A stretch of 64,000 nucleotides of DNA from Rhabdaerophilum sp. SD176. GTDB taxonomy: Bacteria; Pseudomonadota; Alphaproteobacteria; Rhizobiales; Beijerinckiaceae. Positions 1 through 64,000 of this stretch are shown here, in pieces. Each line of letters opens with the position of its first letter. Within the stretch, counting starts at the first letter, position 1. The notes below the pieces were generated by a model. The model was given only the letters and a program-made list of their open reading frames with translations. It was not told the DNA's origin and did not search any database. The position numbers were made by a program, and so were the translations under genes. The stretch spans positions 310,001 to 374,000 of the forward strand of contig NZ_JARJNS010000002.1 in the NCBI RefSeq assembly GCF_030143245.1, written 5' to 3'.

Positions 1-648
1 GACCTGATCTTCTTCGGCGCGAATTGCCTGAAGATCCCCGATGGCGCCTACATGCCGCTGATCTTCGGCGCGGTGCTGATCCTGATGATGTGGACCTGGG
101 TCCGCGGGACGCGGATCATCAACGAGAAGTCGCGCAGGGATTCGGTGCCGCTGGTCGACCTGATCAAGATGCTCGAGAAATCGAAACCCGTCCGCGTGGC
201 CGGGACGGCGGTGTTCCTCACCGCCGATCCGGAGACCGCGCCCGGTGCCTTGCTGCATAATCTCAAGCACAACAAGGTGCTCCACAAGCGCAACATCATG
301 CTGACGATCCGCACCGAGGACATGCCGCGCGTGCCGGAATCGGAGAAACTCCTCATCGAGGAACTCAGCGAGGATGTGAAGCGGATCGTCGTCCGGATCG
401 GCTATATGGAAACGCCGCGCGTGCCGCATTTCCTCGCGCTGGCGCGCCGCCGCGGGCTGGATTTCGACATCATGCAGACGTCGTTCTTCCTCGGAAAGCG
501 GACGATCAAGGCCGCGGCAACGTCCGGCATGCCGCTCTGGCAGGACAATCTCTTCATCTTCCTGTCCCGGACGGCGGCGAATGCGACGGACTTCTTCCAT
601 ATCCCGACCGGGCGTGTGGTCGAGCTCGGCGCGCAGGTCACGGTCTGA
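1..648 (+). CDS. kup: Kup potassium uptake protein, C-terminal part (cut by window start)
   Basis: The frame is open from base 1 and gives 215 residues. The first ~35 residues are the last membrane segment (positions 52-105 code a Leu/Ile/Met-rich stretch ending in WTWVRG). The rest is the soluble C-terminal domain of the KUP/HAK/KT family, including the stretch SRTAANATDFFHIPTGRVVELG typical of the extreme C-terminus of bacterial Kup. The family carries out K+ uptake, probably with H+, in the inner membrane. The transport core lies outside the window. It ends 69 bases before the next start and nothing ties it to that gene. The assignment is from family resemblance; sub-type is not decidable. 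Confidence 0.88.
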   Translation, partial: DLIFFGANCLKIPDGAYMPLIFGAVLILMMWTWVRGTRIINEKSRRDSVPLVDLIKMLEKSKPVRVAGTAVFLTADPETAPGALLHNLKHNKVLHKRNIMLTIRTEDMPRVPESEKLLIEELSEDVKRIVVRIGYMETPRVPHFLALARRRGLDFDIMQTSFFLGKRTIKAAATSGMPLWQDNLFIFLSRTAANATDFFHIPTGRVVELGAQVTV

Positions 649-717
649 GGTCGGGCCAACGGCGCTTGCCTTCGCCACTCGGGCTTGCCACTCTTCGCGG
701 CAACGCGAGGATTGACC

Positions 718-1761
718 ATGGATCCGAAGAAACTCGAGGCCCTCCGCGCCCGCTACAGCGGGGCTGGGGCCACCGATGTGCATGACCCCGAATTCAGGAA
801 GGTCGTTGACCTGCTGTTCACCGGCAAGGACCGCCGGGCCAAGCCCTATGAGGGCATCTCCACCTTCCTCGATGCGCCTTACCGGCCCGAGATTGCATCG
901 GACAAGGCGTTTTCCGCGCTGGATGTGCCGCTGATCGGCGTGCCGATGGATCTCGGCGTGACGCATCGGCCCGGCTCGCGTTTCGGGCCAAGGGCCGTGC
1001 GGCAGGTGGAGCGGATCGGGCCCTATCACGAGGTTCATCGCATCGTGCCGCTGGCGGAATGCCGGATCGCCGATATCGGCGATGTGCCGTTCCGCAGCCG
1101 CTACAACCTTGCCGAGAGCCACGAGGATATCGAAGCCTTCTACGGCCCGATCGCCGCGGCGGGCTGCCGGCCGGTCTCGGTCGGCGGGGATCATTCCATC
1201 ACGTTGCCGATCCTCAAGGCGCTGGGGCGCGGGCGGCCGGTGGGGATGATCCATATCGATGCCCATTGCGACACGAGTGCGCCCTATGAGGGCACGCGTT
1301 TCCATCATGGCGGGCCGTTCCGGCAGGCGGTGCTGGAAGGCGTGCTCGATCCCGAACGGGTGATCCAGATCGGCATCCGCGGCAATGCCGAGTATCTCTG
1401 GGAATTCTCCTATGAAAGCGGGATGACGGTGATCCATGCCGAGGAATTCCACCGTCTCGGCGTGGACGAGACCATCGCCCGAATGCGCAAGGTGGTGGGC
1501 GACGGGCCGGTCTATCTGTCCTTCGACGTGGATAGCCTCGATCCCGCCTTCGCGCCGGGAACGGGGACGCCGGAAGCCGGCGGGCTCTCGACCCGCGAGG
1601 CGATGGCTTTGCTGCGTGGCGCGGCGGGGCTCGATATTGTCGGCGGCGATGTTGTCGAGGTGGCGCCCCAATATGATGCCACGAGCAATACCGCGCAGGC
1701 CGGCGCGCAGATCCTTTTCGAGATCGTGAGCCTGATTGCGCTCAGGCTCCGCAAAGACTGA
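718..1761 (+). CDS. Ureohydrolase (agmatinase/guanidinobutyrase family)
   Basis: A 347-residue arginase/agmatinase-superfamily enzyme, cytoplasmic, which would release urea from a guanidino compound using a two-Mn centre. The metal ligands are visible: GGDHS (residues 156-160), DAHCD (181-185) and SFDVDSLDP near residue 265, followed by GTGTPE. The N-terminal motif RPGSRFGPRAVR (84-95) is also typical. I chose ATG 718 because AGGA lies about 6 bases upstream; an in-frame ATG at 685 would add 11 residues without support. Agmatine, guanidinobutyrate and guanidinopropionate enzymes share these motifs, so substrate is open. The 3' end overlaps the convergent hydrolase gene by 20 bases. The peptide importer nearby could feed guanidino compounds, which is only inference. 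Confidence 0.85.
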   Translation: MDPKKLEALRARYSGAGATDVHDPEFRKVVDLLFTGKDRRAKPYEGISTFLDAPYRPEIASDKAFSALDVPLIGVPMDLGVTHRPGSRFGPRAVRQVERIGPYHEVHRIVPLAECRIADIGDVPFRSRYNLAESHEDIEAFYGPIAAAGCRPVSVGGDHSITLPILKALGRGRPVGMIHIDAHCDTSAPYEGTRFHHGGPFRQAVLEGVLDPERVIQIGIRGNAEYLWEFSYESGMTVIHAEEFHRLGVDETIARMRKVVGDGPVYLSFDVDSLDPAFAPGTGTPEAGGLSTREAMALLRGAAGLDIVGGDVVEVAPQYDATSNTAQAGAQILFEIVSLIALRLRKD

Positions 1762-2578
1762 CCAGTTGGCCGGTTAATTCGCTGTCAGGGTCAGCCAATC
1801 CGGCGATCACGGTGAAATGGTTGGCGCCGGCGAGTTCGAGGCAGGTCGTGTCGATGCCATGCCTCTGCCAGACCCGGCAGATATCACGGCTCTGGCGGAG
1901 ATATTCGGCGCTTTCCGCGCCACCCACTGCAGCGACGAGGCGGCGGCCTGCGGGCGGCATATGCACGATCGGCGAGAGGCGCCGGGCCTCGGCCTCGGAC
2001 ATGCCCAAAGCCTTGTTGATCGAGGTGCCGACCAATGGCGGCAGATCGAAAAGCCCGGAAATGGCGAGGCCGGCGGGTGTAAGGTCTCCCGGTGCGGCGG
2101 GGTCGAGTGCCTTCCAGTCGACCGCCAGGGCCATCGCGGTGAGATGGCCGCCGGCCGAGTGGCCATAGGGCACGACGCGGCGGCCGGTCCGGCGCCAGAG
2201 ATCGAGGATCGCCTGTCGCGTCTGTTCGACGATCGCGGCCATCGGGACGTTCGGGCAGAGATCATATTCCATGATCGCGGCCGTCAGCCCGCGGGCATTG
2301 GGGCCCGCGGCCATGTGGCTGAAGAAGCTGCGGTCGAGCGCCTGCCAGTAGCCACCATGGATGAAGAGCAGGACCGGCCCTTCGCCGGCGGCGGGGAAGA
2401 GATCATAGCGGTGCCGCTCGCCGGGCCCGTAGGCGAGTCCCGCCTCATGCGGCATGGCGGCGCGGTAGGCGGCGGCATCTGACGACCAGCCGGCGATGAT
2501 GCCGGGATGTTCCGGCACGCGGGCCCGGTTGTTGTATTCGGCTTCGTAATCGGGCGACATCGGCAGGGATCCCGGCAT
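1742..2578 (-). CDS. Alpha/beta hydrolase, arylformamidase (KynB-like) type
   Basis: A 278-residue alpha/beta hydrolase. The oxyanion motif HGGYW is at residues 74-78 and the nucleophile motif GHSAGG puts the serine at 141. A late GANHF supplies the probable catalytic histidine near residue 252. HGGYW plus GHSAGGH is the pattern of arylformamidase/kynurenine formamidase-like esterases, which cut formamides, carbamates or esters. It lies 6 bases downstream of the LysR gene on the same strand, so the two are very likely co-transcribed. Its 3' end overlaps the ureohydrolase gene by 20 bases. An internal ATG (residue 7) is an alternative start. True substrate is unknown; no kynurenine-pathway gene is nearby. 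Confidence 0.8.
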   Translation of the reverse strand: MPGSLPMSPDYEAEYNNRARVPEHPGIIAGWSSDAAAYRAAMPHEAGLAYGPGERHRYDLFPAAGEGPVLLFIHGGYWQALDRSFFSHMAAGPNARGLTAAIMEYDLCPNVPMAAIVEQTRQAILDLWRRTGRRVVPYGHSAGGHLTAMALAVDWKALDPAAPGDLTPAGLAISGLFDLPPLVGTSINKALGMSEAEARRLSPIVHMPPAGRRLVAAVGGAESAEYLRQSRDICRVWQRHGIDTTCLELAGANHFTVIAGLADPDSELTGQLVSLCGA

Positions 2579-2584
2579 GGAGGC

Positions 2585-3523
2585 TCAGAGAGAGCGAATC
2601 GGCAGCGAGTATCCGTCTTCCAGCTGATGCTTGCGAACAAAATCGATGAAACGGCGCGCCACCGCAGAGGGCGGCATCATCGAGGGCAGCACGAAGGAGG
2701 TCTGGTAGGGAATGCTGGGCCGGAACGGGATGAAGCGGATATCCGGGTCGTGCCGCAACGACATCGGGAAGGGGTTGATGATCGTCATTCCCACCCCGGC
2801 CCGAACGAATTCATAGGCCGCGACGGCCGTCGAGACCTCGATCAGGATGCGCGGCTCGACGCCCGCTCCAAGAAAAAGGCGCTCCAACTGGGTGCGGGAC
2901 GGAAAGCGCCGGGCCAGCGCGATAAAGGGCTGGTCATGCAGGTCTTCCGGGGTGAGGAACGGCCGGTCGGCAAGGGGGGAGCCCGGCGGGAGGATCGCAT
3001 GCGCATCCGAGGACCGGAAGGTGAGATAGCGGACCCCGGCATGATCAGGCCCGGAATCGACGAGGCCGAGATCCATGTTGCCATTGGCCATCATGGTCAC
3101 GACTTCGGGCCCGGATCCGATCTCGACATAGATTCGCGTTTCCGGTTCGGAGCGCGAAAACTCGCCCAGCAGGCGATGCAGGAACCAATGGGCGAGAGTC
3201 GGCGGTGCTGCGACCCGCAGGACCGGGCTGGCATCTTCCGGCCGCCAGCGCACGCGCTCCAGCCGTTCGAAGGTCAGGAAGATCGGCTCGCTCTCTTGAT
3301 GCAGCGCGAGCGCCTCGGCGGTCGGCAGGAGGCGCCCGCCCTCGCGCCGGAACAGCGTCAATCCCGTCCGTTCCTCGAGCTGGTGGATCGCCCGCGAGAC
3401 GGCGGGCTGCGAGATCCCGAGTTTCCTGGCTGCTGCTGTGGCCTTGCCGAAAAGGATCAGCGTACGGAGAACCTCCAGTTCCCGGAGGGTGGGCCGTCGG
3501 CCGGGATTTGCGGGTTCCTGCAT
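2585..3523 (-). CDS. LysR-family transcriptional regulator
   Basis: A 312-residue LysR protein: an N-terminal winged helix-turn-helix (LRELEVLRTLI... KLGISQPAVSRAIHQLEERTG, residues ~13-55) followed by a periplasmic-binding-protein-like effector domain. I used ATG 3523 because it gives the usual short N-terminus before the HTH; the open frame extends to 3622 but that part overlaps the operator. The gene is divergent from the peptide ABC transporter (start 3703) and followed by a hydrolase gene 6 bases on. A LysR regulator typically controls the divergent operon and itself from the shared intergenic region, where a 9-bp perfect inverted repeat is present. Effector unknown. Confidence 0.9.
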   Translation of the reverse strand: MQEPANPGRRPTLRELEVLRTLILFGKATAAARKLGISQPAVSRAIHQLEERTGLTLFRREGGRLLPTAEALALHQESEPIFLTFERLERVRWRPEDASPVLRVAAPPTLAHWFLHRLLGEFSRSEPETRIYVEIGSGPEVVTMMANGNMDLGLVDSGPDHAGVRYLTFRSSDAHAILPPGSPLADRPFLTPEDLHDQPFIALARRFPSRTQLERLFLGAGVEPRILIEVSTAVAAYEFVRAGVGMTIINPFPMSLRHDPDIRFIPFRPSIPYQTSFVLPSMMPPSAVARRFIDFVRKHQLEDGYSLPIRSL

Positions 3524-3535
3524 AGACCCATGCCT

Positions 3536-3574
3536 TTCAGTTATATCAATTTCAGTGACAATAACTGAACTGAA
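3536..3574. promoter_or_regulatory. Candidate LysR operator (inverted repeat)
   Basis: TTCAGTTAT at 3536-3544 and its exact reverse complement ATAACTGAA at 3561-3569 are separated by 16 bases. Extra half-sites TTCAG (3551-3555) and CTGAA (3570-3574) lie inside and beside it. The site sits 12 bases upstream of the LysR start and ~130 bases before the importer start. Its AT-rich character stands out in this GC-rich DNA. Binding by the adjacent LysR protein is inferred. Confidence 0.6.
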
Positions 3575-3702
3575 TAGTAGTGTCACGTTATCGTGCCGGC
3601 CTCGCAATTTACGCTTGGACATTCATCCGGGCTGACGTGAGAATGGTGCATTGCCGGCCGGGAGACGTCCTCAAGGAGCCCCGGCCTGTCCGCAGGGAGA
3701 CG

Positions 3703-5286
3703 ATGATGCGAACACTGTTTAAGCCCGCCCTGATGGCGGTTGTGCTCGGTTGCGGTTGGGCGCTGCCCGCCGCCGCGCAGGAGCTGAAGATCGCGATGTC
3801 CTCCGAGCCCAGCTCGGCTGACCCGCATTACCACAACCTGACGCCGAACAACCAGATTGCGCGGCACATGTATGAGACGCTGGTCTTCATGGACCAGTAC
3901 CAGGCGATCGGCCCGGGCCTTGCCTCGAGCTGGAAGATCATCGATGACACAACCTGGGAGTTCAAGCTCCGGGCCAATGTCAAGTTCCATGACGGCTCGC
4001 CGCTGACGGTCGATGACGTGATCTTCACTTTCAATCGCGTGCCGAACGTGCCGAAGTCCCCGGCGCCGAAGACCTCCTATATTCGCGGCAAGACGATCGA
4101 GAAGGTCGATGACCTGACCTTCCGGGTGAAGACGCCCAAGGTCGAGGCGCTGATGCTGAACCATCTCGCGAATATCGAGATCATGTCGGCCAAGGCTTCG
4201 GCCAATGCGACGACCGAGGATATCAATGCCGGCAAGGGCGCGGTGGGCACCGGTCCGTACCAGTTTGTCGAGTTCGTGCCCGGTGACCGGCTCGTCCTCA
4301 AGCGCAACGATGCCTATTGGGGCAACAAGGAGCCGTGGGCAAAGGTGACGTTCCGCTTCATCAAGTCGGATCCGACCCGTGTTGCGGCGCTCCTCTCGGG
4401 CGATGTCGATGTGATCGAGACGGTTCCGACGGCGGACGCCCAGCGCCTCGCCAAGGATCCGAAAGTGTCGGTCGCGAGTGCGCTCTCGAACCGCCTCGTC
4501 TATCTCCACATGGATCGCTACCGCGCCGAAACCCCGTTCGTGAAGGGCAAGGATGGCAGCCAGATCAAGAACCCATTCCATGATCTGAAGGTGCGGCAGG
4601 CCATCACCAAGGCCATCAACCGCCCGGCCATCGTCGAGCGGATCATGGAAGGCGAGGCCGTGCCGGCCAGCCAGATGCTGCCGGATTCCTATGCCGGCAC
4701 GTCGAAGAAGCTGAAGCCGGTCGCCTATGATGTCGAAGGCGCACGCAAGCTGCTGGCCGAGGCTGGCTACCCGAACGGCTTCAAGCTGACGATCCACGGC
4801 CCGAATGGCCGCTATACCAACGATACCAAGATCATCGAGGCCGTGGCCCAGATGCTGACCCGCGTCGGCATCGAAGCCAGCGTCGAGACTCTGCCGCCGG
4901 CGGTGTTCTTCTCGCGCGCCTCAAGCGGTGGTCCGGACAAGCAGCCGGAATTCTCGATGATAATGGCCGGCTGGTCCGCAGGGACCGGCGAGCCGAGTGA
5001 CTCGCTGCGCGCCCTGCTCGGCACGTTCGATCCGAAGGTCGGGCGCGGTTCGGCCAATCGCGGCCGCTATTCGAACCCGGCCATGGATACCGTGCTCGAC
5101 AAGGCGCTCTCCACGGTCGATTTTGACAAGCGCAACGTGCTGCTGGCCGAAGCCGCCGAGATCGTCATGGGCGATGTCGGGCTGATCCCGATCCACTACC
5201 AGAAGAATACCTGGGCGGCGAAGAAGGGCCTCAAAGTCACGCCGCGGACCGACGAATACACCCTCGCCATGTCGGTGCGTCCGTAA
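3703..5286 (+). CDS. Peptide/oligopeptide-type ABC transporter substrate-binding protein
   Basis: 527 residues with a Sec signal peptide (MMRTLFK, hydrophobic core, cleavage after LPAAAQ near residue 26) and the fold-defining family 5 extracellular solute-binding features: ASSWKIIDDTTWEFKLRANV and VKFHDGSPLTVDDVIFTFNRV, plus KVRQAITKAINR. It is the periplasmic receptor of the importer coded by the next four genes. ATG 3703 follows GGGAGA by a few bases; upstream in-frame codons would hide the signal peptide. Family members bind di/oligopeptides, nickel, glutathione, agrocinopines or amino-acid conjugates, so the ligand cannot be named. Control by the divergent LysR protein is likely. Confidence 0.92.
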   Translation: MMRTLFKPALMAVVLGCGWALPAAAQELKIAMSSEPSSADPHYHNLTPNNQIARHMYETLVFMDQYQAIGPGLASSWKIIDDTTWEFKLRANVKFHDGSPLTVDDVIFTFNRVPNVPKSPAPKTSYIRGKTIEKVDDLTFRVKTPKVEALMLNHLANIEIMSAKASANATTEDINAGKGAVGTGPYQFVEFVPGDRLVLKRNDAYWGNKEPWAKVTFRFIKSDPTRVAALLSGDVDVIETVPTADAQRLAKDPKVSVASALSNRLVYLHMDRYRAETPFVKGKDGSQIKNPFHDLKVRQAITKAINRPAIVERIMEGEAVPASQMLPDSYAGTSKKLKPVAYDVEGARKLLAEAGYPNGFKLTIHGPNGRYTNDTKIIEAVAQMLTRVGIEASVETLPPAVFFSRASSGGPDKQPEFSMIMAGWSAGTGEPSDSLRALLGTFDPKVGRGSANRGRYSNPAMDTVLDKALSTVDFDKRNVLLAEAAEIVMGDVGLIPIHYQKNTWAAKKGLKVTPRTDEYTLAMSVRP

Positions 5287-5374
5287 CCGCCAAGAAGCAG
5301 CGGGGCCGTCCGGCTCCGCTGCTCCTCAAGGCGTGTACCTGTCCTGGCGCGATTGCCTCCCCGGGGAGTTTTCC

Positions 5375-6352
5375 ATGCTGGCTTTTGTCATCCGGCGGCT
5401 TGCGCAGGCGTTCTTCGTCGTCGTCGCCATGGTCGTTCTCGTCTTCTTCGGCACCTATGTGATCGGCGACCCTGTCTGGATGATGGTGCCGGGCGATGCC
5501 ACGCAGGAGCAGGTCGAGGAGGTGCGCCGCACCTTCGGCTTCGACCAGCCGGTCTATATCCAGTTCCTGACCTTCCTCGGTGATGTGCTGCGGGGCGAGT
5601 TCGGCCGGTCCTATGTGCATGGGTCCTCGGCCATCGGCCTCATCGTCGACCGGATGCCGGCAACCCTTGAACTGGCCCTCGCGGCCCTGATCCTCGCCAT
5701 CGTGATCGGCATTCCGCACGGGCTCTTCGCCGGGCTGAAGCCGGAACATCCGGTCTCGCGCGGGATCATGGCTGTCTCGATTCTCGGTTTCTCGCTGCCC
5801 ACGTTCTGGGTCGGGCTGATGCTGATCATGCTGTTCTCGGTGATGCTGGGCTGGCTCCCCGCCACGGGGCGAGGTCCCGTGATGTCGATCCTCGGCATCG
5901 AGACCTCCTTGTTCAGCCTCGAGGGCTGGCGGCATCTCTTCCTGCCGGCGCTCAACCTGGCCCTGCTCAAGATCAGCCTGGTGATCCGGCTGACGCGCTC
6001 TGGCGCCCGCGAGGCAAGCCTTCAGGATTACGTGAAATTCGCCCGGGCCAAGGGCCTGTCTCCGCGCCGCATCATCGGTGTTCACATCCTCAAGAATATC
6101 ATGATCCCCATCGTCACCGTGCTCGGGCTGGAATTCGGTTCGCTGGTGGCCTTCTCCGTCGTCACCGAGACCATCTTCGCCTGGCCGGGCATGGGCAAAC
6201 TCCTGCTGGAAGCGATCCAGCGCCTCGATCGCCCGCTCATCGTCGGCTACGTGATGGTGGTGGTGCTCCTCTTCGTGACGATCAACCTGATCGTCGACAT
6301 CCTCTATTCCGCGCTCGATCCGCGCGTCCGCCTCACGGGGAGCCAGTCATGA
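5375..6352 (+). CDS. Peptide-type ABC transporter permease, DppB family
   Basis: 325 residues with six predicted membrane segments beginning at the first residues (MLAFVIRRLAQAFFVVVAMVV) and the EAA-type loop SGAREASLQDYVKFARAKGLSPRRI... facing the ATPases. These are the marks of the DppB/OppB inner-membrane subunit. ATG 5375 has GGGGAG about 7 bases upstream; a further ATG at 5333 would add 14 non-hydrophobic residues. The gene overlaps the next permease by ATGA. Works as a heterodimer with the following protein. Confidence 0.92.
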   Translation: MLAFVIRRLAQAFFVVVAMVVLVFFGTYVIGDPVWMMVPGDATQEQVEEVRRTFGFDQPVYIQFLTFLGDVLRGEFGRSYVHGSSAIGLIVDRMPATLELALAALILAIVIGIPHGLFAGLKPEHPVSRGIMAVSILGFSLPTFWVGLMLIMLFSVMLGWLPATGRGPVMSILGIETSLFSLEGWRHLFLPALNLALLKISLVIRLTRSGAREASLQDYVKFARAKGLSPRRIIGVHILKNIMIPIVTVLGLEFGSLVAFSVVTETIFAWPGMGKLLLEAIQRLDRPLIVGYVMVVVLLFVTINLIVDILYSALDPRVRLTGSQS

Positions 6353-7251
6353 GCGCAACGACTTCGAACCCGGCTCCGGCGCAGGGCGAATTCGCCCGGT
6401 TCGCCGCCCGCTTCGCCGAGGACCGCGTCGCCGTGTTCGGCCTGGTCCTGTTGTTTGTCATCGTCGCGATGGCGCTGCTGGCGCCCTTCATCTCGCCGCA
6501 GAACCCCTATGATCTCGGCAAGGTCGACATCATGGATTCGCGGCAGCCGCCCGGGGCCAAGGCGGGTGACGGTTTCGACATGCTGCTCGGCTCGGACGGG
6601 ATGGGGCGTGACCTGTTCTCCAGCATTCTCTACGGGCTGCGCATCTCGCTGACCGTGGGCGTGCTCAGCGGCGTGATTGCCGCAACCCTCGGCCTCGTGC
6701 TGGGGCTCATCGCCGCCTATGCCGGTGGCCGCATCGAGACGCTGATCATGCGTGTCGTCGATCTCCAGCTCTCGCTCCCCTCGGTGCTGGTGGCGCTGAT
6801 CCTTGTCGCGTTGCTCGGCAAGGGCATCGACAAGATCATCCTCGCTCTCGTCGTCGTGCAATGGGCCTACTATGCCCGCACGGTGCGCGGCTCGGCACTG
6901 GTGGAGCGGCGCAAGGAATATGTCGAGGCGGCACGGTCGCTCGGGCTTTCGCATGCCCGGACGGTGTTCCGCCACATCCTGCCGAACTGCCTCGCGCCGG
7001 TCATCGTCATCGCCACGGTGCAGACCGCGCATGCGATCAGCCTCGAGGCGACATTGTCCTTCCTCGGTGTCGGCCTGCCGCAGACCGAACCCTCGCTCGG
7101 CGTGCTTATCGCCAACGGCTTCCAGTACATGCTGTCGGGCAAATACTGGATCTCGTTTTTCCCCGGCCTCGCGCTGCTGCTGACCATCGTCGCGATCAAT
7201 CTCGTCGGCGACCGCCTGCGCGACGTGCTCAACCCGCGGCTGGAGAAATGA
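6349..7251 (+). CDS. Peptide-type ABC transporter permease, DppC family
   Basis: 300 residues. An N-terminal cytoplasmic stretch of ~30 residues precedes the first membrane segment (AVFGLVLLFVIVAMALLAPFI). The motif GSDGMGRDLFSSILYGLRISL (around residue 80) is diagnostic of DppC/OppC subunits, and the EAA loop (KEYVEAARSLGLSHARTVFRHILPN) is intact. The start overlaps the upstream stop (ATGA), so the two permeases are translationally coupled. Second half of the import channel. Confidence 0.93.
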   Translation: MSATTSNPAPAQGEFARFAARFAEDRVAVFGLVLLFVIVAMALLAPFISPQNPYDLGKVDIMDSRQPPGAKAGDGFDMLLGSDGMGRDLFSSILYGLRISLTVGVLSGVIAATLGLVLGLIAAYAGGRIETLIMRVVDLQLSLPSVLVALILVALLGKGIDKIILALVVVQWAYYARTVRGSALVERRKEYVEAARSLGLSHARTVFRHILPNCLAPVIVIATVQTAHAISLEATLSFLGVGLPQTEPSLGVLIANGFQYMLSGKYWISFFPGLALLLTIVAINLVGDRLRDVLNPRLEK

Positions 7252-7253
7252 TC

Positions 7254-8237
7254 ATGGCCGAACCGGTTCTTGCGGTCGACAATCTCGCCACGCATTTCTT
7301 CACGCGTGACGGCGTGGTGAAGTCAGTCGATGGCGTCTCCTTCACCGTGGCGCCTGGCGAGGTGCTTGGCCTTGTCGGGGAATCCGGCTCCGGCAAATCG
7401 GTGACCGGCTTCTCGATCATGGGGCTGATTGACCCGCCCGGACGCATTGTCTCGGGCTCGATCCGGCTGAAGGGCGAGGAGCTGGTCGGACGGACAGAGG
7501 CCGAGATGCGGGCGGTTCGCGGACGTTCGCTCGCCATGATCTTCCAGGACCCGATGATGACGCTCAACCCTGTCCTGCGCATTGACACGCAGATGATGGA
7601 GGCTGTCCACGCCCATGAAAAGGTGTCGGAGAAGGCCGCGCGTGACCGGGCCGTGCAGGCGCTGGCGCAGGTCGGCATTCCCTCGCCGGAAGAGCGGCTC
7701 TCGGCCTATCCGCACCAGTTCTCGGGCGGCATGCGGCAGCGCGTTGCCATCGCCATTGCGCTGATCCACCGGCCGGCGCTGATCATCGCGGATGAACCCA
7801 CCACCGCGCTCGACGTGACGATCCAGAGCCAGATCCTCGCCGAGGTGCAGAAGCTCTGTGCCGAAAGCGGCACGGCTCTGGTCTGGATCACGCATGACCT
7901 TGCCGTCGTGGCCGGCCTCGCTGACCGCGTTGCCGTGATGTATGCGGGCCGCATTGTCGAGCAGGGCCTTGTCGATGATGTGCTCGACCGGCCGCTTCAT
8001 CCCTATACGCATGGCCTGATCGGATCGGTTCCAGGCGATTCCATGCCGGGCAAGCGGCTCATGCAGATCCCCGGCTCGACGCCTTCGCTCGGGCGGCTGC
8101 CGCCGGGCTGCGCCTTCGAACCGCGCTGCAGCCGCGCGGTCGAGACCTGCAGGGCCGGTGCGCCGCCCCTCGCGCAGGGCAGCCATGGCCGCGCCTATCG
8201 CTGCATCAACCCTGTTCCCGCCGAGGAGGCCGCGTAA
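7254..8237 (+). CDS. Peptide-type ABC transporter ATP-binding protein, DppD family
   Basis: 327 residues. Walker A GESGSGKS near residue 42, Q-loop [10 protein letters not shown], signature FSGGMRQR, Walker [13 protein letters not shown] and the switch His in WITHDLAVV are all present. The C-terminal oligopeptide/dipeptide domain with two Cys ([14 protein letters not shown]) is typical of DppD/OppD and may bind a metal or cluster. ATG 7254 has GGAG at 7242-7245; ATG 7248, overlapping the previous stop as ATGA, is an alternative that adds two residues. Energises the permease pair with the next protein. Confidence 0.92.
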
Positions 8238-9253
8238 TGGCCGCGCAAGAACTCCTGCGTATCGAAGGCATTTCGAAGCGCTTCGTGAAACCGGTCGATC
8301 TGGCCGGCCGCATCGCCAACATGATGGGCGCCAGCAACCGGGAAGCCGTTGTCCATGCGGTGGACGGCGTGGATCTCAGCGTGGCCGAAGGCGAGGTTGT
8401 GGCTCTGGTCGGTGAATCGGGGTGCGGCAAGTCGACGCTCGGCCGCGTCATTGCCGGCATCCACGAGCCGACCGAAGGCCGCGTTTTCTGGCGCGGGCAA
8501 GACATCGCAATGATGGATTCCGCCCACCGGCAGGCCTTCACGCTCGGCGCGCAGATGATCTTCCAGGACCCGATGTCGTCGCTCAATCCGCGCATCCGCG
8601 CCGGCGAGATCGTGGGCGAGGCGCCGCGCGTGCATGGCCTTGTCGATGCGGCCGGGCAGGCAGAGTATGTCGCCACCCTGTTCCGGCAGGTCGGGCTCGA
8701 TCCGGATTATCGCCGGCGTTTTCCACACCAGTTCTCCGGAGGGCAGCGCGCCCGGATCGGCATTGCCCGCGCACTGGCGGTGAAGCCGAAGCTGCTGGTC
8801 TGCGATGAATCGGTCGCGGCGCTCGATGTCTCGATCCAGGCGCAGGTGCTCAACCTCTTCATGGACCTGCGCGAAGCGCTCGGCCTCGCCTATGTGTTCA
8901 TCAGTCATGATCTCGGCGTGGTGCGGCATATTTCCGACCGCATCTTCATCATGTATCTCGGCCGGGTCATCGAAAGCGGGCGCACGGACGAGATTTTCCG
9001 CGAACCGGCCCATCCCTATACCCGGGCGCTGCTCGACAACGTGCCCCGGCTCGATGCCCGCAAGCGCAGCTTTTCGACCGTCAAGGGCGAGATTCCCTCT
9101 CCGCTGAACCCGCCTCCGGGCTGCCATTTCCATCCGCGCTGCCCGCTGGCCGGCCCGCGCTGCGCTGTCGAGGCGCCGCGCCGGACCGTCCTGTCCGAAG
9201 GGCGGATCGTGGCCTGCCATCTTGCCGATGGTGGCGTGGCCGCCGCAGCCTGA
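8237..9253 (+). CDS. Peptide-type ABC transporter ATP-binding protein, DppF family
   Basis: 338 residues, the second ATPase of the importer. Walker A GESGCGKST (near residue 59), FQDPMSSLNPR, signature FSGGQRARIGIARAL, Walker B LLVCDESVAALD and HDLGVVRHISDRI are complete. The C-terminal domain carries CHFHPRCPLAGPRC. The start overlaps the previous stop by one base (TAATG). It is the last gene of the five-gene operon and ends 30 bases from a convergent gene. Walker B reads DES where DEP is commoner; DES is frequent in DppF/GsiA-like proteins, so activity is not in doubt. Confidence 0.92.
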   Translation: MAAQELLRIEGISKRFVKPVDLAGRIANMMGASNREAVVHAVDGVDLSVAEGEVVALVGESGCGKSTLGRVIAGIHEPTEGRVFWRGQDIAMMDSAHRQAFTLGAQMIFQDPMSSLNPRIRAGEIVGEAPRVHGLVDAAGQAEYVATLFRQVGLDPDYRRRFPHQFSGGQRARIGIARALAVKPKLLVCDESVAALDVSIQAQVLNLFMDLREALGLAYVFISHDLGVVRHISDRIFIMYLGRVIESGRTDEIFREPAHPYTRALLDNVPRLDARKRSFSTVKGEIPSPLNPPPGCHFHPRCPLAGPRCAVEAPRRTVLSEGRIVACHLADGGVAAAA

Positions 9254-9283
9254 GCAGGCCGTATTTCTCGCCCGGCGAGAGAG

Positions 9284-10519
9284 TTAGCGCCAGCGGAAAT
9301 CGTCGGCGCGGCCGGTGCGGGGCTCGGGGGCGAGGCCACGGTCGAAGAGATCGCGGGTGACGGGGTCGGCAATCGCCGGCGCCTGGCTTGCCGCGAGGGC
9401 CGGCGCCGCATTCTGAACTGCGAGCTGGCGGATCTCGCCGATTTCCGGGCGCTGGCGGATCACTGCAGGCGGAGCAGCTGCCGGCGCCGGAAGCGTGATC
9501 GCGCGCTCGATCGGCGGCGGAACGATGCCGGCGGGCAACGAGGCGATGGCCTCACCGGCCGGGGCCTGTTGCGGCGGTACGGCGAGCGGGGATGCCAGCG
9601 CGGCCGAGGCAGCGTTGAGCCGGTCCTGGATGCGCAGGCGAAGCGGCTTCTCGACGAAAAACGCGAGCTTGCGCTGCCCGGCCGGTGTGAAATGGATGCC
9701 GTCAGGCCCGCGCAGGCGTACGATATCGCCAATGATATCCGGACCGGTCGCCGTGAAGCCCCCGCTGCCATCCGCGAAGCTCTCGTAGGTTTCCACGAAG
9801 GTCTCGCCGGCCTGGGTCACGCGGTCGCGGATGAGAGCGTTGAGCGTCGCCATATCCTGTGAAAGACGAGGCGAGCGCATGACGGGCAGCCCCACCCAGA
9901 CCAGCGGAACCCGGGCCTCCTGCGCCAGCCGGATGATCGTGTCGACGCGCTGGCGATAGGCATCCAGCCAGGCGTCGCCGAGGGGTTCAAGGCTGGACTC
10001 GCCGATGCGGATCGCCTGCCTGTCGTTCAGGCCGATCATCACGATCGCGGCTGCCGCATCCGGGGCGGCGGAAAACATCTCTCGAAAAGCCTTCGGCCAG
10101 TCATGGTAATCCTCACGCACGAGGCCGGACGAACTGACTGTCTTCGGAAACAACGCCAGATCCGCCTTGATCGCCGGGTCGGCATTCATGCCAGCCGCCA
10201 GCGCATCGGCCATGGAATCCCCGATGACGATAATGCGCGGCCGCGTCCCCTCCGCGGGATCGGGCAGGGCCACTGTGACCTCTGGCAGGATCAGTCCGAG
10301 CGTCGCGTCGTCGGGATAGAGATTGCGCGGCATATCGTAGCGGCGGCGGGCGCGGTAGGTCTGGCCCGGTTGGGCCGGGGCAACGCGCGGCGCCGCCTGG
10401 ATGATCCGCCAGCTCTGGACCGAGGCATCACCTTCCGCGCGCAAAGGTGGCGCCGGGGCCAGAACGAGGCAGGCCCATGCGAGCAGCAGGCGGCTGATGG
10501 CGTGCGTCATCCGGTTCAT
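9284..10519 (-). CDS. SGNH/GDSL-type hydrolase (DUF459 family), exported
   Basis: 411 residues. A signal peptide (MNRMTHAISRLLLAWACLVLAPAPPLRAEG) is followed by an SGNH hydrolase domain: block I IVIGDSMADAL with the nucleophile serine (around residue 100), VMIGLNDRQ, and block V DGIHFTPAGQ with the Asp/His pair. The last ~120 residues are Ala/Pro/Arg-rich and low-complexity. This DUF459-type pattern occurs in alphaproteobacteria and may act as an O-acyl esterase on cell-wall or surface polymers, but no substrate is established. Next to a lytic transglycosylase gene on the same strand (51 bases apart), which fits a cell-wall role. Confidence 0.8.
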   Translation of the reverse strand: MNRMTHAISRLLLAWACLVLAPAPPLRAEGDASVQSWRIIQAAPRVAPAQPGQTYRARRRYDMPRNLYPDDATLGLILPEVTVALPDPAEGTRPRIIVIGDSMADALAAGMNADPAIKADLALFPKTVSSSGLVREDYHDWPKAFREMFSAAPDAAAAIVMIGLNDRQAIRIGESSLEPLGDAWLDAYRQRVDTIIRLAQEARVPLVWVGLPVMRSPRLSQDMATLNALIRDRVTQAGETFVETYESFADGSGGFTATGPDIIGDIVRLRGPDGIHFTPAGQRKLAFFVEKPLRLRIQDRLNAASAALASPLAVPPQQAPAGEAIASLPAGIVPPPIERAITLPAPAAAPPAVIRQRPEIGEIRQLAVQNAAPALAASQAPAIADPVTRDLFDRGLAPEPRTGRADDFRWR

Positions 10520-10570
10520 GCCCGCACTCTGGCGAGGGGCGGGCGCGCTGGCAAGGGGAATGCCCGGGTC

Positions 10571-11830
10571 TCAGGGGGCCTTCTTCAGGCGGGCCAGCAA
10601 GGCGTGATCGGGATAGCCATCGGCCGGGAGGCCGAGCTTGGCCTGCGCCTTGCGCACCGAATCGCGCGAGATCTCGCCGATACGGCCATCGACCTTGCCG
10701 ACCGGCAGCCCCATGGCGACCAGCTTGCGCTGCACGTGCTTGACCTCATCCATCGTCAGGCGCTTCTCGTTGCGCGGCCAGCCGGCCTGGAAAGCCGCGC
10801 CGCCCAGCAGCCGGTCACCGAGATGGGCGACACCGAGCGCATAGGCATCCGAGGAATTGTATTTCTTGATGACCCGGTAATTCTCGGTGACCAGCAGCGC
10901 CGGGCCGCGGATTCCCGCGGGCAGGTAGAGCATGGCCTGGCCCTTGCGTGGCAGGGCGCCGCCGCCGATGCGGGTCAGCCCGGCCTCGCTCCATTTGCCG
11001 AAATCATGCATGCCCATCGCACCGGCGAGATTGAACCTCTCGGGCAGGCGCACTTCGACCCCCCAGGGGACACCGCTCTCCCAGCCGAAACTCGCCAGGT
11101 AGTTGGCCGTCGAAGCCAGCGCATCCGGGATCGTGCCCCAGATGTCCCGAGCACCGTCGCCATTGCCGTCGACGGCGTATTTCATGAAGCTGGAGGGCAT
11201 GAACTGGGTCTGCCCCATGGCGCCGGCCCAGGAGCCGCGCATGGCCGAGCGCTCGACATGGCCATCCTGCAGGATGCGCAGCGCGACCAGCAATTCATCG
11301 CGAAAGAAGTCGTCACGGTAGCGCTTGAAGGCGAGCGTCGCGAGCGAGCGGATGACATCCTTGTCGCCCGTGAAGGAGCCGAAATTGGTCTCCATGCCCC
11401 AGACGCCCAGGACGACGCGGCGGTCGACGCCGTATTTGCGCTCCAGGGCCGCGAGCGTTCCGGCATATTGCTCTGCTGCCGCCCGGCCCCGCTCCATGCG
11501 CGAGGCGGAAATCGCGGAATCGATATAGGACCAGATCGGCCGCACGAACTCGCTCTGCTTGCGGGTCAACGCGACAATCGAGCCGTCCGGGGTGACACCG
11601 CGGAAGGCCAGATCAAAGGTCTGCCGGGTGATGCCCTGCTTCTGCGCATCCGGCCAGAGCCGGTTCAGGAACGCCTGGAAGCCCGCTCTATCCGGCTGGG
11701 CTGCCGGTGCCGATGCACGCGGCTGCGTGGCCGAGCCCGGCAGGGCAGATAGCAGGGCGAGGCTGCCGGCAAGGATCAGCGACCGGAACAGGCGAGGCAT
11801 CGCAGGCAGCGTCATGTCAGGCAAGGTCAT
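10571..11830 (-). CDS. Lytic murein transglycosylase (MltB-like) with peptidoglycan-binding domain
   Basis: 419 residues. A signal peptide ([24 protein letters not shown], after ten extra residues) leads into an MltB-type SLT domain: [20 protein letters not shown] with the catalytic Glu, [17 protein letters not shown] and [14 protein letters not shown]. The last ~60 residues form a PG_binding_1 domain ([43 protein letters not shown]). The protein cleaves the MurNAc-GlcNAc bond to give anhydro-muropeptides in the periplasm. ATG 11830 has GAGG ~8 bases upstream; ATGs at 11815 and 11800 are alternatives. No lipobox Cys, so unlike E. coli MltB it is probably soluble. Confidence 0.9.
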
Positions 11831-11880
11831 GGGAGGCCTCGTCACAGAATCAGCAGAGTGTAGGCGTGCGGCTCGCGGGA

Positions 11881-12867
11881 TCAACCATTGCGGCCGGCCA
11901 GCTTGCGCTCCCACCGGAAGGCACTCGAGACGATTTCCTCGAGGTCATCGTGTTTCGGCGTCCAGTCGAGCGCGGCACGGATCTTTTCCGACTTGGCGAC
12001 AATGGTCGCCGGATCACCCGGGCGGCGGGGAACAAGCCGGGCCTCGAAATTGACGCCCGTCACCTTCCGAACGACATCGACCACTTCGAGCACCGAAAAG
12101 CCGCGGCCGTAACCGCAATTGAGGATCATGCTGTCGCCGCCCCGGCGGAGATGGTTCAGCGCATCGACATGCGCGGTCGCGAGATCCGTGACGTGGATAT
12201 AATCCCGGATGCAGGAGCCGTCGCGTGTGGCATAGTCGGTGCCGAAAATGTCGAGATGCGGGCGCTGGCCGAGGGCCGTCTGGACGGCAACCTTGATCAG
12301 ATGCGTAGCATTGGGGAAGCTTTGGCCCGTGCGCCCCTGCGGGTCGGCGCCGGCGACATTGAAATAGCGCAGGATGATGAACTTGAGCCCATGGGCGGCC
12401 GCAGCATCCTGCAGCATCCATTCCGTCATGAGTTTCGATCGGCCATAGGGAGAGACCGGCATGGGCGGGGTGGTCTCGTCCACCGGATCGCCCGAGACAT
12501 CGCCATAGACTGCGGCCGTCGAGGAAAAGATGAACCGTTCCACTCCGCAGCGGATGGCGGTCTCGATCAGCATACGGCTCTTTGCTGTGTTGTTGCCATA
12601 ATAGAGCATCGGATTGGCGACCGATTCCGGCACGACGATCTTGGCCGCGAAATGCGCGATCTCTGTGATGGCGAATTCCCGGATCACCGATTCCAGGAAC
12701 GCGGCATCGCCGATATCGCCCCCCCGGAGGACGATTCCCGGCGGCAGGGCCCAGGGATGACCGGTCGAGAGATTGTCGACAACAACGACGGTCTCGCCGC
12801 GGTCGACCAGTGCCAGAACCATGTGGGAGCCGATATAGCCCGCACCACCCGTGACCAGAATCGCCAT
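11881..12867 (-). CDS. galE: UDP-glucose 4-epimerase
   Basis: 328 residues, an extended SDR. The NAD motif GGAGYIG is at residues 7-13, the catalytic Tyr-Lys pair at Y141/K145 (SPYGRSK), and the SSTAAVYG motif at 115-122. C-terminal features such as [19 protein letters not shown] and [15 protein letters not shown] are typical of GalE. It interconverts UDP-glucose and UDP-galactose for surface polysaccharides. Divergent from galU across ~130 bases, which links UDP-glucose synthesis and epimerisation. Length is normal for the family. Confidence 0.95.
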
Positions 12868-12996
12868 GCCAAGTCCTTTGCAGCATTAAGAATAACGAGC
12901 GTAGCGCCTTGTTGTTCAAGGAGCGTTAAGGCAGTAATCCCTAGCACCCGTATGTGTCGACCTGACCTCCGGGTCGTGATCATGAGGCAAGATCCG

Positions 12997-13872
12997 ATGT
13001 CCCACCGTATCCGAAAGGCCGTGTTTCCGGTGGCCGGCCTTGGTACCCGATTTCTGCCGGCGACGAAGGCAATCCCGAAGGAGATGCTGACGGTTGTCGA
13101 CCGTCCGGTGATCCAGCATGTCGTCGACGAGGCCAGGGCGGCGGGGATCGAGCATTTCGTCTTCGTGACCGGCCGGAACAAGCAGGTGATCGAGGATCAT
13201 TTCGACCGCCAGTACGAGCTGGAGGCCACCTTGCGCCAGCGGGGGAAAACGGCGGAACTCGCGAAGCTCGAGCAGGATACGCCGAAGGCAGGCGCCACCA
13301 GTTTTACCCGCCAGCAGGAGCCGCTCGGCCTCGGCCATGCGGTCTGGTGTGCGCGAGATGTGATCGGCAACGAACCGTTCGCCTTGCTCTTGCCGGACAT
13401 GTTGCATCTCGGCCCGAAGCCCTGCCTCGCCGAAATGATCGAGGCCCATGACCGGCAGGGTGGAAACCTGATCGGCGTCTATCCCGTGGCCGATGACGAG
13501 ACGCATCAATATGGCATCGTCAATGTCGGTGGTTCGCGCGAGAAGGTCGCGCGGATCGAGGCGATGGTCGAGAAGCCGCCGCGTGGCACAGCGCCGTCCA
13601 ATCTCGCGATTTCGGGCCGCTACATCCTGCAACCGGAAATCTTCGACCTGCTCGAGAAGCAGGAACGGGGCGCGGGCGGCGAGATCCAGCTCACCGATTC
13701 CATGCTCAAGCTGGCCCAGAGCCAGGTCTTCCACGCCGTCCGGTTTGACGGGCAGGTCTATGATACCGGCTCGAAGCTGGGCTTCCTGGCGGCAAATGTG
13801 GCCTACGCCATGGCCCGTGAGGATATCGCCCCGGAATTCCGCAAGCAGGCCGCCGCAATCCTCGGCCTCTGA
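12997..13872 (+). CDS. galU: UTP-glucose-1-phosphate uridylyltransferase
   Basis: 291 residues. The nucleotide-binding signature [17 protein letters not shown] is at residues ~13-29; [36 protein letters not shown] and LLPDMLHL complete the GalU pattern. It makes UDP-glucose from UTP and glucose-1-phosphate. ATG 12997 has GAGG about 8 bases upstream; the open frame continues far upstream but that part only mirrors galE. Convergent with the outer-membrane barrel gene, 14 bases apart. Confidence 0.95.
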
Positions 13873-13886
13873 GGGCGCGCGGGGCC

Positions 13887-15623
13887 TTACCGCGTCAGGC
13901 GCATGCCCAGCAGGAAGGTGTGCGCCTGATAGTTTTCGCCCGGCGTGTTGACGTTCAGCCGCTCGAAGGCATACGAGCCGCGCAAGGCCACGAGCCGGTT
14001 GAACCGGTATTCGAGGCGCATCCCGGCATTGAGCCCCGTCTCGACACGGTTGACGCCCTCGTAGTCGGTGCGTGACAGGCCCAAAGTGGCTGTCGCCGTG
14101 AAGTTCCTCAGGAAGGCATGGGTCAGCGTCATGGTGCCGCGATAGGCGATACCGCCGGCCGAATTGGCCAGCGTGGTCTCGACGACCTCGCTCTGTGCGC
14201 GGAGATTGAGCGTCGTCAGCGGCGAGGCCGACCATGTCAGCGCGGCATCGACGACCGGCGCCCGAAGATAGGCGAGGCGCGCATCCTCGTAATGGCGGAA
14301 CGTATAGCCGGCCCCGGCCTCGCCGGTGAGGTTCCGGGCCAGTTCGAAGGTCGAGCCGGCCCGCAGCGTCAACCCGCGCGAATCCCGGCGGAACCCGCCG
14401 GCATCGACGGCAAGGTCATGCACGCGGCTGTCGAGACCGAGTTCGGCGAAGGGCGTGATCCCGGGCGTGACCTCATAGCCGGCCCGGAGCCGAAGGCCAT
14501 AGGTCACGAGGTTGCGGCTTTCCTGCGAGACGGTAACCCCGCCGGATTCGACATCGGAATAAAGGGCCCGGTCCAATGTGCCGCGCAGGCCGATGCTGAG
14601 CCGGCCGAAACGCTGCGTTGCACCGAGCGCGGTGCCGAAATTGTAATAGGGAACCCGCGTCGATGTGCCGGCCGGCAGGTTCACATTGGTCGGGTTTTCG
14701 GTATCGACCCGCGCAGACAGGGCGCCCTCGAGCGCGAGGTCGCGGGTGGCGTCCAGGCGCAATGCCGCGCGGACATCGCCTTCGGGACGATTGGCATTGT
14801 CGATCGCGGTGTAGCCCGTGTAGGCCCCGCGCAGGGTGAGGTCGAGCTGGTGGCGCGTCCAGTCCGATGTGGCGGCCAGCTCTCCTTCGGCGCGATAAAG
14901 CGGCGAGCCGCGCGCGCTGGTGGCGGACCGGGCGGCATTGGTGTCGTAGCCGCCGGAAATCTCGATTGCTGGCCGCAGGATGAAGCCTCCGGCCCGGATC
15001 CCGAGCGGGGCATACGGGTCATCCTCGCGCGGGGCGCGGCGCGGAGCCGGCGTTGCCGGGGCGGGGAGGCCGGGTGCAACCGTGTAGGGCACGCCGGGGC
15101 GGCCAAGGGGCGGTGCGGCGGCCGCCGGGTCGGGCAAGGTGCCGAGGCGGGTGGCTGTGAGGTCCCGCGGGGAGCGGGGTGCCGCGTTGCCCGAAATGCC
15201 CGGGTTGCTGCCGCTGGGCGAGGCGCCGGCAAACCCGCCGGAGCGGGTCTGGCCGGAACCGAGCTGGCGTTTCGCGGCAGGATTGGGATTGCGCCTGAGC
15301 CCGAAGCGCGCGCTGGCTGCCGGGCCGACCAGATCCGGTTCCGGGCCGCGCAGGCCGGCCGGGTTCGGCGCGGGCGGTGCGGCAGCCGGCCGGGCGGGGC
15401 GGAATTCGCCGTCAAGGGCGCCGGGCGTTCCGGGCGTCTGGTTGCCGAGGATCTGCGCCGTTGCCGGATCGGGCAGTGCGCCCAGCAAGGCAAGCCCGGT
15501 CAACACCGCGGGGAGGGTGCGGGCTATCCAGAACGATCCGAAGCGCGTATCAGAGCGGCGCGGCAAGAGGCAGTTTCCCCGGTAGCTGGCCGGGGGCGGC
15601 CAGCGAAGACAGGGTCCGGACAT
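13887..15623 (-). CDS. Outer-membrane beta-barrel protein
   Basis: 578 residues. The N-terminus has ~31 residues before a signal-peptide-like core (IARTLPAVLTGLALLGALPDPATAQ). Residues ~60-190 are Pro/Ala/Gly/Arg-rich and disordered, ending in ...APRRAPREDDPYAPLGIRAGGFILRPAIEISGGYDTNA. From there to the end, alternating-residue beta strands (for example LTLRAGSTFELARNLTGEAGAGYTFRHYED) form a barrel ending in HTFLLGMRLTR. This resembles the outer-membrane beta-barrel (BBP2) proteins of alphaproteobacteria whose role is unknown. ATG 15623 follows AAGGG by ~9 bases; a later TTG start would give a shorter, more usual signal peptide. It is divergent from kpsF and convergent with galU, so surface polysaccharide export is possible but unproven. 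Confidence 0.75.
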   Translation of the reverse strand: MSGPCLRWPPPASYRGNCLLPRRSDTRFGSFWIARTLPAVLTGLALLGALPDPATAQILGNQTPGTPGALDGEFRPARPAAAPPAPNPAGLRGPEPDLVGPAASARFGLRRNPNPAAKRQLGSGQTRSGGFAGASPSGSNPGISGNAAPRSPRDLTATRLGTLPDPAAAAPPLGRPGVPYTVAPGLPAPATPAPRRAPREDDPYAPLGIRAGGFILRPAIEISGGYDTNAARSATSARGSPLYRAEGELAATSDWTRHQLDLTLRGAYTGYTAIDNANRPEGDVRAALRLDATRDLALEGALSARVDTENPTNVNLPAGTSTRVPYYNFGTALGATQRFGRLSIGLRGTLDRALYSDVESGGVTVSQESRNLVTYGLRLRAGYEVTPGITPFAELGLDSRVHDLAVDAGGFRRDSRGLTLRAGSTFELARNLTGEAGAGYTFRHYEDARLAYLRAPVVDAALTWSASPLTTLNLRAQSEVVETTLANSAGGIAYRGTMTLTHAFLRNFTATATLGLSRTDYEGVNRVETGLNAGMRLEYRFNRLVALRGSYAFERLNVNTPGENYQAHTFLLGMRLTR

Positions 15624-15726
15624 CGGTCCAACCCTTGATAGGAAGTAAACAGAGAGGGTTAACGCTTGGTTTCCGTCTGGGCACTTTCTGCCTCGTCCGG
15701 ACTCAGGCCTGACGGGGAGCATAACC

Positions 15727-16707
15727 ATGACCCATCCGCTTGATGGCGCGCGCGCCAGCGCCTTGCGGACCATCCGGACCGAGATTGCCGGGCTGGACGC
15801 GCTGCGCGCCTCGATCGAGAACGGGATGGGCGAGGCCTTTTCCGAGGCGGTCCGGTTGATCTCCTCGGCAACCGGCCGCGTGATCGTGACCGGCATGGGG
15901 AAATCCGGGCATGTCGGCCGCAAGATCGCGGCGACTTTCGCCTCGACCGGTACCGCCGCGCATTTCGTCCATCCCGGCGAGGCAAGTCATGGCGATCTCG
16001 GGATGATCCGCAACGAGGATGTCATCCTTGCCTTGTCCTGGTCCGGCGAGACGGCGGAACTCTCCGATATCATCGCCTATTCCCGGCGCTACGGCGTCGG
16101 CCTTGTGGCACTGACGTCGAACCCTGAATCCACCCTCGCCGTCGAGGCGGATATCGCGCTCGTCCTGCCGAAGGTGGAGGAAGCCTGCCCGAACGGCCTC
16201 GCGCCCACGACCTCCACCACCATGCAGATCACTCTCGGCGATGCGCTTGCCGTGGCGCTTCTGGAAGCACGCGGCTTCACGCCGGAGGATTTCCGCACCT
16301 TCCATCCCGGCGGCAAGCTCGGGGCGAAGCTGGCCTATGTCCGGGACATCATGCACAGGGGCGAGGCGGTGCCGCGGATTGCCGAAACCGTGCGGATGGG
16401 CGAGGCCATTGTCGAGATGAGCTCGCGCGGGTTCGGTTGCGTGGCGGTGGTTGACGGCGAAGGCCGGATGACCGGGGTGATCTCCGACGGGGACCTGCGC
16501 CGTCATATGCGGCCGGATCTCACGACGGTGCCTGTGACAGAGGTGATGACGCGCAACCCGCGTGTCGTGCGCGAGCAGATGCTGGCTGTCGAGGCGCTCG
16601 ACCAGCTCAACAAGAGCAAGATCACTGCGCTCTTCGTGGTTGATGCCGGCCAGAAACCGGTCGGCATCGTGCATGTGCATGACCTGCTGCGGATCGGCGT
16701 CGCCTGA
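15727..16707 (+). CDS. kpsF: Arabinose-5-phosphate isomerase KpsF/GutQ (KdsD type)
   Basis: 326 residues. The SIS sugar-isomerase domain has GMGKSGHVGRKIA (56-69), HPGEASHGDLGM (82-93) and SWSGET (104-109). Two CBS domains follow (from ~205: VRDIMHRGEAVPRI, and ~268: VTEVMTRNPRVV). The enzyme converts ribulose-5-phosphate to arabinose-5-phosphate, the first step towards Kdo for lipopolysaccharide. Its position beside envelope genes fits. Length and domain order are as expected. Confidence 0.93.
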   Translation: MTHPLDGARASALRTIRTEIAGLDALRASIENGMGEAFSEAVRLISSATGRVIVTGMGKSGHVGRKIAATFASTGTAAHFVHPGEASHGDLGMIRNEDVILALSWSGETAELSDIIAYSRRYGVGLVALTSNPESTLAVEADIALVLPKVEEACPNGLAPTTSTTMQITLGDALAVALLEARGFTPEDFRTFHPGGKLGAKLAYVRDIMHRGEAVPRIAETVRMGEAIVEMSSRGFGCVAVVDGEGRMTGVISDGDLRRHMRPDLTTVPVTEVMTRNPRVVREQMLAVEALDQLNKSKITALFVVDAGQKPVGIVHVHDLLRIGVA

Positions 16708-16716
16708 AGGCGATGC

Positions 16717-17184
16717 TCAGGTGGCTTCAGGCGTGGGCCCGTCCTTCGGCACCACAACAAGGGTTGCCCCGTCCAGCGCCTTCACTTCCACCAGCGTCCC
16801 GGCCGGCAGGTCCGGCCCCGAGACGCGCCAGATCGAATCGCCGAAGCGGACCTGGCCGATACCGTTCTCGATGGCGCTGACAAGGGAAAGCTCGCGCCCG
16901 ACCATGCCGGCTGCGGGGTCGTCCAGCCCCGCATTGGCGGTGTTGCGCCGGCGGGAGCCATAGACCTTCACGCCGACCATTGCCGCTGCAAGCGCGAGGA
17001 TGCCGAACAGCACCATCTCCATGCCCGGGCCGAGCGAAGCCAGCATGGAAACCAGCGCCATGGCGAGGGCTGCCAGCCCGACCCAGAGCAGGTAGGAGCC
17101 CGGGGCCACAAGCATCTCCACCGCGATGAGGATCATGCCGAGCCCGAGCCAGCCCGCGATCGCGGGGATACCGAGATAGAGCAT
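16717..17184 (-). CDS. NfeD-family membrane protein
   Basis: 155 residues. Three or four hydrophobic segments (residues 1-90, e.g. MLYLGIPAIAGWLGLGMILIAVEMLVAPG and VLFGILALAAAMVGVKV) precede a small OB-fold domain with MVGRELSLVSAIENGIGQVRFGDSIWRVSGPDLPAGTLVEV. This is the short NfeD/YbbK form without the ClpP-like protease domain. It follows the SPFH gene by 6 bases on the same strand; NfeD-SPFH pairs are a known operon type thought to act in membrane micro-domains. Confidence 0.88.
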   Translation of the reverse strand: MLYLGIPAIAGWLGLGMILIAVEMLVAPGSYLLWVGLAALAMALVSMLASLGPGMEMVLFGILALAAAMVGVKVYGSRRRNTANAGLDDPAAGMVGRELSLVSAIENGIGQVRFGDSIWRVSGPDLPAGTLVEVKALDGATLVVVPKDGPTPEAT

Positions 17185-17190
17185 CGCGGC

Positions 17191-18174
17191 TTACTCCTTG
17201 CTACCCTTGTCCGACCAGGGCCGCCGCTGCGATTCGCCGCCGGCGGAGCCGCCGCCATTGCCGAGGGCGGATTTCGCCAGTTCCGCGATGCCGCCCAACG
17301 TGCCGACCAACCCGCCCATCTCGGCAGGAATGATCACGACCTTCTGGTTCGGCGCAGTGGCCAGTTTTGCGAAGGCCGCGACATATTTCTCGGCGATCAG
17401 GTAATTCACGCCGGCCGTGTCGCCCTTGGCGATGGCCTCGGAGACGGCGCGGGTCGCATTGGCTTCCGCCTCGGCCTGACGTTCGCGCGCTTCTGCGTCG
17501 CGGAAAGCGGCTTCCTTGCGGCCCTCCGCCGCGAGGATCTGGGCCTGCTTCTCGCCCTCGGCCTTGAGGATGGCCGATTGACGGGCGCCCTCGGCCTCGA
17601 GGATGGCCGCCCGCCGCTCGCGTTCGGCCTTCATCTGCCGGCCCATGGCGCCGACCAGATCGGCCGGCGGGACAATGTCCTTGATCTCGATGCGGGTGAC
17701 CTTGACGCCCCAGGGCGAGGCCGCGGCATCGACCACGGAGAGCAGGCGGACATTGATCTCATCGCGATGCGAGAGAAGCGAATCGAGGTCCATCGCGCCC
17801 ATCACGGTGCGGATATTGGTCATCGTGAGGTTGAGGAGCGCATAATCGAGCTGTGCGACCTGGTAGGTGGCCCGCGCGGCATCCACGACCTGGTAGAAGA
17901 GCACGCCATCGGCGCGCACGGTCGCGTTGTCCTTGGTGATGACTTCCTGCGTCGGCACGTCGAGCACCTGCTCCATCATGACGACCTTGGCGCCGACGGT
18001 CTCGATATAGGGAATGACGAGGCCGAGCCCGGGGGTAAGCGTCCGGCTGTAGCGGCCGAACCGCTCGACCGTGTAATGCCGCCCCTGCGGCACCTGACGA
18101 ACCATCGCGGCCAGCGTGATGATCGCGAAAACGAGGAAGATCAGGGCCACAATCTGCCCGGTATCGAAAATCAT
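17191..18174 (-). CDS. SPFH/Band 7 (stomatin/paraslipin-like, QmcA type) protein
   Basis: 327 residues. An N-terminal membrane anchor (IVALIFLVFAIITLAAMV) is followed by the SPFH domain (RQVPQGRHYTVERFGRYSRTLTPGLGLVIPYIE) and a long charged Ala/Glu-rich helix (residues ~180-250, repeated AEGARQS/AEGEKQA/AEGRKEA units), typical of oligomerising stomatin-like proteins. The tail is Gly/Ser-rich. Likely a membrane scaffold protein working with the downstream NfeD protein. The gene order SPFH then NfeD is conserved widely. Confidence 0.92.
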   Translation of the reverse strand: MIFDTGQIVALIFLVFAIITLAAMVRQVPQGRHYTVERFGRYSRTLTPGLGLVIPYIETVGAKVVMMEQVLDVPTQEVITKDNATVRADGVLFYQVVDAARATYQVAQLDYALLNLTMTNIRTVMGAMDLDSLLSHRDEINVRLLSVVDAAASPWGVKVTRIEIKDIVPPADLVGAMGRQMKAERERRAAILEAEGARQSAILKAEGEKQAQILAAEGRKEAAFRDAEARERQAEAEANATRAVSEAIAKGDTAGVNYLIAEKYVAAFAKLATAPNQKVVIIPAEMGGLVGTLGGIAELAKSALGNGGGSAGGESQRRPWSDKGSKE

Positions 18175-18276
18175 GACGGAACCTCTCCTTGCTGGCCCAG
18201 AGCTTCAGCGTGCCCCTGATCGCCTTTTGTCGAACATCACACAAGTGCGCCGGCACACGCTGCGGGTTTCCTCACA

Positions 18277-18756
18277 TTACGATGACGGCTTCACGATGAC
18301 GCCCTGCTTGAGGCTGTCGCCGAGGCGCCGCATCAGCGTGCCGACAAGATTGCACTCTTCATCGGTGAGGACCTGCATCATCTCGTCGAGCAGCGTTGTT
18401 TCCTCGGCAAGGGCCTGCCGCGCCAATGCCTCGCCCTCGGCGGTGAGATAGAGTCGGCGGACGCGGCGATCCTCTGCATCCGCATCCCGGCGGACCCAGC
18501 CGCTCGCCTCGAGATCCGGCAGGGCCATGGAAAGGTTCGAGCGGCCGACAAAGAGCTTCTCGGCCAGCCGCTGTTGCGTCATGCCCGGCTCGTAGAGCAG
18601 GTTCGCCATGATATCGAACTGCGCCATGCGCAAGCCGAGCGGCTGCAGGGCCTGTGCCATGCGTTGCGCCCAGAGGGAATGCACCCGGGCGACGGCGAGC
18701 CAGTTCCTGAAGCGCGGGCGGTCCCAGGGGAGATCGGATTTCGGCGGTTCTGTCAT
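18277..18756 (-). CDS. MarR-family transcriptional regulator
   Basis: 159 residues. Central winged helix (AQFDIMANLLYEPGMTQQRLAEKLFVGRSNLSMALPDLEASGWVRRDADAEDRRVRRLYLTAEG) with the DRR wing motif of MarR proteins. Flanking helices would form the dimer. I used ATG 18756; an in-frame GTG at 18786 would add ten residues. Divergent from an alpha/beta hydrolase gene, with a cluster of four TGTTCA-type half-sites between them (18804-18840). A repressor of the hydrolase promoter and its own gene is the simplest reading; the ligand is unknown. Confidence 0.88.
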   Translation of the reverse strand: MTEPPKSDLPWDRPRFRNWLAVARVHSLWAQRMAQALQPLGLRMAQFDIMANLLYEPGMTQQRLAEKLFVGRSNLSMALPDLEASGWVRRDADAEDRRVRRLYLTAEGEALARQALAEETTLLDEMMQVLTDEECNLVGTLMRRLGDSLKQGVIVKPSS

Positions 18757-18797
18757 GGCAGATTCGGAAAACGGTTCGGCAGGCACGGAAAGGTGGC

Positions 18798-18840
18798 TTG
18801 ACTTTGTTCAGGGTTGAACAATAATGTTCAACATTGAACA
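18798..18840. promoter_or_regulatory. Divergent promoter with four-half-site MarR operator
   Basis: TTGTTCA (18804-18810), TTGAACA (18814-18820), TGTTCAA (18825-18831) and TTGAACA (18834-18840) alternate in orientation, giving three overlapping perfect dyads. A rightward promoter fits within them: -35 TTGACT (18798-18803) and -10 AATAAT (18820-18825), spacer 16. Binding here would block transcription of the hydrolase gene and probably the regulator gene. Regulator identity is inferred from position. Confidence 0.65.
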
Positions 18841-18860
18841 AACAAGCTGAGGCCGTCACC

Positions 18861-19748
18861 ATGGCATACCCTGCGCTCAAGGTCATCCGTCCTGTCATCC
18901 GTCTGTCGAGCGCGCTCTCGCCGCGCATGACCGGACGCCTCGCTTTCCGCCTTTTCTGCACGCCGATCGGCCATGCCCGGGTCGACCCGGGCAGCCCGGC
19001 GATTCGCAAGGCCCTGACGCTGTTCGAGCGGGCAGAGACGCGGATCGTCGGCCATTGCCGGGGCTATGTCCGCAGCTTCACGTTCGAGCCCGATGGTGAC
19101 GCCCGCGGCACGGTGCTGCTGATCCATGGCTGGACCGGGCAGGCGATCTTCATGGGCGGCTTCGTCGAGCCGCTGCTGGCGGAGGGGTTCCGCGTGCTCG
19201 CGCTGGATCTTCCGGCTCATGGCGGCTCCGGCGGGCGGCAGCTCAATGTGCCGCTGGCGGTGGAGGCGGTCAGTGCGGTCGTGCGGGATCACCTGCCGTT
19301 GGCGGGCATTGTCAGCCATTCTTTCGGCGGCGCGATCGCCATGGCGGCGGTGGCAGGCGGCGTCGAGAATTTTCCGGCCCTGCCCTGCGAACGCCTCGTG
19401 ACCGTGGCGGCACCGGATGCGATGCAGGATTATGGCGAGGCGTTTTCCCGCGCTGTCGGCCTGACGCAGAAAGGGCATCATGCGTTCGAGAACCGCGTAC
19501 TCGAACTGGCAGGGCGGCCGATGGCCAGCTTTTCAGGCCGGGCCTACCTCGCCGGGACGCAGATTCCCACCCTTGTCATCCACGCACCGGATGATCGGGA
19601 AATTCCGTTCTCGGATGCCGAGAAGCTGGCCTCGGCCGGGCCGCAGGTGCAATTGCTGCCAGTGCCCGGCTTCGGGCATCGCAGGATCCTGATGGCGCCT
19701 TCGGTGCAACGCGCTGCGGCGCGATTCCTGGCCTCGGGGGAAGCCTGA
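18861..19748 (+). CDS. Alpha/beta hydrolase
   Basis: 295 residues. Oxyanion motif HGWTG (89-93), nucleophile S154 in SHSFGG, candidate acid D244 or D245 in HAPDDREIPF and His 273 in GFGHRRIL complete the catalytic triad. The first position of the usual G-x-S-x-G elbow is Ser here, a tolerated change. No signal peptide. ATG 18861 has TGAGG ~8 bases upstream; the ATG at 18834 lies inside the operator and is unlikely. Substrate unknown. Control by the divergent MarR regulator suggests induction by an ester, lipid or xenobiotic. Confidence 0.85.
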   Translation: MAYPALKVIRPVIRLSSALSPRMTGRLAFRLFCTPIGHARVDPGSPAIRKALTLFERAETRIVGHCRGYVRSFTFEPDGDARGTVLLIHGWTGQAIFMGGFVEPLLAEGFRVLALDLPAHGGSGGRQLNVPLAVEAVSAVVRDHLPLAGIVSHSFGGAIAMAAVAGGVENFPALPCERLVTVAAPDAMQDYGEAFSRAVGLTQKGHHAFENRVLELAGRPMASFSGRAYLAGTQIPTLVIHAPDDREIPFSDAEKLASAGPQVQLLPVPGFGHRRILMAPSVQRAAARFLASGEA

Positions 19749-19763
19749 AGCCGGCGGGCTGGC

Positions 19764-20840
19764 TCAGAGCCAGCCCATCAGTTCCCGCCGTGTGACGGCC
19801 TCGATCACGTCGATCCCGCCCGCGCTGGCATTCAGCGCCGGGATATAGGTGAAATGTTCGCCGCCAGCATGCTCGAAGATCTCGCGGTTCTCGCCGTCGA
19901 GTTCCTCAAGCGTTTCGAGGCAATCGGCCGAGAAGCCCGGCGCGACCAAGGCCAGCTTCTTCACGCCGGATTCGGCAAGCGCCTTTACCGTCTCGTCGGT
20001 ATAAGGCTGGAGCCAGGGATCATTGCCGAAGCGTGACTGGAAGGTGATCCGGAACCGGTCCTTTTCCCAGCCCAGCGCCTCACGCAGCAGACGGCCGGTC
20101 TTCTGGCACTCGCAATGATAGGGATCGCCCTTCTCCAGATATTTCTGCGGCATGCCGTGGAAGGTCGCGACCAGCACTTCCGGTTCCCAGTCGAGCGTGG
20201 CGAGATGCTCGCGCACGGACCTTGCCAGCGCCTCGATATAGACCGGCTCGTCGGCATAGGCCGGGGCCACGCGAACCGCCGGCTGCCAGCGCATCTTCAT
20301 CAGGGCGCGGAAGGCCTCGTCGCAGGCAGTAGCCGTGGTCGCCGCGGCATAGTGCGGGTAGAGCGGCACAAAGAGAATACGATCGCAGCCCTGGTCCTTC
20401 AGGGCCTGGATCCGGCTTTCGGTGCTCGGGTTCTGGTAGCGCATCGCGAAATCGACGATGACTTTGTCCTCGCCGCTGAACCGGGCGGCCAGCTGCTCGG
20501 CCTGCTCGCGCGAGATCGTCTTCAGCGGGCCTTCGTTCCGCTCGTTGTTCCAGATCGTGGCGTAGTCCTTGCCCTTGCGGCCGGGGCGCGTCGTCAGGAT
20601 GATCAGGTTCAGCAGCGGCCACCAGAGCAGCCGCGGCACCTCGATCACGCGGCGATCGGACAGGAACTGCTTCAGATAGCGGCGCATCGACCAGTAATCG
20701 GTCCCGTCCGGCGTTCCGAGATTGAGCAGGAGCACTCCGACCTTGCCCTTGCGGACAGGCGGGTGGCCTTCGGGAAGGCGGATGCGGCGCATCTCGGCCT
20801 CGTTGGCCGTGGCGGCAGGCAGGATCACAGGCTTGTTCAT
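19764..20840 (-). CDS. hemH: Ferrochelatase
   Basis: 358 residues. GVLLLNLGTPDGTDYWSMRRYLKQFLSDRRVIEVP is the N-terminal ferrochelatase signature; LFVPLYPHYAAATTATACDEA carries the metal-binding His region; ATFHGMPQKYLEKGDPYHCECQKTGRLL and FQSRFGNDPWLQPYTDETV complete it. Inserts Fe2+ into protoporphyrin IX, the last haem step. About 25 extra residues precede the core. Convergent with the alpha/beta hydrolase (15 bases) and unlinked to other haem genes here. Confidence 0.95.
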   Translation of the reverse strand: MNKPVILPAATANEAEMRRIRLPEGHPPVRKGKVGVLLLNLGTPDGTDYWSMRRYLKQFLSDRRVIEVPRLLWWPLLNLIILTTRPGRKGKDYATIWNNERNEGPLKTISREQAEQLAARFSGEDKVIVDFAMRYQNPSTESRIQALKDQGCDRILFVPLYPHYAAATTATACDEAFRALMKMRWQPAVRVAPAYADEPVYIEALARSVREHLATLDWEPEVLVATFHGMPQKYLEKGDPYHCECQKTGRLLREALGWEKDRFRITFQSRFGNDPWLQPYTDETVKALAESGVKKLALVAPGFSADCLETLEELDGENREIFEHAGGEHFTYIPALNASAGGIDVIEAVTRRELMGWL

Positions 20841-20927
20841 GCCCGCATCACATAACGCGATGCGTGAATTTGTTAAGGGGCTTCTCGTTGCCCGGTCGAT
20901 TCTTGTCGAAAGGCGGGCCCGGGCCGC

Positions 20928-22163
20928 TCAGCCGACAGGGCGTTCGTCCGCGATCACCTTGCCGTCATTCGGAAGCGAGCCGAGCGGCACCAATTCGACA
21001 TCGCCCTTCAGGTTGGTCGCGGCTCGCAGTGCCTCGCCGATGGCGATGGCAAGGTCCTCGCCGAATTGTGCCGTCTCCACGCGCAAGACCATCGCGTCCT
21101 GTTCGTTCTCGCGCCGGACGACAAGCCGCATGCGGCCGAGGCCGGGATGCTTCCGCGCGACGGCATCGACCTGGGCCGGGTCGACGAACATGCCCTTGAC
21201 CTTGGTGCGCTGGTCGGCCCGGCCCATCCAGCCGGCGAGACGACGGTTGGTGCGGCCGCAGGGCGAGGCGCCGTCGAGGATTTTCGAGAGGTCGCCCGTG
21301 CCGAAGCGCAGCAGCGGGTAGTCCCGGTTCAGGCGGGTGACGACGATCTCGCCGACCTCGCCATCGGGCACGGGGTCATTCGAGCCCGGGCGGACGATCT
21401 CGACCAGGATACCCTCATTGATGACAAGCCCGGCACGGGCCGGGGTTTCATAGGCAATGATTCCGAGATCGGCCGTCGCATAGGCCTGATAGGCCTCGAT
21501 GCCCTTCGCCGCGATGGCCTGCTGGAGGCTTGGCGGGAAGGCCGCGCCGGAAACCAGCGCCTTGCGGAGCGAGAGCGCCGGCTTGCCGGCTTCCTCGGCC
21601 TTTTCGAGCAGGATCTTGAGGAAATCCGGCGTGCCACAATAGGCGTTCGGCTTCAGCGCGGCGATGGCCTCAATCTGCATCTCGGTCTGGCCCGGGCCGG
21701 CGGGAATCACGGCGCAGCCGACCGCATGGGCGCCGGATTCCATGATATGGGCACCCGGCGTGAAGTGATAGCTGAACGTATTCAGCACGATGTCGCCCTT
21801 GCGGAATCCGGCCGCGAAAAGGGCGCGACCGGCGCCCCACCAATCGGCGGCATAGCCTTCGGGGTCAAAGATCGGCCCCGGCGACATGAGCAGCCGCTTC
21901 AACTGGCCCGGCGGCGTGGTGGTCAGCCCGGCGAAGGGCGGGGCAACGGCCTGCATGCCGAGGAGGTCGCCCTTCCTGAGCACCGGAATCCGTGCAAGGG
22001 CGGCCCTCTCGGTCAGGCTTGCGAGATCGATCCCCGCGAGCTGGCGGTCGAGATGCGGCGCGGCCGGCCGCGCCCAGGCGAGGAGATCGCGCAGATCTCC
22101 AAGGAGGCCGAGTTCCCGAGTCTCCGGGGCACGGGTCTCCACCGAATCGAAAAACTCGCTCAT
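20928..22163 (-). CDS. Phenylacetate-CoA ligase-like AMP-dependent enzyme (PaaK-related)
   Basis: 411 residues, about the size of PaaK (~430). The arrangement LARIPVLRKGDL, SPGPIFDPEG, FNTFSYHFTPGAHIMESGAHAVGCAVIPAGPGQTEMQ, AYATADLGIIAYET and EIVVTRLNRDYPLLRFGTGDLSKIL matches the PaaK/AMP-binding group, with a C-terminal VEVVRRENEQ-type AMP-binding_C domain (GMFVDPAQVDAVARKHPGLGRMRLVVRRENEQDAMVLRVE). Such enzymes join aryl acids to CoA. It sits 39 bases downstream of an aminotransferase gene on the same strand, compatible with aromatic amino-acid breakdown. Substrate unknown. Confidence 0.82.
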   Translation of the reverse strand: MSEFFDSVETRAPETRELGLLGDLRDLLAWARPAAPHLDRQLAGIDLASLTERAALARIPVLRKGDLLGMQAVAPPFAGLTTTPPGQLKRLLMSPGPIFDPEGYAADWWGAGRALFAAGFRKGDIVLNTFSYHFTPGAHIMESGAHAVGCAVIPAGPGQTEMQIEAIAALKPNAYCGTPDFLKILLEKAEEAGKPALSLRKALVSGAAFPPSLQQAIAAKGIEAYQAYATADLGIIAYETPARAGLVINEGILVEIVRPGSNDPVPDGEVGEIVVTRLNRDYPLLRFGTGDLSKILDGASPCGRTNRRLAGWMGRADQRTKVKGMFVDPAQVDAVARKHPGLGRMRLVVRRENEQDAMVLRVETAQFGEDLAIAIGEALRAATNLKGDVELVPLGSLPNDGKVIADERPVG

Positions 22164-22202
22164 CGTTCCTCCGGTCGGTCTCGCGACAGCCTTGTTATCC
22201 CT

Positions 22203-23387
22203 TCAGGCGGGTGGCCGGACGGTTTCCAGGAATTGCTGCATCCGCGCAAGCGCACGCTCGATATTCTCGAGCGAATTGGCGTAGGAGAGCCGGATATAGC
22301 CCTCGCCATGCACCCCGAAATCGGGCCCGCCAATCGTGGCGACCCCCGCTTCCTCCAGCAATTGCGCGGCGAGCTTCTTGGCCTTCCAGCCGGTCGCCTT
22401 GACATTAGGATAGGCATAGAAGGCCCCCTTCGGTGTCAGGCAAGTGACATTGGGCAGGGAATTGAGCCCGGCAACGACGGCCTTCCGGCGGCGGTCGAAT
22501 TCGGCCAGCATCGAGGCCACGGCATCCTGCGGGCCTGTGAGTGCGGCGATGCCTGCCCATTGCGCCGGGGCGTTGACGCAGGAATAGGAATTGACCGCGA
22601 GTTTGCGCGCGGCCTCGTAGGCGGCTTCCGGCCAGACCGACCAGCCCATGCGCCAGCCTGTCATGGCATAGGTCTTCGACCAGCCATTCAGCAGGATCAG
22701 GCGGTCCCGGATCTCCGGATAGGAGAGCAGGGTGACATGCTCCTCGCCATCATAGGTCATCTGGTCGTAGATTTCGTCCGACATGATCGCCACGCGGGGG
22801 AACCGGGCGAGACCGGCGATGAGCTTGTCGATCTCGGCTTTCGGGGTGACGCCGCCGGTCGGGTTGGCGGGCGAGTTGATGATCAGCAGGCGCGTGCGCG
22901 GGGTGATCAGGCCAAGCGTTTCCTCGGCCGAGAAGGCGAAACCGTTTTCCTCGCGGATCGGCACCGGAACCGGAGTGGCGCCGGTGAACTCGATCATCGA
23001 GCGATAGATCGGGAAGCCGGGATCGGGATACAGGATCTCGACGCCCGGCTCGCCGAACATCGTGATGGCCATATACATCGTCACCTTGCCGCCGGGCACG
23101 ATCATCACCCGGTCGGGCGAGACGGTCGCGCCGAAGCGGCGATGCAGGTCGGCGGCGACGGCCTCGCGGCAGGGCAGGATGCCGGTGGCCGGCGTATAGC
23201 CGTGATGGCCGTCGCGCAGCGCCTTGATGGCAGCCTCGACGATATGCGGCGGAGTGGGGAAGTCCGGCTGGCCGATCCCGAGATTGATGATGTCGCGGCC
23301 CTGGCGCGCCAGTTCGGTGGCGCGGGCGAGCACAGCGAAGGCATTTTCCTCGCCGATGCGGGCGAAGGACGGCACGATATCGAGCAT
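22203..23387 (-). CDS. Pyridoxal-phosphate aminotransferase, class I/II
   Basis: 394 residues. LGIGQPDFPTPPHIVEAA (near residue 40), INSPANPTGGV and the PLP-lysine motif LLNGWSKTYAMTGWRMGW are characteristic of aspartate/aromatic aminotransferase fold type I, with RLSYANSLENIERALARM near the end holding the carboxylate-binding Arg. ATG 23387 has AGGAAA ~5 bases upstream. Could act on aspartate, alanine or aromatic amino acids. The PaaK-like ligase directly downstream hints at aryl side chains; an indolepyruvate oxidoreductase elsewhere in the window could act between them, which is inference. Confidence 0.9.
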   Translation of the reverse strand: MLDIVPSFARIGEENAFAVLARATELARQGRDIINLGIGQPDFPTPPHIVEAAIKALRDGHHGYTPATGILPCREAVAADLHRRFGATVSPDRVMIVPGGKVTMYMAITMFGEPGVEILYPDPGFPIYRSMIEFTGATPVPVPIREENGFAFSAEETLGLITPRTRLLIINSPANPTGGVTPKAEIDKLIAGLARFPRVAIMSDEIYDQMTYDGEEHVTLLSYPEIRDRLILLNGWSKTYAMTGWRMGWSVWPEAAYEAARKLAVNSYSCVNAPAQWAGIAALTGPQDAVASMLAEFDRRRKAVVAGLNSLPNVTCLTPKGAFYAYPNVKATGWKAKKLAAQLLEEAGVATIGGPDFGVHGEGYIRLSYANSLENIERALARMQQFLETVRPPA

Positions 23388-23567
23388 GGCAGTTTCCTGT
23401 TTCCGGGCCCCTGAAAATATCTGCACGATCCCGACGGGACGCGCTTGATTTTTGCCGTCATCGTGAGCGATCTTGCGGACAAGATCAATCATCATACGAT
23501 AGCTGCCGGCGAGATTGTCGGCCGCGTCGACGCGGCGGGGGCAACCCGCCGTCCAGGGAGGCACGAG

Positions 23568-25376
23568 ATGGCGAAGAAACCCACGAAGGCGAAGATCGCG
23601 CGGCTTCGCTCCCGCGACTGGTTCGACAACCCGTCCAATCCCGACATGACGGCGCTCTACCTCGAGCGTTACCTGAATTACGGCCTGACCCGCGAGGAGC
23701 TGCAATCGGGTAAGCCGATCATCGGCATCGCGCAGACCGGCTCGGATCTTTCGCCCTGCAACCGGCACCATATCGTGCTGGCGGAGCGGATCCGCGAGGG
23801 CATCCGCGAGGCGGGCGGCATCGCGCTGGAATTTCCGGTGCACCCGATCCAGGAAACCGGCAAACGGCCGTCGGCCACGCTGGACCGCAACCTCGCCTAT
23901 CTCGGCCTCGTCGAAATCCTCTACGGCTATCCGATCGACGGCGTCGTGCTGACGACGGGCTGTGACAAGACCACCCCTGCCTGCCTGATGGCAGCGGCCA
24001 CGGTCGATATCCCGGCCATCTCGATCAATGCCGGCCCGATGCTCAATGGCTGGTTCAAGGGCGAGCGGACCGGCTCTGGCACGATCGTCTGGAAGGCCCG
24101 CAACATGATGGCGGCAGGGGAGATCAACTACGAGCAGTTCGTGGAGCTGGTTGCCTCCTCGGCGCCCTCGACCGGCCATTGCAACACGATGGGGACCGCC
24201 TCGACCATGAACAGCCTCGCCGAGGCGCTTGGGATGTCGCTACCCGGCTCGGCCTCGATTCCGGCGCCCTATCGCGAGCGCCAGCAGGTGGCGTATGAGA
24301 CCGGCAAGCGTATCGTCGAGATGGTCTGGGAAGATCTGAAGCCGTCGAAGATCATGACGCGCAAGGCTTTCGAAAATGCGATCCGGGTCAATTCTGCCAT
24401 TGGCGGCTCGACCAATGCGCCGATCCATCTCAACGCGATCGCCCGTCATCTCGGCGTCCCGCTGGATAATGGCGACTGGGAGAAGATCGGCTACGAGGTT
24501 CCGCTGATCGTCAACCTGCAGCCGGCTGGCGAATATCTCGCCGAGGAATATCACCGTGCCGGCGGCGTGCCGGCCGTGGCGGCAGAGCTGATCGCCGAGG
24601 GGCTGATCCACGAGGATGCGCTCACGGTCAACGGCAAGACCTTCGGCGCCAACAACAAGGGCAAGTTCGCGTCCGACCGGAACGTGATCAGGCCGTTCAA
24701 GCAGCCTCTCCGGGCGAAATCCGGCTTCCTCAACCTGTCCGGCAACCTGTTTGACAGTGCGATCATGAAGACGAGCGTGATCTCGGAGGAATTCCGCAAG
24801 CGCTATCTCGAGAACCCGAAGGACCCCATGGCCTTCGAGGGCACGGCCTTCGTGTTCGACGGGCCCGAGGATTACCATCACCGCATCGACGATCCGGCCC
24901 TGAAGATGGGCGAGGATGCCGTGCTTTTCATGCGCGGCACGGGCCCGATCGGCTATCCCGGCGCGGCCGAAGTCGTGAACATGCGGCCGCCGGCCTATCT
25001 CATCAAGAAGGGCATCACCGCCTTGCCCTGCATCGGGGATGGCCGCCAATCCGGCACATCGGGATCGCCCTCGATCCTCAATGCGACGCCGGAAGCGGCG
25101 ATCGGAGGCGGCCTCGCCATTCTCCGCTCGGGGGACCGGGTGCGGATCGATCTGAACAAGCGGTCGGCCGATATCCTGATTTCCAAGGAGGAATATGATC
25201 GTCGCCGCGCCGAGCTGGCCGCCAATGGCGGCTACAAATATCCGCGCAGCCAGTCGCCATGGCAGGACATCCAGCGCAAGCTGGTGGGCGGGCTGGCCGA
25301 AGGCATGGTTCTCAAGCCGGCAGTCAAGTACAAGCGGATCGTCCGCACCCATGGCACGCCACGGGACAATCACTGA
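23568..25376 (+). CDS. IlvD/Edd-family sugar-acid dehydratase, XylD (xylonate dehydratase)-like
   Basis: 602 residues. The N-terminus (RSRDWFDNP... [16 protein letters not shown]) and [13 protein letters not shown] strongly recall Caulobacter D-xylonate dehydratase rather than IlvD. Cluster cysteines are in [14 protein letters not shown] and [11 protein letters not shown], and [14 protein letters not shown] closes the active site. The reaction would be loss of water from a C5/C6 aldonate to the 2-keto-3-deoxy acid, using an Fe-S cluster and Mg2+. ATG 23568 has AGGGAG ~9 bases upstream. It opens a plus-strand run that ends with two dehydrogenases for sugar acids. Exact sugar is unknown. Confidence 0.88.
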
Positions 25377-25379
25377 GCC

Positions 25380-25727
25380 ATGGCGGGCAAGTCCGACAGG
25401 CTTCCGCGCCAGTTCCGGCTGATGCCGGAATGGCTCGGGCAATCCGGCCTGTGGGTCCGCGATCCGGCGGATGGCGCGTATGACGCCGTCAGCGTGGAGG
25501 AGGCGGGGTTCAGCGAGCCGCTGGCGGACCGGATCGAGGACTGGATGGACGCGTTCGATTCGATCTTCGACGAGGATGATCCCAAGGCTTCCGCTTTTGC
25601 GAGCCGGGACGATTTCGACGCGTGGCGCCAGGAGGGCGAGGCGATTGCCGTCGCATTGCGGGCCGAACTTCGACCTGGCGAGACGCTTGAGGTCGTTCTT
25701 CCTGAAGGACCGGAGCTGACATCATGA
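25380..25727 (+). CDS. Small acidic protein of unknown function
   Basis: 115 residues, very acidic in the middle (DWMDAFDSIFDEDDPKASAFASRDDFDAWRQEGEAIAVAL). No signal peptide, membrane span or recognised motif. It starts 3 bases after the dehydratase stop and overlaps the next start (ATGA), so it is translated as part of this operon. Tight coupling and normal codon use argue that it is a real gene. I cannot assign a function. Confidence 0.7.
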   Translation: MAGKSDRLPRQFRLMPEWLGQSGLWVRDPADGAYDAVSVEEAGFSEPLADRIEDWMDAFDSIFDEDDPKASAFASRDDFDAWRQEGEAIAVALRAELRPGETLEVVLPEGPELTS

Positions 25728-26398
25728 GCGACCTTGCCCGCTGGACACCCCGCCCGCTGCCGGAGCGCCGCGTCCTCGAGGGGCGCTATTGCCGGCTGGA
25801 GCCGCTTGATGCTGCCCGGCATGGCGACCAGCTCTTCGCTGCCTCGATGGCGCCCGGTGCCGAGGAGCGGCACCGCTATCTCTTCGAGGCGCCGATGGAG
25901 CGGGCCCCTTTCCAGGTCTGGCTCGAGGGGCGTGCGGCCTCGCAGGATCCGCTGTTCTTCGTGGTGATCGACAAGGCCACTGGCCGCGTCGAGGGCCGTC
26001 AGACCCTGATGCGGATCGACCCGGCCCATGGGGTGATCGAGATCGGGTCGATCCTCTGGGGGCCGGCCATGGCCCGCAGCCGGATAGCCACCGAAGCGCT
26101 GTTCCTGTTTGCCGCCTACGCGTTTGACGAGCTTGGCTACCGTCGGTTCGAATGGAAATGCAATGACCGCAACGAGCCCTCGAAACGCGCTGCGTTGCGG
26201 TTCGGATTTGCCTATGAGGGGCTGTTCCGCCAGCACATGGTGGCCAAGGGCGAGAACCGCGATACCGCCTGGTTTTCGATGATCGACCCGGAATGGCCCG
26301 CCTTGCGCGCCGGCTACGAGGCCTGGCTCGATCCCGGTAATTTCGACAGCAACGGCCAACAGAGGGCTCGCCTCGAGTCCTTCTTCAGGGGCCGGTAG
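25724..26398 (+). CDS. GNAT N-acetyltransferase, RimJ/RimL type
   Basis: 224 residues. The layout RYCRLEPLDAARHGDQLFAAS... FVVIDKATGRVEGRQTLMRIDPAHGVIEIGSILWGPAMARSRIATEALFLFAAYAFDELGYRRFEWKCNDRNEPSKRAALRFGFAYEGLFRQHMVAKGENRDTAWFSM is classic for RimJ/RimL-like acetyltransferases acting on protein N-termini or small amines. The start overlaps the preceding stop. It lies 11 bases before an SDR gene. Role in the operon is unclear. Confidence 0.87.
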   Translation: MSDLARWTPRPLPERRVLEGRYCRLEPLDAARHGDQLFAASMAPGAEERHRYLFEAPMERAPFQVWLEGRAASQDPLFFVVIDKATGRVEGRQTLMRIDPAHGVIEIGSILWGPAMARSRIATEALFLFAAYAFDELGYRRFEWKCNDRNEPSKRAALRFGFAYEGLFRQHMVAKGENRDTAWFSMIDPEWPALRAGYEAWLDPGNFDSNGQQRARLESFFRGR

Positions 26399-26409
26399 GA
26401 GGAAGACAC

Positions 26410-27156
26410 ATGGCACGGCGTTTGAAAGGTAAGGTTGCGGTCGTCACCGCGGCGGGGGCGGGAATCGGGCAAGCCATTGCCATGGCATTCGTGGCTGAAG
26501 GCGCGCAGGTTTTCGCCACCGACATCAACCGGGCGGCGCTGGATGCAATCCCGCGGGCCCGGAAGATGAAGCTCGACGTGCTGAGCGACAAGGCCGTGGC
26601 GCGATTTGCGGAGAAGGTTGGGCCGATCGATATCCTCGTCAACGCGGCCGGCTTCGTGCACCACGGCACCATCCTCGACTGCGATGACAAGGATTGGGAA
26701 TTCTCTTTCAACCTCAATGTGAAGTCGATGCACCGCATGACAAAGGCCTTCCTGCCGGGCATGCTGGAAAAGGGACGGGGCTCGATCGTCAACATCGCTT
26801 CGGGCGCCGGCTCGGTGCGTGGCATCCCGAACCGCTATGTTTACGGGGCGACCAAGGCCGCGGTCATCGGCCTGACCAAGGCTGTCGCGGCGGATTTCAT
26901 CAAGAAGGGCATTCGCGCCAATGCGATCTGCCCGGGCACGATCCAGTCGCCCTCGCTCGATCAGCGCATCGCCGATCAGGCCAAGGCCAGCGGCCAGAGC
27001 CTCGAAGCGGTGCGGCAGGCCTTCATCGACCGCCAGCCGATGGGCCGTCTCGGGACGGCGGAAGAGATCGCCATGCTGGCGGTTTATCTCGGCTCGGATG
27101 AAGCCAGCTACACGACCGGCCAGATTCACCTTGCAGATGGAGGCTTTGCGCTATGA
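26410..27156 (+). CDS. SDR dehydrogenase, DHRS6/2-keto-3-deoxy-L-fuconate dehydrogenase-like
   Basis: 248 residues, classical SDR. Cofactor motif TAAGAGIGQ (13-21), NAAG (78-81), and catalytic Y145/K149 in VYGATK. The sequence NAAGFVHHGTILDCDDKDWEFSFNLNVKSM and AVAADFIKKGIRANAICPGTIQSPSL closely follows the human DHRS6/BDH2 group, whose bacterial relatives oxidise 2-keto-3-deoxy sugar acids such as 2-keto-3-deoxy-L-fuconate. With the XylD-like dehydratase upstream, oxidation of a 2-keto-3-deoxy acid is a sensible guess. Overlaps the next gene by ATGA. Substrate not proven. Confidence 0.88.
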   Translation: MARRLKGKVAVVTAAGAGIGQAIAMAFVAEGAQVFATDINRAALDAIPRARKMKLDVLSDKAVARFAEKVGPIDILVNAAGFVHHGTILDCDDKDWEFSFNLNVKSMHRMTKAFLPGMLEKGRGSIVNIASGAGSVRGIPNRYVYGATKAAVIGLTKAVAADFIKKGIRANAICPGTIQSPSLDQRIADQAKASGQSLEAVRQAFIDRQPMGRLGTAEEIAMLAVYLGSDEASYTTGQIHLADGGFAL

Positions 27157-28133
27157 AGATCCTGATCCTCGGCGGCGCCGGGATGGTTGGACGGAAGCTG
27201 GTCGAACGGCTCGCCCGGGACGGGCGCCTTGGCGGCATCCCCGTCAGCCGGGTGGTGCTGCATGATATCGTCATGCCCCATGCGCCCAAGGGGGCACCAT
27301 TCCAGGTGGAATGCCTCGCCTCCGACTTTTCCCTGCCAGGCGGGGCCGAGCGCCTTGTGGCCTCGCGGCCGGATGTCATCTTCCATCTCGCCGCCATTGT
27401 CTCGGGCGAGGCGGAAGCGGATTTCGAGAAGGGCTACCGGATCAATCTCGATGGTACGCGGATGCTCTTTGATGCGATCCGGCGGATCGGCGACGGATAT
27501 CACCCCCGCGTCGTCTTCACCTCGTCGATCGCGGTTTTCGGCTCACCGTTCCCCGAGGCTATCGGCGACGAGTTCTTCAACACGCCGCTGACCAGCTACG
27601 GCACGCAGAAGACGATCGGCGAGCTGCTGCTGGCGGATTACAGCCGCAAGGGATTTTTCGATGGCATCGGCATCCGCCTGCCGACGATCTGCGTTCGGCC
27701 CGGCCTGCCCAACAAGGCGGCCTCGGGCTTCTTTTCCAATATCTGCCGCGAGCCGCTGGCGGGGAAGGAAGCGGTGCTCCCGGTCTCCGAGGAGGTTCGG
27801 CACTGGCATGCCTCGCCGCGCGCGGCGGTCGGGTTCCTCGTCCATGCCGCGACGATCGATACGGCCAAGGTCGGCCCGAGGCGCAACCTGACGATGCCGG
27901 GTCTGTCCTGCACGGTCGGCGATCAGATCGAGGCCTTGCGGCGCGTCGGCGGAGAGAAGGTCGTCGCGCGCATCCGGCGCCAGCCCGATCCGGTGATCGA
28001 GAAGATCGTCGCGGGGTGGCCGCGGAATTTCGATGCGAAGCGCGCAGCCGCCCTCGGCTTCCGGGCCGAAGCGACATTCGACGAGATCCTCAAGGTGCAT
28101 ATCGAGGACGAACTCGGCGGCCAGATCGCCTGA
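27153..28133 (+). CDS. NAD-dependent epimerase/dehydrogenase, D-erythronate dehydrogenase (DenD)-like
   Basis: 326 residues, extended SDR. GGAGMVGRKL (7-16), FTSSIAVFG (122-130) and Y149/K153 (TSYGTQK). The pattern IPVSRVVLHDIVMP, DVIFHLAAIVSGEAEADFEKGYRINLDGTR and IRLPTICVRPGLPNKAASGFFSNICREPL is that of the DenD group, which oxidises D-erythronate at C2. It is last of the plus-strand run and is followed by a bidirectional terminator. Together with the dehydratase and DHRS6-like enzyme it suggests breakdown of C4-C6 sugar acids. Confidence 0.85.
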   Translation: MKILILGGAGMVGRKLVERLARDGRLGGIPVSRVVLHDIVMPHAPKGAPFQVECLASDFSLPGGAERLVASRPDVIFHLAAIVSGEAEADFEKGYRINLDGTRMLFDAIRRIGDGYHPRVVFTSSIAVFGSPFPEAIGDEFFNTPLTSYGTQKTIGELLLADYSRKGFFDGIGIRLPTICVRPGLPNKAASGFFSNICREPLAGKEAVLPVSEEVRHWHASPRAAVGFLVHAATIDTAKVGPRRNLTMPGLSCTVGDQIEALRRVGGEKVVARIRRQPDPVIEKIVAGWPRNFDAKRAAALGFRAEATFDEILKVHIEDELGGQIA

Positions 28134-28140
28134 ACGAGAC

Positions 28141-28169
28141 AAAAAGGGGAGCCGTCGGCTCCCCTTTTT
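28141..28169. terminator. Bidirectional intrinsic terminator
   Basis: A perfect 13-bp stem (AAAAAGGGGAGCC at 28141-28153, GGCTCCCCTTTTT at 28157-28169) with a 3-base loop lies between convergent genes. Five A before and five T after make it work in both directions. It separates the sugar-acid operon from the 2-hydroxyacid dehydrogenase gene. Confidence 0.9.
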
Positions 28170-28172
28170 GTG

Positions 28173-29144
28173 TCAGCGTCCGATCGGCCAGGGTGTCTCG
28201 GCGACCGGAGTCAGCGGGCCCTTGCCCTCCGAGAAGCTGATGATGTTGTCGACAACCAGCTGGCCCATCTTGTTCCGGGTGTAATGCGAGCCCGAGCCGA
28301 CATGCGGCAGCAGCACGACATTCTCCATGCCGAACAAGGCCTCGGGCACATGCGGCTCGTTCTCGAAGACATCGAGACCGGCGGCACCCAGCTTGCCGGA
28401 GGCGAGCAGTTCCACCATGGCCGGCTCATCGACAAGCGTGCCACGAGCGACATTGACCAGCGTTCCGGCAGGGCCAAGGGCTTCCATCACCGCGCGGCTG
28501 ACGATGCCCTTGGTGCCCGGGCCGCCCGGGGCGATGACCATCAGGATATCGACATCGCGCGCCATTTCGACCAGGTCGCCGTAATAGCGATAGGGGATGT
28601 CCGCCTTCGGATTGCGGCTGTGATAGGACAGGTTCAGCCCGAAAGCGGCGGCGCGCTGCGCGATGGCCGAGCCGATCCGGCCGAGGCCGAGGATACCCAT
28701 CTTCTTCTCGCGCAGCGAGGCTGTGAGGGGGAAGGGGCCTTCCTTGACCCAGCGTCCGTCACGGAGATAGCGATCGGCCTGCGGCAGGCGGCGGATCGTG
28801 GCGATCAGCAGGCCGAGGGCGAGGTCAGCGACCTCGTCGGTCAGGACATCCGGCGTGTTGGTGACGACAATGCCGTTCTGCCCGGCCCAGGCCGCATCGA
28901 CGCTGTCATAGCCGACGCCGAAATTGCCGACGATGCCGAGATTGGGAAAACGCTGCATCAGCGCCCCGTCGATCTTGCCATGGCCCGAACCGCCGACCAT
29001 GCCGCGGATCCTGTCGCGATGGCTGTCGAAGAAGGCTTCCTTGTCGGCAATCTCGTGCAGCTTGTGCACGGTAAAGCGCGCCTCAAGACCTTCCCGGATC
29101 AAGGCCATGACCGGGCCGGTCATCAGGATTTCAAAATCGGACAC
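28173..29144 (-). CDS. D-isomer-specific 2-hydroxyacid dehydrogenase
   Basis: 323 residues. NLGIVGNFGVGYDSVD, cofactor motif GLGRIGSAIAQRA, NVARGTLVDEPAM with the catalytic Arg, LDVFENEPHVPE with the Glu and LLPHVGSGSHYTR with the His are all present. Reduces 2-oxo acids such as glyoxylate, hydroxypyruvate or 2-oxogluconate with NAD(P)H. I start at GTG 29144 because AGGGAG lies 9 bases upstream; the open frame reaches 29222 without support. Convergent with the sugar-acid operon; glycolaldehyde or glyoxylate made there could be its substrate (inference). Confidence 0.9.
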   Translation of the reverse strand: MSDFEILMTGPVMALIREGLEARFTVHKLHEIADKEAFFDSHRDRIRGMVGGSGHGKIDGALMQRFPNLGIVGNFGVGYDSVDAAWAGQNGIVVTNTPDVLTDEVADLALGLLIATIRRLPQADRYLRDGRWVKEGPFPLTASLREKKMGILGLGRIGSAIAQRAAAFGLNLSYHSRNPKADIPYRYYGDLVEMARDVDILMVIAPGGPGTKGIVSRAVMEALGPAGTLVNVARGTLVDEPAMVELLASGKLGAAGLDVFENEPHVPEALFGMENVVLLPHVGSGSHYTRNKMGQLVVDNIISFSEGKGPLTPVAETPWPIGR

Positions 29145-29261
29145 CCGAATTCTCCCTTGAATGCTCTGTCCGCCTTTCATTCTGGCGGCGTTGGCTCCAC
29201 TAGAGCCTGACGGACAAGACAATTCAACCGGGCGCGGCAGGATTTCACCTTGCCGGAAGGA

Positions 29262-29753
29262 TTAGTCGGTGTCGTCCGCCTCGTCCTCGGCAAGGGCTTC
29301 GGCCTCCTGCTCGGGATCAAGCTGGTCACCCAGTTGCCGGGTGATGCGCCGCAGGGACTTGCGCAGCCGCTTGGCTTCCTTGCTGTCGAAGATATCGGAG
29401 ATCTCGCCCTCAAGCTGGAGCGTCGCGGCGTCGATCTTCTCGAGCTTGTCGATCCCGGCCTCGGTCAGCCGGACGCGGACGACACGGCCATCGGCCGATT
29501 TGGCGTCGCGTTCGACGAGGCCCTGCGCCGCCAGCCGGGCGATGGTTTTCGACGCCGTCGGCGGCCGAACATGCAGCGTGCGCGAAAGGTCGCCCATCGA
29601 CATGCCGTCACGATATTGTGCAAGGATCTGCAAGGCCTGTTCCTGGCCGGGGAAGAGGCCAATCTCGCCGAGCAGCGTCGCCATGCGCGTCCGGTGCAGC
29701 CGTGCCGCCAGGACAAGCTGGAACCCGATCGACTTGCGTCCAGGATGCTTCAT
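29262..29753 (-). CDS. MarR-family transcriptional regulator
   Basis: 163 residues. Winged helix (QALQILAQYRDGMSMGDLSRTLHVRPPTASKTIARLAAQGLVERDAKSADGRVVRVRLTEAG) with a MarR wing; the C-terminus is strongly acidic (EQEAEALAEDEADDTD). ATG 29753 follows GAGGGGGG by ~6 bases. Divergent from a copper-type P-ATPase gene with a CTCTGG-N7-CCAGAG dyad between. Metal or stress sensing is possible, but the protein has no Cys or His cluster that would mark a metal sensor. Confidence 0.88.
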   Translation of the reverse strand: MKHPGRKSIGFQLVLAARLHRTRMATLLGEIGLFPGQEQALQILAQYRDGMSMGDLSRTLHVRPPTASKTIARLAAQGLVERDAKSADGRVVRVRLTEAGIDKLEKIDAATLQLEGEISDIFDSKEAKRLRKSLRRITRQLGDQLDPEQEAEALAEDEADDTD

Positions 29754-29839
29754 GCCACGCCCCCCTCGGTCCGGTTCGCCCGTAACCTTTTCGAAGGCCT
29801 TGATCGAGCCCAAGGCCGTTGGCTTTCGTTTCTCCGATA

Positions 29840-29858
29840 CTCTGGCTAAATACCAGAG
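29840..29858. promoter_or_regulatory. Candidate operator between MarR gene and P-ATPase
   Basis: CTCTGG (29840-29845) and CCAGAG (29853-29858) form a perfect 6-bp dyad around the 7-base AT-rich centre CTAAATA. It lies 39 bases before the ATPase start and ~87 bases from the regulator start. Position suggests control of both genes by the MarR protein; no experiment or consensus supports it. Confidence 0.5.
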
Positions 29859-29896
29859 GATTTCCCATCCGATCGACACAATTCGATGACAGGACG

Positions 29897-32116
29897 ATGA
29901 CAAATCAGGCTTTTTCTCTTGATATCGGCGGAATGACCTGTGCTGCCTGTGCGCAACGCATCGAGCGGATGCTGGAGCGGGATGGTGGTTTTGCATCGAT
30001 TGCGGTCGATCTTGCCGCCGACCGCGTCGTTCTGGCGCCGAAGGAAACGCTGGCTATTGAAGAAGCGAGCCGGCGCGCTGTCTCGGCGATCGAGGCTGCC
30101 GGATACCGGGCTTTCTCAAGAGGCGGCTCGCTGGAGGAGCGGCGGCGCGCGCGGGCCCTTCGCGAAGCCGAGGCGCGGGCGGAGGCGCGCTGGCTTTTCC
30201 TCCGGGCAGCGGTTTCCCTGGCCGCCTTCCTGCCGTTCGGCATCGCCATGGTGGTGGAGACGCTGCAGGCAGACGGGCATCACTGGATTCCACCCTTCTG
30301 GCAGCTGGGCCTCGCCACGCTGGTGCAGACCTTCGGCGCATGGCCCTTCTACCGGCAGGCCTGGCATGCGGTGCGCGGGCGAACGGCAACCATGGATGTG
30401 CTGGTTGTCCTCGGCACAGGTGCGGCATTCCTGCTCAGCCTCTGGCACCTCTTCGACGGGTCAGCCGGGCATGGTGCGCCGCTCTATTTCGAGGGGAGCG
30501 TCGCGGTCATCGCCTTCGTGCTGGCCGGGAAGCTGGTGGAGCAGCGCGCCAAGCGTGAGGCCGGAGCAGCCCTCGGTGCGCTCGAGGCGCTGATTCCGGA
30601 ACAGGTGGAGATCCGGGATGGCGAGCTCTCCCGGGTGATTCCCCGGCGCGAGGTTCGCCAGGGCATGGTAATCCTGGTCCGGCCGGGCGGCATGTCGCCG
30701 GTCGATGGCGAGATTGTCGAGGGCGTGGCCTTCCTCGATGAATCCAGCCTGACCGGAGAGAGCCTGCCGATCCGGCGCGGACCCGGCGAACGGGTCCAGG
30801 CCGGCGCGGTCGTCAGCGGGGGCGCTCTCGCCTTGCGGGTCGAGGCCGTGGAGGACGAGACGCGGATTGCGCGGCTGGCCCGGCTGATCGAGGATGCAGG
30901 CTCCGGCGCTTCGGGGCGTGTGCCGCTGATCGACCTTGTCACGCGTATCTTCGTGCCGGCTGTGCTGGTCATCGCCGCTTCGGCCTTTGTGTTCTGGCTC
31001 CAGCAGGGGGTCGGGTTCGAGCGCGCCGCCATTATCGCCGCTTCCGTGCTGGTCGTGGCCTGCCCCTGCGCCCTTGGCCTTGCCACGCCGATCGCGCTGA
31101 TGGCCGGGCGCCGCGCCGGTGCGCGGCTGGGCCTGATCGTCGTCGATCAGGGCGCTTTCGATCCCGGAGCCCGGATCGATACCATCGCGTTCGACAAGAC
31201 CGGCACGCTGACCCGCGGGCAACCTGAATTGCTGGCTATCCATGCGAAGGGCGACTCCGATTCCGCGCTGGTGCTGGCTGCCGCATTGGCTGAACGTTCG
31301 GACCATCCGCTCGATCTTGCGCTGCGGAAGGCCGCCGATGCACGCCCGCTTGCGGTGCCGGCTGTCGAAGGCTGGCGGGCCGAAGCCGGCGGGGGCCTGA
31401 GCGGTTACATTAACGGCATGGAAATCCGGCTCGGCTCGCTGGCCTTTGTCCAGCAGGGGGGCACCGGCCGTTTCGACGCGTTGCTTGCCGCCATGCCGGA
31501 AGCGGACAGGGCGCAGCCGAACAGCTTCCTCGGCGTCGATGGCGAGGCGCGCGCGATCTTCGTGGCCGGGGATTCGATCCGCCCCGAATCAGGCGAGGCC
31601 ATCGCCACATTGCGGGCCGAGGGGCTGGAGACCGTGATGCTGTCGGGCGACCGGCAGGCCGTGGTCGACCGGGTTGCCGGTCAACTCGGGATCGATCTGG
31701 CGCTCGGCGGGATGAAGCCGGAGGACAAGCTTGGCTGGCTGCAGGCGCGGATCGGCGAGGGCAGGGTCATCGGTTTCGTTGGCGACGGGCTGAATGACGG
31801 ACCGGCGCTGCAGGCCGTTGCGGTGGGGTTCGCAATGGGAACCGGCACCGAAGTGGCCAAGGGCGCGGCCTCGGTCATTCTCGCCCGGCCGGATCCGCGG
31901 CTTGTCGGACGATTCGTGGCTCTGGCGCGGCGGGTGCGGCGCGGAATCGGCGAAAACCTGTTCCTCGCATTCGTTTTCAACGCGGTGGCGATTCCACTCG
32001 CGGTTCTCGGCCATCTCTCTCCGGCAATTGCCGGGGCCGCCATGGCCCTGTCCTCGATTTCGGTGGCGCTGAATGCCCTGCGGCTGGCCCGCTGGCGGCC
32101 TGTCGGAACCCGTTAA
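29897..32116 (+). CDS. Copper-type heavy-metal P1B-ATPase (CopA-like)
   Basis: 739 residues. One heavy-metal-associated domain with GGMTCAACAQ (CAAC at 15-18), actuator TGES (286-289), transmembrane CPC (389-391, the Cu+ signature), phosphorylation motif DKTGT (from 433) and GDGLND hinge (629-634). The His-Pro motif of the N-domain is SDHPL. It exports Cu+/Ag+ through the inner membrane. ATG 29897 keeps the HMA domain intact though the AGGA upstream is only 2 bases away; ATG 29819 would add 26 residues. Divergent from the MarR gene, not from a CueR gene as is more usual. Confidence 0.93.
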   Translation: MTNQAFSLDIGGMTCAACAQRIERMLERDGGFASIAVDLAADRVVLAPKETLAIEEASRRAVSAIEAAGYRAFSRGGSLEERRRARALREAEARAEARWLFLRAAVSLAAFLPFGIAMVVETLQADGHHWIPPFWQLGLATLVQTFGAWPFYRQAWHAVRGRTATMDVLVVLGTGAAFLLSLWHLFDGSAGHGAPLYFEGSVAVIAFVLAGKLVEQRAKREAGAALGALEALIPEQVEIRDGELSRVIPRREVRQGMVILVRPGGMSPVDGEIVEGVAFLDESSLTGESLPIRRGPGERVQAGAVVSGGALALRVEAVEDETRIARLARLIEDAGSGASGRVPLIDLVTRIFVPAVLVIAASAFVFWLQQGVGFERAAIIAASVLVVACPCALGLATPIALMAGRRAGARLGLIVVDQGAFDPGARIDTIAFDKTGTLTRGQPELLAIHAKGDSDSALVLAAALAERSDHPLDLALRKAADARPLAVPAVEGWRAEAGGGLSGYINGMEIRLGSLAFVQQGGTGRFDALLAAMPEADRAQPNSFLGVDGEARAIFVAGDSIRPESGEAIATLRAEGLETVMLSGDRQAVVDRVAGQLGIDLALGGMKPEDKLGWLQARIGEGRVIGFVGDGLNDGPALQAVAVGFAMGTGTEVAKGAASVILARPDPRLVGRFVALARRVRRGIGENLFLAFVFNAVAIPLAVLGHLSPAIAGAAMALSSISVALNALRLARWRPVGTR

Positions 32117-32159
32117 GCCTGGCGGAAAAATTTTCTCCGCAGGGTGCCGGTTTTTCTTG

Positions 32160-32400
32160 CATCGCCGGATCGATGGACCTATACAGCGCTTGCCCAATTT
32201 CGCACGTGCCTGTGGTTGCGTGCTGGTCGGCGGATCTCCGGACAAGAGGCCGGAAAAACGCCAGTCGTTGGGGACAGCGAGAAATCGCTGGTCCCTGAAG
32301 AACGGACCAGTAGCCGGAGGCGAACCGGCGGCCCCGCCCGAAGCGGGTGACGCAGCTCAAAGCAACGACGGAGCGGGCTTTTTTGGTCTCAGCCGGGTTC
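32160..32400 (+). ncRNA. Structured leader module with alternative hairpins and T-run (possible attenuator or sRNA)
   Basis: No credible reading frame here. GGGACAGCGA (32271-32280) pairs with TCGCT-G-GTCCC (32285-32295) around a GAAA loop. The same 3' strand can instead form a perfect 7-bp stem CTGGTCC (32288-32294) with GGACCAG (32304-32310), so the two exclude one another. GCCGG/CCGGC (32313-32317/32325-32329) follows. CCCGC (32333-32337) can pair with GCGGG at 32343-32347 or with GCGGG at 32373-32377; the second option ends just before six T (32379-32384), as in an intrinsic terminator. The 5' limit is uncertain. It could be a separate small RNA or the first part of the ornithine decarboxylase leader. 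Confidence 0.55.
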
Positions 32401-32513
32401 CAAGTCCGGCGAACTGAAGAGGCTTGTCCATCTTGCCGGGCGTGCGGTCGGGTACTCCCCTTCCAAACGATGGCTTCCTTGACGTGATGTCTGGCTTTGC
32501 GGCTGGCATTACC

Positions 32514-32670
32514 CATGGTCGTCCAACGGCGCAGCGTCACCGCCGTAACGGAACCGCCCAGGTTCCCGCACGGCACGGGACTCATCGGAATCGCTTGCCG
32601 CGTCTCCACCGTGCGGCATGCAGGGAAGATGCGTCCCAAGTGTCCATCGCCCATGCGGGAGAGTCCCGCA
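32514..32670 (+). ncRNA. Ornithine decarboxylase leader, downstream structured module (speF-class candidate)
   Basis: ACGGCG/CGCCGT (32526-32531/32541-32546), GGAACC/GGTTCC (32550-32555/32561-32566), a long-range CGCACGG/CCGTGCG (32567-32573/32609-32615) and GCGGGA/TCCCGC (32655-32660/32664-32669) are perfect stems in nested order. The last hairpin ends just before the AAGGGG ribosome-binding site of the decarboxylase gene. Ornithine decarboxylase genes of alphaproteobacteria are known to carry a conserved leader RNA called speF; position fits, but I cannot confirm the class by alignment. Confidence 0.6.
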
Positions 32671-32686
32671 AGAAGGGGATGCTGCC

Positions 32687-33820
32687 ATGACTGATCGCAT
32701 TCGCGAATTCCTCCGGACCCGCCGTGATGAAGGTCCGCGTCTCATCATCGATCTCGACGTCGTTCGGGACAATTACAACGCCTTTGCCGGCGCATTGCCG
32801 GATACGCGCGTGTTCTATGCCGTGAAGGCCAATCCGGCTCCGGAAATCCTCGAGCTGCTGACCAAGCTTGGCTCGTGCTTCGACACGGCCTCGATCGGCG
32901 AAATCGAGATGGTCCTGTCCGCGGGTGCCACGGCAGACCGGATCTCCTTCGGCAACACGATCAAGAAGGAGCGCGATATCGCCCGTGCCTATGAGCGTGG
33001 CGTGCGCCTCTTCGCCGTGGATTGCGAAGCGGAAGTCGAGAAGATCGCTCGCGCCGCTCCGGGTTCGAAGGTGTTCTGCCGGATCCTCTGCGATGGCGAG
33101 GGCGCCGAATGGCCGCTTTCGAAGAAATTCGGCTGCGTGCCGGAAATGGCGCCGCGCGTTCTCGAGCTGGCTCATCGCCTCGGCCTCGTGGCGCATGGTG
33201 TGTCGTTCCATGTCGGCTCGCAGCAGCGCAACCCGCTGATGTGGAATCGCGCGCTTGCCTCGGCGGCGTCGATCTTCCGCGAAATGGCGGAACGCGGCAT
33301 CGTGCTGTCGATGGTCAATCTCGGCGGTGGTTTCCCGACGAAGTATCTGAAGGACGTTCCGGCCGTGAAGGCCTACGGCCAGGCGATCTTCGCCGCGCTG
33401 CGGGCGCATTTCGGCAACCGCATCCCGGAAACGATCATCGAGCCGGGCCGCGGCATGGTGGGCAATGCCGGCATCATCGAGGCCGAGGTCGTTCTCGTCT
33501 CGAACAAGTCCGATGACCCCTCGGATCTCCGGTGGGTCTATCTGGATATCGGCAAGTTCCACGGGCTGGCCGAGACCATGGACGAGGCGATCCGTTATCC
33601 GATCCGCACCCCGCGGGATGGCGATGACCTCATTCCCTGCGTGCTCGCAGGACCGACCTGCGATTCGGCGGATGTGATGTACGAGAAGGAGCCGTATCTG
33701 CTGCCCTTCAGCCTCGAGATCGGCGACAAGGTGCTGATCGAGGGGACTGGCGCCTATACGACGACCTACTCGTCGCAGAACTTCAACGGCATGACCGGCC
33801 TTCGCCAGATCGTCATCTGA
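32687..33820 (+). CDS. Ornithine/lysine decarboxylase, alanine-racemase fold (type III PLP)
   Basis: 377 residues, fold type III. PLP lysine K48 in YAVKANP; CFDTASIGEIEMVL, GVSFHVGSQQ, NLGGGFPTKY (Gly loop for PLP phosphate), EPGRGMVGNAG and PTCDSADVMYE with the catalytic Cys/Asp are typical of eukaryote-like bacterial ornithine decarboxylases. Makes putrescine (or cadaverine). ATG 32687 has AAGGGG ~8 bases upstream. A 570-base untranslated region with strong folding precedes it. Homospermidine synthase two genes on uses putrescine, so the locus makes sym-homospermidine. Confidence 0.93.
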   Translation: MTDRIREFLRTRRDEGPRLIIDLDVVRDNYNAFAGALPDTRVFYAVKANPAPEILELLTKLGSCFDTASIGEIEMVLSAGATADRISFGNTIKKERDIARAYERGVRLFAVDCEAEVEKIARAAPGSKVFCRILCDGEGAEWPLSKKFGCVPEMAPRVLELAHRLGLVAHGVSFHVGSQQRNPLMWNRALASAASIFREMAERGIVLSMVNLGGGFPTKYLKDVPAVKAYGQAIFAALRAHFGNRIPETIIEPGRGMVGNAGIIEAEVVLVSNKSDDPSDLRWVYLDIGKFHGLAETMDEAIRYPIRTPRDGDDLIPCVLAGPTCDSADVMYEKEPYLLPFSLEIGDKVLIEGTGAYTTTYSSQNFNGMTGLRQIVI

Positions 33821-33925
33821 CCTTATTCCATCATCTCCCGTTCGGCGTGAGCGCGGTGTTTCTGCGCTCATGGTGCGAGGGTTCTCTCTTGAAATGGCGG
33901 AGCTTCCGCCAGGGAGGACCATCCC

Positions 33926-34465
33926 ATGGCCTTTATTGATACCGAGAAACTTTTCGACATTCCCGCCCGCGAGGCGCTTCTTGACCGTGCTTTCGGGCCG
34001 AATCGGCGCGCGAAAACCTGTGAACGCCTGCGCGAGGGGCGTCTGGCAGCCGACGGCCTGTCCTTCGTGGCACGGGCGGATGACCGCCTGATCGGTACCC
34101 TGCGCTTCTGGCATGTCCGTGCCGGCGGCCTGCCGGCGCTGATGCTTGGCCCGATCGCCGTCGATCCGCTCTTCCGCAGCATGGGCCTTGGCGCAGACAT
34201 GATCAGGCTTGGCCTCGATCGGGCCCGGCAGATCGGCCATCAGGCCGTGATCCTGGTGGGGGACGCGCCTTATTATCAGCGTTTCGGGTTCAGCCGCTCC
34301 CTCACGGAGGCGCTGGACATGCCCGGCCCGGTCGATCCGGCACGGTTCCTCGGGCTCGAGCTTGAGCCCGGCGCCCTTGCGGGAGCCAGGGGCCTTGTCC
34401 GCCCGACCGGTGCGATCCCGCTTGTTGCGGCGGAGCGCGCGGTTTCCCATCGACGGGCCGCCTGA
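33926..34465 (+). CDS. GNAT N-acetyltransferase (YhbS-like)
   Basis: 179 residues. LIGTLRFWHV, LMLGPIAVDPLFRSMGLGADMIRLGLDRARQIGHQAVILVGDAPYYQRFGFSRS holds the acetyl-CoA loop (RSMGLGADM) and the YYQRFGF motif of COG3153/YhbS-like proteins. Start has GGGAGG ~9 bases upstream. Lies between the decarboxylase and homospermidine synthase genes on the same strand, so it could acetylate a polyamine or a regulator of the pathway, but homologues occur here by linkage only and no substrate is established. Confidence 0.85.
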   Translation: MAFIDTEKLFDIPAREALLDRAFGPNRRAKTCERLREGRLAADGLSFVARADDRLIGTLRFWHVRAGGLPALMLGPIAVDPLFRSMGLGADMIRLGLDRARQIGHQAVILVGDAPYYQRFGFSRSLTEALDMPGPVDPARFLGLELEPGALAGARGLVRPTGAIPLVAAERAVSHRRAA

Positions 34466-34504
34466 CCGGCAGGCCGGCGTTTCAGCCCTTGACGAGGGCG
34501 TTCC

Positions 34505-34525
34505 CGCTCCGCATTAGGCGGAGCG
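34505..34525 (+). promoter_or_regulatory. Hairpin upstream of homospermidine synthase
   Basis: CGCTCCGC (34505-34512) and GCGGAGCG (34518-34525) form a perfect 8-bp stem with a 5-base loop in the 99-base gap between the GNAT and hss genes. Only a short broken pyrimidine run (TTCCTTTC) follows, so it may be a weak terminator or a leader element. Confidence 0.45.
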
Positions 34526-34564
34526 TTCCTTTCACTTGACCCTGTATCAGGAAAGACCGCGACC

Positions 34565-35998
34565 ATGACCGACTGGCCTGTCCACGGCACCATTTCCGGC
34601 CCGATCGTGATGATCGGTTTCGGCTCCATCGGGCGCGGCACGCTGCCGCTGATCGAGCGCCATTTCAAATTCGACCGATCCCGCTTCGTGGTGATCGATC
34701 CGGATGATTCCGACCGCCGCCTGCTGGACGAGCGCGGGATCACCTATATCCAGGCGGCGGTGACACGCGAGAATTACCGCGACATGCTCAAGCCGCTGCT
34801 GACCAAAGGCGAGGGCCAGGGCTTCTGCGTCAATCTCTCGGTCGATACCTCGTCGCTCGACATCATGGAATTCTGCCGCGAAATCGGTGTGCTCTACATC
34901 GATACCGTGGTCGAGCCGTGGCTGGGCTTCTACTGGGACAATTCCGGTGGCGCCGCCGCGCGCTCGAACTATGCCTTGCGTGAAACCGTACTGGCGGCGA
35001 AGCGCCGGAATCCCGGTGGCACGACAGCGGTTTCCTGCTGCGGCGCCAATCCGGGCATGGTCTCCTGGTTCGTGAAGCAGGCGCTGGTCAATGTTGCCTC
35101 GGATATGGGCCTTGATTTCGAGGAGCCGAAAACCCGCGAGGGTTGGGCAGCGCTGATGCACAAAGCCGGCGTCAAGGGCGTGCATATTGCCGAGCGCGAT
35201 ACGCAGCGCGCGAAGAACCCGAAGCCGGCAAATGTCTTCGTGAATACCTGGTCGGTCGAGGGGTTCCTGTCAGAGGGCATGCAGCCGGCGGAACTCGGCT
35301 GGGGCACGCACGAGAAGTGGATGCCCGAGAATGGCCGCACCCATGAGAGCGGCTGCGGCGCCGCGATCTACCTGCTCCAGCCGGGCGCGAATACCCGCGT
35401 CCGCAGCTGGTGCCCGACGCTCGGTGCGCAGTACGGCTTCCTCGTGACGCATAACGAGTCGATCTCGATCGCCGATTTCTTCACGCTGCGGGATGACGCC
35501 GGCAAGCCGATTTACCGTCCGACCTGCCATTATGCCTATCACCCGGCCAATGATGCTGTCCTCTCGCTGCATGAATTGTTCGGCAATGGCGGCACCATCC
35601 AGGAGCAGCACCATATTCTCGACGAGCACGAAATCGTCGACGGCATCGACGAACTCGGCGTGTTGCTGTTCGGGCATTCGCGCAATGCCTATTGGTATGG
35701 CTCGCAGCTTTCCGTCGAGGAGACGCGGCGCCTCGCGCCCTATCAGAATGCCACCGGGATGCAGGTGACCTCGGCCGTGCTGGCCGGCATGGTCTGGGCG
35801 CTGGAGAACCCGAATGCCGGGATCGTCGAGGCCGACGAGATGGATTACAAGCGCTGCCTCGAAGTGCAGTTCCCTTATCTCGGCCCGGTGCGCGGCTTCT
35901 ACACCGATTGGAAGCCGACCGACGGGCGCGAGAAGCTGTTCCCGGAGGATGTGGATTATTCCGATCCCTGGCAGTTCCGGAACATTCTCGTCCGGTAA
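34565..35998 (+). CDS. hss: Homospermidine synthase
   Basis: 477 residues, the usual size. NAD-binding motif MIGFGSIGRGTLPLI at the N-terminus (17-31), then VVIDPDD, TVVEPWLGFYWDN and SCCGANPGMVSWFVKQAL, GWGTHEKWMPENGRTHESGCGAAIYL and HNESISIADFF, all typical of bacterial Hss. It joins two putrescines, or putrescine and spermidine, with NAD+ to give sym-homospermidine, a common polyamine of alphaproteobacteria. AGGAAAG lies about 8 bases before ATG 34565. A strong terminator follows 2 bases after the stop. Confidence 0.96.
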   Translation: MTDWPVHGTISGPIVMIGFGSIGRGTLPLIERHFKFDRSRFVVIDPDDSDRRLLDERGITYIQAAVTRENYRDMLKPLLTKGEGQGFCVNLSVDTSSLDIMEFCREIGVLYIDTVVEPWLGFYWDNSGGAAARSNYALRETVLAAKRRNPGGTTAVSCCGANPGMVSWFVKQALVNVASDMGLDFEEPKTREGWAALMHKAGVKGVHIAERDTQRAKNPKPANVFVNTWSVEGFLSEGMQPAELGWGTHEKWMPENGRTHESGCGAAIYLLQPGANTRVRSWCPTLGAQYGFLVTHNESISIADFFTLRDDAGKPIYRPTCHYAYHPANDAVLSLHELFGNGGTIQEQHHILDEHEIVDGIDELGVLLFGHSRNAYWYGSQLSVEETRRLAPYQNATGMQVTSAVLAGMVWALENPNAGIVEADEMDYKRCLEVQFPYLGPVRGFYTDWKPTDGREKLFPEDVDYSDPWQFRNILVR

Positions 35999-36000
35999 CG

Positions 36001-36028
36001 AAAAGGCGGGCATCAGCCCGCCTTTTTT
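36001..36028. terminator. Bidirectional intrinsic terminator
   Basis: Stem AAAAGGCGGGC (36001-36011) with GCCCGCCTTTT (36016-36026), loop ATCA, then two more T. It lies between hss and the convergent GNAT gene and has A and T tracts on opposite sides, so it serves both. Confidence 0.9.
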
Positions 36029-36054
36029 GTGTCTTTGCCATCAAATGAGCTGGC

Positions 36055-36573
36055 TTATAAACGGAGCTGCATCATCAATTCGGTGATCGAGCGGCCATCC
36101 GGGAGGCGGAGATAATCCTCCTCCCGGCCATAGACCTCGAAGCCGAGCCGTTCGTAGGTCTGCCGTGCCGGCGCATTGTGCTCGCCGACCTGAAGCTTGA
36201 GCCAGGAAAAGCCGAGGCTGCGGGCCAGCTCGATCGCGTGGGAAAGCATGGCTTCAGAGATGCCTCGGCCCCGGCCCTCCGGCACGACATAGACCGACCA
36301 GACCTCGCATTTGTGGCAGGTCTTCACGCCGGTTGCGAGATGCGTCGGCAGGAAGACATGGCCGAGCAGGGCGCCGGTTTCCGGGTCGAAAGCGCCGATG
36401 ACATGGCCCGCCTCGATCCGTTCGATATAGGCCTCGAGCGGCAGATCCCAGTCCTTCGCTGTGGAGGTGAAAGCATCGGGATGGTCGGTCAGGCCGCGCA
36501 GGCGCACCGCCCGGAAGGCTGGGGCATCGGCCTTGCCCAGGCGGCGGATCGTGACAGGACGCACGCTTGCCAT
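36055..36573 (-). CDS. GNAT N-acetyltransferase
   Basis: 172 residues. Residues ~80-140 carry the GNAT core: CEVWSVYVVPEGRGRGISEAMLSHAIELARSLGFSWLKLQVGEHNAPARQTYERLGFEVYG, with the acetyl-CoA loop EGRGRGIS. ATG 36573 has GAGGAA ~6 bases upstream; GTG 36591 overlaps the upstream gene's stop and is less likely. Last gene of the minus-strand run that begins with the zinc importer; acceptor unknown. Confidence 0.88.
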   Translation of the reverse strand: MASVRPVTIRRLGKADAPAFRAVRLRGLTDHPDAFTSTAKDWDLPLEAYIERIEAGHVIGAFDPETGALLGHVFLPTHLATGVKTCHKCEVWSVYVVPEGRGRGISEAMLSHAIELARSLGFSWLKLQVGEHNAPARQTYERLGFEVYGREEDYLRLPDGRSITELMMQLRL

Positions 36574-36587
36574 GGATGTTTCCTCAC

Positions 36588-36854
36588 TCACAAATATCGC
36601 AGCGCTTCATCAATATCGGCCTGCGCGATCTCGACCAAGGGCTTCCGCACCTTGGCGGCCTGCATGGCCTCGCCCGGGCGCATCACCAGAATGAAGGTCT
36701 CGAGGCCCGGGCATGCCGGGTCTGCGCATTCGACCTCGGAAATGGTGAGATCGGCCGCGCCGCCGAGTACGGACAGGCACCAACCCCGAACCCGCTCCAG
36801 CGCCTCGGCATCCCGCGGCGGCTTCTTGCGGAAGGGGCCGGAGAACAAAGCCAT
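36588..36854 (-). CDS. Small protein with CxDPxCPG motif, function unknown
   Basis: 88 residues. MALFSGPFRKKPPRDAEALERVRGWCLSVL is basic and followed by ISEVECADPACPGLETFILVMRPGE. The C-A-D-P-A-C-P-G motif with two close Cys looks like a metal- or redox-active site. It starts one base after the stop of the beta-propeller gene and is followed by a GNAT gene, so it belongs to the zinc/CobW run. I do not recognise a characterised family. Starts upstream would read through the propeller gene in another frame. Confidence 0.78.
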   Translation of the reverse strand: MALFSGPFRKKPPRDAEALERVRGWCLSVLGGAADLTISEVECADPACPGLETFILVMRPGEAMQAAKVRKPLVEIAQADIDEALRYL

Positions 36855-36855
36855 G

Positions 36856-37848
36856 TCACACCGGCAGGGCCAGCAGCCCGGCGCCGCCGCTCTCCGAGCC
36901 GAAGGCCAGCCGTTTGCCGTCCTTGTCCCAGCCGAGGGCGGTAATCGGCGTGCCGTCCCCGCCGGCCCGGACGAGCAGCTCGGACGCATCGGTCAGGCGG
37001 ACAAGCAGCACCCAGCCATCCTCGTAGCCGATAGCGAGAACCAGCGCTCGCGGATGGAAGGCGACGGTGGTCACCTTGGCCGGCCGGATCCCGCATTCCC
37101 TGGGGGCCTTCCCCGTAGGCCCTTCCTTCGCGAAGGGCCAGATGATCGCGGCCTCGGCGCCGGAGGTCGCGAGCCAGAGCCCGTCATGCGACCAGGACCA
37201 GGAGCGCGTCTTGGCGGGATAGCCGGACATGCGCATATGGCCCTTGTCCGCGAGGCGCCAGCCATGAAGCTGGTTCTCCTGCATCGAGGTGATCAGGAAG
37301 CGGTTGTCGGGCGAGAAACTCGTATCGAGATGCGGCCCCTTCCAGGTCAGCCGCTCCGGCTCGGCATCGGCATTCGGGAACCAGAGCGTGACGCCATCGA
37401 TATGAGCGATGGCGAGGCGGAATCCCTTGGGCGCAAAGGCGAGGCCCTGCGGCGTCGAGGGCGCGGTCAGCGTTTTCACCTTGCCCTTGCCGTCCCGCAC
37501 GGTGACCGTTTTCCCCGCCGACCAGGCAGCGCTGCCATCCGGCCCGATCGCGACGGCATCGATCCAGCGGCCCTTCTCGTTGCCGAGTTCGATCGTGCGG
37601 CCATCCGGGCCGGTCTCGACGACTCGTCCGTCATCGCCGCCGGTGACGAGCCGCTTGCCGGAATGGGCCGCCACGAGAATGGCATCGGCATGCGGACGCA
37701 GCGGCGCGGCCTCCCGGCCGAGCTGGATCCCGCCATCGGCAAAGACGAAGAGCAGCTCTTCGCCGAGGAAGCCGGCCTTCAGGACAAACCGGTCGAAGGC
37801 CAGGGTGGTGACGCGGTCAACCAGCGTCTGGACAGGCGCGGCCGGCAT
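36856..37848 (-). CDS. WD40-type beta-propeller protein
   Basis: 330 residues of repeated ~40-residue blades: GKRLVTGGDDGRVVETGPDGRTIEL, GSAAWSAGKTVTVRDGKGKVKTL, DTSFSPDNRFLITSMQENQLHGWRL, SWSHDGLWLATSGAEAAIIWPF and TALGWDKDGKRLAFGSESGGAGLL. No signal peptide, so cytoplasmic. Its stop-start spacing with the small protein is one base, and it shares one base with the CobW gene end, so the three are one unit. Such propellers are protein-interaction platforms; a role in zinc handling is inferred only from linkage. Confidence 0.85.
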   Translation of the reverse strand: MPAAPVQTLVDRVTTLAFDRFVLKAGFLGEELLFVFADGGIQLGREAAPLRPHADAILVAAHSGKRLVTGGDDGRVVETGPDGRTIELGNEKGRWIDAVAIGPDGSAAWSAGKTVTVRDGKGKVKTLTAPSTPQGLAFAPKGFRLAIAHIDGVTLWFPNADAEPERLTWKGPHLDTSFSPDNRFLITSMQENQLHGWRLADKGHMRMSGYPAKTRSWSWSHDGLWLATSGAEAAIIWPFAKEGPTGKAPRECGIRPAKVTTVAFHPRALVLAIGYEDGWVLLVRLTDASELLVRAGGDGTPITALGWDKDGKRLAFGSESGGAGLLALPV

Positions 37849-38924
37849 CAGGCGACGCAGGACAGGAAGCCCTGACGCAGGGCATCCTCATTGAGATTGC
37901 GGCCGATAAAGACAATCCGCGAGACGCGCTTCTCGTCCGGTTTCCACTCGCGCTGGAGATCGCCGTCCAGGATCATGTGAACGCCCTGGAAGACGAAACG
38001 CTTCGATTCCTTCGCAAAGGCGAGGATACCCTTGGAGCGGAGGATGTTCGGTCCTTCGGCCTGCACAAGATCATTGATCCACGGCATGAATTTCTCCGGA
38101 TCGACATCGCCGGGATGTGCGATCGAGACCGATTGCATCTCCTCGTCATGGTAATGCTTCAGCCCGCCATGGTGGTGATGGCCATGATGATGGTGGTCAT
38201 GCGTGCAATCCGGCCCGCAATCATGGTCATGGTCATGGTCATGGTCATGATCGTGATGGTGGTCATCCGCCTCGAGGAACGCGGGCTCGATCTCGAGGAT
38301 GCGCTCGAGATCGAAGGCGCCGCGATCGAGCACTTCGGCCAGCGGGATCTGGCATTTCTGCGTCTTGTGCAGCCGGGCATAGGGGTTGATGCCGCGGATG
38401 CGGGCCTCGACCTCGCGCAGTGCTTCCGGCGAGACCAGATCGGTCTTGTTGAGCAGGATCACATCCGCAAAGGCGATCTGGTTCTTGGCTTCCGGCGCAT
38501 CCTTGAGCCGGGCGGCCAGCCATTTCGCATCCGCCACTGTGACAACGGCATCGAGGCGGGCCTTCTCGCCGACATCCTGATCGACGAAGAAGGTCTGCGC
38601 CACGGGAGCGGGATCGGCGAGGCCAGTCGTCTCGACGATAATCGCGTCGAAGCGGCCCTTCCGCTTCATGAGGTTTTCGATGATGCGGATCAGGTCGCCG
38701 CGGACGGTGCAGCAGATGCACCCGTTGTTCATCTCGAAGACTTCCTCGTCGGCACCGACCACAAGGTCATTGTCGATTCCGATCTCGCCGAACTCGTTGA
38801 CGATCACCGCATATTTCTTGCCATGCGGTTCCGAGAGGATCCGGTTGAGCAAGGTGGTCTTTCCGGCGCCGAGATAGCCCGTCAGGACTGTTACAGGGAT
38901 CTTGTCCGTCATCGTTGTGCTCAT
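37848..38924 (-). CDS. CobW/COG0523 metallochaperone GTPase with poly-His tract
   Basis: 358 residues. Walker [10 protein letters not shown] (16-24), zinc-site motif CICC (69-72, GCxCC type), [10 protein letters not shown] and NKTDLV (G-protein motifs). Residues ~225-262 are a His/Asp tract ([10 protein letters not shown]...[19 protein letters not shown]) fit to hold Zn2+. The C-terminal CobW_C domain follows. It probably delivers zinc to client proteins when zinc is scarce. ATG 38924 has GGAAGAG upstream; ATG-like start at 38945 is less likely. 79 bases downstream of the zinc-binding protein gene on the same strand. Confidence 0.93.
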
Positions 38925-39003
38925 GGCTCTTCCGCGCGGCCGCAATCGCCGCTTCTGTTGTCGCGTGTTTGAAACGAAACGCGAGGCGCTTCAAGTCCGA
39001 AGG

Positions 39004-39963
39004 TCATTCCGCCTTCAGGGCTTCGAGCAGCGTCCTCGCATTGTGACGCATCATGGCGATGTAGGTAGGGGCCGGGCCTTTTTCATCGGACAGGGCATCG
39101 GAAAACAGCGTTCCGCCGATTTTTGCCCCGGTCTCCCGCGCGATCTGCTCGGCGATCCGGGGCGAGTTCATGTTCTCGACGAAAATCGCGCGGGCCTTCT
39201 TCTGGCGCGTCAGTCGGATGATCCGGGCCACGTCCTTCGCAGAAGGTTCGGCTTCGGTCGACACGCCCTGCACAGCTTCGAAGGTGAAACCGAATTCGCG
39301 CGCAAAATAGGCGAGGGCGTCGTGGCTCGTTACGGCCACGCGGTGCTCCTTTGGCAGGGCGGCGAAGCTGGCCTCGAGATCGGCCTTCAGCATGGCCAGT
39401 TCGGCAAGATAGGCCTCGGCGTTGCGCCGATAGGCCGCCTCGCCGGCGGGATCGGCCTTGATCAGCCCGTCGCGGATATTGGCGACATAGGTCCGCACGG
39501 CTTCCACCGACTGCCAGGCATGCGGATCACCGGCGCCATGGTTGTGGCCATGGCCATGCCCATGTCCGCTATCGGTCTTGATCGGCTTGATGCCGGCGGT
39601 TGCGGTTACGACCGGAGCCTTGGTGCCGGCGCTCTTGATCAGGCGCGGCATGAAGGTCTCGAAGCCGAGGCCGTTGACGACGATCAGCCCGGCATCCTTG
39701 ACCTTGCGGGCATCGGCAGGGCTCGCCTGGTAGACATGCGCATCGGCATTGGGCCCGACCAGCGGCACGACATTGGCACGATCCTTCGCCACCTGACGGG
39801 TCAGGTCGGCGAGGATGGAGAAGGAGGTGACGACTTCCAGCGGCTTCGCTGGAGCGGTCTGGGCGAGGGCTGTCGCCGGCCCGATCGCGAGGATCAGGGC
39901 ACCGGCAAGGATCATCCGTCGACAGGTTATAACATCACGAAATTGCGGGGTGAGCTTGGCCAT
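39004..39963 (-). CDS. znuA: Zinc ABC transporter substrate-binding protein (ZnuA-like)
   Basis: 319 residues. After ~16 residues comes a signal peptide core (MILAGALILAIGPATALAQ). The cluster A-I fold is seen in VVTSFSILADLTRQV, GPNADAHVYQASPAD, VVNGLGFETFM and VTSHDALAYFAREFGF. A His-rich loop ([19 protein letters not shown]) marks a zinc rather than manganese protein. ATG 39963 has GGAGGG ~7 bases upstream and lies 17 bases after the permease stop. Periplasmic receptor for Zn2+. Confidence 0.92.
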   Translation of the reverse strand: MAKLTPQFRDVITCRRMILAGALILAIGPATALAQTAPAKPLEVVTSFSILADLTRQVAKDRANVVPLVGPNADAHVYQASPADARKVKDAGLIVVNGLGFETFMPRLIKSAGTKAPVVTATAGIKPIKTDSGHGHGHGHNHGAGDPHAWQSVEAVRTYVANIRDGLIKADPAGEAAYRRNAEAYLAELAMLKADLEASFAALPKEHRVAVTSHDALAYFAREFGFTFEAVQGVSTEAEPSAKDVARIIRLTRQKKARAIFVENMNSPRIAEQIARETGAKIGGTLFSDALSDEKGPAPTYIAMMRHNARTLLEALKAE

Positions 39964-39980
39964 GGCAGGCCCTCCATTGT

Positions 39981-40847
39981 TCAGGCTTCGAGATGACGCC
40001 GGGGGAAATAACGCCGCACGATGCCGTGCGGACCGAGAGCAAGCGAGCCGCCATAGATGAGGCCGGCGACAAGGATGATGGCAGGCCCGGAGGCCATGCC
40101 GAGATGATAGGACCCCAGAAGGCCGACGAGATTGGCGACCATGGCCATGGGGATGGCAATCGCGATCATGGTCGAGACATCGTCAGTCCAGAGCCGCGCC
40201 GAGCCGGCGGGGAGCATCATGATGCCGACAACCAGCAGGGTTCCAAGCGCGTGGAACCCGGCCACGAGGTTCAGCACCACGAAGGTGAGGAAGCCGAAAT
40301 GGAAGACCCAGCCGAACCGGGTGACACCGGCGGCAAAGCCGGGATCGAGGCATTCCATCACCACGCCGCGATAGCCGAGGGCCAGGGCGATCAAAGTGGC
40401 GGAAGCGACGGAGACGATCAGGACGAGCGTCGGATCATCCAGCGCAAGGATCGAGCCGAAAAGCAGCGCCAGCAGGTCGAGGTTCGAGCGGCTGGCGGAG
40501 ATGAGGGTCACGCCGAGGGCCAGCGAGACGAGGTAGAAGGCCGCGAGGGCCATGTCTTCCTTGACGAGGGTTGTCCGCGACACGAAACCCGAGGCGATGG
40601 CCACGCCGAAGCCGGCCACGAGGCCACCGAGCGTCATCATGCCCAGGGACAGCCCGCCGATCAGGAAGCCCAGTGCCGCCCCCGGCAGGATCGCATGGGC
40701 CATGGCATCGCCGATCAGGCTCATCCGGCGCAGCATCAGGAACACGCCGATCGGGGCCGCGGCAAGCGAGATGGCGAGTCCGCCGACCAGCGCCCGGCGC
40801 ATGAAGGGGAATTCGACGAAAGGGGCCAGCAGCAGGTCGTACAGCAT
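39981..40847 (-). CDS. znuB: Zinc ABC transporter permease (ZnuB-like)
   Basis: 288 residues with eight or nine membrane segments and the ABC-3 permease pattern: ALVGGLAISLAAAPIGVFLMLRRMSLIGDAMAHAILPGAALGFL, GFVSRTTLVKEDMALAAFYLVSLALGVTLIS and LLVVGIMMLPAGSARLWTDDVSTMIAIA. The His in GDAMAHA is conserved in Zn/Mn importers. Inner-membrane channel. One base separates its start from the ATPase stop. Confidence 0.93.
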   Translation of the reverse strand: MLYDLLLAPFVEFPFMRRALVGGLAISLAAAPIGVFLMLRRMSLIGDAMAHAILPGAALGFLIGGLSLGMMTLGGLVAGFGVAIASGFVSRTTLVKEDMALAAFYLVSLALGVTLISASRSNLDLLALLFGSILALDDPTLVLIVSVASATLIALALGYRGVVMECLDPGFAAGVTRFGWVFHFGFLTFVVLNLVAGFHALGTLLVVGIMMLPAGSARLWTDDVSTMIAIAIPMAMVANLVGLLGSYHLGMASGPAIILVAGLIYGGSLALGPHGIVRRYFPRRHLEA

Positions 40848-40848
40848 G

Positions 40849-41583
40849 TCAGGCCGCCCGATGACACTCGGCTGCGCTGCGGTCGAAGGCTTCCGCCATC
40901 TGCCGTGCGGTTTCCAGCCTGTCAGGCGTCAGGACGGCCGGGGTCGGTCCCCAGCCGAGTGGATCGCGGGCGAGCAGCAAGGTTTCCGGGAAATGCCGGC
41001 GGACAAGCTCGAGATCATGCAGGACGGCGAGGATGGTCCGACCCTCGCCATGCCAGCGCGCCACGATCTCCAGAAGGTCATCGATGGTGCGCTGGTCGAT
41101 GGCGGTGAAGGGCTCGTCGAGCAGGATCAGCGGGGCGTCCTGCAGCATCAGCCGTGCGAAGAGCAGCCGCTGCAACTGACCACCGGAAAGGGTGCGGATC
41201 GAGCGCTGTTCGAAACCGGCCAGCCCAACCAGCCCGATGGCCTCGATGGCGCGGTCACGCTCGGAGCGCGATATCCGGCCGAACATGCCGCGGCGACCGC
41301 AGAGGCCCGTCAAAGCGAGATCGAAAACCGTGACCGGAAAATCGCGGCTGAGATCGCCGACCTGCGGCATGTAGGCCATATGCGGGAAGGTGTTGACGAT
41401 CCGCCCGGCCAGCGGCGCCAGCCGTCCGGCAATTCCCTTCAGCAGGGTCGACTTGCCGCCGCCATTCGGCCCGACAATCGCCAGCAGCGTGCCCGGGGCG
41501 ATGCGGCCGTCGAGATGGTGGACGGCAGGGTGCCGGTCATAGCCGAGCGTCAGGTCCTCGAAGGCGAGAATCGGATCAGCCAT
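40849..41583 (-). CDS. znuC: Zinc ABC transporter ATP-binding protein (ZnuC-like)
   Basis: 244 residues. Walker A GPNGGGKST (38-46), Q-loop MPQVGDLSRDFPVTVFD, signature TLSGGQLQRLLFARL, Walker B LILLDEPFTAID and switch LHDLELV are complete. Energises the permease. The start overlaps the upstream small His-rich gene by 8 bases, so these are translated together. The metal could be manganese too, but the His-loop in the binding protein points to zinc. Confidence 0.93.
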   Translation of the reverse strand: MADPILAFEDLTLGYDRHPAVHHLDGRIAPGTLLAIVGPNGGGKSTLLKGIAGRLAPLAGRIVNTFPHMAYMPQVGDLSRDFPVTVFDLALTGLCGRRGMFGRISRSERDRAIEAIGLVGLAGFEQRSIRTLSGGQLQRLLFARLMLQDAPLILLDEPFTAIDQRTIDDLLEIVARWHGEGRTILAVLHDLELVRRHFPETLLLARDPLGWGPTPAVLTPDRLETARQMAEAFDRSAAECHRAA

Positions 41584-41863
41584 CGCGCATGGCCCAGAGG
41601 GTGAGCGCCCAGAGCAGCGCGACCGGCGGTACTGCCAGCAGCAGGCGCTGGCCGGCCGAGAGCGCCATCAGCGAGAAGCGGGGTGGATCGGCCCGCTCCC
41701 GCCGCAGGGTCGGAATCTTGATCGGGGCATGGCGATGACCGGCATGGGCATGACCATGCGGATGGGCATGATCATGGGAATGCGTGTGGCCATGTGCAGG
41801 CGCCGCATCACGGGCAGGAGCAGGGGTGGCAAGACTTGCCAGGATGGGCGTCGGTTCCGACAT
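41576..41863 (-). CDS. His-rich single-span membrane protein of zinc operon
   Basis: 95 residues. A His-rich segment (PAHGHTHSHDHAHPHGHAHAGHRHAP, about residues 26-51) is followed by a basic stretch and one C-terminal membrane span (LLLAVPPVALLWALTLWAM). There is no signal peptide; a tail-anchored topology with the His tract in the cytoplasm or periplasm is possible. It heads the zinc importer operon, overlapping znuC by 8 bases. A candidate metal buffer or accessory subunit. ATG 41863 is the only plausible start; the frame runs on to 41899 only by a TTG through the Zur-like site. Confidence 0.8.
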   Translation of the reverse strand: MSEPTPILASLATPAPARDAAPAHGHTHSHDHAHPHGHAHAGHRHAPIKIPTLRRERADPPRFSLMALSAGQRLLLAVPPVALLWALTLWAMRDG

Positions 41864-41870
41864 GCCTGGC

Positions 41871-41883
41871 GTTATAATGTAAC
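41871..41883. promoter_or_regulatory. Zur-like operator before zinc operon
   Basis: On the minus strand the site reads GTTACATTATAAC, an imperfect dyad (10 of 13 bases symmetric), close to the GTTATAatATAAC-type boxes bound by Zur/MntR proteins. It ends 7 bases from the start of the His-rich gene, so it would overlap the ribosome-binding and promoter region. Assignment rests on resemblance and context. Confidence 0.6.
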
Positions 41884-41912
41884 AGATTGACGAGGGCAAC
41901 CGGCTTGCGCGG

Positions 41913-42146
41913 TTATTCGTAAACGGGTTCGGCCTTCAGGGCCGCTTTCACGAACAGCCAGCAGAGATAGATCCCCAGAGCGAGCGACAGACCGATCAGT
42001 CCCATCGTCACTTCCTCGCCCCAGCCCGTCAGGCCGCCGACGGCCCAGCCGAGCGCGAGCGCAGCAGCGAGAATTTCGGTTCCAACGAGGATGGTGGCGC
42101 AGATCACGGTCAGCGCGTTCTGGCGGTTCAGCGATTTTCCGGCCAT
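41913..42146 (-). CDS. Small two-span membrane protein
   Basis: 77 residues with two hydrophobic segments (LTVICATILVGTEILAAALALGWAVGGLTGW and VTMGLIGLSLALGIYLCWLFVKAAL) and charged ends. AAGGAAAAG lies ~5 bases before ATG 42146. It lies upstream of the zinc operon on the same strand, 49 bases before its first gene. No motif known to me; small conserved membrane proteins of this kind are common in Hyphomicrobiales. Function unknown. Confidence 0.75.
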   Translation of the reverse strand: MAGKSLNRQNALTVICATILVGTEILAAALALGWAVGGLTGWGEEVTMGLIGLSLALGIYLCWLFVKAALKAEPVYE

Positions 42147-42246
42147 CGGCTTTTCCTTGTGCAAGGCGTCTTTCCTGATGGTGGGGAGCGGTATAGCGTT
42201 TGGCAACCCGGCGCAATTGCCGATCCATAATTTCTGCAGGACCCTC

Positions 42247-43843
42247 ATGCCCGATACCCCCATTTTCGGACACGCGGCAGTAGCCGCGCCGCATTTTCTC
42301 GCCGCTGAGGCCGGCCGCGATATCCTCGCTGCGGGCGGCAATGCCATCGAGGCGATGGTGGCGATGGCCGGCGTGGTGGCTGTGGCCTATCCACATATGA
42401 ATGGCCTCGGAGGTGACGGCTTCTGGACCATCCGCACGCCGGACGGGAAGGTCCGCTGCATCGAGGCCTGCGGCTTTGCCGGGGCAAAGGCGACGATCAG
42501 CCGGTATCGCGCCAAGGGGTATGAGGCGATCCCGGTGCGCGGGGGCGATGCCGCGCTTACCGTGGCGGGTGCTGTCGGCGGGTGGCAGGCTGCCCTCGAA
42601 CTCGCTGCAGCGTTCGGCGGCAAGATTCCGGTGCCGGACCTTCTGGCCCATGCCCGCCGCCATGCTGCCGATGGTGTGCCGGTTTCACAGAGCGAGGGCC
42701 GCTACATCGTCAAGGAGCGGGCGGAAATCGTGGCCGTGCCCTGGCTTCGCGGCGCATTTCCTCGCCGAGGATGGCGGACAGGTGAAGGCCGGGACACCGC
42801 GGCTCCAGCCGGCTTTGGCCGGTGTTTTCGAGCAGATGGCCCATGCGGGGCTGGACGATTTCTATCGTGGCGATATCGGCCGCGAGATCGCCGCCGATCT
42901 CGAGCGGGCCGGTTCGCCCGTCACGCGCGAAGATATGAAAGCCTATCACGCGCGGTGGCGCGAGCCTTTGCAGACGCGCATTCCCGGTGCCAGCCTGTTC
43001 AATGTTCCGCCGCCGGCTCAGGGGCTGGCCTCGCTGATCCTGCACGGGGTCTTCGCCCGCCTGCCGGAAGCACGGCCGGAGAGTTTCGAGCATCTGCACG
43101 GGCTGATCGAAGCGTCCAAGCGCGCCTATGCGATCCGCGACCGTGTGGTGACCGATTTCGATCATCTCACCGTTGACCCGGCCCGCTATCTGACGGAGGG
43201 GGCGCTGGCGAAGGAAGCCGCCGCCGTGAAGGGCGACCGTGCCGCCGGCTGGCCGATCCCCTCGGCCGAGGGTGACACGATCTGGATGGGCGCCATCGAC
43301 GACAAGGGTATCGCGGTCTCCTTCATCCAGTCGCTCTACTGGGAATATGGTTCGGGCGTGGTGCTGCCGAAGACCGGGCTGATCTGGCAGAACCGCGGCA
43401 TCGCCTTCTCGCTCGACCCGGATTCACTCAATCCGCTCCAGCCGGGTCGCCGGCCCTTCCATACGCTCAACACGCCGCTGGCGGTCTTCGATGATGGCCG
43501 GGTGGCGAGTTATGGCGCGATGGGCGGTGATGGCCAGCCGCAATTCCAGGCGCAGGTGTTCTTCCGCGCTTTTGCCTACGGCCAGAGCGTGGCCGAGGCG
43601 CTTGACCGGCCGCGCTTCCTGTTCGGCAAGACCTGGGGCAAGCCCTCGGCGACCCTCAAGGTCGAGAACCGGTTCGACGGTGCCGTGCTGGAAAAGCTCG
43701 ACCGGGCCGGGCACCAGATCGAGCTGGTCGACAAGCCTTATGCCGATATGTTCGGCCATGCCGGGCTTCTGGTGCAGGATGCGCGGGGCCGGATCGAGGC
43801 GGGGCATGATCCGCGTTCGGACGGATCCGCCGAGGGGCTCTGA
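42247..43843 (+). pseudogene. Gamma-glutamyltransferase-like gene interrupted by a one-base frameshift
   Basis: Residues 1-164 run in one frame from ATG 42247 (PIFGHAAVAAPHFLAAEAGRDILAAGGNAIEAMVAMAGVVAVAYPHMNGLGGDGFW, the GGT N-terminus) to about 42738. The continuation (FAAHFLAEDGGQVKAGTPRLQPALAGVFEQMA... to 43843) is in the next frame. Removing one C from the CCC run at 42738-42740 restores VPGFAAHFLAE and a ~531-residue protein. The nucleophile Thr of the small subunit is in GDTIWMGAIDDKGIAVSFIQSLYWEYGSGVVLP. Either a real mutation or a sequencing error. Cytoplasmic-looking (no signal peptide), like the YwrD-type group. Confidence 0.85.
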
Positions 43844-44806
43844 TCAGGTTCCCGCAATCATCAGGCCCCAGACCAGCAGCAGGCCCAGGGCGGCGAGAGC
43901 GAGGCCGGCAAGCATCTCGAGGACGAGGCCGAGCCGCGCCCAGTTCGTCCCGCCGCGCGAGATCAGGTTCAGCGCCAGCAGCTTGGCCTTGACCGCGAGA
44001 AGGGCGAAGAGGCTGGTGCCGAGCGCGGTGCCGATGGCCATCACGATCACCGAGAGGGCGCCGGCGAGGAACAGCCCTTTCGACAGCGCGAAGACAAGCA
44101 GGATGATCGCGCCCGTGCAGGGGCGGATGCCGGCGCCGATCGCCATCAGGGCGAGGTCGCGGCGGGAGGCGGCGACAAGCTGGCGTGGATCGCCGCCATG
44201 CTGGTGGCCGCAGAGCGGATCGGCGCAAGCGGGGTCGTGGGTGAAGCCGGCGAACAGGAGCCGGGCCTTGCGCCAGGCCAGCCAGAGGCCCATCAGCGCG
44301 ATCAGCGTGAACCCGCCCTTCTCGATCCAGGCGATGCTGGCATTCATGGTGCGGGCTGTGCCTCCGGCGAGGCCGGCAACGATGCCGACAATGCCGAGCG
44401 CGATGATCGCCTGCACCGCGGCTGCCGCGAAGGCGAGGCCGATGCCGCGCTTCAGCGCCCGTTCGTTGGCGAGCAGGTAGGAGGCAATCACGGCCTTGCC
44501 ATGGCCGGGACCCACGGCATGGAGCACGCCATAGGCGAAGGCGAGGCCGAGCAGGGTGGCAAGGGCGGCCGGGCTGGTCTCGACCGCGCCGATGGCTGCC
44601 GTCAGCGCTTTGTGGAAAGCCGCCTGCTGGGCGAGAAGCCAGGCGCCAAGCCCGGTTGCCACTTCTGCCGCCGGCGCGGGCGGCCCGGCGCCGAAGGGCG
44701 AGCGGGTCTGCCCGAGAGCGGGCAGGGTCGCGAACAGCATCACCAGCGCCGCAAGAGGGCGGCTTCCGGGCAATGTCCCGCTGCGATGGCGTGGCTTTCG
44801 CAGCAT
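43844..44806 (-). CDS. NicO-family nickel/cobalt exporter-like membrane protein
   Basis: 320 residues. A signal-like N-terminus (PLAALVMLFATLPALGQ) is followed by six membrane segments. HAVGPGHGKAVIASYLLA (near residue 110) and GAGIRPCTGAIILLVFAL are the NicO/RcnA hallmarks, and a His/Cys loop (FTHDPACADPLCGHQHGGDPRQL) may bind metal. Paired with a DUF1007 gene directly upstream, an association seen for putative Ni/Co exporters. ATG 44806 has no clear ribosome-binding site; GTG 44827 overlaps the upstream stop (GTGA) and may be the true coupled start. Confidence 0.82.
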   Translation of the reverse strand: MLRKPRHRSGTLPGSRPLAALVMLFATLPALGQTRSPFGAGPPAPAAEVATGLGAWLLAQQAAFHKALTAAIGAVETSPAALATLLGLAFAYGVLHAVGPGHGKAVIASYLLANERALKRGIGLAFAAAAVQAIIALGIVGIVAGLAGGTARTMNASIAWIEKGGFTLIALMGLWLAWRKARLLFAGFTHDPACADPLCGHQHGGDPRQLVAASRRDLALMAIGAGIRPCTGAIILLVFALSKGLFLAGALSVIVMAIGTALGTSLFALLAVKAKLLALNLISRGGTNWARLGLVLEMLAGLALAALGLLLVWGLMIAGT

Positions 44807-44823
44807 CGCTTGCAGACGAAGAA

Positions 44824-45465
44824 TCACTTGCAGGAAAAGCGGACCGGGATCGCCCAATCCGGGTTGGCGTTGGGGCCCATGCTCTGGAAGAAGCCTTCGC
44901 CCATCTGCGAGAGGCGCGCCATCACGCCGGGACTGGGCGGGCTGACCTTCGCTTCGCAGGGCTTGGCCGTGCCCTCGACCGTCACGGGCGTGCCCTCCTG
45001 GAAATTGAAGGCGACGAAGAAGGTCGGGTCATAGACCTCGAGTTGGGCCTCGGTCAGGCTGGGTTTCGCGCCGTCGACCGGCAGGGTGAAATGCAGGGTC
45101 AAGGCCTTGCCATCATGGCTGAGATAATAGTCGCTCACCGTGCTGAATTTCGTGGCGGCGCGGCCCTGCTTCAGGAAGCTGAAATACTCGTATTCGTTGA
45201 GCGATTCGACATTGACCTGCGCCAGTTCGGCCAGTTCCTCGCGGTCGAGCTTGCCGTCCTTGTTCTTGTCGAGGCCGGTGGTCGAGAAGGCGGAGAAGGC
45301 CTCGTCGAAGGTCCAGGCATGGCGCAGGGCGGTGATGGCGCCGCCGGCATCGGCCACAACCACCGTCCGCACACTCACCAGCACATGGGGATGTGCCGCG
45401 GCAGGCAGGGTGACGCCAGCCAATGCGCAGGCAGTGCAGAAAAGAATGGCCGGTAGCCGGAACAT
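44824..45465 (-). CDS. DUF1007 family exported protein
   Basis: 213 residues. Signal peptide MFRLPAILFCTACALAGVTLPAAA, then HPHVLVSVRTVVVADAGGAITALRHAWTFDEAFSAF, the DUF1007 signature that starts with a His right after the cleavage site. An EF-hand-like loop DKNKDGKLDREEL (about residue 68) could bind Ca2+. Probably periplasmic and a partner of the NicO-type exporter, with which it overlaps or abuts. ATG 45465 places the signal peptide correctly; the frame upstream to 45534 adds non-signal residues. Confidence 0.87.
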   Translation of the reverse strand: MFRLPAILFCTACALAGVTLPAAAHPHVLVSVRTVVVADAGGAITALRHAWTFDEAFSAFSTTGLDKNKDGKLDREELAELAQVNVESLNEYEYFSFLKQGRAATKFSTVSDYYLSHDGKALTLHFTLPVDGAKPSLTEAQLEVYDPTFFVAFNFQEGTPVTVEGTAKPCEAKVSPPSPGVMARLSQMGEGFFQSMGPNANPDWAIPVRFSCK

Positions 45466-45606
45466 CAGGCGAAGCCCCCATACCCTCGCGAATCGGTCTA
45501 GCAGAAATCGGCCTGGGCCGCACGGGCCACCCATTCAGCCGGCTTTCCTGTCTCCTCACGTTTTGCGGCAAAAATAGGTCACTTTCGAGCCTTTCGAAAC
45601 TCCCTC

Positions 45607-45636
45607 TTGAAAAGGTCAGCATTACTGACGTATACG
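45607..45636 (+). promoter_or_regulatory. Candidate promoter with internal dyad for the indolepyruvate oxidoreductase gene
   Basis: TTGAAA (45607-45612) and TATACG (45631-45636) fit -35 and -10 boxes with an 18-base spacer. A perfect dyad GTCAG-N5-CTGAC (45615-45629) fills the spacer, where a repressor or activator could act. The gene starts 73 bases downstream. The rest of the 243-base gap holds nothing else I can name. Confidence 0.5.
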
Positions 45637-45708
45637 AAGGGACAAGAAGCGCGCACACTCGCGATTGTCGCGAAAGAAGGCGCCGTGATTGGCAAGGGAG
45701 AATGCCGG

Positions 45709-48700
45709 ATGGGCAAGCCTGTTCCGCTGAAGGATGTCACGCTGGACGACAAGTACGACCTTGCCGCCGAGCAGGTTTTCCTGTCGGGCACGCAGGCGGT
45801 GGTCCGGATGCTGCTCATGCAGCAGGAGCGCGACCGGCGCGCTGGCCTCAACACGGCGGGTTTTGTTTCCGGCTATCGCGGTTCGCCGCTGGGCGGGCTC
45901 GACCAGCAGCTTTTCCGGGCCGGCAAGCAGCTCAAGCGGCACGACATCGTTTTCCAGCCGGGCCTCAACGAGGATCTCGCCGCCACGGCCTGCTGGGGCA
46001 CGCAGCAGGCGGAGATGCGCGGCGAGGGCAAATATCAGGGCGTGTTCGCGCTGTGGTACGGCAAGGGGCCGGGCGTTGACCGGACGGGCGATGTGTTCCG
46101 CCATGCCAACATGGCGGGCTCGTCGAAATTCGGCGGAGTCGTGTGCCTGTCGGGCGACGACCATACGGCTGAAAGCTCGACCAATGCCCACCAGACCGAG
46201 TTCAATTTCGTCGATACGATGATCCCGATTCTGAACCCGGCGGGGGTGCAGGAAATCCTCGATTTCGGCCTCCATGCCTTCGCGCTCAGCCGCTATGCCG
46301 GCGTCTGGGTGGCGGTGAAGGGCGTGAAGGACAATGTCGAGTCGACCGCCTCCGTCGATGGCCGGATCGACCGCGTCTCCATCGCCATCCCGAATGATTT
46401 CGAGATGCCGCCGGGCGGCCTCAACATCCGCCCGCGCGACAATTTCCTCGAGCAGGAAGCCCGGCTGCACGAATACAAGCGTGCGGCCGTGCTGGCTTAT
46501 TTCCGGGCGAACAAGCTCGACAAGATGATCTATACCGGCGGCCGGAAGCCCCGGATGGGCATCATCTCGGTCGGCAAGAACTATCTCGACGTGATGCAGG
46601 CGCTCGACATTCTCGGCATCGATGCCGGGAAGGCCGACAGGCTGGGCCTCAAGCTGCTCAAGCTGGCCTCGCCCTGGCCGGTCGATCCGGACCTGCTGAA
46701 GGATTTCGTGCAGGATATCGACCTCTGCATGGTGGTCGAGGAAAAGCGCTCGCTGATCGAGGTGCAGGTGCGCGAGGAGCTGTACGGGTCGAAATACCAG
46801 CCCGTCGTTGTCGGCAAGAAGGACGAACAGGGCCAATGGCTCTTCCCGGTCAAGGGTGCGCTCGATCCGAATGACATCGCCATCGCTGTCGGATCGCGCC
46901 TGCTGGCGCGGCAGGACGATGCCGATCTCGCGCAGCGCGTCGAGCGGATCCGCCGTGCGCAGGGCGTGTTGTCCGAGACGGTCGATCTCGCCACCCGCAC
47001 GCCGTATTTCTGCTCGGGCTGCCCGCATAACAGCTCGACCAAGGTGCCCGAGGGCAGCCGCGCCTATGCCGGCATCGGTTGCCATTACATGGTCCAGTGG
47101 ATGGATCGCGAGACCGAGGGCTTCACCCAGATGGGCGGTGAAGGCACCAACTGGATCGGCGAGGCGCCGTTCTCGACGCGCGATCACGTCTTCCAGAATC
47201 TCGGCGACGGCACCTACAACCATTCCGGTGTGCTGGCCCTGCGCTGGGCCATCGCGACCAAGACCAACATCACCTACAAGATCCTCTTCAACGATGCCGT
47301 GGCGATGACCGGCGGGCAGCATCATGAGGGCAATCTCACACCCGACATGATCGCGCGGCAGGTGCGCGCCGAAGGCGTGGAGCGGATCGCCGTTGTCTCG
47401 GACGAGCCCGACAAATACGGCCCGGAATATACCTGGCCCGCGGGGGTGAGCTTCCATCACCGCTCCGAGCTGATGCCCGTCCAGAAGGAACTGGCCGGCA
47501 TTCCGGGCGTGACGGTCATGATCTATGACCAGACCTGTGCCGCCGAGAAGCGCCGCCGCCGCAAGCGCGGGCTCTATCCGGATCCGGACAAGCGCGTGCT
47601 GATCAACGAGCTGGTCTGCGAGGGCTGCGGGGATTGCGGCAAGGCCTCGAACTGCGTGTCGGTGCAGGCGGTCGATACGGAATTCGGCCGCAAGCGCCGG
47701 ATCGACCAGTCAAGCTGCAACAAGGATTTCTCCTGTCTCGACGGATTCTGCCCGTCCTTCGTCACGGTTTCCGGCGCGAAGCCGCGCAAGCTCGCCGGGT
47801 CGAGCAAGGGCACGGCCCTGCCGCGGCTGCCGGAGCCGGCCATTCCCGATCTCGACAAGGCCGCCTGGGCGGCCATTGTCACCGGTGTCGGCGGCACCGG
47901 CGTGGTGACGATCGGCGCGATCCTCGGCATGGCGGCCCATCTCGAGGGGCGCGGCTGTGGCATGATCGACATGGCGGGCCTTGCGCAGAAGGGCGGCGCG
48001 GTCTTCTCGCATATCCGGCTCGCGAAGACGCCGGAGGATATTCACGCCATCCGCGTTTCGGCCGGCATGGCGGACCTCATCCTCGGCTGCGACCTTGTGG
48101 TGTCGGGCTCGAAGAAGGTTCTGGCCAGTGTGAAGCCGGGCGAGACCTTCTTCGTCGTCAACACGGCCGAGGTGCTGCCGGGCGATTTCACCCGCAACCC
48201 GGATTACTCGCTGCCGACGGAGCGGCTCCGCCGGGGGATCACGTCCGCCGCAGGCAAGGATGCGTCCGGCCAGCCGCTGGCGCATTTCCTCGACGCGACC
48301 ACGATCGCCACAACGCTGTTCGGCCAGTCGATCGCGGCGAACATGTTTCTGCTGGGCTATGCGTTCCAGCGCGGAGCGGTGCCGCTGCATGCGGATTCGC
48401 TGGAACGGGCCATCGAACTCAATGGCGAGGCCGTGGCGATGAACCGCGAGGCCTTCCGTTGGGGCCGCGCGGTGGCGCATGACCCTGAACTCGCGAAGGG
48501 GCTGGTCGCCAAGGCGCAGGCCGTGCCGGGCGCCGGCCTCGCGGCCACGCTCGACGAGGCGATCGCCCGGCGTGCCGAATTCCTGACCGCCTATCAGGAC
48601 AAGGCGTATGCGGAATCCTATCGCCGGTTCGTGGCGCGGGTGCAGGAAGCGGAAGCGAAGGCGCTGCCGGGGGTGACAGCCCTGACCGAGCAGGTGGCGA

Positions 48701-49212
48701 AGAGCCTCTTCAAGCTGATGGCCTACAAGGACGAATACGAAGTGGCCCGGCTCTATGCCGGCGCTGCATTCAGCCGCCAGCTGAAGGAAGCCTTCGAGGG
48801 CGAGGACATGCGCCTGACCTTCCATCTCGCGCCGCCGCTTCTTGCGAAACCGGATCCTGCCACAGGCCATCCCCGCAAGATGAGCTTCGGGCCGTGGATG
48901 ATGAAGGCGTTCGGATTGCTGCAGCACTTCAAGCGGTTCCGCGGCACCCGGCTCGACCCGTTCGGCTATACGGCGGAGCGGCGGGATGAGCGCGCCCGAG
49001 TCGGGCGGTATCGCGAGACCGTGGAAGCGCTGCTGGCCGTGCTCGATACCGGCAATCACGCGCTGGCGGTCGAGATTGCCGGCTTGCCGCAGCAGATCCG
49101 CGGTTTCGGCCATGTCCGGGCGCGGAATGCAGCGGAGACGGACCGGCGCGAGGCGGCCCTGCTGGCCCGCTTCCGGAACCCGCATATGCCGGCGCAGCTC
49201 GCGGCGGAATGA
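45709..49212 (+). CDS. Indolepyruvate ferredoxin oxidoreductase, fused alpha-beta type
   Basis: 1167 residues. An N-terminal pyrimidine-binding domain (SGYRGSPLGGLDQQLF), a thiamine-diphosphate region (GEGTNWIGEAPF... DGTYNHSGVLALRWAIA), a [4Fe-4S] region with CEGCGDCGKASNC and SCNKDFSCLDGFCPS (around residues 637-680) and a C-terminal gamma domain (TGVGGTGVVTIGAILGMAAHLEG) are all in one chain. It oxidatively decarboxylates aryl- or branched 2-oxo acids to acyl-CoA, passing electrons to ferredoxin. ATG 45709 has AAGGGAG ~9 bases upstream. Oxygen-tolerant fused forms occur in aerobic alphaproteobacteria. A Crp/Fnr gene and CoA ligase follow. Confidence 0.94.
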   Translation: MGKPVPLKDVTLDDKYDLAAEQVFLSGTQAVVRMLLMQQERDRRAGLNTAGFVSGYRGSPLGGLDQQLFRAGKQLKRHDIVFQPGLNEDLAATACWGTQQAEMRGEGKYQGVFALWYGKGPGVDRTGDVFRHANMAGSSKFGGVVCLSGDDHTAESSTNAHQTEFNFVDTMIPILNPAGVQEILDFGLHAFALSRYAGVWVAVKGVKDNVESTASVDGRIDRVSIAIPNDFEMPPGGLNIRPRDNFLEQEARLHEYKRAAVLAYFRANKLDKMIYTGGRKPRMGIISVGKNYLDVMQALDILGIDAGKADRLGLKLLKLASPWPVDPDLLKDFVQDIDLCMVVEEKRSLIEVQVREELYGSKYQPVVVGKKDEQGQWLFPVKGALDPNDIAIAVGSRLLARQDDADLAQRVERIRRAQGVLSETVDLATRTPYFCSGCPHNSSTKVPEGSRAYAGIGCHYMVQWMDRETEGFTQMGGEGTNWIGEAPFSTRDHVFQNLGDGTYNHSGVLALRWAIATKTNITYKILFNDAVAMTGGQHHEGNLTPDMIARQVRAEGVERIAVVSDEPDKYGPEYTWPAGVSFHHRSELMPVQKELAGIPGVTVMIYDQTCAAEKRRRRKRGLYPDPDKRVLINELVCEGCGDCGKASNCVSVQAVDTEFGRKRRIDQSSCNKDFSCLDGFCPSFVTVSGAKPRKLAGSSKGTALPRLPEPAIPDLDKAAWAAIVTGVGGTGVVTIGAILGMAAHLEGRGCGMIDMAGLAQKGGAVFSHIRLAKTPEDIHAIRVSAGMADLILGCDLVVSGSKKVLASVKPGETFFVVNTAEVLPGDFTRNPDYSLPTERLRRGITSAAGKDASGQPLAHFLDATTIATTLFGQSIAANMFLLGYAFQRGAVPLHADSLERAIELNGEAVAMNREAFRWGRAVAHDPELAKGLVAKAQAVPGAGLAATLDEAIARRAEFLTAYQDKAYAESYRRFVARVQEAEAKALPGVTALTEQVAKSLFKLMAYKDEYEVARLYAGAAFSRQLKEAFEGEDMRLTFHLAPPLLAKPDPATGHPRKMSFGPWMMKAFGLLQHFKRFRGTRLDPFGYTAERRDERARVGRYRETVEALLAVLDTGNHALAVEIAGLPQQIRGFGHVRARNAAETDRREAALLARFRNPHMPAQLAAE

Positions 49213-49319
49213 TCGGCTGCGCCTTTCGGCGTGGTTGCCACCCGGAGCGCCGGGCGCGATAGTCGTCAAGCGGCGCCGGCACCGGACGGAATTGTCTTTG
49301 CCAGAGGACGGGATCTCAC

Positions 49320-50003
49320 GTGATTTCTCTCGATGCCCTTCGACAGATGGCCGCCTGGGCCCGTGACCTGACACCGGAAGAGGCGGAGAAGGCGCGGCGC
49401 GGCATTGTCGAACGCACCTATGGGAAGGGCAATTACATCTGCCATCAGGGGGACCGCTTCGATTGCTGGGGCGGCATCGTGTCGGGCCTCGTCAAACTCT
49501 CCACCGTGTCGGATTCCGGCAAGCAGGTCAGCCTCGCCGGGCTGGCGGCGGGGGCCTGGTTCGGCGAGGGCAGCCTGCTGAAGAACGAGCCCCGCCGCTA
49601 TGATCTCGTCGCCCTGCGCGAATCCCGGCTGATGCTGATGGACCTGCCGACCTTCAACTGGCTGTTCGAGCACAGCGTCGGGTTCAACCGTTTTCTCGTC
49701 CACCAGTTCAACGAGCGGCTGGCGCAGTTCATCGGCCAGGTCGAGAATGACCGCATGCTCGATGCGACCGGCCGCGTGGCGCGGGCGCTGGCGAGCATCT
49801 TCAACCCCCGGGTCAATCCGGGCGTCGGCACGCATCTCGCGATCACGCAGGAGGAAATCGGCCTGCTCTCCGGCCTGTCGCGGCAGGTGACGAACCAGTC
49901 GCTGAAAGTGCTCGAGCATGCGAGGGTGGTGCAGGTCGAGCGTGGCGGCATTGCCATCCGTGACTGGCTGGATCTCGTCCGGTTCGGCAATTCCGGCGCC
50001 TGA
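49320..50003 (+). CDS. Crp/Fnr-family transcriptional regulator
   Basis: 227 residues. Cyclic-nucleotide-like fold (YICHQGDRFDCWGGIVSGLVKLSTVSDSGKQVSLAGLAAGAWFGEGSLL) and C-terminal helix-turn-helix (THLAITQEEIGLLSGLSRQVTNQSLKVLEHARVVQVERGGIAIRD). No N-terminal Cys cluster as in Fnr. GTG 49320 is the start, with AGGACGGGA upstream. The position between an indolepyruvate oxidoreductase and a CoA ligase/Liv importer suggests control of this unit. Effector unknown. Confidence 0.88.
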   Translation: MISLDALRQMAAWARDLTPEEAEKARRGIVERTYGKGNYICHQGDRFDCWGGIVSGLVKLSTVSDSGKQVSLAGLAAGAWFGEGSLLKNEPRRYDLVALRESRLMLMDLPTFNWLFEHSVGFNRFLVHQFNERLAQFIGQVENDRMLDATGRVARALASIFNPRVNPGVGTHLAITQEEIGLLSGLSRQVTNQSLKVLEHARVVQVERGGIAIRDWLDLVRFGNSGA

Positions 50004-50055
50004 CTGACGCTACCGAACGCCGCGCCGCGGAACAGGCGGAGCGCACAAGAACAAT

Positions 50056-50079
50056 GATGTTGCGGGAATTCCCGGCATC
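50056..50079. promoter_or_regulatory. Palindrome between Crp/Fnr gene and CoA ligase gene
   Basis: A perfect 12-bp palindrome CGGGAATTCCCG (50063-50074) is flanked by GATG (50056-50059) and CATC (50076-50079). It lies in the 243-base gap. As RNA it would be a tight but loopless stem, so an operator is more likely than a terminator. Nothing else in this gap is recognisable. Confidence 0.4.
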
Positions 50080-50246
50080 TTGAGCAAAAATGACGCGCAG
50101 GCTTGATAGCTTAAGACCAAAAGACCTGCATGTCTGTCAAGGCCCATCTTGCGCAATCGGGCCTGTGCTGCGAACGTGAAGACAAGAAAAAGCGGAATTC
50201 AACGAAATTTCGCATCGGGGTCGAAACGGATCAAGGGAGAGTGTGC

Positions 50247-52229
50247 GTGACGGCAAATGCCACCGCCGAATTGGACACGTTTCCGAAACTGCTTCTCCGC
50301 AATGAGGCTGTCCGGCCGCATCGCCCGGCCATGCGCCACAAGGATCTCGGGATCTGGCGCGAATGGAGCTGGGGAGATGTGGCACGGCAGGTGCGCTGCT
50401 ACGCCCTGGGGATGATGGCCCATGGCCTGCAGCGCGGCGACAAGGTGGCGATCATCGGCACCAACCGTCCGAAGCTCTACTGGTCAATCATGGCGGCGCA
50501 ATCGGTCGGGGCGATTCCGGTGCCGGTCTATTCCGATGCCGTGGCCGACGAGATGGCCTATGTGCTCGACCATGCGGAGGTGCGCTTTGCCTGCGTGCAG
50601 GATCAGGAGCAGGTCGACAAGATCCTCGGCGTTGCCGACCGCCTGCCGAAGATCGAAATCGTCTTCTATGACGAGCCGCGCGGCCTGAGGGATTATGACC
50701 ATTCCCGCCTGCAGGCCATCGACGAGGTGATCGCGCAGGGCGAAGGCATCCTTCTGAGCGACCCGGCCGCCGTGAAAAGGCTGGATGATGCCATCGCGTC
50801 CGGCAAAGGCAGCGATACCTCGGTGATCCTCTACACGTCCGGCACGACCGGCCGTTCGAAGGGCGTGATGCTCTCGGCGGGAGGCTGCGTGAAGGCGGCC
50901 ACGGATACGGTCGAATTCGACGGGCTGACCGACCAGGACAACGTGATCGCCTATCTGCCGCTGGCCTGGGTGGGCGACCATTATCTCAATTACGCGCAGG
51001 CTCTGGTGGCCGGCTTCACGATCAACTGCCCGGAAAGCCCGGAAACGGCCGTGGAGGACCGGCGCGAGATCGGCACGACCTTCGCCTTCGCACCGCCCCG
51101 CGTCTACGAAAGCATGCTGACCCGCATCATGATCCGGATGGAGGATGCCGGTTGGCTGAAGCGGAAGATGTTCCACTATTATCTCGGCGTGGCCAAGAAA
51201 TGGGGCGAGAAGATCCTTGACGGCAAGCCGGTGCCGATCGGCGCCCGCCTGAATTACGCTCTGGGCGAGGTGCTCGTCTACGGGCCGCTCAAGAACGTGC
51301 TCGGGATGACGACGATCCGCATCGCCTATACCGCCGGCGAGGCGATCGGGCCGGAACTGTTCTCGTTCTATCGCTCGATCGGGCTCAACCTGAAGCAGCT
51401 CTACGGGCAGACCGAGGCGTTCCTGTACGTCACGGTGCAGAGTGACGGGGGCGTGCGGGCGGATTGCGTCGGCCCGGCCACGCCGAATGTCGAGATCCGT
51501 ATCGATGAGAATGGCGAGGTGCTCTACAAGTCACCCGGACAGTTCATCGGCTATTTCAAGGAGCCGGAAAAAACCGCCGAGACCATGACCGAAGACGGTT
51601 ATGTGCGTACGGGCGATGCCGGTTTCTTCGAGAAGGACGGCCAGCTCCGCATCATCGACCGGGCCAAGGATGTCGGCAAGCTGCGCAGCGGCGCGCTGTT
51701 CGCGCCGAAATATCTCGAGAACAAGCTCAAGTTCTTCCCGAATATCCGCGAGGTCGTTGCCTTCGGACAGGGCGAGGATTTCGTGACCTGCTTCATCAAT
51801 ATCGACCTGACGGCGGTAGGGAACTGGGCCGAGCGGAACAATGTCTCCTACGGTTCCTACCAGGAACTGGCCGGACACCCGCAGGTCTATGATATCATTG
51901 CCGGGCATGTCGCCGAGGTGAACCGCCAGCTCTCCGAGGAACCGATGATGGCCCATGCGCAGATCCGGCGTTTCCTGGTGCTGCACAAGGAGCTGGATGC
52001 GGATGATGGCGAGCTGACGCGCACGCAGAAAGTGCGGCGCAGCTTCATCGCCGATCGCTACGGCCCCCTCGTCACGGCGTTGTATGACGGATCGACCGAG
52101 GCCGATATCTCGACCGAAGTGACCTTCGAGGATGGCCGCAAGGGCGTCATCTCGGCGCGGGTGCGCGTGATGGATGCGAAGGTCGTGCCGGTCTCCACGC
52201 CGGCTTCCCAGCCTGCGCGCGCCGCCTGA
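50247..52229 (+). CDS. AMP-dependent acyl-CoA synthetase (long-chain fatty acid/aryl acid type)
   Basis: 660 residues. ATP motif YTSGTTGRSKGVMLS (near residue 195), AYLPLAWVGDHYLNYAQAL, YGQTEAFLY (near 385), and DGYVRTGDAGFFEKDGQLRIIDRAKDVGKL with the C-terminal domain follow the long-chain acyl-CoA synthetase form. Makes an acyl-CoA from a carboxylic acid, ATP and CoA. GTG 50247 has AGGGAG ~7 bases upstream; the frame opens at 50130 but lacks support. It is co-oriented with the Liv genes 17 bases on, so the importer may carry its acid substrate. Confidence 0.9.
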   Translation: MTANATAELDTFPKLLLRNEAVRPHRPAMRHKDLGIWREWSWGDVARQVRCYALGMMAHGLQRGDKVAIIGTNRPKLYWSIMAAQSVGAIPVPVYSDAVADEMAYVLDHAEVRFACVQDQEQVDKILGVADRLPKIEIVFYDEPRGLRDYDHSRLQAIDEVIAQGEGILLSDPAAVKRLDDAIASGKGSDTSVILYTSGTTGRSKGVMLSAGGCVKAATDTVEFDGLTDQDNVIAYLPLAWVGDHYLNYAQALVAGFTINCPESPETAVEDRREIGTTFAFAPPRVYESMLTRIMIRMEDAGWLKRKMFHYYLGVAKKWGEKILDGKPVPIGARLNYALGEVLVYGPLKNVLGMTTIRIAYTAGEAIGPELFSFYRSIGLNLKQLYGQTEAFLYVTVQSDGGVRADCVGPATPNVEIRIDENGEVLYKSPGQFIGYFKEPEKTAETMTEDGYVRTGDAGFFEKDGQLRIIDRAKDVGKLRSGALFAPKYLENKLKFFPNIREVVAFGQGEDFVTCFINIDLTAVGNWAERNNVSYGSYQELAGHPQVYDIIAGHVAEVNRQLSEEPMMAHAQIRRFLVLHKELDADDGELTRTQKVRRSFIADRYGPLVTALYDGSTEADISTEVTFEDGRKGVISARVRVMDAKVVPVSTPASQPARAA

Positions 52230-52246
52230 AACCGCCGGAGGGCCCC

Positions 52247-53059
52247 ATGAACGCCATGAACCATTCCGAGTTCCGGCAGGATATCGCCCCTGGCGCGACC
52301 TTGCTGGCGGTGGACAATGTCACGCTCCGCTTCGGCGGGGTGAAGGCCATCACCGATGTCTCGTTCGATATTCGCAAGGGCGAAGTCCGCGCGATTATCG
52401 GGCCGAACGGTGCCGGCAAGACCTCGATGCTCAATGTCATCAACGGCTTCTACCACCCGCAGGAAGGCCGGATTACCTATCGCGGCCAGACGCGGAGCAA
52501 GATGCGACCGCATGTGGCCGCCTCGCAGGGGATTGCGCGGACCTTCCAGAACGTGGCGCTTTTCAAGGGGATGACCACGCTCGACAACATCATGGTCGGC
52601 CGCACCCTGAAGATGCGGACGCCGTTCTTCTGGCACCTGTTCCGGCATGGCCCGGCCATGCGGGAAGAGATCGAGCACCGGAAATTCGTGGAGGAAATCA
52701 TCGACTTCCTCGAGATCGAACATATCCGCAAGGTGCCGGTGGGCAAGCTGCCCTACGGCCTCCAGAAGCGGGTAGAGCTGGGCCGCGCGCTGGCCATGCA
52801 GCCGGAATTGCTGCTGCTGGACGAGCCCATGGCCGGCATGAACCTCGAGGAGAAGGAGGATATGTGCCGCTTCATTCTCGACACGAAGGAACAATACGGC
52901 ACCACGATCGCGCTGATCGAGCATGACATGGGCGTTGTGATGGACCTGTCCGACCGGGTGGTCGTGCTCGAATATGGCCAGAAGATCGCCGATGGCACGC
53001 CGGATGAAGTCAAGAAGAACCAGAAGGTCATCGATGCCTATCTGGGCGTCGCGCATTAA
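52247..53059 (+). CDS. livG: Branched-chain amino acid-type ABC transporter ATP-binding protein (LivG)
   Basis: 270 residues. Walker A GPNGAGKTS (residues ~52-60), TFQNVALFKGMTTLDNIMVGR, signature LPYGLQKRVELGRAL, Walker B LLLLDEPMAGMN and EHDMGVVMDLSDRVVVLEYGQKIADG are typical of LivG. The signature reads LPYG rather than LSGG, common in this subfamily. First gene of the importer set. Confidence 0.93.
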   Translation: MNAMNHSEFRQDIAPGATLLAVDNVTLRFGGVKAITDVSFDIRKGEVRAIIGPNGAGKTSMLNVINGFYHPQEGRITYRGQTRSKMRPHVAASQGIARTFQNVALFKGMTTLDNIMVGRTLKMRTPFFWHLFRHGPAMREEIEHRKFVEEIIDFLEIEHIRKVPVGKLPYGLQKRVELGRALAMQPELLLLDEPMAGMNLEEKEDMCRFILDTKEQYGTTIALIEHDMGVVMDLSDRVVVLEYGQKIADGTPDEVKKNQKVIDAYLGVAH

Positions 53060-53071
53060 ACGGGGGCGGGC

Positions 53072-54028
53072 ATGGATCTTCTGTTCAAGATTTTCATCGA
53101 TCCCTTCCTCCAGATGGGCGGCGCGCCAGACCTGCTGGTGCAGACCCTGTGGGAAGGCCTCGTCTCCGGTGTGCTCTATGCGCTGATCGCGCTGGGCTTC
53201 GTGCTGATCTTCAAGGCCTCCGGCGTGTTCAATTTCGCGCAGGGCATCATGGTGGTGTTCGCCGGGCTGACGCTGGTCGGCCTGCATGAGAAGGGCGTGC
53301 CGGCCTGGCTGGCGGTGCTGCTCACCCTCGGGGTGATGCTGGCGCTCGCGGTGGCGGTGGAACGGGTCGTGCTGAGGCCGCTGGTCAACCAGCCCGACAT
53401 CATTCTCTTCATGGCGACGTTCGGCCTGACCTATGTGCTGATCGGCATCGGTGAATTCATCTTCGGCGGCGAGCCGAAGCAGATGATCGCCGAGGAACTC
53501 GGCCTGCCGCGCGGGGCGTTCGATGTCGCCATGCTGGGTGGCCGCGTGACCTTCCAGAAGATCGATATCGCGGCGGCGGTGATCGCCTCGATCATGATCG
53601 CGGCCCTGGCGGTCTTCTTCCAGTACACGCGGATCGGCCGGGCGTTGCGCGCGGTGGCCGACAGCCACAAGGCCGCGCTCTCGGTCGGCATCTCGCTCAA
53701 CCAGATCTGGGCCATCGTGTGGTTCGCCGCCGGCATCGTGGCACTGATCACCGGCATCATGTGGGGCGCGCGCTCGGATGTGTCCTTCGCGCTGCAGACC
53801 ATCGCGCTCAAGGCGCTGCCGGTGCTGATCCTTGGCGGCTTCACCTCGATCCCCGGCGCGATTGTCGGCGGGCTGATCATCGGCATCGGCGAGAAGCTGG
53901 CCGAGTTCTACTGGGGGCCGCTGGTGGGCGGCGGCATCGAGAACTGGATCGCCTATGTGATCGCGCTCGGTTTCCTGATGGTGCGTCCGCAGGGGCTGTT
54001 CGGCGACAAGATCATCGAGAGGATCTGA
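53072..54028 (+). CDS. livH: Branched-chain amino acid-type ABC transporter permease (LivH)
   Basis: 318 residues with about eight membrane segments and the LivH pattern GLVSGVLYALIALGFVLIFKASGVFNFAQGIMVVFAGL at the start and RALRAVADSHKAALSVGISLNQIWAIVWFAAGIVALITGIMWG later. Forms the channel with LivM. It follows livG by 12 bases. Normal length. Confidence 0.93.
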   Translation: MDLLFKIFIDPFLQMGGAPDLLVQTLWEGLVSGVLYALIALGFVLIFKASGVFNFAQGIMVVFAGLTLVGLHEKGVPAWLAVLLTLGVMLALAVAVERVVLRPLVNQPDIILFMATFGLTYVLIGIGEFIFGGEPKQMIAEELGLPRGAFDVAMLGGRVTFQKIDIAAAVIASIMIAALAVFFQYTRIGRALRAVADSHKAALSVGISLNQIWAIVWFAAGIVALITGIMWGARSDVSFALQTIALKALPVLILGGFTSIPGAIVGGLIIGIGEKLAEFYWGPLVGGGIENWIAYVIALGFLMVRPQGLFGDKIIERI

Positions 54029-54033
54029 CGATG

Positions 54034-54089
54034 CGGCACTCGGCACTCGACAATCGGCAATCGGGTGTTGGCGGCAGGTCTGTCTGCCG
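54034..54089 (+). repeat. Tandem 7-mers and small hairpin in livH-livM gap
   Basis: Within a 101-base gap, CGGCACT occurs twice in tandem (54034-54047), then CAATCGG twice (54051-54064), then the hairpin CGGCAG-N6-CTGCCG (54072-54089). The other gaps in this operon are short except before the binding-protein gene. It looks like small duplication plus a processing or translation element; no known family. Confidence 0.5.
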
Positions 54090-54129
54090 ACTGCCCCTTC
54101 CCCTCTGCCTTCCAGACGGAGTCTGACCC

Positions 54130-55209
54130 ATGTTCTACCGCGAGGCGGGCCAGTACAAGAAGACCTACTCTGCCGACATGGCGGTGTTCCCGATCCTGCA
54201 GGACCGGATCGGCATCGGCCTGATCCTGGCTACGGCCGCCATCATCATCCCGATCTTCGGATCGAACTTCTTCATCTCGACGGTGATGATCCCGTTCCTT
54301 GTCTTCAGCCTCGGCGCGATGGGGCTGAACATCGTCACCGGCTATACGGGGCTGATCTCGCTCGGCACCGGCGCCTTCATGGGCGTGGGCGCCTTCGCCT
54401 GCTACAAGCTGACGACCTATTTCCCGGACGTGAACATCATCATCTGGATCCTCGCCTCCGGCGTGTTCTCGGCCGCGATCGGCGCGTTGTTCGGGCTGCC
54501 CTCGCTCCGGATCAAGGGCTTCTACCTCGCGGTGGCGACGCTGGCGGCGCAGTTCTTCCTCGAATGGTGCTTCGTGCGTGTACCGTGGCTGTTCAACTAC
54601 AACGCCTCGGGTGCGATCGAGGTGCCGCAGCGGACGCTGTTCGGTGTCGCGATCACCGGCGCGAATGCGACACCGACCGTGCGCTACATGGTGCTGCTCG
54701 GCATCGTGGTGCTGATGACATGGGTCGCCTCGAACGTCCTGCATGGCCGGATCGGCCGGACCTTCATGGCCGTCCGCGACATGGATATTGCCGCCGAGCT
54801 GATGGGTATCCGGCTGCTGCCGGCCAAGCTGACGGCCTTCGCAATGTCGTCCTTCTATTGCGGCGTGGCCGGCGCCTGCATGATGTTCCTCTGGTATGGT
54901 GGCGGCGAGGCTTCGGATGCGTTCAACATCAACCAGAGTTTCAACATCCTGTTCATGGTCATCATCGGTGGCCTTGGCAGCCTGATCGGCTGCTTCTTCG
55001 GGGCTGCCTTGCTGAACATCGTGCCGATCATCCTGAAATTCGGCCTGCCGGCCATCGGCCTGCCGCTGGCCGGCGCCACGGCCGAGCATATCAACCACCT
55101 CTTTGTCGGGTCGTTGATCATCTTCTTCCTGATCGTGGAGCCGCATGGACTGGCGCGCCTCTGGCAGATCACGAAGCAGAAACTGAGAACCTGGCCGTTC
55201 CCCTATTGA
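54130..55209 (+). CDS. livM: Branched-chain amino acid-type ABC transporter permease (LivM)
   Basis: 359 residues. About 40 N-terminal residues precede the first membrane segment, then AMGLNIVTGYTGLISLGTGAFMGVGAFACYKLT is the LivM signature, and GRIGRTFMAVRDMDIAAELMGIRLLPAKLTAFAMSSFYCGVAGA the coupling loop. Second channel subunit. A stretch of 101 bases separates it from livH, unlike other spacings in the operon. Confidence 0.93.
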   Translation: MFYREAGQYKKTYSADMAVFPILQDRIGIGLILATAAIIIPIFGSNFFISTVMIPFLVFSLGAMGLNIVTGYTGLISLGTGAFMGVGAFACYKLTTYFPDVNIIIWILASGVFSAAIGALFGLPSLRIKGFYLAVATLAAQFFLEWCFVRVPWLFNYNASGAIEVPQRTLFGVAITGANATPTVRYMVLLGIVVLMTWVASNVLHGRIGRTFMAVRDMDIAAELMGIRLLPAKLTAFAMSSFYCGVAGACMMFLWYGGGEASDAFNINQSFNILFMVIIGGLGSLIGCFFGAALLNIVPIILKFGLPAIGLPLAGATAEHINHLFVGSLIIFFLIVEPHGLARLWQITKQKLRTWPFPY

Positions 55210-55297
55210 GGGCGCAGCCTTGAGAAATGCCCGGCGGCACCAGCCATCGGGAAGCGAAAGAGGCCCGGAAAGGGCCGGAGCAAAGGAGGAAGTGCAC

Positions 55298-56614
55298 ATG
55301 TTACGTCAACTCACGCTCACAGCGCTGGCGGCGGCGGGCTTTGCCTCGCTGGCCGCGCCGGCGGTTGCGCAGGACACGGTCTATGTGCCGCTGCTGACCT
55401 ATCGCACGGGGCCGTTTGCGGGTTCGGGCATCCATATCGCCAACGGCATGCGCGACTATCTCGAGATGCTGAACCAACGCGATGGCGGCATCGGCGGGGC
55501 GAAGATCATCATCGAGGAATGCGAGACGGGCTACGACACCAAGAAGGGTGTCGAATGCTACGAATCGACCAAGGGCAAGAATCCGGTTCTCTACAATCCC
55601 TATTCGACCGGCATCACCCTGCAGCTCATTCCCAAGGCGGCGGTGGACAAGGTTCCCGTGCTGTCGATGGCCTATGGGCTCTCGGCCTCGGCCGACGGCA
55701 ACAACTTCCCGTGGGTGTTCAACCCGCCGGTCACCTACTGGGATGGCGCTTCGGTGTTCATCCGCCACGTGCTGCAGGCCGAGGGCGGCAACATCAAGGG
55801 CAAGACGATCGGCCTGATCCATCTTGACGCGCCGTTCGGCAAGGAGCCGATCCCGGTTCTCGAGGCTTTGGCCAAGGAATACGGCTTCAACCTGAAGCTC
55901 TATCCGGTGCCCGCGGCACAGATGCAGAACCAGGGCTCGGTCTGGCTGTCGATCCGCCGCGACCGCGTGGACTGGATCTACAACCAGGGCTGGGGTGCCA
56001 TGAACCCGACGGCCGTGAAGGAAGCGGTCAAGAACGGCTTCCCGATCAACAAGCTGGTCGGTGTCTGGTGGGCCGGCGGGGATGACGATGCCCGTGCGGG
56101 CGAAGCCGGCGCCAAGGGCTACAAGACGCTGAACTTCCACAATACCGGGGCCCAGTTCCCGGTGATGCAGGACATCCTGAAGCACGTCTTCGACAAGAAT
56201 CTCAGCCAGGCCAAGCGTGAGCAGGTGGGCGAGAACCTCTATAATCGTGGCGTGTACAACTCGATGCTGATCGCCGAGGCCGTCCGCACGGCCCAGCGCC
56301 TGACGGGCAAGAAGGCCGTGAACGGTGCCGATGTGCGCCGCGGCCTCGAAGCGCTCAACATCACCGAGGCCCGCCTCAAGGAAATCGGGATGGAAGGCTT
56401 TGCCGCACCGGTCAAGGTCACCTGTGCCGACCATAACGGCCATAACAAGGTGTTCGTCTCGCAATGGGATGGCACCAAGTATGTGAAGGCCTCGGACTGG
56501 ATCGAGCCGCTGAAGAACATCGTCCGCCCGCTGATCGAACAGGCAGCGAAGGAATATGTCTCGAAGGATGCCGGCTGGCCGAAGCGCACGGAAGCCTGCG
56601 ACGCGCCGGCCTAA
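55298..56614 (+). CDS. Branched-chain amino acid-type ABC transporter substrate-binding protein
   Basis: 438 residues. Signal peptide MLRQLTLTALAAAGFASLAAPAVAQ, then the type I periplasmic-binding fold (VYVPLLTYRTGPFAGSGIHIANGMRDYLEMLNQRDGGIGGAKIIIEECETGYDTKKGVECYESTK). Larger than LivJ (~370), with an insertion region near the C-terminus. AAAGGAGGAAG is a strong ribosome-binding site 5-6 bases before ATG 55298. Receptor of this importer; the neighbouring CoA ligase suggests an organic or aryl acid, but amino acids are equally possible. Confidence 0.9.
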   Translation: MLRQLTLTALAAAGFASLAAPAVAQDTVYVPLLTYRTGPFAGSGIHIANGMRDYLEMLNQRDGGIGGAKIIIEECETGYDTKKGVECYESTKGKNPVLYNPYSTGITLQLIPKAAVDKVPVLSMAYGLSASADGNNFPWVFNPPVTYWDGASVFIRHVLQAEGGNIKGKTIGLIHLDAPFGKEPIPVLEALAKEYGFNLKLYPVPAAQMQNQGSVWLSIRRDRVDWIYNQGWGAMNPTAVKEAVKNGFPINKLVGVWWAGGDDDARAGEAGAKGYKTLNFHNTGAQFPVMQDILKHVFDKNLSQAKREQVGENLYNRGVYNSMLIAEAVRTAQRLTGKKAVNGADVRRGLEALNITEARLKEIGMEGFAAPVKVTCADHNGHNKVFVSQWDGTKYVKASDWIEPLKNIVRPLIEQAAKEYVSKDAGWPKRTEACDAPA

Positions 56615-56691
56615 GCACGGCTGCGACCGAAAACGGGGCGGGCTGCTGGTCCGCCCCCTCCTTCTCTTCCCCGCCTCAACCGGAGCGTGCG

Positions 56692-57516
56692 ATGCAGCCT
56701 GCCAGCGAGACGACCGAACCGATCCTGTCGGTCAACAATATCGAGGTCATCTATGACCACGTGATCCTGGTGCTCAAAGGTGTGTCGCTGACCGTCCCGC
56801 GCGGCGGCATCGTCGCCCTGCTGGGCGCCAACGGTGCCGGCAAGACGACCACGCTCAAGGCGGTGTCGAACTTGCTCAAGGCAGAACGCGGCGATGTCAC
56901 CAAAGGCTCGATCATTTTCGAGGGCGAGCGCGTCGATGCGATGAGCCCGGCCGATCTCGTCCGCCGCGGCTGCATCCAGGTGATGGAGGGCCGGCATTGC
57001 TTCGGCCATCTCACCATCGAGGAGAATTTGCTGACCGGCGCCTTCACCAGACGCGATGGCGGCGCGGCGATCAAGCGCGATATGGAGATGGTCTACACCT
57101 ATTTCCCGCGTCTGCGCCAGCGGATGAAATCCATGTCAGGCTATACCTCCGGCGGCGAGCAGCAGATGTGCGCCATCGGTCGGGCGCTGATGTCGCGGCC
57201 GAAGATGATCCTGCTTGACGAACCGTCGATGGGCCTTGCACCGCAGATCGTCGAGGAGATCTTCGAGATTGTGAAGGATCTCAACGCCAAGGAGGGCGTG
57301 TCCTTCCTGCTGGCCGAGCAGAATACCAACATGGCCCTGAAATACGCCACCTATGGCTACATCATGGAAACCGGCCGCATCGTCATGGATGGTGATGCCA
57401 AGTCGCTGCGCGAGAACGAGGACGTGAAGGAATTCTATCTGGGCGTCTCCGAAGGCGACCGGAAGTCCTTCCGCGAGGTGAAGAGCTACAAGCGCCGGAA
57501 GCGCTGGCTCGCCTGA
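56692..57516 (+). CDS. livF: Branched-chain amino acid-type ABC transporter ATP-binding protein (LivF)
   Basis: 274 residues. Walker A GANGAGKTT (~44-52), CIQVMEGRHCFGHLTIEENLLTGAF, signature YTSGGEQQMCAIGRALMSRP, Walker B MILLDEPSMGLAP and AEQNTNMAL are present. The C-terminal ~30 residues (GDRKSFREVKSYKRRKRWLA) are an unusual basic tail. Last gene of the importer set; a palindromic repeat array follows 42 bases on. Confidence 0.93.
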   Translation: MQPASETTEPILSVNNIEVIYDHVILVLKGVSLTVPRGGIVALLGANGAGKTTTLKAVSNLLKAERGDVTKGSIIFEGERVDAMSPADLVRRGCIQVMEGRHCFGHLTIEENLLTGAFTRRDGGAAIKRDMEMVYTYFPRLRQRMKSMSGYTSGGEQQMCAIGRALMSRPKMILLDEPSMGLAPQIVEEIFEIVKDLNAKEGVSFLLAEQNTNMALKYATYGYIMETGRIVMDGDAKSLRENEDVKEFYLGVSEGDRKSFREVKSYKRRKRWLA

Positions 57517-57558
57517 GGGCGGGCAAGCCGCTTACCGGCGGGGGAAGAGCGCCGTCGC

Positions 57559-57890
57559 GCATCCGCAAACCGGTTCTCCCTTTGCGGGCGGATGGTCCTT
57601 TTCTCAACGCATCCGCTTCATCCGCAAACCGGTTCCCACTTTGCGGGCGGATGGTCCTTTTCTCAACGCATCCGCTTTCTCCGCAAACCGGTTCCCACTT
57701 TGCGGGCGGATGGTCCTTTTCTCAACGCATCCGCTTTCTCCGCAAACCGGTTCCCACTTTGCGGGCGGATGGTCCTTTTCTCAACGCATCCGCTTTCTCC
57801 GCAAACCGGTTCCCACTTTGCGGGCGGATGGTCCTTTTCTCAACGCATCCGCTTTCTCCGCAAACCGGTTCCCACTTTGCGGGCGGATGC
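57559..57890. repeat. Tandem array of a 59-bp palindromic repeat (six copies)
   Basis: TTTGCGGGCGGATG recurs at exact 59-base steps (GCGGG at 57584, 57643, 57702, 57761, 57820 and 57879). Copies 3-6 appear identical; copy 2 differs at two bases and copy 1 is shorter on its left. Each unit forms a hairpin: CCGCAAA pairs with TTTGCGG around an ~11-base loop containing CCGGTTCCCAC, and CATCCGC with GCGGATG outside it. The array begins GCATCC and ends GGATGC, and stops 1 base before the stop codon of the minus-strand permease. It lies between convergent genes. It resembles dispersed REP-like palindromes of Hyphomicrobiales that have been amplified. It fills most of the 375-base gap; no gene is present here. 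Confidence 0.9.
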
Positions 57891-57891
57891 G

Positions 57892-58383
57892 TCAGCGCAC
57901 CAGCATGGTCAGCCAGGCGGCGAGGAAGGGCAGCGGCAGCGAGACGATCACGCGGACCGCAATGAGCCCCATCGGCATCGAGGGCATTTCCCATGTCAGC
58001 ATGCGGTTCAGCGTCAGCAGCGACCAGGCGGTGACATAGGCGATGACCTGCGCGAAATCGGCCCCGGCCTTGAGGGCGGCGGCGCCAAGCGCATAGCCGA
58101 CGACCGGGCCGCCCGGCGTCAGCGCGCCGGCAATCGTGGCGAGCAGGGTGCCCGTCCAGCCGGAATTCGGACCGAACCAGGCCAGCACGGTCTCGCGCGG
58201 GAGCAGGTGAGCGAGGAAGCCGGAACCCAGAATCCCGATCAGAAGCCGTGGCAGCAGATGAAGGAATTGCGCCCGGGCATCGGCGAGGCCCTTGTCGAAG
58301 AGCGGCCGGCCGCGCCGCCAGGCCACGCCCCCGAGCGTCACGGCGATGGCAAAAAGCAGGACCGTGAAAAAGGCGATGATCAT
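57892..58383 (-). CDS. Permease half-protein, C-terminal partner
   Basis: 163 residues with four hydrophobic segments: MIIAFFTVLLFAIAVTLGGVAW, LLPRLLIGILGSGFLAHLL, GTLLATIAGALTPGGPVVGYALGAAALKAG and MGLIAVRVIVSLPLPFLAAWLTMLV. The segment GPNSGWTGTLLATIAGALTPGGPVVGY matches GRGSGLPGLAIAGLIGMLFPAGPFTIF of its neighbour, so both belong to one permease family (ArsP/YraQ-like) divided into two chains. Start ATG 58383 overlaps the upstream stop (ATGA). No cargo known. Confidence 0.75.
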   Translation of the reverse strand: MIIAFFTVLLFAIAVTLGGVAWRRGRPLFDKGLADARAQFLHLLPRLLIGILGSGFLAHLLPRETVLAWFGPNSGWTGTLLATIAGALTPGGPVVGYALGAAALKAGADFAQVIAYVTAWSLLTLNRMLTWEMPSMPMGLIAVRVIVSLPLPFLAAWLTMLVR

Positions 58384-58973
58384 GCCACGCCTCCGGGCCC
58401 GTCGCTGCGGGGCGGGGTGGGCGAGAGCCGTTCGAAGACCGGCGCCCGCGCCATCAGGCCCAGCAGGATCGGCATGGGCATCGACAGCAGAAAGCGGAAC
58501 AGCACGAAATCCGTGCCGAAAAACGGCATTTCCCAGATGATCGCGCGGTTGATGCCGATGAGCAGCCAGGCCGAGATGAAGGTGACGGCCGCGCCGCGAT
58601 CCGCGCCGCTGGCCATCAGCACTACCGCCAGCGGGAAGATGGTGAAGGGGCCGGCCGGGAAGAGCATGCCGATCAGCCCGGCAATGGCGAGGCCGGGCAG
58701 GCCCGAGCCACGCCCGACATAGCGCTCGATCATCTCGCGGGAAATGAGCAGCCGCACGAAGGCGCCGATCAGGCAACCCAAAGCCACCTTGGGGAGGATG
58801 CTCGCGAAGAGCCAGGCATCCTCCATCAGGATCTGCAGCCAGAGGGTCGGGCCCTCCTTGAAGAAAACGTAGGCAGCGGAGCCGAAAGACAGGATCCCCA
58901 CGATGCCCAGGCCCCAGTCGATCCGCTGGTACCAGCGGCGGGGCCCGGCCGTCGGTTCTGGCGCTTCCGGCAC
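58380..58973 (-). CDS. Permease half-protein, N-terminal partner
   Basis: 197 residues: a soluble N-terminus (PEAPEPTAGPRRWYQRID), then a membrane span (WGLGIVGILSFGSAAYVFF) and segments SILPKVALGCLIGAFVRLLI, GLAIAGLIGMLFPAGPFTIFPLAVVL and SAWLLIGINRAIIWEMPFF. It recalls half of the DUF318/YraQ permease family, which is usually one chain of ~340 residues. The pair is probably a heterodimer. Lacks the CxC signature of ArsP arsenical permeases. 6 bases downstream of the DUF533 gene stop on the same strand the gene order is DUF533 separate; linkage of function is unknown. Confidence 0.75.
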   Translation of the reverse strand: MPEAPEPTAGPRRWYQRIDWGLGIVGILSFGSAAYVFFKEGPTLWLQILMEDAWLFASILPKVALGCLIGAFVRLLISREMIERYVGRGSGLPGLAIAGLIGMLFPAGPFTIFPLAVVLMASGADRGAAVTFISAWLLIGINRAIIWEMPFFGTDFVLFRFLLSMPMPILLGLMARAPVFERLSPTPPRSDGPGGVA

Positions 58974-58979
58974 GCCTCG

Positions 58980-59834
58980 TCAGGCCTTGGCTGAGGAGGC
59001 GGCCGCATCGATATGGGCGACGAGGCCAGGCTCGAGGTTCAGCGCCGAGGCGAGGGCGGCGAGGAAATCCTGTTCCTCCTGCAGGTCAGGGTCGATAGCC
59101 AGCCGGGCGGCGGCATAGACTTCGGCGGCCTGTTCCGGCGTGGCCAGCCCGCTGGCCAATGTGCTGATATCGGCGGGATTGGCGAATTCATGCTCAAGGA
59201 AGCTGGCGGCCTCGGCATCGAGCCCGGCGGCCTTGAGGTTGCCGGCAATCGCGGCGCGCTCGGTGGCATCGACAATGCCGTCGGCCGAGGCTGCGGCGAT
59301 CATCGCACGGACGAGGCGCAAGGCGCGCTCCTGCTCGCCGGTCGGGGCCGGCAAAGCCGGAGTCTGGCCCGTCAGCGAGCCGGCCGCGCCCTGGAGGTCG
59401 AGCAGGGGCTTGCCGGCCTGATAGTTCTGCAGCGCCTTGTAGGCGAGCCCGCCGATCAGGGCGAGACCGCCCATCTGCGCAGCGGAGCCGGTGATCGACC
59501 GGCCCGCCTTGGTGCCGAGCAGCACCGCAGCGAGGCCGCCGAGCGCCGCGCCGGTGGCAAGCTGGTTCCGCGAGGCCAGTTCCTTCGCCTGGGCCAGGAA
59601 ATCGGACGGCGAGCGGCCGGTGGCCCCGGTCACCATCTCGCTGGCGCGGGTGGAGGCGCCGGTGCGGGTGTCGAGTTCCGTGGCGGCCTGCTTCACGCCG
59701 CCGCCAGCCTGGTTCAGCACGGCGCCGACGACGCTGCCGACCTGGCCAAGCACCGAGTTGAGGTTCTGGCCGCCCGGCGCGGCATTGCTGCCGGATTGCA
59801 CCAGCATATCAAGAAGCTTCTTCGCGTCGAACAT
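58980..59834 (-). CDS. DUF533/TerB-family protein
   Basis: 284 residues. The N-terminus (MFDAKKLLDMLVQSG... LNSVLGQVGSVVGAVLNQAGGGVKQAA) is Gly/Ala-rich, followed by a hydrophobic region (GAALGGLAAVLLGTKAGRSITGSAAQMGGLALIGGLAYKALQNYQ) that may span the membrane. A TerB-like helical domain ends the chain (ALRLVRAMIAAASADGIVDATERAAIAGNLKAAGLDAEAASFLEHEFANP). ATG 59834 has AGGAGA ~6 bases upstream. DUF533 proteins occur in inner membranes; function unknown. Confidence 0.85.
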   Translation of the reverse strand: MFDAKKLLDMLVQSGSNAAPGGQNLNSVLGQVGSVVGAVLNQAGGGVKQAATELDTRTGASTRASEMVTGATGRSPSDFLAQAKELASRNQLATGAALGGLAAVLLGTKAGRSITGSAAQMGGLALIGGLAYKALQNYQAGKPLLDLQGAAGSLTGQTPALPAPTGEQERALRLVRAMIAAASADGIVDATERAAIAGNLKAAGLDAEAASFLEHEFANPADISTLASGLATPEQAAEVYAAARLAIDPDLQEEQDFLAALASALNLEPGLVAHIDAAASSAKA

Positions 59835-59902
59835 CACCGATCTCCTGCAGGGGTTCCGCCCCCTGATCTGGGGACGGGATGTGGCAATTGCGTGACGGGC
59901 AA

Positions 59903-60751
59903 TCAGTCGCGCAGCAGTTCGTTGATGCCGGTCTTCGAGCGCGTCTGGGCATCGACGGTTTTCATGATCACGGCGCAATAGGTGGCCGGAGCCCAGTTCT
60001 GGCCGGGGATCGGCTTGCCCGGCATCGTGCCCGAGACGACGACCGAATAGGGCGGCACATAGCCCACATGCACGGCGCCGGTCGTGCGGTCGATGATGCG
60101 GGTCGAGGCGCCAAGGAACACGCCCATCGCGATGACCGAGCCTTCGCCGACGATCACGCCCTCGACCACTTCCGAGCGGGCGCCGATGAAGCAATTATCC
60201 TCGATGATCGTCGGGTTGGCCTGGAGCGGCTCAAGCACGCCGCCGATGCCGGCCCCGCCCGAGAGATGCACGTTCTTGCCGATCTGCGCGCAGGAGCCGA
60301 CGCCGGCCCAGGTATCGACCATGGTGCCCTCGTCGACATAGGCGCCGACATTCACGAAAGAGGGCATCAGCACGACGTTGCGGGCGATGAAGGCGGAACG
60401 GCGGACGATGCTGCCCGGCACGGCACGGAACCCGGCTCCGGTGAAATCCTCGGCGCCCATGCCGGCGAATTTCAGCGGGACCTTGTCCCAGTAATTCGCG
60501 CCGCCCGGGCCGCCCGGCATGATCGCGTTGTCACTCAGGCGGAAGGAAAGCAGCACGGCTTTCTTGAGCCATTGGTGCACCGTCCAGGCTTCCGGGCCCG
60601 TCTTGCCGGGTGTCCGCTCGGCCACGCGCAGGCGGCCGGCATCGAGTTCGGCGAGGGCCGATTCCACGGCGTCACGCACCTCGCCGCGCGTCTGGCTGTT
60701 GATGCTGGCGCGGTCTTCCCAGGCCTTATCGATGATCGACGAGAGGGACAT
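59903..60751 (-). CDS. dapD: 2,3,4,5-tetrahydropyridine-2,6-dicarboxylate N-succinyltransferase
   Basis: 282 residues. Left-handed beta-helix hexapeptide repeats ([100 protein letters not shown]) and N-terminal [12 protein letters not shown] match DapD. Transfers succinyl from succinyl-CoA in the lysine/meso-diaminopimelate pathway. Length as expected. Confidence 0.95.
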
Positions 60752-60815
60752 GGCTTCTTCCTGTGTTCATGGGGCTGTTCGTGGTTGGTCTGGTTCCGGG
60801 ATCGACGGGGCCTTG

Positions 60816-61568
60816 TCAAGCGCGGGGGGGTGCCCGGCCGAGTTCCCGCACGAGGTGGGTCAGGAATTCCGGCAGATCAGGGGTGACGGCGTCGAAGCGG
60901 ATACCGATGGCACCGGGCCCCTCGGTGACGAACCGCTCCCACTCATCCTTGTGGTCGCCGCGGCCATCGGGCACGACGAGGATGGTGCGCATGCCGAGTT
61001 CGGCCGGAATTTCGAGATTGCGCGGAATGTCCTCGAACATCGCCGCGCGCACCGGCGTGATTCCGTGGCGGGCCAGGAATTTCTCGTAGGGCTGGCGGGC
61101 GGGCTTGGGCACGAAATCCGATTCGACAATGTCGAACACGTCATCGAACAGGCCGGCAATGCCGAGCTGGTTGATCGTCGCCTCGGCATGTCGGCGCGAG
61201 CCATTGGTGAAGATGAAGCGGCGCCCGGGCAGCAGGCCGATCGCCTCGGCCAGCCGCGCATCGGGTGGCAGGTTCGAGCGGTCGATGTCATGGACGAAGT
61301 CGAGGAAGGCATGCGGATCAATCGCATGTTCCTTCATCAGCCCGTTCAGCGTGGTGCCATGGACCTGATAGTAATATTTCTGGATCGCGCGGGCGGTCAG
61401 CCCGTCCACGCCCAGCAACTCCGAAATATACTGGGTGATCTTCTGGTCCACCTTGGGCCAGAGATCGGAATGAGGCGGGTAGAGGGTGTTGTCGAGATCG
61501 AAGATCCAGGTGTCGATCCCTTCGAAACGCGCCAGAGCCTGCATCGGACGGTCCATCTTCGTGCTCAC
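60816..61568 (-). CDS. HAD-family pyrimidine 5'-nucleotidase-like phosphatase
   Basis: 250 residues. Motif [10 protein letters not shown] (from D24), motif [11 protein letters not shown], the Lys region in [13 protein letters not shown] and motif [14 protein letters not shown] show a haloacid dehalogenase enzyme of the SDT1/pyrimidine 5'-nucleotidase type. GTG 61568 overlaps the recR stop and ATG 61556 is an alternative, both without a strong ribosome-binding site. Lies between recR and dapD; substrate likely a nucleoside monophosphate or similar phosphate ester. Confidence 0.85.
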
Positions 61569-62170
61569 ACCAGGGTCCGGCTGAGCAGGGCAGCGGAGAG
61601 CGTGCCCTCGTCGAGATAGTCGAGTTCGCCGCCCACCGGCACACCATGGGCGAGCCGCGTCACCTTCACACCGGCCTCCGAAAGCAGGTCGGTGATGTAA
61701 TGCGCCGTTGTCTGGCCCTCGACCGTCGCGTTGAGCGCGAGGATCACTTCGCGCACCTCGCCGCTGGTGGCGCGTTCGACAAGGCGTGGCAGGGCGAGAT
61801 CCTCCGGGCCGATGCCATCGAAGGGCGACAGCGTGGCGCCAAGCACATGGTAGCTCGCGCGGATGGCCGCTGCCCGTTCGAGCGCCCAGAGATCGGCCAC
61901 GCTCTCGACCACGACGATGATCGAGCGGTCGCGGCGGGGGTCGCGGCAGATCGTACAGGGATCCTGCGTATCGAGATTGCCGCAGGTGGTGCAGGTCACG
62001 ATCCGCTCGGCCGCCACGCGCATCGCCTCTGCGAGCGGGGCCAGCAATTCCTCGCGCTTGCGCATGAGATGCAGAACGGCGCGGCGGGCCGAGCGTGGCC
62101 CGAGTCCGGGCATCCGCGCGAGAAGCTGGATCAGCCGTTCGATTTCCGGCCCGGCGAGGGATTGCGCCAT
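61565..62170 (-). CDS. recR: Recombination mediator protein RecR
   Basis: 201 residues. Helix-hairpin-helix ([20 protein letters not shown]), four-Cys zinc finger ([16 protein letters not shown]) and Toprim domain ([17 protein letters not shown]) are in order. Acts with RecF/RecO to load RecA at gaps. Part of the dnaX-ybaB-recR block, 10 bases after ybaB. Length normal. Confidence 0.96.
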
Positions 62171-62180
62171 CGATATCTCG

Positions 62181-62504
62181 TCAGAAGGGCAGCTTGAAGC
62201 CGGGCGGGAGCGGCAGGCCCCCCATCAGGCCCTGCGTCTTCTCGGCGATCACCGATTCCATCTTGGCGCGCGCATCCTGATGCGCGGCAACGACGAGATC
62301 TTCCAGGATTTCCTTCTCGCCCGGCACGAGGAGCGAGGGATCGATGGCGATGCCCTTCATCGAGCCCTTGGCATTGAGCGTGATCTCGACGAGGCCGGCC
62401 CCGGCGCGGCCGGTAATCTCGGTCGCCTCGAGTTCGGCCTGCATGGCCTCCATCTTGGCCTTGAGGCCGCCCATCTCCTTCATCATGCCCATAAGATCAC
62501 GCAT
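62181..62504 (-). CDS. ybaB: YbaB/EbfC nucleoid-associated protein
   Basis: 107 residues. [59 protein letters not shown] is the YbaB signature: N-terminal helix with Met-rich repeats, then a beta core. Binds DNA, thought to be nucleoid-associated. Located between dnaX and recR as in most bacteria. Confidence 0.96.
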
Positions 62505-62566
62505 GAAAAACTCCCTGTCCTGTCATCGGGGGATTGCCAGCAGAGCTGGGCCATTGGACGAATAAC

Positions 62567-64000
62567 TCAAAGATCGTCATCGGTGATTTCGGCTTCCCGA
62601 TCAAGCGCATCGGGTTCGGCCGGCGGCAGGCTTTCCTCGGCCGGCTCCCGGATGCCCACGATCTCGGTGCCCGGAAAGCGGTTGAGGATGGCCCGGATTG
62701 TCGGCAGCGCCATGACGCCCTGCCGCGTCTCGGCCTCGGCGGCCTCGGCTTCCTCGTGCAACGTCTTCGGAAGGTTGCCGGCCGGCATGTCCGAGACGAC
62801 CGAAACCATCCAGCGGCGGCCGGTCCAGTCGAGCAGGACCTTGTGAAGCCGGTTCGGCAGGTCCGGCTCGGCCAGCGGCAGGAGGACGAGATCGATCTTG
62901 CCCGGTTCGAAATATGTCACCCGGACATGGCGCTCCAGCGCTGTCATCATCCGGATATCGCGGTTCTGGCGAGCCAAAGCCACGAGATCGGTCAGGCTGG
63001 CCGGAAGTGGCCGTCCGTCCGCCACGGGGGCTGCGACGGCCTCGACCGGCAAAGCCGGGGCGGCATTGTCGGCCACGAGGCGCGGCAGGCTGGCACCGGG
63101 TCCGCCGGAGGACGGGGCTGGACTGCCCGAGGGCGGTGCTGCCGGCACGGTGCCCGCTGCGATCGTGCCATTGCGCAGGTCGCGGATCATGTCGCCCGGG
63201 CTCGGCAGGTCTGCGGCATAGGCGAGGCGGACCAAAACCATTTCCGCCGCCATGCGGGGGCGGGACGAGGCCTGCACCTCGCCGAGGCCCTTCAGGATGA
63301 TCTGCCAGGCCATGGTCAGCGCGCGAATCGGCACCTGCTTCGAGAAGGCGAGGCCGCGCTGCCGCTCGGTTTCCGAGAGAGCCGGATCGCGCGCCGCTTC
63401 CGGCACAAGTTTCAGCCGGGTGACGACATGCACGAATTCGCCGAGATCGGTGAGGATGGCGAGCGGTTCGGCCCCTTCGTTGAACTGGCTCTCGAATTCA
63501 ACCAGCGCGCGCGAGATATCGCCGGACATGACCGCCTCGAACAGGTCGATCACGCGCGTGCGATCGGCCAGGCCGAGCGAGGCGCGGACCTCCTCCGCCC
63601 GGACCGTGCCGCTGCCATGGGCAATGGCCTGGTCGAGCAGGGAGAGCGCGTCGCGCATCGAGCCTTCGGAGGCGCGGGCGAGCAGCATCAGCGCCTCGTC
63701 CTCGACGGTGACGCCTTCCTTCGCGATGATGGTCTCGAGATACTCCATCATCACAGGGATCTCGATGCGGCGCAGATCAAAGCGCTGGCAGCGCGAGAGC
63801 ACCGTCACCGGCACCTTGCGGATCTCGGTTGTCGCGAAGAGGAATTTCACATGCGGCGGCGGCTCCTCCAGCGTCTTGAGCAGGCCGTTGAAGGCCGCCT
63901 TCGACAGCATGTGGACTTCGTCGATGATGTAGACCTTGGTGCGTGCGGAAACGGGCTTGTAGCGCGCGGCCTCGATGATCTCGCGGATATTGTCGATCGA
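62567..64000 (-). CDS. dnaX: DNA polymerase III subunits gamma/tau (cut by window end)
   Basis: The frame is open to base 64000; 477 codons are visible. IDEVHMLSKAAFNGLLKTLEEPPPHVKFLFATTEIRKVPVTVLSRCQRFDLRRI carries Walker B and the sensor region of the clamp-loader ATPase; the Walker A part lies outside. The C-terminal half has the Ala/Pro-rich linker (SGSPAPSSGGPGASLPR) and a tau-type domain ending in DREAEITDDDL. Loads the sliding clamp and couples helicase to polymerase. Any programmed frameshift for the gamma form was not seen. Confidence 0.95.
   Translation of the reverse strand, partial: SIDNIREIIEAARYKPVSARTKVYIIDEVHMLSKAAFNGLLKTLEEPPPHVKFLFATTEIRKVPVTVLSRCQRFDLRRIEIPVMMEYLETIIAKEGVTVEDEALMLLARASEGSMRDALSLLDQAIAHGSGTVRAEEVRASLGLADRTRVIDLFEAVMSGDISRALVEFESQFNEGAEPLAILTDLGEFVHVVTRLKLVPEAARDPALSETERQRGLAFSKQVPIRALTMAWQIILKGLGEVQASSRPRMAAEMVLVRLAYAADLPSPGDMIRDLRNGTIAAGTVPAAPPSGSPAPSSGGPGASLPRLVADNAAPALPVEAVAAPVADGRPLPASLTDLVALARQNRDIRMMTALERHVRVTYFEPGKIDLVLLPLAEPDLPNRLHKVLLDWTGRRWMVSVVSDMPAGNLPKTLHEEAEAAEAETRQGVMALPTIRAILNRFPGTEIVGIREPAEESLPPAEPDALDREAEITDDDL

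What the first reader, a model, noticed from the sequence alone, without database searches (positions are those of the whole stretch)
32117..32686. Long structured leader in front of ornithine decarboxylase
570 bases without a gene precede the decarboxylase. Several perfect stems lie close to the gene: 32526/32541, 32550/32561, 32567/32609 and 32655/32664, the last just before the ribosome-binding site. Alphaproteobacterial ornithine decarboxylase genes are known to carry a leader RNA named speF, of unproven ligand. This leader is a good polyamine-sensing candidate beside hss.
Basis: partly seen in the sequence, partly recalled or inferred. Interest (0 to 1): 0.75.

Follow-up and report, generated by a model that had tools for sequence, protein, structure and literature searches.

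The report
Polyamine-gene leader RNA in Alphaproteobacteria
The untranslated stretch before this bacterium's ornithine decarboxylase gene looks like one two-part control RNA whose conserved core recurs in front of different polyamine-making genes across the Alphaproteobacteria, which makes it a strong but unproven candidate for an RNA that responds to polyamine supply.

Summary
It carries a promoter-like site, Rfam family ar45 (RF02347, 32192-32382, above cut-off), a U6 tract, then speF (RF00518, 32391-32505, below cut-off here, clear in relatives). In all 38 genomes where both were found they lie 6-12 nt apart; none of 118 elements tested had a promoter-like site around the U-tract. I read ar45 ('sRNA') and speF ('leader') as one cis-regulatory unit, ar45 being its terminated product. 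In Sinorhizobium meliloti the stretch from stem P1 to the U-tract is 148 nt, the published length of smrC45.

The core occurs within 750 nt upstream of ODC in 91 of 132 regions examined (0.5% in shuffles). A model of the non-Rhizobiales form, absent from Rfam in 20 leaders tested, gave 86 hits; 77 of 80 examined precede polyamine genes (7 of them only a paralogous decarboxylase). The U-tract pairs with a downstream Shine-Dalgarno-like block.

Best reading: a polyamine-pathway control RNA working by termination and ribosome-site sequestration. Ligand and direct sensing are unproven; published binding tests of six metabolites were negative. The stems near ODC are genus-level additions.

The parts
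32156..32184 (+). Promoter-like site: CTTGCA (32156-32161), 17 nt, CTATAC (32179-32184); start of transcription inferred near 32189-32192
   Evidence: Coordinates; a TTG-N17-20-TA pattern upstream of the core in 54/54 Rhizobiales-type and 43/64 other elements vs 7.15 and 8.95 in shuffles. The strict sigma-70 consensus scan found no site.
32192..32382 (+). ar45 (RF02347), here read as the 5' part of the leader
   Evidence: 54.5 bits, cut-off 40
32192..32195 (+). P1 5' strand GCCC, pairs with GGGC 32375-32378
   Evidence: 60/60 cells, invariant in genus; other P1 forms in other groups
32201..32210 (+). Core 5' strand CGCACGTGCC
   Evidence: core pair in 91 of 132 ODC-upstream regions
32222..32349 (+). 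Variable apical domain of ar45 (several hairpins in this family; a short loop in other groups)
32362..32370 (+). Core 3' strand GCAACGACG
32375..32384 (+). P1 3' strand GGGC (32375-32378) and U6 tract (32379-32384): proposed termination site, 3' end of ar45
   Evidence: S. meliloti P1-to-U-tract stretch 148 nt equals the length of published smrC45
32376..32387 (+). P5 5' strand GGCUUUUUUGGU
   Evidence: In the minimum-energy fold; 180/180 cells paired in 15 genus leaders
32391..32505 (+). speF leader (RF00518) match
   Evidence: 27.1 bits, cut-off 37; 42 of 61 relatives; 6-12 nt after ar45 in 38 of 38
32392..32410 (+). P6 hairpin enclosed by P5
   Evidence: 89/90 cells
32413..32424 (+). P5 3' strand ACUGAAGAGGCU, Shine-Dalgarno-like block; at the place of a true ribosome site in other orders
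32526..32546 (+).
   Evidence: 86/90 cells paired, no two-sided change
32550..32566 (+).
   Evidence: 5 of 6 pairs with two-sided change
32655..32669 (+).
   Evidence: 62/89 cells paired
32673..32678 (+). AAGGGG, Shine-Dalgarno of ODC
32687..33820 (+). Ornithine (lysine/ornithine) decarboxylase
   Evidence: Closest solved relatives are lysine/ornithine decarboxylases, 2plj E 2.5e-57
34565..35998 (+). Homospermidine synthase
   Evidence: 4plp, E 4.9e-260

Best explanation
The leader is one composite cis-regulatory RNA for polyamine synthesis. Shown by comparison: (a) ar45 and speF form a fixed tandem with the promoter-like site in front of ar45 and none around the U-tract; (b) the ar45 core belongs to an RNA spread through the Alphaproteobacteria that stands in front of different polyamine-biosynthesis genes; (c) the U-tract right after stem P1 can pair (P5) with a Shine-Dalgarno-like block that in other orders is the ribosome site of the gene itself or of a short uORF. 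Inferred: transcription starts at P1. When a signal of sufficient polyamine supply stabilises the core, P1 closes next to the U-tract; in Rhizobiales this ends the transcript and leaves the 'ar45 sRNA', while read-through yields the speF-ODC mRNA. In other orders P1 stacks on P5 and hides the ribosome site. In the window the P1/terminator step would be the main control, with P5 and the later stems second. Whether the core binds a polyamine directly is not shown. The confidence is for the whole statement; for (a) and (b) alone I would say about 0.85.
For: Fixed spacing of ar45 and speF in 38 of 38 genomes with both. Promoter-like pattern upstream in 54/54 and 43/64 elements vs 7.15 and 8.95 in shuffles; 0 of 118 around the U-tract. 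Core pair in 91 of 132 ODC-upstream regions vs 0.45% in shuffles. 77 of 80 examined model hits precede polyamine genes, including homospermidine synthase, a guanidino-polyamine synthase with agmatinase, and speD-speE. P5: duplex energy -11.5/-11.8 vs -8.0/-9.0 with one strand shuffled and -8.9/-10.0 swapped between groups; found by consensus folding of 46 elements without being imposed. S. meliloti 148-nt match to smrC45. Bartonella: ar45 a separate band, speF part of a transcript over 700 nt (PMC7717549, passages).
Against: No binding of six related metabolites to the A. tumefaciens -400..+3 RNA in 2005 (PMC1273637, passages). Authors of the Bartonella paper read ar45 as independently expressed, and S. 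meliloti ar45 is reported to co-immunoprecipitate with Hfq, which suggests a trans role. No conserved antiterminator was found, and the terminator scan found no canonical hairpin. The core is too conserved to give covariation, and P1/P5 swaps within a group score almost like native ones; the between-group swap of P1 lowers its score only from 6.9/6.5 to 6.1. 41 of 132 ODC regions lack the core within 750 nt; 10 of those 41 have it further upstream, before an operon. Seven of the 77 polyamine contexts rest on the paralogous decarboxylase alone.
Confidence: 0.6

Rival explanations
1. Same cis element, but the signal is read by a protein (an RNA-binding regulator, Hfq or Rho) rather than by direct metabolite binding; the invariant CGCACGUGCC/GCAACGACG would be its recognition site.
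For: Negative in-line probing with six metabolites; invariant sequence in short internal loops; Hfq co-immunoprecipitation of S. meliloti ar45 as cited in PMC7717549.
Against: No candidate protein is known to me, and none was looked for. Metabolites outside the six, such as homospermidine, are not in the published list.
Confidence: 0.3
2. ar45 is an independent trans-acting sRNA with its own promoter, and speF-ODC has a separate promoter; their closeness is incidental.
For: Independent expression reported in Bartonella and S. meliloti (passages); Hfq association; S. meliloti smrC45 listed among trans-sRNAs with an RpoH1/2 promoter (PMC7143759, table passage).
Against: Invariant spacing; no promoter-like pattern around the U-tract in 118 elements; the homologous core stands directly before gene start sites or uORFs in other orders and before different polyamine genes.
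Confidence: 0.12
3. Translation of a uORF is the sensor, as with orf34/speFL of enterobacterial speF; the RNA core only sets the stage.
For: Many non-Rhizobiales leaders have a Shine-Dalgarno block plus AUG and a uORF of 9-59 codons; three share a GR(K/E)NPLSS ending.
Against: uORF sequences and lengths vary, and in 11 leaders the AUG is the gene's own. In 113 Rhizobiales-type leaders the frame from the conserved UUG has stops at codon 4 or 6 in 14 and no constant length, while GUG CGG is fixed at nucleotide level in 105.
Confidence: 0.08
4. One reading: the stems next to ODC are the sensor.
For: Better fold than 200 of 200 shuffles; stem 32550-32566 covaries in the genus.
Against: Region alignable by me only within the genus; two of four stems show no two-sided change.
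Confidence: 0.04

Closest known systems
ar45 (Rfam RF02347; smrC45/SmelC706 of S. meliloti)
   Same: Sequence and structure match over cut-off; in S. meliloti the P1-to-U-tract stretch has the published sRNA length of 148 nt
   Different: Filed in Rfam as an sRNA gene; here read as the terminated 5' part of the ODC leader, with a class-wide core beyond the Rfam model
speF leader (Rfam RF00518; Corbino et al. 2005)
   Same: Same gene, same position, conserved P6 and GAAGAGGC block
   Different: Below Rfam's cut-off in the window; the 2005 text describes an extended element starting near a putative transcription start with a large insertion (passages), which fits ar45 plus speF, but the Rfam model matched here holds only the second half
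odc1 motif (PMC8632094, section 19 read in full)
   Same: Alphaproteobacterial, upstream of ornithine decarboxylase, ribosome site hidden in a stem, proposed as a possible riboswitch
   Different: UUG main start with a UUG uORF start 2 nt before it, a fixed 11-aa uORF, uORF start at nt 75; 0 of 64 non-Rhizobiales elements here have UUG-NN-UUG 30-100 nt after the core. Its figures were not available, so kinship cannot be excluded
Salmonella speF leader with orf34 (PMC6386406, abstract seen)
   Same: Long leader of an ornithine decarboxylase gene with control of termination and of the ribosome site
   Different: Sensor is translation of a uORF with Rho and RNase G; no sequence kinship was tested
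Spermidine riboswitch (PMC10853860, search listing and one passage seen)
   Same: A polyamine-responsive riboswitch class is reported
   Different: A variant of a SAM aptamer; the paper's text does not mention speF, ornithine decarboxylase or homospermidine
rnTrpL of S. meliloti (passage in PMC7143759)
   Same: Precedent for a terminated leader that also acts as an sRNA
   Different: trp system; a trans role of ar45 is untested

Membership tests
ar45 (RF02347) | Covariance-model score over Rfam's gathering cut-off | tested here: met
   54.5 vs 40 bits
ar45 (RF02347) | Expressed as a short RNA ending at the U-tract | not testable with these tools
   Sequence features present; expression known only from papers on other species
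ar45 (RF02347) | Independent trans-acting sRNA | not testable with these tools
   Cis context argues for a leader product; a trans role is not excluded
speF leader (RF00518) | Score over Rfam's gathering cut-off | tested here: not met
   27.1 vs 37 bits in the window; 24 of 61 relatives over cut-off
speF leader (RF00518) | Position upstream of an ornithine decarboxylase gene and homology to accepted members | tested here: met
   6-12 nt after ar45 in 38 of 38 genomes; alignable with relatives over cut-off
odc1 motif | UUG-NN-UUG start codons and an 11-aa uORF | tested here: not met
   0 of 64 non-Rhizobiales elements; the window leader has no conserved frame
Metabolite-binding riboswitch | Conserved aptamer-like core next to an expression platform | tested here: met
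   Core, P1, U-tract and P5
Metabolite-binding riboswitch | Specific ligand binding by RNA alone | not testable with these tools
   Published tests of six metabolites on the A. tumefaciens RNA negative
Canonical intrinsic terminator | Local GC-rich hairpin followed by a U-run | tested here: inconclusive
   Scan found none; the stem before U6 is the long-range P1

The most novel reading that the evidence does not exclude
An alphaproteobacterial riboswitch family for a polyamine (perhaps homospermidine or another triamine not in the published test list) whose P1 stem is at once aptamer base and terminator stem: the orphan sRNA ar45 is its OFF product, speF its read-through half, and in other orders the same U-strand turns the element into a ribosome-site switch.
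Probability: 0.4. Interest if true: 0.87.

Novelty: new variant of a known kind. Interest (0 to 1): 0.74.

Why it matters
The speF element was published in 2005 without a ligand, and the 2020 Bartonella paper states that no ar45 family member had been functionally characterised. Treating them as one element gives both a concrete, testable job. The recurrence of the core before ODC, homospermidine, guanidino-polyamine and spermidine genes narrows the likely signal to polyamine supply. The compact forms from other orders (model of 67 positions) are better subjects for binding and structure work than the long Rhizobiales leader.

Tried and rejected
Considered and dropped: a conserved long-range pairing between ar45 UCGCACG and the speF GUGCGG block (in G180, G283 and G368 the speF side is GUGAGG while ar45 is unchanged). 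A general antiterminator GUCGUUG:CAACGAC (found only in part of the window's genus). A UUG-started uORF inside speF (no conserved frame). The in-frame ATG at 32618 as the ODC start (not conserved in the genus alignment). Weak Rfam matches: M23 (E 0.7), sn3071, HepC_CRE in the window, and ar14, mir-598, mir-575 on relatives, treated as chance.

Tests that gave little: within-group swaps of P1 and P5 are almost as good as native; the P1 helix score separates native from between-group swaps only weakly (6.9/6.5 vs 6.1), so the case for P1 rests on its distinct complementary forms; pair counts in the 25-sequence alignment show little covariation.

Open: whether the 2005 A. tumefaciens construct (-400 to +3) held all of P1. 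P1 starts 400 nt before the ATG in S. meliloti and, from the distances plus 4 nt, 417 and 422 nt before it in two A. vitis loci (L264, L303). The C58 sequence itself was not retrieved.

Of the 12 others, 10 hold at most 622 nt downstream, and two (Thiomicrorhabdus L263, Armatimonadetes MAG L318) lack the 3' core strand and look like chance matches.

Full report
Observation. The 570-nt gap and the four stems are real. The gene-proximal 181 nt fold better than 200 of 200 dinucleotide shuffles. In 15 same-genus leaders one stem, 32550-32566, shows strong covariation (5 of 6 pairs changed on both sides, 88 of 90 cells paired); 32526-32546 is conserved, 32568/32614 doubtful, 32655-32669 mixed.

What else is in the leader. 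Rfam finds one family over its cut-off in the whole window: ar45, RF02347, at 32192-32382, 54.5 bits against 40. With a relaxed threshold the speF leader, RF00518, follows at 32391-32505 with 27.1 bits against a cut-off of 37. Alone the speF match would be uncertain, but among 61 genomes (own plus relatives) speF is found in 42 (24 over cut-off), ar45 in 38 (37 over cut-off) and the decarboxylase in 43. All 38 ar45 genomes also have speF; the gap is 8 nt in 29 and 6 to 12 nt in all. The 14 control genomes gave none for either family.

One unit. A TTG-N17-20-TA promoter-like pattern lies upstream of the core in 54 of 54 Rhizobiales-type and 43 of 64 other elements, against 7.15 and 8.95 in shuffles; none of the 118 has it around the U-tract. 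These 118 are the elements, of 186 held, with enough upstream DNA; two of the 54 are misplaced non-Rhizobiales elements. The strict consensus scan found no promoter in the window leader. In S. meliloti the stretch from P1 to the end of GGGCCUUU is 148 nt, and the published sRNA smrC45/SmelC706 spans 3105298-3105445, also 148 nt (PMC7143759, table passage). A 2008 paper already noted that the speF element, first described as a 5' UTR element of ODC, was also detected as a candidate sRNA, smrC45 (PMC2573895, passages). In Bartonella ar45 is a separate band and speF part of a transcript over 700 nt (PMC7717549, passages). I read this as termination plus read-through; the authors read it as independent expression.

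A class-wide element. At class level Rfam's ar45 model found 14 of 385 genomes under strict filters; 10 of the 11 loci new to me show promoter-like site, compact ar45, UUUUUUGGUCUC, speF-like sequence and ODC in the same order, and one (L111, a weak match) does not. I then took ODC-upstream regions themselves: 42 from the relatives, 10, and 80 fetched from the places listed (ODC in 118 of 385 genomes at E<=1e-110). In 91 of these 132 the pair CGCACGUGCC / GCAACGACG, at most one mismatch each, occurs within 750 nt upstream; dinucleotide shuffles give 0.45%. The 41 misses include G006, whose contig begins at speF, and 10 genomes that have the element further upstream, before an operon. Outside Rhizobiales the element is compact, e.g. 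GACGC ... CGCACGUGCC-NN-UGGCCC-loop-GUGGUUAUGCAACGACG ... GCGUC-CUUUUUGG. Twenty such leaders had no credible Rfam match; the best was ar14 at E 0.008, far below its cut-off.

Genomic contexts. A covariance model of 25 compact elements, all taken from ODC-upstream regions (A2, R1), gave 86 hits in 68 of 385 class genomes at E<=0.01. At phylum level it hit 12 of 299 genomes at E<=0.001, 10 of them alphaproteobacterial, the other two at E about 1e-3. Of the 86, 47 lie within 900 nt of an ODC orthologue on the same strand, 11 lie 0.9-4.5 kb before one, and 28 have none in the list. I examined 10 of the 11 and 23 of the 28: 30 of these 33 are followed on the same strand by a gene for polyamine synthesis or its paralogous decarboxylase. 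The contexts are a paralogous PLP decarboxylase, homospermidine synthase, a deoxyhypusine-synthase-type enzyme that NCBIfam,9-bis(guanidino)-5-aza-nonane synthase, with agmatinase in two of three, S-adenosylmethionine decarboxylase with spermidine synthase, and divergent ODC (ORFs; Pfam; NCBIfam). That is 77 of 80 examined; in 7 of them the paralogous decarboxylase, whose substrate I did not establish, is the only such gene seen. The three without are G130 (a class-I glutamine amidotransferase-like gene) and a second copy in G095 (136-aa ORF, no Pfam match), and a weak hit in G412 (E 0.0025). Six were not examined: G412:C5 was not fetched (ODC follows 1.6 kb on), and five sit at contig ends.

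Structure. P1 takes different complementary forms: GCCC/GGGC, GACGC/GCGUC, GACGU/ACGUC, CCGUC/GACGG, although the simple helix score separates native from between-group swaps only weakly (6.9 and 6.5 vs 6.1). The core itself hardly varies, so covariation there is uninformative. The U-tract strand can pair with the purine-rich block downstream (P5): GGCUUUUUUGGU/ACYGAAGAGGCU in the window's relatives, GCCUUU/AGAGGC in many Rhizobiaceae, UCCUUUUUGG/CCGAGAGGGA elsewhere, and variants such as UACUUCC/GGAGGUA. Mean duplex energy is -11.5 (119 Rhizobiales-type) and -11.8 (61 others), against -8.0 and -9.0 with one strand shuffled and -10.0 and -8.9 with the partner strand taken from the other group; swaps within a group are almost as good as native (-11.3 in both). 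Consensus folding of 46 non-Rhizobiales elements returns P1 to P6 without being told. In the window P5 is in the minimum-energy fold and paired in 180 of 180 cells over 15 genus leaders, where it mostly does not vary. In the non-Rhizobiales leaders a Shine-Dalgarno-like block plus start codon was picked 52-82 nt after the core in all picks but one (G391, 127 nt); two true non-Rhizobiales leaders gave no pick (G358, G178). In 11 leaders that start codon opens the decarboxylase itself. In most others it opens a uORF of 9-59 codons; a few GTG picks of 2-4 codons are probably wrong. In the Rhizobiales form the block is kept, but no frame after it is conserved (113 leaders).

Mechanism proposed. 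Shown by comparison: the fixed tandem, the promoter-like site in front only, the polyamine-gene contexts, P1 forms and P5. Inferred: P1 closing against the U-tract terminates transcription in Rhizobiales and makes ar45; P1 stacking on P5 hides a ribosome site elsewhere; the core responds to polyamine supply. Not shown: the ligand, and whether sensing is direct. The published in-line probing of A. tumefaciens -400 to +3 with ornithine, lysine, meso-diaminopimelate, putrescine, cadaverine and spermidine was negative (PMC1273637, passages). Homospermidine is not in that list, and whether that construct held the whole P1 is open.

Known or new. The window's element is a member of ar45 by Rfam's score, and of speF by position and homology but not by Rfam's cut-off. 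The odc1 motif (PMC8632094, section 19 read in full) differs in its described features: UUG/UUG starts and a fixed 11-aa uORF; none of 64 non-Rhizobiales elements here has UUG-NN-UUG 30-100 nt after the core. Its figures were not available, so kinship cannot be excluded, and that paper already proposed a possible riboswitch before an alphaproteobacterial ODC. Ten paper searches (open-licence PMC only; del Val et al. 2012 not held) turned up no account that joins ar45, speF and other polyamine genes; I opened only some of the listed papers. So the families in this window are known; what appears new is joining the two into one unit, the non-Rhizobiales form without an Rfam match, and its polyamine-wide gene set.

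Noticed in passing
window 32679-32690: A four-codon frame ATG CTG CCA TGA overlaps the ODC start codon and is present in all 15 genus leaders aligned; it lies right behind the Shine-Dalgarno, so it may be chance of spacing.
   Followed up: partly
window 32244-32251 with 32376-32383: The ar45 hairpin loop holds AAGAGGCC, which could pair with GGCUUUUU and so compete with P1 as a lineage-specific antiterminator; the loop is common in the window's family but absent in G024.
   Followed up: partly
L136 (G245), L155 (G152), L152 (G284, second ODC copy): uORFs in these ODC leaders share a C-terminal GR(K/E)NPLSS, a possible arrest-peptide motif.
   Followed up: no
L164 (G154), L168 (G345), L174 (G423), L167 (G071): A divergent core (CCCACGUGCC or CCCACGUACC ... 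GUAACGAGG or GCAACGAGG with a CGCACC/GGUGCG-like outer stem) upstream of ODC, counted as misses here.
   Followed up: no
L388, upstream of 1402: Ruegeria sp. TM1040 has a diverged copy (CGCACGCGCC ... GUAGCGACGG between GACG and CGUC) before its decarboxylase gene.
   Followed up: no
L239 497-1258 and L222 3231-3638 (- strand): Two model hits not followed by a known polyamine gene: a class-I glutamine amidotransferase-like gene and a 136-aa ORF without Pfam match.
   Followed up: partly
own genome G000:C11:728274-729323 and G000:C20:418614-419711: Two paralogous decarboxylases (32% and 31% identity) elsewhere in the genome; the ar45 model found one match in this genome, at the window locus.
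   Followed up: no
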